In this document: in pieces, positions 1-18,986 of the stretch | Layout of the letters: the number at the start of each line of letters is the position of its first letter | How positions within the stretch are numbered: the stretch's first letter is position 1 | Source of the DNA: Treponema sp. | GTDB taxonomy: Bacteria; Spirochaetota; Spirochaetia; Treponematales; Breznakiellaceae | NCBI GenBank assembly: GCA_031254385.1 | Contig: JAIRUO010000008.1 | Span: 1-18,986, forward strand | Direction: 5' to 3' | DNA length: 18,986 nt | Position numbers and translations under genes: made by a program | The notes under the pieces: generated by a model | Databases searched by the model: none | What the model saw: the letters and a program-made list of their open reading frames with translations, nothing else | What the model was told of the DNA's origin: nothing

Positions 1-209
1 CCTTTTGTGATCGGAAGAAAAAATTGGCTGTTCAATCAAAGCCCTGACGGAGCGGAGAGCTCCTGCAGCATGTACTCACTGATTCAAACAGCAAAGCAAA
101 ACGGGCTTGTCCCAATAGAATATCTTACCGCTCTTTTTAAAAAGCACCGCTTGTTACTTCATCCGAAGATTGGGTAAAACTCCTGCCCTGGAATATTTTT
201 ACCACTTGA
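1..209 (+). pseudogene. IS66-family transposase, C-terminal end, frameshifted
   Basis: The left edge enters a transposase of the IS66 family (the DDE-type TnpC protein) in its last part. Frame 1 reads PFVIGRKNWLF, then SLIQTAKQNGLVPIEYL, both typical of the IS66 C-terminal domain, and stops at 175-177 with an atypical tail. Frame 3 resumes the family ending: KAPLVTSSEDWVKLLPWN, stop at 207-209. Adding one A to the five-A run at 139-143 joins the two into a normal IS66 ending, so this copy lost one base, or the assembly did. Most of the gene lies outside the window, so other damage cannot be judged. Family assignment is confident; the frameshift is read directly from the sequence. Confidence 0.85.
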
Positions 210-279
210 GTTGATGGGAATGGCGAATCCGGCTATTTGTTGGAGAAGGAAAGTAGATGGGGGTTGTTTTGACGGATAC
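1..279 (+). mobile_element. IS66-family element, right end
   Basis: This is the right-hand part of an IS66 element. The transposase tail is followed by about 50 non-coding bases and then, at 259-279, a terminal inverted repeat. Read inward on the minus strand it is GTATCCGTCAAAACAACC, which resembles the known IS66 end GTAAGCGTCAAA. The boundary is supported independently: homology to a second transposase on the minus strand begins exactly at 280. IS66 elements make 8-bp target duplications, so GTAGTTTT (280-287) should also flank the left end, outside this window. Confidence 0.75.
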
Positions 280-401
280 GTAGTTTTCCAGCTTGATATA
301 TCCCTTCGCCGCCAGCATCTTCACCGCCGTCACGAATGTCTCTTCCATCACGCCCTTCAGCAGGCTTCCCCCGGAAGTCGCTCAGCGTCCGGCTTGAGCA
401 T
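280..401 (-). pseudogene. IS1182-type transposase fragment, broken
   Basis: On the minus strand three frames together spell part of the N-terminal region of an IS1182-type (DUF772/InsH-N-like) transposase. MLKPD is at 387-401, TLSDFRG at about 368-388, and SLLKGVMEETFVTAVKML followed by AAKGYIKLENY runs down to 280. In the family the text after ENY continues as FVDGTKIEAN, but here it stops at the IS66 end. The frame changes show a small deletion between KPD and TLS and a second indel after FRG. The gene was therefore decayed and split by IS66. No convincing homology extends beyond about 401. Confidence 0.6.
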
Positions 402-606
402 AGTACGCTTTTCTCGTTAGGGGGGATTTTTTGTAAAAAAGGCTATTTCTACTTATTGGACAGCCCCTAATGTACTTAGGGCTATGCCTGGAATTAATGT
501 CTTTAAAAAATGCGGTGGCGTAGCCATAAAATCGGTGTAAAAGCCACCACCTTTGGTGGTGAATAGCCGATTTCAAGTAATTTTTTACTGATTTTTTAAT
601 TTTTTC
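402..606. other. Non-coding spacer with two hairpins
   Basis: I see no gene here. Two stem-loops are visible. At 462-483 AGCCC with TAA pairs with TTAGGGCT around TGTAC, with one bulged C. At 545-561 CACCACC and GGTGGTG flank TTT in a perfect 7-bp stem. An upstream GGTGGC (about 513-518) could pair instead with GCCACC (543-548), giving an alternative fold. T-rich stretches follow at about 577-605 but not directly after the stem, so a classical terminator is not well supported. The segment may be more IS debris or the edge of the accessory insert. Confidence 0.4.
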
Positions 607-634
607 TTGACTCAATCCAAATAATATGTATAAT
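607..634 (+). promoter_or_regulatory. Sigma70-type promoter
   Basis: TTGACT (607-612) and TATAAT (629-634) are separated by 16 bp, a near-consensus housekeeping promoter. The expected start is about 641, roughly 80 bases before the first gene at 724. A second TATAAT at 647-652 has no good -35. The promoter could drive the three small genes and possibly read on into the ATPase and baseplate genes, since no terminator is visible between them. Confidence 0.7.
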
Positions 635-686
635 ACAAATAGGTTGTATAATCTAGTTTATTTGAATTGTTCAGATAATTTGGATT
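614..686. repeat. 73-bp imperfect palindrome over the promoter
   Basis: AATCCAAAT (614-622) is repeated inverted as ATTTGGATT (678-686), and CAAATA (636-641) as TATTTG (659-664). Both pairs share the same centre, about 650. Aligned by eye, 26 of 36 positions in the two arms match. The palindrome covers the spacer, the -10 element, the start site and the early leader of the promoter at 607-634. This layout suits an operator bound by a dimer or by two dimers, or a cruciform or hairpin. The binding protein is not identified. Confidence 0.55.
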
Positions 687-723
687 TTAGGGTCAAATAA
701 TTACAAGAGGGAGCAAGAGTTTT

Positions 724-1017
724 ATGAGTGACAGTGGACCTTATTTTGAAAAAACAGCTACTGGAACGTCCTTATATGTAAGGCATTGGCTTGATGAATA
801 TAGTAATGAGCCCAGTAAAAAAACAATGGTATCAGAAAAATTAAGTGTCATTTTTTCAAAAGAGTCAGAATATAGGACGCTGGTTCTCAAGGAAAACAAT
901 TTTGTTGCCATTTTCAGAGAAAAAATAAGAAGGAAACGCCTAGAATATCTTAAGATGTTCCTCATGGAAATTGATCCGGATAGATATAGTGGGGTGAATT
1001 TTGACAATTGGAAATAA
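724..1017 (+). CDS. Hypothetical protein, 97 aa
   Basis: I do not recognise this protein. It begins at ATG 724 behind GAGGGAG at about 707-713, a good ribosome site, and is the first gene after the promoter at 607-634. It is basic and probably helical in its second half (FREKIRRKRLEYLKMFL), with no signal peptide or membrane segment. Its low G+C resembles the next two genes and differs from the eCIS genes from 2084 on, which suggests a separately acquired cassette. A small DNA-binding or antitoxin-like role is possible but unsupported by any motif I can name. Confidence 0.6.
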   Translation: MSDSGPYFEKTATGTSLYVRHWLDEYSNEPSKKTMVSEKLSVIFSKESEYRTLVLKENNFVAIFREKIRRKRLEYLKMFLMEIDPDRYSGVNFDNWK

Positions 1018-1048
1018 AGCAATAGTTTTGTATGATCAAGGAGCGCAC

Positions 1049-1237
1049 ATGAAAGATTTAAACGGTAAAGAAATTGACTTTGAGGACGAAGACCTTTTTC
1101 CTTCTGAGTTTATGATGCCTAAAAGAAATCGCCAGGGCGCAGAAAAAATCCATAGCACCTTTGAAGAAAAAAGTGAAGATGAGGTGGCGGAAGATATTTC
1201 TGAATGTATGCGCTCAATGAATGCTATCTTAGAATGA
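1049..1237 (+). CDS. Hypothetical acidic protein, 62 aa
   Basis: The start is ATG 1049, because AAGGAG (1038-1043) lies directly upstream. A longer reading from TTG 1001 would have no ribosome site and would overlap the previous gene. The product is short and strongly acidic (KEIDFEDEDLFPSEF; EEKSEDEVAEDISE), with a basic patch PKRNR near its centre. Small acidic proteins beside a small basic one can be partner or inhibitor proteins, but nothing here proves that. Family not recognised. Confidence 0.55.
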   Translation: MKDLNGKEIDFEDEDLFPSEFMMPKRNRQGAEKIHSTFEEKSEDEVAEDISECMRSMNAILE

Positions 1238-1324
1238 TTTAGTTATTAAGACTATCACTCTACGCTAAAAATATTTTTAAAACTGCTCTGTTTCAGATAG
1301 GTGATGGGAAAGGAGGTTTTTTAT

Positions 1325-2014
1325 ATGAATCTGGGTGAAGCTTTATTGAATGATTATGCTTATTGTCAGAAAAATGATTCATATATTCTTGACAAAAATG
1401 GCTGGTTTGAGAAAGCAAAAATGAATGAAACGCTTGCGTATATACAGCGCCAGGTAATCAATGCGTATCGGAATCAAGACAAATCAGGGAAAATTTTGTC
1501 TTCGGGTTGTATTTATATAGATATGGTGGGGCTTGCGGATGTTCTGTTTCGCTATTCAAGGGATGTATTTGGGCAGAAAAGGCTGGAATTCCAAATTGAA
1601 AGTCTCACAAAAAATGATCTAAATAAGAGAGAATTGCTTATAAAGAATTTGTCCGTTTTTGGCTGCCGTACCAGTTCTTCTGAACCTTATTTCTATCGCA
1701 AAATAGGCTATTTGTTTTATTGGTTTTCAATGATCAAACCGTTTCACCTTGATTTAACTAAGGTTGATATAACTAAAATTCCTAACCCCATGAAATTTTA
1801 TTTCAATGAATATACAACTTATGCGCTCTTAAAGAAAATTGTAGATTACCATAAAGAAAATAATAAAAAGTTCCAACTAACTATTCATGATGATAAATAT
1901 CAATTACGGTATTTCTTGTACGATCTTCATTATCGTGATTTATCCAGATCTTCCTTGGAATTTTTTCTAAAACAATATATTGTTCCTGTGGAAAACGAAG
2001 AAGAAAGGAAGTAG
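1325..2014 (+). CDS. Hypothetical protein, 229 aa
   Basis: The start is ATG 1325, eight bases after AGGAGG (1311-1316). Upstream GTG 1301 and ATG 1304 in the same frame precede that site and are less likely. The protein is soluble-looking and rich in Tyr, Lys, Asn and Phe, with no signal peptide. Its middle (EPYFYRKIGYLFYWFSM) is aromatic but too mixed for a clear membrane helix. I recognise no catalytic motif. It ends the AT-rich three-gene group; the ATPase gene begins 69 bases later. It could be an eCIS cargo, a regulator or an unrelated passenger. Confidence 0.6.
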   Translation: MNLGEALLNDYAYCQKNDSYILDKNGWFEKAKMNETLAYIQRQVINAYRNQDKSGKILSSGCIYIDMVGLADVLFRYSRDVFGQKRLEFQIESLTKNDLNKRELLIKNLSVFGCRTSSSEPYFYRKIGYLFYWFSMIKPFHLDLTKVDITKIPNPMKFYFNEYTTYALLKKIVDYHKENNKKFQLTIHDDKYQLRYFLYDLHYRDLSRSSLEFFLKQYIVPVENEEERK

Positions 2015-2083
2015 TATTCATAAATACCGTGTAGGGAAGCCACGATCCTGACGCACACTAAAGAAGGACAAAGGAGGCCGCCC

Positions 2084-3616
2084 ATGGCAGAAGCAAACGA
2101 CAGCGGCAGCAAGATAGAGATTCTTATCCGCGCAAGGTACCCATTAATCTACGTGGTGTCCTTTGAAGAAGGCCGCGTAGTCGGGCGTCTCAAAGACCTC
2201 GCCGACGACCGGAAGAAGCAGCTTTTCAGCTGGACCATCACCAACGGCCTTGAGCTTCCCGACGGCTCCCGCATAACCGAGCTAAAGGACCCGCTAAAGG
2301 TTTTAGAGTACATCATGCAGAGCGATGCCAACGCCTTGTTCATACTCCACGACTACCACCATTACCTGAACGATCCCGTAGTGGTAAGGAAGCAGCGCGA
2401 CCTGGCCCGTGCCCTAAAGATAAGCCGCAAAAATATAATTTTCCTGTCGCCGGTACTAAAAGTCCCCACGGAACTGGAAAAGGAGATAGCGGTCATAGAC
2501 TATCGGCTGCCCGACAAAGAAGAGCTGGCAGAGATAATCAGAAGGATAACCGCGAGCCTTGACGAAAGCGGCGGCCTTGAAGTGCTAAAATCGCCCGAAA
2601 AGCTGGAAAAGACTGCCGAGGCAGCCATGGGCCTGACTGCCGAAGAAGCGGAGAATGTCTTTGCCAAAAGCCTGGTAGAAAAAGGGCAGTTCGACATAGC
2701 AATAGTCCTTTCCGAAAAGGAACAGATAATACGGAAATCCGGGGTGCTGGAATACTACCACGCAAGCGAAAAGATGCAGGAAGTAGGCGGGCTTGAAGAA
2801 CTAAAAGACTGGCTTGCCAAGCGCGGGAAGGCGTTTACCCCCAAGGCGCGCGAATTCGGCCTTCCTGAGCCAAGGGGAATACTGCTATTGGGAATTCCCG
2901 GGTGCGGCAAGAGCCTTACCGCTAAGGCCATTGCCGGAATGTGGCAGCTCCCCCTGTTAAAGTTGGACGTGGGGAAGGTATTTTCCAGCTATGTCGGGAG
3001 CAGCGAAGAAAACGTGCGGCGTGCCATACAGACAGCGGAGTCGATAGCGCCGTGCATACTCTGGCTTGACGAGATGGAGAAGGGATTTTCCGGCCTCGGC
3101 TCGTCGGGGATGACAGACGGCGGGACAACGGCCAGGGTGTTCGGGACCTTCCTGACCTGGCTCCAGGAGAAAAAAACCGCCGTATTCGTGGTTGCTACAA
3201 GCAACAACGTAAGCCAGCTCCCTCCCGAACTACTGCGAAAAGGGCGCTTTGACGAGATATTCTATGTTGACCTGCCCTCAAAGGAAGAGCGCAAGGAGAT
3301 AGCAAGGATACATCTGGAAAAGCGGAGGCGCGGGGTAGAAGGCTTTGACCTTGAAAAGCTGGCCAGCAAGACGCACGGCTTTTCCGGTTCCGAAATAGAA
3401 GAAGTAATAATATCGGGGCTGTACGACGCGTTCAACCGCGACCAAGAGCTTAAGCAGGAGCACCTGGAACAGGCAATTAAGACAATGATACCCTTATCGC
3501 AGACAATGGAAGAGCAGATAAAAGTGATTCGGGACTGGGCAAAATTGCGGGCGCGAAGGGCGAGCAACATACACTGGGAAGAAGAAGGCGGCTCAGTACG
3601 CCAGTTGGAGATATAA
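2084..3616 (+). CDS. Ycf46-like AAA+ ATPase, 510 aa
   Basis: A single-AAA+ ATPase of the Ycf46 type. Residues 1 to about 230 form the non-catalytic N-terminal region (RARYPLIYVVSFEE is characteristic) and the AAA+ module follows. Visible motifs are Walker A GIPGCGKS (270-277), Walker B ILWLDE (325-330), sensor 1 ATSNN (371-375) and RKGRFDE (385-391) with the arginine finger. The lid is about 400-475. All key residues are intact, so it should hydrolyse ATP as a ring, remodelling or unfolding a partner. ATG 2084 follows AGGAGG. It starts a tight run with the radical SAM and baseplate genes (7 bases to the next). eCIS loci normally encode an AAA+ protein (Pvc15) needed for assembly, and this one may fill that post although the family differs. 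Confidence 0.9.
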   Translation: MAEANDSGSKIEILIRARYPLIYVVSFEEGRVVGRLKDLADDRKKQLFSWTITNGLELPDGSRITELKDPLKVLEYIMQSDANALFILHDYHHYLNDPVVVRKQRDLARALKISRKNIIFLSPVLKVPTELEKEIAVIDYRLPDKEELAEIIRRITASLDESGGLEVLKSPEKLEKTAEAAMGLTAEEAENVFAKSLVEKGQFDIAIVLSEKEQIIRKSGVLEYYHASEKMQEVGGLEELKDWLAKRGKAFTPKAREFGLPEPRGILLLGIPGCGKSLTAKAIAGMWQLPLLKLDVGKVFSSYVGSSEENVRRAIQTAESIAPCILWLDEMEKGFSGLGSSGMTDGGTTARVFGTFLTWLQEKKTAVFVVATSNNVSQLPPELLRKGRFDEIFYVDLPSKEERKEIARIHLEKRRRGVEGFDLEKLASKTHGFSGSEIEEVIISGLYDAFNRDQELKQEHLEQAIKTMIPLSQTMEEQIKVIRDWAKLRARRASNIHWEEEGGSVRQLEI

Positions 3617-3623
3617 GGGGGAA

Positions 3624-4205
3624 ATGAAAATACACCGTCTGTTGCCGGTATCACGCGCAAACGGCCCCGGCCCCCGGTTTGCAGTATGGGTTCAGGGCTG
3701 TTCCCGCAGCTGCCCCGAATGTTTTAACCCACTGACCCATGACCTTCATGGAGGGTATGAGCTTAGCGTCTCAGAAATAATCAGTCAGATACCTATTGGC
3801 GAAGTCAACGGCATCACGGTATCCGGGGGGGAACCCTTTGAACAGCCGGATGATCTTGCGGCGCTGCTTGAGGAAACAAGCCAAATGGGGCTTAACAGCC
3901 TGGTTTATACCGGGTTTACCTATGAAGAATTGAAAAGCCAGAATGTCTGCAAGGTAGAAAAATGCCTTTCGCTAATCCATATACTTATAGACGGGGCATA
4001 TAAAAAAGAAATACCGCCAAAAATGCCCCTTACAGGTTCAGGAAACCAGCGGGTACTGCAGCTATGCCATGGGACAATAGCAAAAATCTATACGAAAAAC
4101 GATTTAGAAACAGACGGATTCTTTGACGGGGAGCTAATCATCGACCAGACCGGCGCTGTGACGGCAACGGGGACTATTAACAGCTATTTTTTACAAAATT
4201 TGTAG
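3624..4205 (+). CDS. NrdG-like radical SAM protein, 193 aa
   Basis: A short radical SAM protein of the anaerobic-activase (NrdG-like) type. Cys26, Cys30 and Cys33 in GCSRSCPEC form the CX3CX2C site for the [4Fe-4S] cluster that cleaves S-adenosylmethionine. VSGGEPFEQ (66-74) is the SAM-binding GGE motif. The length suits minimal activating enzymes with no added C-terminal cluster domain. Known NrdG proteins make a glycyl radical on class III ribonucleotide reductase, but no nrdD or glycyl-radical partner is visible nearby. ATG 3624 follows AAGGGGG. The gene sits 7 bases after the AAA+ gene and 36 before gp25, so it is probably co-transcribed. A role in modifying an eCIS or AAA+ partner is inference. 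Confidence 0.85.
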   Translation: MKIHRLLPVSRANGPGPRFAVWVQGCSRSCPECFNPLTHDLHGGYELSVSEIISQIPIGEVNGITVSGGEPFEQPDDLAALLEETSQMGLNSLVYTGFTYEELKSQNVCKVEKCLSLIHILIDGAYKKEIPPKMPLTGSGNQRVLQLCHGTIAKIYTKNDLETDGFFDGELIIDQTGAVTATGTINSYFLQNL

Positions 4206-4222
4206 ATTATTTCCCTTGCGCG

Positions 4223-4231
4223 TGGTATACT
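4223..4231 (+). promoter_or_regulatory. Possible extended -10 element
   Basis: TGGTATACT (4223-4231) is an extended -10 (TGnTATAAT-like) just before the gp25 gene. The wider context GCGTGGTATA also occurs at the sheath promoter (9697-9706). There is no good -35 (TAGATT at 17-bp spacing), and the leader would be only a few bases, so this is a weak call. Confidence 0.3.
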
Positions 4232-4241
4232 GCGAAAGGCA

Positions 4242-4661
4242 ATGAACAGAAATTTACTTGGTAAGGGCTGGGCGTTCCCCGTTTCTCCCGATATCAAAGG
4301 AAATGTCAAATCTTCTCAATACGAAAAGAGTATCGAAGAATCCATCAGGATAATCCTCAGCACCACCCCTGGAGAACGGCTTATGCACCCGGACTTTGGC
4401 TGCATGATCAACGAGATGGTATTTGCCCCTAACCGGCCCCAGTCCATAACCCAGGCGGAGCATTATGTGCGGGAAGCCATATTGCGGTGGGAACCGCGAG
4501 TAATCTTAAAAGAAGTCAAGGGAGAGCCTGATCCCGATAAAGACACAGTAGTCAATATCAGAATCCACTATGAAATACGATCGGTTAATACATTTTTTAA
4601 TATGGTGTATCCTTTTTATTTAGAGCGAGGCGAAATTGATTCCAAAAAACAACTTGGATGA
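4242..4661 (+). CDS. gp25-like baseplate wedge protein
   Basis: A phage GPW/gp25-family protein (139 aa, normal length), equivalent to Pvc9-type eCIS baseplate proteins. gp25 proteins join the baseplate wedge to the inner end of the sheath and set the first sheath ring. The family core is visible: EKSIEESIRIILSTTPGER and then MHPDFGC (48-54), followed by the region with ALRW-like ILRWEPR and the beta-strand end NIRIHYEI. ATG 4242 has AAAGG upstream. It overlaps the next gene by 26 bases, so the two baseplate proteins are translationally coupled, as in many contractile tails. Cytoplasmic assembly is expected. Confidence 0.95.
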   Translation: MNRNLLGKGWAFPVSPDIKGNVKSSQYEKSIEESIRIILSTTPGERLMHPDFGCMINEMVFAPNRPQSITQAEHYVREAILRWEPRVILKEVKGEPDPDKDTVVNIRIHYEIRSVNTFFNMVYPFYLERGEIDSKKQLG

Positions 4662-7644
4662 CAGAACATTTGACGATATAGTGTCCGAAGCTATCCGCCT
4701 GATCCCCCGATACTGTCCTGAATGGACCAACCATAACCCCACCGACCCAGGAATAACATTGGTAGAGCTATTTGCCTGGATGACAGAAATGGTTCTGTAC
4801 CGCCTTAACCAGGTCCCGGAAAAGATATACCTGTCCCTTTTGGAACTAATGGGGCTTTCGCTTATCCCACCCCAAAGCGCCCGCGCGGTTATCCGCTTCT
4901 TTCCGGTAGAAGGCTACAAAAAAACAATCCGGGTCAAAGGCGGAACCCAGGTAGCAGCGATTGTCGGGAATGACGATGCTTATATGTTCGAGACAGAGCA
5001 GGATGTTTCCATCAGTAGCGCAAAGCTTGAAGCCTGCATAAACCGCACCGGAGAAAAATGGACCAACTATTGCGAAGAAAGGGAGCTAAAGCAGTTCAAG
5101 CTTTTTGAAACAAACAATTATGTCGAACACCTTCTTTACCTTGCTTCGCCGTCTTTTGCGCACCTTGCTTCAGAACATACTATACAAATTTCTTTTGTCA
5201 GCGGGACAGAGATTGCATCCGCAAAAGACGAGCTTATAAATTTCCTCTATTGGGAGTATTGGGACGGACGTTCATGGACCCGTATTTCCCCCCAAAGGAC
5301 TCTGGAGAAGAAGCGAAAGAAAGATAATGTCATCTACTTTTCGGGGCCTGTACCGATCGAGGCCTGCACGGTAAACGATCAAGAAGGTTTCTTTCTCAGG
5401 GCAACACTGTCGCGCGTGCCAGAACGCAAGAGTACCTTGCAGATACAGGATATAGAATTGCAGACCTATTTTGGCGGTTCCGGGTTTACCCCGGATCTGT
5501 GCATATCCAATTTTGGCTCGCAGTATCAGCCAATTGATATTAATAACACCTTCAGAATTTTTTCTGAAAACCCGTCCTACAACGAAGCATTCTATCTTGC
5601 GGCAGACGAAGTGCTGTCCCGCCCGGGTAACAAGGTAACTATTATTTTTACATTCAGCGAAGTTTATGTTTCCGGAAACGAAAATGAAAATGTAAAGTTT
5701 TCCTATGAATACTGGGATGGCGATAATTGGAAAAGACTTGGCGAGAGCCCCCGCGATGCTTCCGAAGCAAACCCCAGCGGGTTTAAGGACGGAACCTTTG
5801 CCTTTAAACAATCCGGCGAAATTCAGTTTACCGTTCCAAAAGGCTTAGTGCCTGCCATTATCAATAACGAAGAGCATTATTGGCTGCGGATGCGGCTTGT
5901 TACAAAAGACTTTTCCATCGGCGGAAGCTACATTCAGGATGAAAATGCAAACTGGGTATGGCAGTTTTCTTCAAAGGTACATTCGCCCTTGTTCAGCAAG
6001 GTAAGGATAACCTATAACATGGGAATTCAGCGGCCCCTTGCGCTGTTCTCGCAAAGCAATTTTAACTGGAAGGATCTAAAGGGCGGGCTGGGTGAGCGCA
6101 AAGACGATGAGGAAAAAACAGACTTTAACCTTTTCGACATTTCGCAGGATACATTGCCTGCATTATATTTAGGCTTCTCTGCTCCATTTGCCAAAGGGAA
6201 TACCTCGATCTACGTCAAGATAAACGACGAACATTCCCCTCGGCCCAAGGCCGAGCGCTTTTCTTTTTTCAATGAAGGCTTGCTACCCCGCGTTCCTGAA
6301 AAACGCCTGATCGATTTGTCATGGGAGTACTGGAACGGAAATAAATGGGCGGAATTAGCCGTCAATGACTATACCGACTCATTTCATGAATCAGGGTTTA
6401 TTGATTTTGTAACACCCCCCGATATGGCCGAAAAAAATGAATTTGCAAAAAAACTTTATTGGCTCCGTTTTCGGCTTGTTTCGGGCGGCTTTGAAGCCCA
6501 GCCCGCCATAATGGCTATTTTTAGCAACGCGGTCTATGCCCAGAATAAAACCAGCTATCGGAATGAAATAGTCGGTTCGGGAACCGGCGCTCCTGCCCAA
6601 TCATTCTCATTGGTTCACGGCCCTCTGCTGCCGGGCATAGAAATTTATGTTGACGAAGGCTCTATACCCCCGTCAAACGAAATAGATATTATGCTGGGCG
6701 AAGGGGTAAAAGAACCTTATAAGATTGAAGGAGAATCCGTTTGGGTTCGCTATAAGGAGGTTAATGATTTTTATAGCTCAACCCCGCTGTCTCGCCATTT
6801 TATAGTAGATTACCGAGAGCAAAAAATACACTTTGGAGATGGGGAACGGGGGATAAACCCACCCCGGCGCAAATTCAGTATCCGTATTGCTTCATACAAT
6901 ACCGGCGGGGGTGCTGCCGGGAATGTGGCGGCAGGAACATTGCGGACGCTTACCCAAAGTATTGCCTTTATAGCTGGTTGCGATAATCCCTTCCCTGCTG
7001 AAGGCGGGGCGGATATGGAGACAGTAGACAGCCTAAAATCAAGGGCTGCCGGGGTATTCAAGAGCCTTCAAAGGGCAGTTACAGCCGAAGATTTCCAATG
7101 GCTTTCACGGGAGGCCTCCGCATCGGTGGGCAGGGCATGGTGCCTGAAAGAAAAAAACAAGCAGGGCGAAATTGTCATCGTCATTATTCCGGTTATACCA
7201 ACTGGGGAAACGCTTGCCTGCAAGCTGGTTCCGTCCCGGGAGTTGGTGCGCAGGGTAACCGGCTATCTTGAGGAGCGGAAGCTGGTAGGAACAAAAATCC
7301 GGGTACAGGGGCCGGTCTACCGGGTTTTTCATATCAAATTAACCCTTGTGTTCCGCAGCGATATATTGGATGTGGAGCGGCTAAAAAAGAATATCGAAAC
7401 CACCTTGCGGTCTTTCTGCCATGTTTTAGCGGGCGGGGATGGAGAAGGCTGGGAATTCGGAAAATCCGTTACTGCGGGCGCTGTTTTAAAACAGCTTGAA
7501 AAAGTGCAGGGAATCCTTTCTGTCGATGAAGTCCAGCTTTTCGATGCGGACACCAAGGTAGCCGTGGAAAAACTGGTTGTCAAGGATGATGAAATCCCTT
7601 ATTTAGAGGACATCCAGATTGAAAACCGGAGGGCTGTTGAATGA
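4636..7644 (+). CDS. gp6/J-like baseplate wedge protein, 1002 aa
   Basis: A large baseplate J/gp6-like protein, as in Pvc11-type eCIS components. The N-terminus carries the hallmark WTNHNPTDPGITLVELFAW (30-48) followed by MTE. A long middle part has repeated WEYWDG/YEYWDGDNWKR-type modules (about 200-225, 355-370, 560-575), probably beta-rich domains exposed on the baseplate. The J core follows with FGDGERG (733-739) and a Gly-rich TGGGAAGNV stretch, then the C-terminal arm. Wedge proteins form the ring that triggers sheath contraction. The best start is TTG 4636 with GAGG five bases upstream; it overlaps gp25 by 26 bases, and no ATG lies near. It overlaps the next gene by ATGA. Confidence 0.93.
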   Translation: MIPKNNLDDRTFDDIVSEAIRLIPRYCPEWTNHNPTDPGITLVELFAWMTEMVLYRLNQVPEKIYLSLLELMGLSLIPPQSARAVIRFFPVEGYKKTIRVKGGTQVAAIVGNDDAYMFETEQDVSISSAKLEACINRTGEKWTNYCEERELKQFKLFETNNYVEHLLYLASPSFAHLASEHTIQISFVSGTEIASAKDELINFLYWEYWDGRSWTRISPQRTLEKKRKKDNVIYFSGPVPIEACTVNDQEGFFLRATLSRVPERKSTLQIQDIELQTYFGGSGFTPDLCISNFGSQYQPIDINNTFRIFSENPSYNEAFYLAADEVLSRPGNKVTIIFTFSEVYVSGNENENVKFSYEYWDGDNWKRLGESPRDASEANPSGFKDGTFAFKQSGEIQFTVPKGLVPAIINNEEHYWLRMRLVTKDFSIGGSYIQDENANWVWQFSSKVHSPLFSKVRITYNMGIQRPLALFSQSNFNWKDLKGGLGERKDDEEKTDFNLFDISQDTLPALYLGFSAPFAKGNTSIYVKINDEHSPRPKAERFSFFNEGLLPRVPEKRLIDLSWEYWNGNKWAELAVNDYTDSFHESGFIDFVTPPDMAEKNEFAKKLYWLRFRLVSGGFEAQPAIMAIFSNAVYAQNKTSYRNEIVGSGTGAPAQSFSLVHGPLLPGIEIYVDEGSIPPSNEIDIMLGEGVKEPYKIEGESVWVRYKEVNDFYSSTPLSRHFIVDYREQKIHFGDGERGINPPRRKFSIRIASYNTGGGAAGNVAAGTLRTLTQSIAFIAGCDNPFPAEGGADMETVDSLKSRAAGVFKSLQRAVTAEDFQWLSREASASVGRAWCLKEKNKQGEIVIVIIPVIPTGETLACKLVPSRELVRRVTGYLEERKLVGTKIRVQGPVYRVFHIKLTLVFRSDILDVERLKKNIETTLRSFCHVLAGGDGEGWEFGKSVTAGAVLKQLEKVQGILSVDEVQLFDADTKVAVEKLVVKDDEIPYLEDIQIENRRAVE

Positions 7645-8183
7645 ACCAGTCAGCCATACTCAGGGCAAGTTATGAAGCGATTTATAATGACTTATCGAAG
7701 CTGGGCAAAGAAAATAAACTCTTCCTTATGGGAGACGGAGATTCTTCAAAAACCGGAACAGAGGCCAGTGTATACCTGGGTATTTCCGATCTAAGCCAGA
7801 TCTGCGCTGATAAAAACGGCCAGAAAATCGTAGAAGATGAAATGACATTCGAGGCCCCGACGCAGGTGGGGTGTATATTTTTTCTGACTGTTAGTGCAAA
7901 AACGTATCCCCCGATTCTTGAGGCAGTAGGGAGTCTGATACAATACTTTAAAGATAATAATGCCATTGTACTAGAAGATCATAAGTGGCATGGGGAAGAT
8001 AAAGGGAAAATCTTTATTGAGCCAGTGATCCGCGAGCCGGAATTACAAAAAGAGATTAAAATCCATGAAATCCCGGCAATTATTTTGAAATACCGCATGG
8101 AAATGGGTATCAATTCGCAAAAAGGCACACCTTTTAAGAGGATTGAAAAGAGGACCATTAAGGGTAATATTATTGACCAGTAA
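7641..8183 (+). CDS. Pvc16/DUF4255-like cap protein candidate
   Basis: This 180-aa protein has the length and pattern of the Pvc16 (DUF4255) N-terminal family, proposed to cap or terminate the sheath and tube at the end away from the baseplate. Visible features are an N-terminal helix, a strand ASVYLGISDL, then VGCIFFLTVSAKTYPPILEAV matching the family's short strand plus I-L-G helix pattern, and a late beta region. The match is by pattern, not by an invariant motif. ATG 7641 overlaps the gp6/J stop by four bases, so it belongs to the baseplate operon. It ends two bases before the converging metallopeptidase gene. Confidence 0.6.
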   Translation: MNQSAILRASYEAIYNDLSKLGKENKLFLMGDGDSSKTGTEASVYLGISDLSQICADKNGQKIVEDEMTFEAPTQVGCIFFLTVSAKTYPPILEAVGSLIQYFKDNNAIVLEDHKWHGEDKGKIFIEPVIREPELQKEIKIHEIPAIILKYRMEMGINSQKGTPFKRIEKRTIKGNIIDQ

Positions 8184-8185
8184 GT

Positions 8186-8836
8186 TTATAGTGGTTGCTG
8201 ACCGGTCGTTTCGTCACTTTTTAAGTTTATGTGGTGATCCTTTTGACAATATAAACGAAGCAGTTCATCTCTGAATACATCAGCTTCCCAATCCTGCTTC
8301 TCTTTTATGGCACGAGAGCCGTTCAGAGAATAAATTGAATTGAATTCATCAGTATGAAGCACTATATGCCCGAGCTCATGCGCCATTGTTTCTCTGAGCC
8401 TTAAAACAGGCTCTTTCTGCAATTGACCTACTTCATCCATTATGCCATTAAGGTTTTTTTTGGGCAGGGTAATTACCAGTTGCTTGCCATCAACATTTAT
8501 TACCCTGCCTCCGCCTTCGTCACGCATTGACGTAGAATACTCAATCAGAATAGTATACTTTCTTCTTCTGAGCATTCTTTTAAGCATTTGCAGATTACCC
8601 ATTAGCTCATCAATCCGATCTTTGTCTCCTGCCTTAGCCGCTGCTCGCAAATCAGCGTTGACTTTTTGTATTTCCTCCTGCTTTGCTTCTGCGCGGTCAT
8701 CAACCAGTAATTTATCGGCGCCAAATATGGCATGCGTTAGATGGTAGTCAAATGAGATATCATAAACTTTTCGGGCTCTGGCTATTATTTCCGCCTTTCT
8801 TTTTTCTCTCGCCGGATCGGCCTTGTTTATCGCCAT
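8186..8836 (-). CDS. ImmA/IrrE-type zinc metallopeptidase
   Basis: A 216-aa protein with a gluzincin-like catalytic site: HELGH (153-157) in MAHELGHIVLH, with the third zinc ligand probably Glu184 in WEADVFRDELL, the ImmA/IrrE arrangement. Family members cut repressors or other regulators inside the cell. Unlike many, it has no visible helix-turn-helix domain; residues 10-95 are charged and helical (EIQKVNADLRAAAKAGDKDR). It interrupts the eCIS plus-strand genes on the opposite strand. Its ATG overlaps the end of the broken gene 8827-9219 by ten bases and has only a weak ribosome site, which suggests translation coupled to that gene. It could control eCIS expression or be an unrelated insert. 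Confidence 0.8.
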   Translation of the reverse strand: MAINKADPAREKRKAEIIARARKVYDISFDYHLTHAIFGADKLLVDDRAEAKQEEIQKVNADLRAAAKAGDKDRIDELMGNLQMLKRMLRRRKYTILIEYSTSMRDEGGGRVINVDGKQLVITLPKKNLNGIMDEVGQLQKEPVLRLRETMAHELGHIVLHTDEFNSIYSLNGSRAIKEKQDWEADVFRDELLRLYCQKDHHINLKSDETTGQQPL

Positions 8837-9219
8837 TTTGAGTTTACCACCACAGAAAGCACTGCGTAATAATCAGTCTGGGTTTTATTGCCGTCCTCAC
8901 CGTCGCATCCGCCAAGGATAGAGATATTAGGAAACTGCTCAAATAAAAAATTGAGCTTTTCACCGAAGGCCCTTAGGGGTGTAAACTCTTCTATAATGTT
9001 GTCAGCTTCCTCTTCCGTAGTAGCCTTCTACCATGGTTTTTACAACGTTGTAGCCAATGCTCATCTGGATAGCCCTGGTTTGCCCGCTAGCAGCCATTTG
9101 CAGAAACTCTTTTCTGCCGCCTTTTTATCAACCTCCAAAATACATCCATTCTCAGGCATTGGCTTAGCGGAACATACCTGAACAATTCCCATCATAAGAA
9201 ATAAATTTTCTTTTTTCAT
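8827..9219 (-). pseudogene. Hypothetical protein broken by two one-base indels
   Basis: A clear start (ATG at 9219, GGAGG eight bases upstream, promoter at 9258-9286) opens MKKENLFLMMGIVQVC, but the frame stops early. Adding one A to the run at 9109-9114 (minus GAAAAG) gives EKEFLQMAASGQTRAIQMS and GYNVVKTMVE. Removing one G at about 9024-9025 gives ATTEEEADNIIEEF and then the rest, ending at 8827 as VVVNSKWR. The repaired protein would be 130 aa, continuous and sensible, so the reconstruction is convincing even though I do not recognise the family. The two indels cancel in length. Either the gene is dead or the assembly has two errors. It probably formed a unit with the metallopeptidase gene. 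Confidence 0.7.
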
Positions 9220-9257
9220 TTAACGTTCCTCCATTATTTGTTTGGTTTATATTAGTA

Positions 9258-9286
9258 ATTATGAACCCTCGTATTTAAAATGTAAA
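9258..9286 (-). promoter_or_regulatory. Sigma70-type promoter, minus strand
   Basis: On the minus strand TTTACA (9281-9286) and CATAAT (9258-9263) are 17 bp apart, each one base from consensus. Transcription would start near 9251, about 30 bases before the GGAGG and ATG of the gene at 9219. This gives the two-gene minus-strand unit its own control, divergent from the sheath operon. Confidence 0.55.
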
Positions 9287-9678
9287 GTATCTCTATAAAG
9301 AAACTTTTTAAGCTTTTATGGGCTTTGCAATCCCTACCTCCAAAAGCAAAGGGGATAGTTTATTTTCGGCATTTTAGGCCAAAAAACCGCCTTTCTATAT
9401 CTTGAGGCTTTTTCAAAACTAGCAGAGTTTTAAAAATGGCTCTTAATTAAAAAATACTCTGTTTTCTCCAAAAAATCAAGTAATATTATGAACGACTTCT
9501 CGCCGTTCAAGGACACGATCTTCAGGAAGCCTACAACTGATCTGCGTTTGAAGGAGTTGTCGAGATGGACGAGACTTAGTTCGGCGCTGCAACTTCGGTG
9601 GCAAAAATAGAATATTCGGCCCTCAATTAAAAGCCGTAATCTCCTCAAGTTATTTTTTGTCTTTATGTAATATTTAGC
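9287..9678. other. Non-coding gap with a G+C-richer island
   Basis: No convincing gene. Flanks are AT-rich, while 9488-9612 is richer in G+C. On the plus strand this island holds an open 40-codon frame (MNDFSPFKDTIFRKPTTDL and on), without a ribosome site; the minus strand has an 84-codon frame, also without support. GGCTCTTAATTAAAA (9438-9452) and GGCCCTCAATTAAAA (9618-9632) flank the island as imperfect direct repeats. CAGAGT (9423-9428) and ACTCTG (9456-9461, then TTTT) form a weak stem. The island could be an IS relic, a small insertion or an RNA gene. Confidence 0.35.
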
Positions 9679-9707
9679 TTGCATTACAAAATAGGGCGTG
9701 GTATAAT
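9679..9707 (+). promoter_or_regulatory. Sheath operon promoter
   Basis: TTGCAT (9679-9684) and TATAAT (9702-9707) are 17 bp apart, and TG at 9699-9700 makes an extended -10. Transcription should begin near 9714, only about 14 bases before the sheath start codon, with AAAGGGGGAG as ribosome site. This is the strongest promoter in the window and suits the sheath and tube, the most abundant parts of the particle. Confidence 0.75.
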
Positions 9708-9727
9708 TTATATAAAGGGGGAGCCAA

Positions 9728-10939
9728 ATGCCAAACTATCAAACGCCTGGCGTTTATGTTGAAGAAGTTGAAAGCGGTTCAAAGCCCATTGAAGCAGGGG
9801 CTACCAATATCGTGGGTTTCCTTGGGGTTGCCGAAAAAGGCCCGGTAAACGAAGCAGTATTAGTAACAAACTGGACTCAATATACAAAAATATTCGGCGG
9901 CATGCACACTGATGGCTGGTTGGGGCATGGCGTTTATCAGTTTTTTCAAAACGGCGGGACAAAAGCATATATCAACAACTTGAAAGGGCTCCCTCAAAAG
10001 CCAGAAAAGAGTGAGAAAGCGGGAAAGGACGAAAAAGCGGATGACGCTTCAAAAGCCCCTGTAAAGATTGCAAATCCCAAGGAAATTGCCAAGCTTATTA
10101 TTGGCGCTGATGAAGGCGTAGGTAAAAAATCGGGGCTTTATCTATTTGATACGGTTCCGGAAATTGCATTGGTCTGCGCTCCCGGGGTAACTGACCCTGC
10201 GGCTCAAGACGCTATTCTAACCCACTGCGAAAAAAACAGGTTTCGTTTTGCAATACTTGATTCCCCGGAAGATTTGGAAAAGGGTATTGATACGATGCCC
10301 ATGCCGCGGGATTCAATCATGGGCGCATACTACTTCCCTTGGATACAAATGTATGACACGGCGGTGGATCAAAATGTGTATGCTCCGCCGTCTGGAGGTA
10401 TGGCTGGCGTGTACAGCAGGGTTGACTCTACCCGAGGTGTACATAAAGCGCCGGCCAACGAAATTTTTAGAACTGCTTTAGGATTAAAGTACGGCCTGAC
10501 AGACGCGGAGCAGGAACTCTTAAACCCTAAGGGCATAAATTGTATACGCGAGTTTGCGGGGCGGGGCATCCGTGTTTGGGGTGCCCGGACTATCAGTTCC
10601 AATCCCGAGTGGCGGTATATAAATGTCCGGCGCTTGTTTTGCATGGTAGAACAAGCCATACAGAACGGGACCAACTGGGTTGTTTTTGAGCCTAACACAA
10701 GGGATTTGTGGAAAAAAATAACCAGAAATATTACATCTTTTTTGCTGAATATATGGCGTGGCGGCGCTTTGTTTGGCGATACGCCGGAAGAAGCTTTTTA
10801 TGTACGGTGCGATGATGAACTAAACCCACCGGAGAGTATTGATGCCGGGTATGTAGTGGTAGAATTGGGAATTGCCCCGGCAAAACCAGCGGAATTCGTA
10901 GTCTTTAGGGTCTCTCAAAAGACCCTGGGCGAAGAATAA
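9728..10939 (+). CDS. Contractile tail sheath protein, 403 aa
   Basis: A phage tail sheath family protein; sheath rings surround the tube and contract to drive it into a target. The N-terminal TPGVYVEEVESGSKPIEA (6-23) and VGFLGVAEKGP are the family signature. The middle holds the conserved sheath domain (IALVCAPGV; FRFAILDSP). The C-terminal half has the usual GIRVWGARTIS, WRYINVRRL and NWVVFEPN motifs, and the last residues form the arm linking neighbouring subunits. The length suits a minimal eCIS sheath. A Lys/Glu/Asp/Ala-rich linker at about 90-113 (PEKSEKAGKDEKADD) is probably a flexible surface loop. It has its own strong promoter and ribosome site, and the tube gene follows after 33 bases. 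Confidence 0.96.
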   Translation: MPNYQTPGVYVEEVESGSKPIEAGATNIVGFLGVAEKGPVNEAVLVTNWTQYTKIFGGMHTDGWLGHGVYQFFQNGGTKAYINNLKGLPQKPEKSEKAGKDEKADDASKAPVKIANPKEIAKLIIGADEGVGKKSGLYLFDTVPEIALVCAPGVTDPAAQDAILTHCEKNRFRFAILDSPEDLEKGIDTMPMPRDSIMGAYYFPWIQMYDTAVDQNVYAPPSGGMAGVYSRVDSTRGVHKAPANEIFRTALGLKYGLTDAEQELLNPKGINCIREFAGRGIRVWGARTISSNPEWRYINVRRLFCMVEQAIQNGTNWVVFEPNTRDLWKKITRNITSFLLNIWRGGALFGDTPEEAFYVRCDDELNPPESIDAGYVVVELGIAPAKPAEFVVFRVSQKTLGEE

Positions 10940-10972
10940 ATTTTTTAATGGCTGCGGCCAAAGGAGTAATGT

Positions 10973-11401
10973 ATGGCAGATTATACCCCGACTACTAAAA
11001 CGTATTTTAAGGTTGAAGTTGACGGCGTCGATTTTGGAAACTTTGTATCGGTTTCCGGTCTTGGCGCTAACGCCGAGGTTTCCGATGACATGGGCGGTAT
11101 GGATAAAAACCCCCGTAAAGTTGTTGGAAAAGTAAAATACGAAACAATAAAATTGGTTCGTAATGCCGATCCCCGCGACAAAGTACTCAAAGAGTGGTGG
11201 AAGACTGTTGAGAGGGGCAATCCGGAACAAAAATCTGTATCTATAGTTTTTATGGATCGGTCTGGTGTTACCGAAATCCAGCGCCGGAACTTGTTCAATG
11301 CGGTTCCCTGCGGATGGACTATTTCCGATCTGAGCAGCACCGATAACGGCGTTATTACCGAGACCATCTCCCTGGTTTATGAAAACGCGGAATGGGCATA
11401 A
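10973..11401 (+). CDS. Tail tube protein (T4 gp19-like)
   Basis: A 142-aa inner tube protein of the gp19/Hcp-like fold, which stacks as hexameric rings inside the sheath. The family pattern is clear: FKVEVDGVDFGNFVSVSGL near the N-terminus, then KVKYETIKLVRNADPRDKVLKEWW, and the closing IQRRNLFNAVPCGWTI strand pair. ATG 10973 follows AAAGGAG. Only one tube gene is seen here, whereas several eCIS carry two or three tube paralogues; others could lie outside the window. Confidence 0.92.
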   Translation: MADYTPTTKTYFKVEVDGVDFGNFVSVSGLGANAEVSDDMGGMDKNPRKVVGKVKYETIKLVRNADPRDKVLKEWWKTVERGNPEQKSVSIVFMDRSGVTEIQRRNLFNAVPCGWTISDLSSTDNGVITETISLVYENAEWA

Positions 11402-11438
11402 GGTAATTTTATTTTCAGACCTGAACCTAAGGAATATC

Positions 11439-12701
11439 ATGGCATCGGCAGTGAAATTTTTTGCACTTCTGCTGGTATTTTTTCCTTCGCTGTCGGAGCC
11501 TGTATTTCTTTTTCCTTTAGGGAAAGAACAAGAGCAGCCTCCTCCTGTTGAAAGACGGGTTATATCAGATCTTCAGGATCGTTACGATGCGTTGGTAGCG
11601 CCTGGGATTATAATGTTGCCGGCTGGTGGGATATCGGCAGTTTCTCCGGATCTTCTTGCCCAAATTGAAAATGAATTATTTAGGCAGTTAGTAAATGGCG
11701 GCAAAATAAAGCCGGTAAGAATGCAGCGCTGGCTATTATCGACATATACCAATAAGGCAAACAACCCCTTCACAATTATGAATGCTATCAGGAATGAGCA
11801 ATATATTCTTCCGTTACAATATATGGGAAAACCTGTCGTTTTTAGAAACGGTGCCCATCACTATCTTGCTTTGTACATATATTCGTTGGAAACATACTAC
11901 CCATTGATTATTTTCCGTCACTTCATTGCTTCGGATTCGTTGGAAGACGTAATTGCGTCCTGCATTGATGAGCTACATGCGCGGCTTTCACAACGGTATT
12001 CTGGGGCAACAAGAAAGCGCATAGTCATAGATGCTTTTAAATTAGAGTTCTTTCGGCTGGCTGAGCATTCAAGCGGCGAATTCGATTTTATCCCAGCCCC
12101 GTTTCTTGAGTTGGAAGGCATGACCCTCCGGGATGGCGATGATTTCTTTAGCCGGATGATGGAATATGTCCTTGCGTCAACCAATTTATTTCAAACTTTC
12201 CCGATAGAAGACTTTAGAGAATATAGCAATGCAGTTGTTAGCGCCTCAAACCCGGTGGATTACCGGATACAGGGGCGGGTTCAGCTTTCCGAGTATGAAT
12301 GTGTAATATATGTCGATGTGCTTGATGTACGGTCGGGGGGGGCCAGAGTGGTTTCATTAAGGCAGCCCTTGTTATCGTATTCATTTGACGGAATATGGAA
12401 TGCATACCGTTTTCTTTCTGTGCAAATTATTGAGAAATTGTTTGAACACGAGAGCTACGGGATAGTTCCAAAGCTGGAGTCGCCGGGCCGGAGTTTTTTT
12501 TCAAACGGTATGTTCATTGGCTGGGATACATTAGAAAATTTTGTCCTTGCAAGAGGGCTTCACGTCATTTCTACCGGGTCCCCTCTTAGGATAGAACATG
12601 ATCCTAATTTAGTAAATTCTTACCATGTACTCTTGGATAATCATGCCTTTGTATATACTGATACAGAAGGGAACCATATATGGAATTTGCTGCAAAAATA
12701 A
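11439..12701 (+). CDS. Exported protein of unknown function, 420 aa
   Basis: The start is ATG 11439, because AAGGA (11429-11433) precedes it and the N-terminus then becomes a signal peptide: MASAVKFFALLLVFFPSLSE, with cleavage likely around 18-22. ATG 11379 in the same frame lies inside the tube gene and has no ribosome site. The mature part is soluble-looking with a segment SPDLLAQIENELFRQLVNGG followed by KIKPV. That segment only vaguely recalls the start of TolB/CsgG-like domains, and I would not assign it. No Cys follows the signal, so it is not a lipoprotein. Its end overlaps the lipoprotein gene by 22 bases, so the two are coupled and probably act together at the envelope. Confidence 0.7.
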   Translation: MASAVKFFALLLVFFPSLSEPVFLFPLGKEQEQPPPVERRVISDLQDRYDALVAPGIIMLPAGGISAVSPDLLAQIENELFRQLVNGGKIKPVRMQRWLLSTYTNKANNPFTIMNAIRNEQYILPLQYMGKPVVFRNGAHHYLALYIYSLETYYPLIIFRHFIASDSLEDVIASCIDELHARLSQRYSGATRKRIVIDAFKLEFFRLAEHSSGEFDFIPAPFLELEGMTLRDGDDFFSRMMEYVLASTNLFQTFPIEDFREYSNAVVSASNPVDYRIQGRVQLSEYECVIYVDVLDVRSGGARVVSLRQPLLSYSFDGIWNAYRFLSVQIIEKLFEHESYGIVPKLESPGRSFFSNGMFIGWDTLENFVLARGLHVISTGSPLRIEHDPNLVNSYHVLLDNHAFVYTDTEGNHIWNLLQK

Positions 12702-13171
12702 AACGGCCTCATGCCCTTGCTGTGCTGGCACTGCTTTTTTTGGCGTTTTCGTGCAAGAGTCCTCCACCTCCGCCTCCGGATCCTATCATTATTTTTCATG
12801 ATCCGCTTGTTTTGCAGGAAGTAGCCCCCATTCCGCGGGCGGTTGTGGCAGTCCAGCAAGCAGCCGCAGTTGTAGAATATGAGCCGGTATATTCGACCTT
12901 TCGGATCATAGAAGTTTCAGAAGTGAACGGAGTCCAGAGATATTTTTTGGTCCGCATGGGAGCAGACAGAACCGGAATCGCAGTAGGGGTTACAGGCGAT
13001 ATCGGAGAAGATTCAGCGTTCCAGCGTATCATAGGGAATTACAGAATTATTGAGCTACATGATGATTTCATTAGATGTGAAATTATAGAATTGACATATC
13101 GCATTGGAACCAATGCTTATATGAGGGTACAAATCGGAGAAGTGATAAAGGGAACAACAACCCCACGGTAA
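12680..13171 (+). CDS. Small lipoprotein, 163 aa
   Basis: A clear type II signal: basic start (KIKRPH), hydrophobic run ALAVLALLFLAF and a lipobox LAFSC with Cys25 as the lipid-bearing residue. Ser before Cys and Phe at -2 suit the relaxed spirochaetal lipobox. A Pro-rich spacer follows (KSPPPPPPDP), then a beta-rich domain (TFRIIEVSEVNGVQRYFLVR; EIIELTYRI). Domain family not recognised. AGAAGGGAA precedes ATG 12680, which lies inside the end of the exported-protein gene. A membrane-anchored protein in an eCIS operon is notable because the particles themselves are assembled in the cytoplasm. Confidence 0.8.
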   Translation: MEFAAKIKRPHALAVLALLFLAFSCKSPPPPPPDPIIIFHDPLVLQEVAPIPRAVVAVQQAAAVVEYEPVYSTFRIIEVSEVNGVQRYFLVRMGADRTGIAVGVTGDIGEDSAFQRIIGNYRIIELHDDFIRCEIIELTYRIGTNAYMRVQIGEVIKGTTTPR

Positions 13172-13187
13172 GATTAAAGGAGATCCT

Positions 13188-13598
13188 ATGTCTCATATAG
13201 CAAAAATTGATACAAAAATAAAGGACTTAGCTTATCTAAAGAAGGCCCTAAAAACCCTAAATATCCAATTTACCGAAGCCAACGAAGGAGAGACTTTAAC
13301 CTTAAAGGGATATAGCAAGAAAGAAGCTATCACCGGCTGCATAATGGAAATAAAGACCGGAAGTACCTACAGCATTGGCATCTGCAGAAAAGAAAAAGGG
13401 TATGAGGTAGTTGCCGACTGGTGGGCTATTGAAACGTTTACCGGGCAGAAGCAGGAAGATATCATGAATAAGATAACCAGACAATATGCGTATGAAACAA
13501 TAATGGATAAGGTTAAGGGAATGGGTTATAGCGTCGTTCAGGAAGAACAGGATACTAAAGAGAACCTGCGCATTACCGTTAGACGGTGGGATGGGTAA
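13188..13598 (+). CDS. DUF1257 / Ycf35-like protein, 136 aa
   Basis: The start MSHIAKIDTKIKDLAYLKKAL and the general layout match the DUF1257 family, which includes the plastid and cyanobacterial ORF Ycf35. The middle (GYEVVADWWAIE) and the end (YAYETIMDKVKGMGYSVVQEE, then LRITVRRW) also fit. The biochemical role of the family is unknown. ATG 13188 follows AAAGGAG. It is interesting beside the Ycf46-like ATPase at 2084-3616, since Ycf35 and Ycf46 are both conserved plastid ORFs and, from memory, are sometimes neighbours in bacteria. The small DUF2997 partner I would then expect is not seen. The assignment rests on pattern recognition only. Confidence 0.72.
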   Translation: MSHIAKIDTKIKDLAYLKKALKTLNIQFTEANEGETLTLKGYSKKEAITGCIMEIKTGSTYSIGICRKEKGYEVVADWWAIETFTGQKQEDIMNKITRQYAYETIMDKVKGMGYSVVQEEQDTKENLRITVRRWDG

Positions 13599-14301
13599 TA
13601 CAGTGAGTTTTTACGGTAGATCAAGCCGCATCCTGGTTGAACAGCTTGTGCAGAAGAGAGCAATAAAAGATTGCCAAATTGCAGAATGTGATCTGTCTGG
13701 CCTATCCGTCATTGATGCCCAATGGGATCATGCTGATATTCGGGATCTGCATGCCAACGATAGCGTTATTCAAAATTCAAAACTGGAAAATAGCACCTTT
13801 TTCCGTTCCAGTTTTATGAGAGCTTCTTTTATAAAGACTGTTTTGGACACGATGGTTTTTGATGGCTTAACGTTAATCAAAAGCCGATGGGACAATACGT
13901 GGGTAAATAATACTGTCATGAAAAACCTTTGCTTGCAGCGTTCAGGCTTTTTCGGGAGCCGCTTTATTTCATCATCACTGCTGGATTTTGAAGCGCTGGA
14001 TACAAGGATAGATAATTGTATATTTGCCCACAGTATGTTCAGCATAAATTATGGAAGCGGAATGAACGGATTTAGCGGTGCTGATTTTACCAATAGCATT
14101 TTTTACCATTGTCGGTTTGAGGGGTATCCGCTTCGGGGAGCCAGGTTGGCTTCCTGTGTTTTTATTCATTGCTCAGGCGAAATCAGCGATGATATAGAAT
14201 GTACAAAAGTGGCAGGTATAGGCTTGAGGGGTAACGCGCAGCATAAACCCCTTCAAAGAATGAATGAAGCCCGCCGTTTGATCGAACGGTATGTATCGTA
14301 G
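13591..14301 (+). CDS. Pentapeptide-repeat protein, 236 aa
   Basis: Residues about 25-195 show a five-residue periodicity with hydrophobic or aromatic centre residues and small neighbours (DLSGLSVIDA; STFFRSSFMRASF; GADFTNSIFYHCRF), typical of a right-handed quadrilateral beta-helix. Many members shield DNA gyrase or serve as binding scaffolds; others have no known role. Short flanking regions are non-repetitive, and the C-terminus (QRMNEARRLIERYV) is helical. ATG 13591 overlaps the DUF1257 stop by eight bases, with GGTGGG upstream; GTG 13603 is a possible alternative. The tight coupling suggests a joint role with DUF1257. Confidence 0.78.
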   Translation: MGNTVSFYGRSSRILVEQLVQKRAIKDCQIAECDLSGLSVIDAQWDHADIRDLHANDSVIQNSKLENSTFFRSSFMRASFIKTVLDTMVFDGLTLIKSRWDNTWVNNTVMKNLCLQRSGFFGSRFISSSLLDFEALDTRIDNCIFAHSMFSINYGSGMNGFSGADFTNSIFYHCRFEGYPLRGARLASCVFIHCSGEISDDIECTKVAGIGLRGNAQHKPLQRMNEARRLIERYVS

Positions 14302-14315
14302 AAACAAAGGGAAGT

Positions 14316-14684
14316 ATGAAAGCTGAAGAAATCAGGTCCGCCCTGGAAGAAACCTCCCCAGAAACATTGGCCGATGCTCTGGCAATTGTCTTTGCCGAAG
14401 GCAAAGCCCCTTCTCAGGCGGTGGCAGGTATGAATATGCCCGAACTGGCAAATTTTGCCCAGGCGGTCATATATTTAAAAAAAAATTTTGATTTTGAAGA
14501 GCTGGAGTATTTTGACACCGAAGCGGATTTGGTTTATGTCAATGCAGGGGATCGCCGTGTCCTTTTGACTGCAGGTGGAAACAATTCACGGCAGGAAAAA
14601 GCGGCCTTTGAGGCTAAAACTTCCGGGCATGACGATGCAGGTTCCGGCTCAAATGGCGGTCGGTTCTCGCATCTTGAGATATAA
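14316..14684 (+). CDS. Hypothetical protein, 122 aa
   Basis: Not recognised. The N-terminal half is helical and acidic (MKAEEIRSALEETSPETLADAL), followed by PELANFAQAVIYLKKNFDFEELEYF, a small strand region VYVNAGDRRVLLTAG and a flexible Ser/Gly-rich tail. No signal peptide. AAAGGGAAG precedes ATG 14316. It lies 14 bases after the pentapeptide gene and 11 before the tail assembly gene, so it is probably part of the same transcript. Its position next to the assembly genes suggests a small structural or chaperone role, which is inference. Confidence 0.6.
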   Translation: MKAEEIRSALEETSPETLADALAIVFAEGKAPSQAVAGMNMPELANFAQAVIYLKKNFDFEELEYFDTEADLVYVNAGDRRVLLTAGGNNSRQEKAAFEAKTSGHDDAGSGSNGGRFSHLEI

Positions 14685-14695
14685 GGGGCTTAAAT

Positions 14696-15067
14696 ATGAA
14701 TATAAGAACGACATTCAGGTTTACATTGCCCAAAGGGAATGGGGTTAAGGCAGAGCCTGGCCGCAAAGTGAACGGCACCATGAGGCTGATCCAGGTAAAG
14801 GATTTGGTTTCCATTGAGCGGGATGCCCAGGTACAATTGGGAAGCGGCGCTTTTTATGTTGTCCTCTTAAGCAAAATCATTGTCGAGCTTGGCCTTGAAA
14901 CGATGATAACGCGCAGAACCATCGAACAGCTAAGCCCTGCAGATTTTGCCTTTTTGATAGATTTTATGCATGAGATCAACCATCAGGTAATAAAGCAGAT
15001 CCCGTTGACCTGCGGGTCATGCGGTCATACTTATTGGGGAACGTTCGCGCAACTGGGGGAAGCATAA
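14696..15067 (+). CDS. Mu gp41-like tail assembly protein, 123 aa
   Basis: The pattern FRFTLPKGN, a spacer, GTMRLIQVKDLVSIERDAQVQ, then FYVVLLSKIIVELG and SPADFAFLIDFMHEINHQ matches the phage tail assembly (Mu gp41-like) proteins found in eCIS loci, which are thought to assist tube or tape-measure folding. A CGSCG pair near the end (about 107-111) may bind metal. The family is small, cytoplasmic and absent from the mature particle in phages. The ribosome site is weak (AAGGGGC upstream of 14696). Its last 49 bases overlap the DUF6760-like ORF in the -1 frame, and a G5 run lies ten bases before its stop. Confidence 0.72.
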   Translation: MNIRTTFRFTLPKGNGVKAEPGRKVNGTMRLIQVKDLVSIERDAQVQLGSGAFYVVLLSKIIVELGLETMITRRTIEQLSPADFAFLIDFMHEINHQVIKQIPLTCGSCGHTYWGTFAQLGEA

Positions 15068-15285
15068 GCCGCCTTCTGAACGAGGTCTACCGGGAGGCGG
15101 CTGATTTGGCATATTATTTTCACTGGCAGAGAGGTGATATCTTAGGGCTGACAATGCAGGAGCGGAAGATTTGGCTTTCGCAAATCAACCGGATTCACGC
15201 AGGGCAAAAACGGGTGCGGGGTCTTGAAATGGTAGAACAGGTAGAATACCTAATGAATTTGCGAAACTCAGAAGGAGGCACATAA
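15019..15285 (+). CDS. DUF6760-like protein (start uncertain)
   Basis: The sequence SRLLNEVYREAADLAYYFHW, then DILGLTMQERKIWLSQI, has the LxxEVxxxAYxFHW core of DUF6760 proteins, which accompany tail assembly genes in eCIS. The protein's own start is unclear. ATG 15019 has no ribosome site and would add 15 unlikely residues (MRSYLLGNVRATGG). TTG 15034 is no better. ATA 15064 has GGGGGA close by but is a very rare start. The frame is open from 14974 and is -1 relative to the upstream gene, so production as a frameshift extension is the main alternative. It ends one base into the next start codon. Confidence 0.65.
   Translation: MRSYLLGNVRATGGSISRLLNEVYREAADLAYYFHWQRGDILGLTMQERKIWLSQINRIHAGQKRVRGLEMVEQVEYLMNLRNSEGGT
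15055..15067 (+). promoter_or_regulatory. Candidate -1 frameshift site (G5 run)
   Basis: The tail assembly gene reads CTG GGG GAA GCA TAA here. Slippage back by one base on the G run would give GGG GGA AGC ATA AGC and continue directly into GSISRLLNEVY of the DUF6760-like frame, bypassing the stop. Phage tail assembly chaperones commonly use a programmed frameshift to make a long fusion. The run is not a textbook X XXY YYZ heptamer, because GAA re-pairs poorly with GGA, so the call is tentative. Confidence 0.4.
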
Positions 15286-18200
15286 TGGTACGGGAGCTGT
15301 CATGGTACTTGGAAAGCGGGCGGTTTAGCAGTCTTGTAGAAGAGCTTGAAGGCTCTCTGAAGAAATATGAGGCCGCAAAGAAGGAAGGATGCAAAGAGAA
15401 TGCCCTGAGCCCATTGCGCGAGAATACCCGCGCCCTTTTTGAGGATCAGTGCGTCCGTTCCGGGCTGAGGGAAGATAAAGCCTCTTTTGTCAATATAGAT
15501 GCTGAATTTTTTAACGGAAATGCCCTGGATGAAACTGCGGTCAATACCTTTATGAAGAATATAATAAAAGGCCACTGTTATCAGAAGGTGCTGTGGACGT
15601 ATATGGGGACCACCGGTTCATTCAGCCCAGTATCCAAGGCGGAGATGTCAAACCAGGGATTGCGTTATGACGACTACCTGCCTATTGAGTATAAGAAAAA
15701 CCGTTCTGCAAAGAAGCCGCTGGAAGACACCTTGGGAAAGGGCACTGAACTCTTTTATATGTACGGCAATGGAACTGTCGGCAAGGAATACAATCCCGAA
15801 AAGGCCAGGCTTGCGTTTAATAGGCTGGAAGACAAAAGTGGCATAGATTGGAAAACCGGTTATGATCCCAACGGAAGTATAAAGAAAGACGGCTGGCATG
15901 GGGCATACAACCATAACGGCATCTGGGCAAAAGTAGAGGACGCAAAAAGAGATGCAAATCCGGCGAACCAGCCCGGAATGGTTCCCATAGAATTGATTAG
16001 GCATGGGGATGTCGCCATACTGCACGATCCAGGGATGCTGTTGCTTTCTTCTCCTCTATTGGTGTACTTCACGGAGAGCGGAGAACCGTACGGGAATCTT
16101 GAAATGGACAGAGAAGGGACGGTTAAGGAGATACGGGAAACGCTGGAAAAAATGGGGGTAAAGAGGATAGGCGTAATAGGGGGCATAGCTCCTGATAATC
16201 CCGAAATACTTTCCTCGTACCGGGAGATACTGAAGGATCTTGCGGCACCCGATCTTGCCGCAGTGGATAGAAAGGCGGTAAGGGCGATAAAAGAAGGCTA
16301 CGGGCAGGCGGCGGCTGAAAAAGTTTCGGAAGAAATGGGGGTAAGGCTGGAAAAGAAACTGAAGATAGCCGGGAAATACGGCGTTGATACCGCAATGATC
16401 CTGGAGTCAATCGTGCATGGGAGCTTGATGGTTCCCTTGTCACCAAGAAACAAAGCCGATGGCCTTGCTTTGGGACTTAGCGAAGTAGAAGTTGATGCGG
16501 TGTGCGCCTTGCCACTGCGCCCTGAGGATGAAGCTGCATATGACACTGTATTAAGCAACCTGTATGCAGCCTGGCCCTATTTTCAGGGCGGCATAAGCAG
16601 GGTCGAAGCCGCCGGCATGGTGTATGATTATTTTTTGGGGAAGGATATAACTCCAGTAATAGCTGCGGAAACCAGTCTTGGGGCAATAATCCGCGGAGAG
16701 GGTGAAACAGCGCAGGAGGGGGTAAGGACTTACGCAAGCGGCATACCGGGGGAATTCTCCGAGCCTCCTGCTGTTGATTTTTATAATGAAGCGGCAAAGG
16801 GGAAGTTCTTAAAGAGCCTTGAACGGAAACGGGCATTGCCCAAGGGAGGCGCTGCCGCGGCATCGGCGGCCCTAAAAGCTATGCCCGAGGGAGCTGCGGA
16901 AAAGCGTGCCGAGCTAAATCGCGGATTGGCCCGAGCACTTGGTCAATACAAGGAGATTTCGATGAGCACGGGGATTCCCCTTGCGGAGCTGGTAGAGGCG
17001 GTAAAGGCCGAAGCTGGGTTTGGCGGAGGCAAAGAGCAGGCTGTTTTTGGACGGAAAGTATACTACGAAATCCCGACAGGAGCACTGATAGCAGAAGCAA
17101 AAAAAGAAAACCGCCAGAAGAAGGAAGTTCGGCTGGACAACGAAACGGACCATGGCGCAGAAAATACGGTAATAATTGGCGGAGTGCAAGGCCCCGCATT
17201 GGACGAAGTGCTTCTGACCCGCGAAAAGCTTATAGCAGACTACGCCTTTAGCGAAGAAGAAGCAGGAAGGGCTCAGCCGTTCCTGCACGGCATACGTTTT
17301 TATTCACAGGGTGCCGAAGGGTTAGACCTTGCCGGCAAGAACGCAATTACGGCCATATTGGGTGACGCGGTAAGGCAGGACGCGGGAAAAACCGCAGCGG
17401 GCTTGCGGCGGGGCATACTTGGGGCTCTTGATGGGCATACGGAAGTGTCCTATAACCTTGCGTCTGACGAAGGGATGCAGGCGTATTATGAGAGCGGACG
17501 CGGAAGGGCAAATAAGGTTGGCAGGAAAGATCTGGAAGCGGTGATGCAGGAAGCGCGGAAGAGTACTATTTCTATACCTTTGCCGCCCTCGTTGGTTTCC
17601 ATGGTGTCTCCAAAGTATAGAGCCGAAGGGAATGTGCCTCTGCAGCGGAATGTTTCTAAGGGAAAGCCTGGAAAGATATATCCTTATCCTGTAAACATTG
17701 CAGGGGAACCCCATATACCCGAAGCCTCGTTCCAGAGCCACAATGGCGGCAATACACTGATGGAAGCGCCATTGCTGGAGGGGCAGCGCATAAAAACCGG
17801 GACAGGCGGTATTCCAGATTTTCCTTTCTCTGCAATGCCGGAGCAAAATATTACAGAGAACGTAAACCCTTTGATGCCGGAATTCGCGTTACATTCCCAA
17901 AAGAACCAGCCCGGTAACGCGGAGACGGAACGGCTGAGGAAGATAGAAGCAAGCTACGAACGGGACATGGAAGCGCCATTGCTGGAAAGTCAGTATATAA
18001 AAACCGGGGCAGGTGCCATTCCAGATTTCCCTTTCTCTGCAATGACGGAGCAAAATATTACAGAGAACGTAAACCCTTCGGTGCCGGAATTCGCGTTGCA
18101 TTCTCAAAAGAATCAGCCCGGCAACGCCGAGCTGGAACGGTTAAGGAAGATAGAAGCGAACTATGAGCGGGACAAGGCCATGCTTGCCCGTCAAAAACAG

Positions 18201-18335
18201 CCCGCGCTTGCCCGGAGCGAAAGCCATGACGTGGGGCATGCGGAGGGGGAAGGGGAGACTATCGACTCGCCAGAAAAAACAGCCAATGCGATCTATAAAG
18301 ACATAGCCTGGATTTTACAGAGGGACAATCAATGA
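15285..18335 (+). CDS. Large protein of unknown function, 1016 aa
   Basis: Not recognised. ATG 15285 follows GGAGG and overlaps the previous stop by one base. Residues 1-150 are charged and helical; about 150-330 form a compact mixed region (YMYGNGTVGKEYNPEKA; IELIRHGDVAILHDPG); about 330-780 are long, Ala/Glu/Lys-rich and mainly helical; 780-825 are Pro-rich; 826-963 are a tandem duplication; the tail is charged. No signal peptide or membrane helix. In phages a long helical gene right after the assembly chaperones is the tape measure, which would suit this position. In eCIS the same place often holds effector-like proteins near DUF4157, an equally good option. It is coupled by ATGA to the DUF4157 gene. 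Confidence 0.75.
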   Translation: MVRELSWYLESGRFSSLVEELEGSLKKYEAAKKEGCKENALSPLRENTRALFEDQCVRSGLREDKASFVNIDAEFFNGNALDETAVNTFMKNIIKGHCYQKVLWTYMGTTGSFSPVSKAEMSNQGLRYDDYLPIEYKKNRSAKKPLEDTLGKGTELFYMYGNGTVGKEYNPEKARLAFNRLEDKSGIDWKTGYDPNGSIKKDGWHGAYNHNGIWAKVEDAKRDANPANQPGMVPIELIRHGDVAILHDPGMLLLSSPLLVYFTESGEPYGNLEMDREGTVKEIRETLEKMGVKRIGVIGGIAPDNPEILSSYREILKDLAAPDLAAVDRKAVRAIKEGYGQAAAEKVSEEMGVRLEKKLKIAGKYGVDTAMILESIVHGSLMVPLSPRNKADGLALGLSEVEVDAVCALPLRPEDEAAYDTVLSNLYAAWPYFQGGISRVEAAGMVYDYFLGKDITPVIAAETSLGAIIRGEGETAQEGVRTYASGIPGEFSEPPAVDFYNEAAKGKFLKSLERKRALPKGGAAAASAALKAMPEGAAEKRAELNRGLARALGQYKEISMSTGIPLAELVEAVKAEAGFGGGKEQAVFGRKVYYEIPTGALIAEAKKENRQKKEVRLDNETDHGAENTVIIGGVQGPALDEVLLTREKLIADYAFSEEEAGRAQPFLHGIRFYSQGAEGLDLAGKNAITAILGDAVRQDAGKTAAGLRRGILGALDGHTEVSYNLASDEGMQAYYESGRGRANKVGRKDLEAVMQEARKSTISIPLPPSLVSMVSPKYRAEGNVPLQRNVSKGKPGKIYPYPVNIAGEPHIPEASFQSHNGGNTLMEAPLLEGQRIKTGTGGIPDFPFSAMPEQNITENVNPLMPEFALHSQKNQPGNAETERLRKIEASYERDMEAPLLESQYIKTGAGAIPDFPFSAMTEQNITENVNPSVPEFALHSQKNQPGNAELERLRKIEANYERDKAMLARQKQPALARSESHDVGHAEGEGETIDSPEKTANAIYKDIAWILQRDNQ
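17760..18173 (+). repeat. Tandem duplication, 2 x 207 bp (69 aa)
   Basis: Two in-frame copies, 17760-17966 and 17967-18173 (residues 826-894 and 895-963), with no bases between them. Each begins MEAPLLE and ends KIEA-YERD, and shares IPDFPFSAM, EQNITENVNP and PEFALHSQKNQPGNAE. By eye 60 of 69 residues match and about 26 of 207 bases differ, with no length change. The duplication is therefore not brand new and both copies have been kept open. Confidence 0.95.
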
Positions 18336-18986
18336 GCAAAAAAACACTTGAAAATAACGAAGTCTCTTTGCTCATACATACTCTTGATACAATTATTGCT
18401 TTAGGGATTGGAGATTCCAAAAAACGCGTAATGCTCAAAAGGGATGGGTCGCAGCCGATGACAGACGCATCGCGTGATTCATTGTTAAGGACAGATGAAA
18501 ACGATTGGGTTTTTCCCTTGGAGACCATTGAGCTGCAAAAGTTTAAGACAAAACATGATATTGATGTACCAGAAGCAATCATACATACCGGCCCTTATGC
18601 GGACGAATTGGCCAGGTCAATAAATGCGGTAGCTGTTACTCTAGGCAGCGATGTCTTTTTTCGGAACGGATCATACAATACCGCAACCGAAAGCGGGAGG
18701 GCTGTATTGGCCCATGAATTGACGCATATTGGACAATACGAAGACCAATCTATAGCGAACGGTACAAGCATTGAGAAGCTGGAAAGCGAAGCGGAATCTG
18801 AAGAACAAAAAGAATACGGCATAAGAAACCCTGTAATATCGGTAATGGCAGGAAACCGCATATATAGGATAAGGAAATCAGAGATGAAGGAAGTTGCGGA
18901 ACTGAGCGCAAGGAAGCTCTCCCAATGGCTTGAAGAGCAGAAGCTGGCGATGGAACCGGATGAATATTTGGCACTGCTGAACAGGG
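18332..18986 (+). CDS. DUF4157 eCIS protein, 3' end cut by window
   Basis: ATG 18332 overlaps the previous stop (ATGA). The visible 218 residues contain the DUF4157 signature: DVFFRNGSYN, then SGRAVLAHELTHIGQ with a zinc-type HELTH (128-132). DUF4157 is a putative metallopeptidase domain strongly linked to eCIS loci, often at the start of effectors. The glutamates after it (IEKLESEAESEEQ) could supply the third ligand. Residues 1-75, before the domain, are unlike the rest and may be a packaging or targeting segment; this is inference. Later residues form charged helices. The reading frame is still open at the edge, so the C-terminal domain, which often carries the toxic activity, is unknown. 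Confidence 0.85.
   Translation, partial: MSKKTLENNEVSLLIHTLDTIIALGIGDSKKRVMLKRDGSQPMTDASRDSLLRTDENDWVFPLETIELQKFKTKHDIDVPEAIIHTGPYADELARSINAVAVTLGSDVFFRNGSYNTATESGRAVLAHELTHIGQYEDQSIANGTSIEKLESEAESEEQKEYGIRNPVISVMAGNRIYRIRKSEMKEVAELSARKLSQWLEEQKLAMEPDEYLALLNR

Follow-up and report, generated by a model that had tools for sequence, protein, structure and literature searches.

Sequence evidence for a probable -1 programmed ribosomal frameshift signal joining two tail chaperone-like frames in eCIS loci

RESULTS

An open frame overlaps the end of a tail chaperone-like gene in an eCIS cluster

How is a reading frame translated when it overlaps the end of the gene before it and has no evident start codon of its own? 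The question is raised by the window, a stretch of 18,986 nucleotides from a Treponema sp. contig (JAIRUO010000008.1). Genes for an AAA ATPase, a gp25 baseplate protein, a sheath, a gp19-like tube, and a DUF4157 core protein identify an eCIS cluster in the window. A tail assembly chaperone-like gene of this cluster, here called E, is overlapped at its 3' end by a second frame, E', in the -1 register. A preliminary description of this DNA had proposed that the two are joined by a -1 programmed frameshift, and G-run conservation and missing starts in relatives support that interpretation. Judged from sequence, the eCIS E/E' junction is very probably a -1 programmed ribosomal frameshift signal, from which both E and a 196-amino-acid (aa) E-E' protein would be made. 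The genes concerned are the following.

9728 to 10939, + strand: contractile sheath gene (PF04984/PF17482)
10973 to 11401, + strand: inner tube gene, gp19-like (PF06841, E value 6e-24)
14696 to 15067, + strand: gene E, tail assembly chaperone-like, 123 aa, with CxxC near the end and the C terminus LGEA
15058 to 15285, + strand: coding part of E' (DUF6760/P2-E'-like) after a -1 slip
15285 to 18335, + strand: gene after E', 1016 aa, with a start ATG overlapping the E' stop
18332 to 18985, + strand: gene for an eCIS core domain (DUF4157) protein, running off the window (PF13699, E value 1.8e-19)

The sheath and tube genes lie upstream of E, with five genes between the tube gene and E. In 7 of the 10 plasmid loci with E annotated, E directly follows the sheath and tube genes (L038, L040, L046, L048, L052, L055, and L057); the three plasmid loci without this order are L042, L045, and L050. 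In the window, the genes that part E from the tube gene include those for a DUF1257 protein and then a pentapeptide-repeat protein (13188 to 14301, + strand); P2 and most of the annotated plasmid loci have no such separation. Elsewhere in the locus, a 193-aa 4Fe-4S/radical-SAM activase-like protein, an unusual cargo or maturation enzyme, is encoded between the AAA ATPase and gp25 (3624 to 4205, + strand; Fer4_12, E value 2e-28). On the opposite strand, a 216-aa protein with an HELGH motif (8186 to 8836, - strand) gives a marginal match to IrrE/Peptidase_M78 that is under the cutoff (E value 2.7e-4).

The gene that follows E' had been taken for a tape measure gene, which our results do not bear out. 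It has no Pfam match, and it is present in 8 of the 12 spirochete loci examined (the window included, L053 not counted) and absent from the other 4; its homologs have complete lengths of 936 to 1568 aa. Passages of a Streptomyces study likewise describe no typical tape measure in the clusters of that study (PMC10066040).

E' is related to P2 E'

The protein search recovered 107 E proteins, the window's own included, and 104 of them end in LGE[A/V/E]. None is a natural in-frame E-E' fusion: the longest of the 107 has at most 138 aa, and the search admits proteins of up to 215 aa. The model phrog_508, "tail assembly chaperone," is matched by 12 of 18 aligned E relatives, the window's own E not being among those that match, and the best viral-model matches of E are named baseplate or baseplate hub more often than chaperone. 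The structure model of E resembles, weakly in its PDB matches, the HK97 chaperone and YqbN, the latter presumably a phage-type tail chaperone. Comparison of profiles with hhalign gave no link between E and P2 gpE, and E as a profile-detectable homolog of P2 gpE was rejected on this ground. A search for viral relatives of the spirochete E or the Nostoc E found none.

No stop codon interrupts the -1 frame of E between a TGA at 14971 to 14973 and a TAA at 15283 to 15285, and the frame is thus open from 14974, as the preliminary description had read it. Downstream of the slip point, it encodes GGSISRLLNEVYREAADLAYYFHW, which is modeled as three helices with a mean pLDDT of 89 and has no match below an E value of 1 in the PDB. 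Its earlier assignment to DUF6760 (PF20546) stands in part. The whole open frame matches this family with an E value of 3e-5, and its 24.4 bits fall just below the Pfam gathering cutoff of 27, which relatives exceed in 6 of 11 genomes; the window's E' is a close relative of DUF6760 and, by Pfam's rule, not a member. All 20 aligned E' frames match DUF6760 at an E value of ≤0.05. The match of the window's open frame to Phage_P2_GpE is weak (E value 0.027), and 3 of the 20 E' frames match that family, the best at 3.4e-4. In profile comparison, E' aligned to P2 E' with an hhalign E value of 1.2e-5 and a probability of 81, and phrog_10636 was common to both. Phage records for the Nostoc E' were looked for and not found.

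The protein search returned 18 E' proteins, again with the window's own, versus 107 for E. Missed genes explain a part only of this gap; the short E' query is also less sensitive.

A GGGGGAA slippery site is conserved in run and phase

The 3' end of E reads CAA CTG GGG GAA GCA TAA in the window, where the following elements lie.

15055 to 15061, + strand: slippery site GGGGGAA, read xxG GGG GAA in the 0 frame, a listed heptamer of phage tail chaperone genes
15065 to 15067, + strand: 0-frame stop TAA of E, overlapping an ATA of the -1 frame

Five G residues occupy 15055 to 15059, so that the first G is, as described before, ten bases ahead of the stop codon of E; the slippery site lies three codons before that stop. 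A slip of one base on GGG would be followed by GGA AGC ATA AGC, giving the junction LG/GSISR and then the core NEVYREAADLAYYFHW. This junction and its lead into the conserved core had been predicted correctly. The product would comprise 121 codons of E plus 75, or 196 aa. The heptamer is the slippery sequence of annotated SEA-PHAGES frameshifts, nearly all in tail chaperone genes, in the part of the PRFect paper that lists them (PMC10885494), and a passage on corynephage phi16 proposes it as that phage's slip site (PMC5506516). The pattern GGGGGARNNNTRR is not rare within the window (1 match, 0.44 expected), and the case therefore rests on relatives.

We compared 51 distinct loci, namely, the window, 23 spirochete loci, 18 plasmid loci, and 9 loci from viral contigs. 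Dropped before counting were L017 to L027 and L053, which are the same places as other loci; L066 and L068, the same or nearly the same as L065 and L067; and L035 and L036, weak matches with internal stops. The translated plasmid search gave 35 records, of which 19 were read; the remainder were 15 from S. clavuligerus and a second S. cattleyicolor record, and for the Kitasatospora record the best of 3 places was read. The 18 distinct plasmid loci include Streptomyces and its kin, Rhodococcus, Embleya, Paenibacillus, Nostoc, Brasilonema, Pseudanabaena, Kovacikia, Paraburkholderia, Rhizobium, and Haloferax.

Of the 51 loci, 48 carry five or more consecutive G residues in one and the same codon phase, which answers the check on run and frame in relatives that had been suggested with the original proposal. 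By length, the run is G5 in 43 loci, G6 in 4, G7 in 1, and G4 in 1, and it is missing from 2. Run and phase span Spirochaetota, Actinomycetota, Bacillota, Cyanobacteriota, Pseudomonadota, and viral contigs. Although the run lies at different distances from the stop (10, 7, 4, or 31 bases), its codon phase is constant. In every one of the 49 loci with any run, the Gly codon at the slip is GGG, compared with 100 of 444 for the remaining upstream Gly codons of these genes.

In the window and 16 spirochete loci (from Treponema and other spirochetes), the junction takes the form [C/T]TG GGG GAA NNN stop with E' in the -1 frame; GCCGCC stands right behind the stop, and GGCGGC answers it 22 bases on. 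Seven further spirochete loci, from genome searches, keep the G run with a stem that is altered in several: GCTACC/GGTGGC in L028, GCTGTC/GACAGC in L032, GCCGCC/GGTGGC in L031 and L033, and a different, longer stem in L029. Among plasmid loci, 17 of 18 have the run, Haloferax being the exception, and a run of G5 to G7 is present in seven of the 9 distinct viral contigs (11 in all).

The proposal had named separate genes with a good start as the case that would speak against it, and only Haloferax L042 and the viral pair L067/L068 show this arrangement clearly. In Haloferax larsenii L042 (947 to 1743), the ATG of E' overlaps the stop and there is no G run, so that coupled genes seem to stand in place of the frameshift. 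The haloarchaeal E also has a longer, acidic C-terminal tail. The viral pair, counted once, has separate genes, an ATG start for E', and no G run. Viral locus L064 has G4 only, directly before the stop.

Two loci look damaged near or in E. In L053 (T. succinifaciens pTRESU01, 114 to 1271), E is immediately preceded by an ISAs1-family transposase gene and has its N terminus replaced, yet the slip site and the stem-loop are present; this eCIS may be broken. In L051 (a Kovacikia minuta plasmid, near 1460 to 1516), the E frame is interrupted shortly ahead of the junction, by assembly error or in a decayed gene, and the slip site, the stop (TAG at 1514), and the stem-loop are present in the same phase.

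A stem-loop begins at the stop codon of E

A stem-loop overlooked in the preliminary description lies behind the slippery site.

15067 to 15102, + strand: stem-loop of 12 pairs, -21.7 kcal/mol

It begins at the last base of the stop codon, 5 nucleotides (nt) past the heptamer, with a 5' arm at 15067 to 15078, a 3' arm at 15091 to 15102, and a conserved core that pairs 15068 to 15073 with 15096 to 15101. Against shuffled sequences, z-scores were -1.7 to -3.8 for six stretches from five loci. The stem-loop could have been a by-product of the E' peptide, and we compared it with synonymous variants in which that peptide was kept. In 38 of 49 loci, 297 or more of the 300 variants were less stable than the actual stem-loop, and in 41 of 49 loci, 285 or more were. 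Eight of the 49 failed this comparison (over 15 of 300), namely, L039, L047, L048, L049, L055, L056, L057, and L060, six of which are Actinomycetota. An origin as a by-product was thus rejected for the 38 loci and not for these 8. An intrinsic terminator was rejected as well, with three T in the 8 bases after the stem; the terminator scan admits loops of 3 to 8 only, and the 12-base loop found here could not be listed by it. Rfam contains no known RNA family matching 14600 to 15500 up to an E value of 1.

Covariation was computed for two sets of loci. In the 23-row ungapped set (the window and 22 spirochete loci, without L029), all rows retain the six outer pairs, three of which show a compensatory change, and the structure beats 500 shuffles on all five covariation measures; one slid control reached 9 doubly changed cells, compared with 6 for the structure. 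Across all 49 loci, 86.2% of cells pair, and the 38 doubly changed cells were reached by 0 of 500 shuffles and compare with at most 15 when the structure was slid. Two of the five measures are not above shuffles in this larger set, changed pairs being reached by 192 of 500 and pair types by 500 of 500, and RNAalifold gave no consensus for the 49.

A covariance model, R1, was built from 23 junctions (the window and 22 spirochete loci). On 28 held-out eCIS loci, R1 found the junction in 14 at an E value of ≤0.001 and placed four more correctly with E values of 0.02 to 0.72; ten were missed. It gave nine hits in 392 spirochete genomes, one per genome and all at DUF6760 places. Since all nine are among the source places of the model, they demonstrate specificity and not discovery. 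The genome scan, with its stricter filters, missed the held-out L029 place. R1 had no match in P2.

Alternative routes to E'

E' might instead be translated from a start of its own. The only ATG, GTG, or TTG codons of the -1 frame before the slip site in the window are the following ATG and a TTG at 15034.

15019 to 15021, + strand: only ATG upstream in the -1 frame, without a ribosome site and not favored as a start

Neither codon is preceded by any of the six Shine-Dalgarno pieces that we scanned for, in agreement with the earlier statement that a credible start with a ribosome site is lacking. An independent start at ATG 15019, inside E, would give an 88-aa open reading frame (ORF), and gene finders start several of the 18 E' proteins at about this place. 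However, an ATG occurs at the equivalent place in only 5 of 49 loci, and in 29 of 49 the frame opens merely 3 to 30 nt before the slip site, where no such start is possible; 24 of the 49 loci with a run have no ATG, GTG, or TTG at all in the -1 frame before the E' core. The stretch from the ATG to GGSISR is variable, and the gene finder of the window's own record picked a still later start, inside the core (P0109). The recurrence of NTG at this position is explained as a by-product, because ATG 15019 overlaps the TGC codon of a conserved E cysteine. Lacking a ribosome site and a same-place ATG in most loci, this start was rejected, and we regard it as exceedingly improbable. Alternatively, E' could be a separate protein made by translational coupling, with ribosomes restarting at the codon that overlaps the stop and GGGGG acting like a Shine-Dalgarno sequence. 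GGGGG could pair with the anti-Shine-Dalgarno sequence with one G:U pair, public annotation starts E' at the overlap codon in Streptomyces records, and coupling could act in the 10 of 47 loci where that codon is GTG or ATG. Yet in these 47 loci (L051 and L047 are left out, the stop of L047 lying further on), the overlap codon is ATA in 24, GTG in 8, GTA in 7, CTG in 3, CTA in 2, ATG in 2, and TTA in 1. It is thus ATA, GTA, CTA, or TTA in 34 and CTG, GTG, or ATG in 13, so that no start is conserved; ATA as a conserved unusual start was rejected because GTA, CTA, and TTA take its place in relatives. A Shine-Dalgarno piece precedes an upstream GTG in L030 and L047 only.

The annotated E' starts are also inconsistent (GTG, CTG, ATA, ATT, and TTG). 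Public annotation begins E' at ATA in L040 (1528) and at ATT in L050 (1513), a sign of pipelines forcing a start where none exists. Other features of the junction weigh against coupling too: GGGGG is kept in 48 of 51 loci although pairing would be better with GGAGG, initiation would be impeded by a strong stem-loop at the start, and the distance from run to stop shifts while the codon phase is fixed, with a heptamer that is that of phage chaperone genes. Coupling consequently retains a small probability, larger than that of the internal ATG. Between the two we place transcriptional slippage, a quite unlikely reading in which RNA polymerase would add a G within the G5 run and bring E' into frame in a fraction of messages. 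The run that it needs is there, and 4 of the 49 loci have G6 and 1 has G7. Five G residues are, however, short for polymerase slippage, the run is G5 in 43 of 49 loci, and the conserved stem-loop, spaced as a ribosomal signal would be, is better explained by ribosomal slippage.

DISCUSSION

Relation to phage tail chaperone frameshifts

On the sequence comparisons made here, a -1 programmed frameshift explains the eCIS signal far better than any rival. The signal is homologous in part to the P2 and lambda tail chaperone frameshifts and would work like them. The junction has what is seen in phage chaperone pairs: a second ORF in -1 overlap near the 3' end, a slippery sequence, and an E' homologous to P2 E'. 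P2, too, has E and E' after sheath and tube genes; its E' is translated through a -1 frameshift that is annotated close to the 3' end of E and is related in sequence to the E' of eCIS. Against this, P2 slips at T6G and eCIS at GGGGGA[A/G], a CxxC lies close to the end of eCIS E, which has no detectable similarity to P2 gpE, R1 does not match P2, the window has five genes between tube and E, and an eCIS is not a virus.

Lambda gpG/gpGT and the actinobacteriophages resemble the arrangement proposed here for eCIS in that a low-level -1 frameshift yields a short and an extended chaperone, according to a published account (PMC5009743). The same account states that the tape measure and the tube subunit are the binding partners of the two lambda products, neither of which is found in the virion. 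With actinobacteriophages and corynephages, eCIS shares the GGGGGAA heptamer, as passages of two papers indicate (PMC10885494 and PMC5506516). The differences are that those are phage genes, whereas the loci described here are chromosomal or plasmid eCIS loci, and that the eCIS signal comes with a covarying stem-loop in many loci.

DUF6760/PF20546 is treated by its curators as a distinct family and in annotation as a gene by itself, and a search of the open-access literature found no paper using the DUF6760 name. Nor did a search of the titles and abstract beginnings of open-access papers find a report of frameshifting in eCIS. A word search found no "frameshift" in the main text of PMC10020575, PMC10066040, PMC10598620, PMC11126660, PMC13277306, PMC11297309, or PMC12210884; in portions of PMC13222765 and PMC8718954, it occurs only in a reference title and a phage context. 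What is new is that the probable frameshift is placed in eCIS, that it is spread over phyla, and that the stem-loop is kept in most loci outside Actinomycetota.

A model for the production of E and E-E'

If the junction works as a -1 frameshift signal, most ribosomes would read E (123 aa) through to its stop. A minority, with GGG in the P site and GAA in the A site, would move back by one base at GGGGGAA, with the stem-loop that starts at the stop codon promoting the slip. After the slip, the P-site tRNA would re-pair perfectly with GGG. As a counterpoint, re-pairing in the A site at GGGGGAA is imperfect; a passage of the PRFect paper notes that the A-site tRNA re-pairs with GGA only via a G:U pair (PMC10885494). 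The slipped ribosomes would continue in the -1 frame and add the E' helical domain, giving the E-E' protein. We infer the slip and its frequency from the signal, whereas the role in assembly is suggested by the analogous lambda gpG/gpGT and P2 E/E+E' pairs: the assembly of the inner tube may be set by the ratio of many E to few E-E'. An extended core or tape protein would be bound by E, alone or as part of E-E', and tube subunits would be recruited by the E' part.

A wider reading, to which we give slightly less than an even chance, is that the -1 frameshift was inherited from a tail ancestor shared with P2-like phages and is the general ratio control of one large, DUF6760-bearing branch of eCIS in at least five phyla. 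Host-domesticated machines would then still need two chaperone forms in fixed proportion, the ratio may be tuned by RNA folding in the branch with strong stems, and haloarchaea would have switched to two separately started genes.

As protein delivery machines, eCIS are the subject of both research and engineering. Current annotation gives E and E' as a pair of genes, with starts that are forced, or it omits E'. If the frameshift is needed, clusters rebuilt with separate genes or with a recoded G run would have the wrong chaperone ratio. If the frameshift reading is true, cellular injection machines in different phyla have retained the tail chaperone frameshift of phages, and it would offer a direct way to test how eCIS tubes are started and measured.
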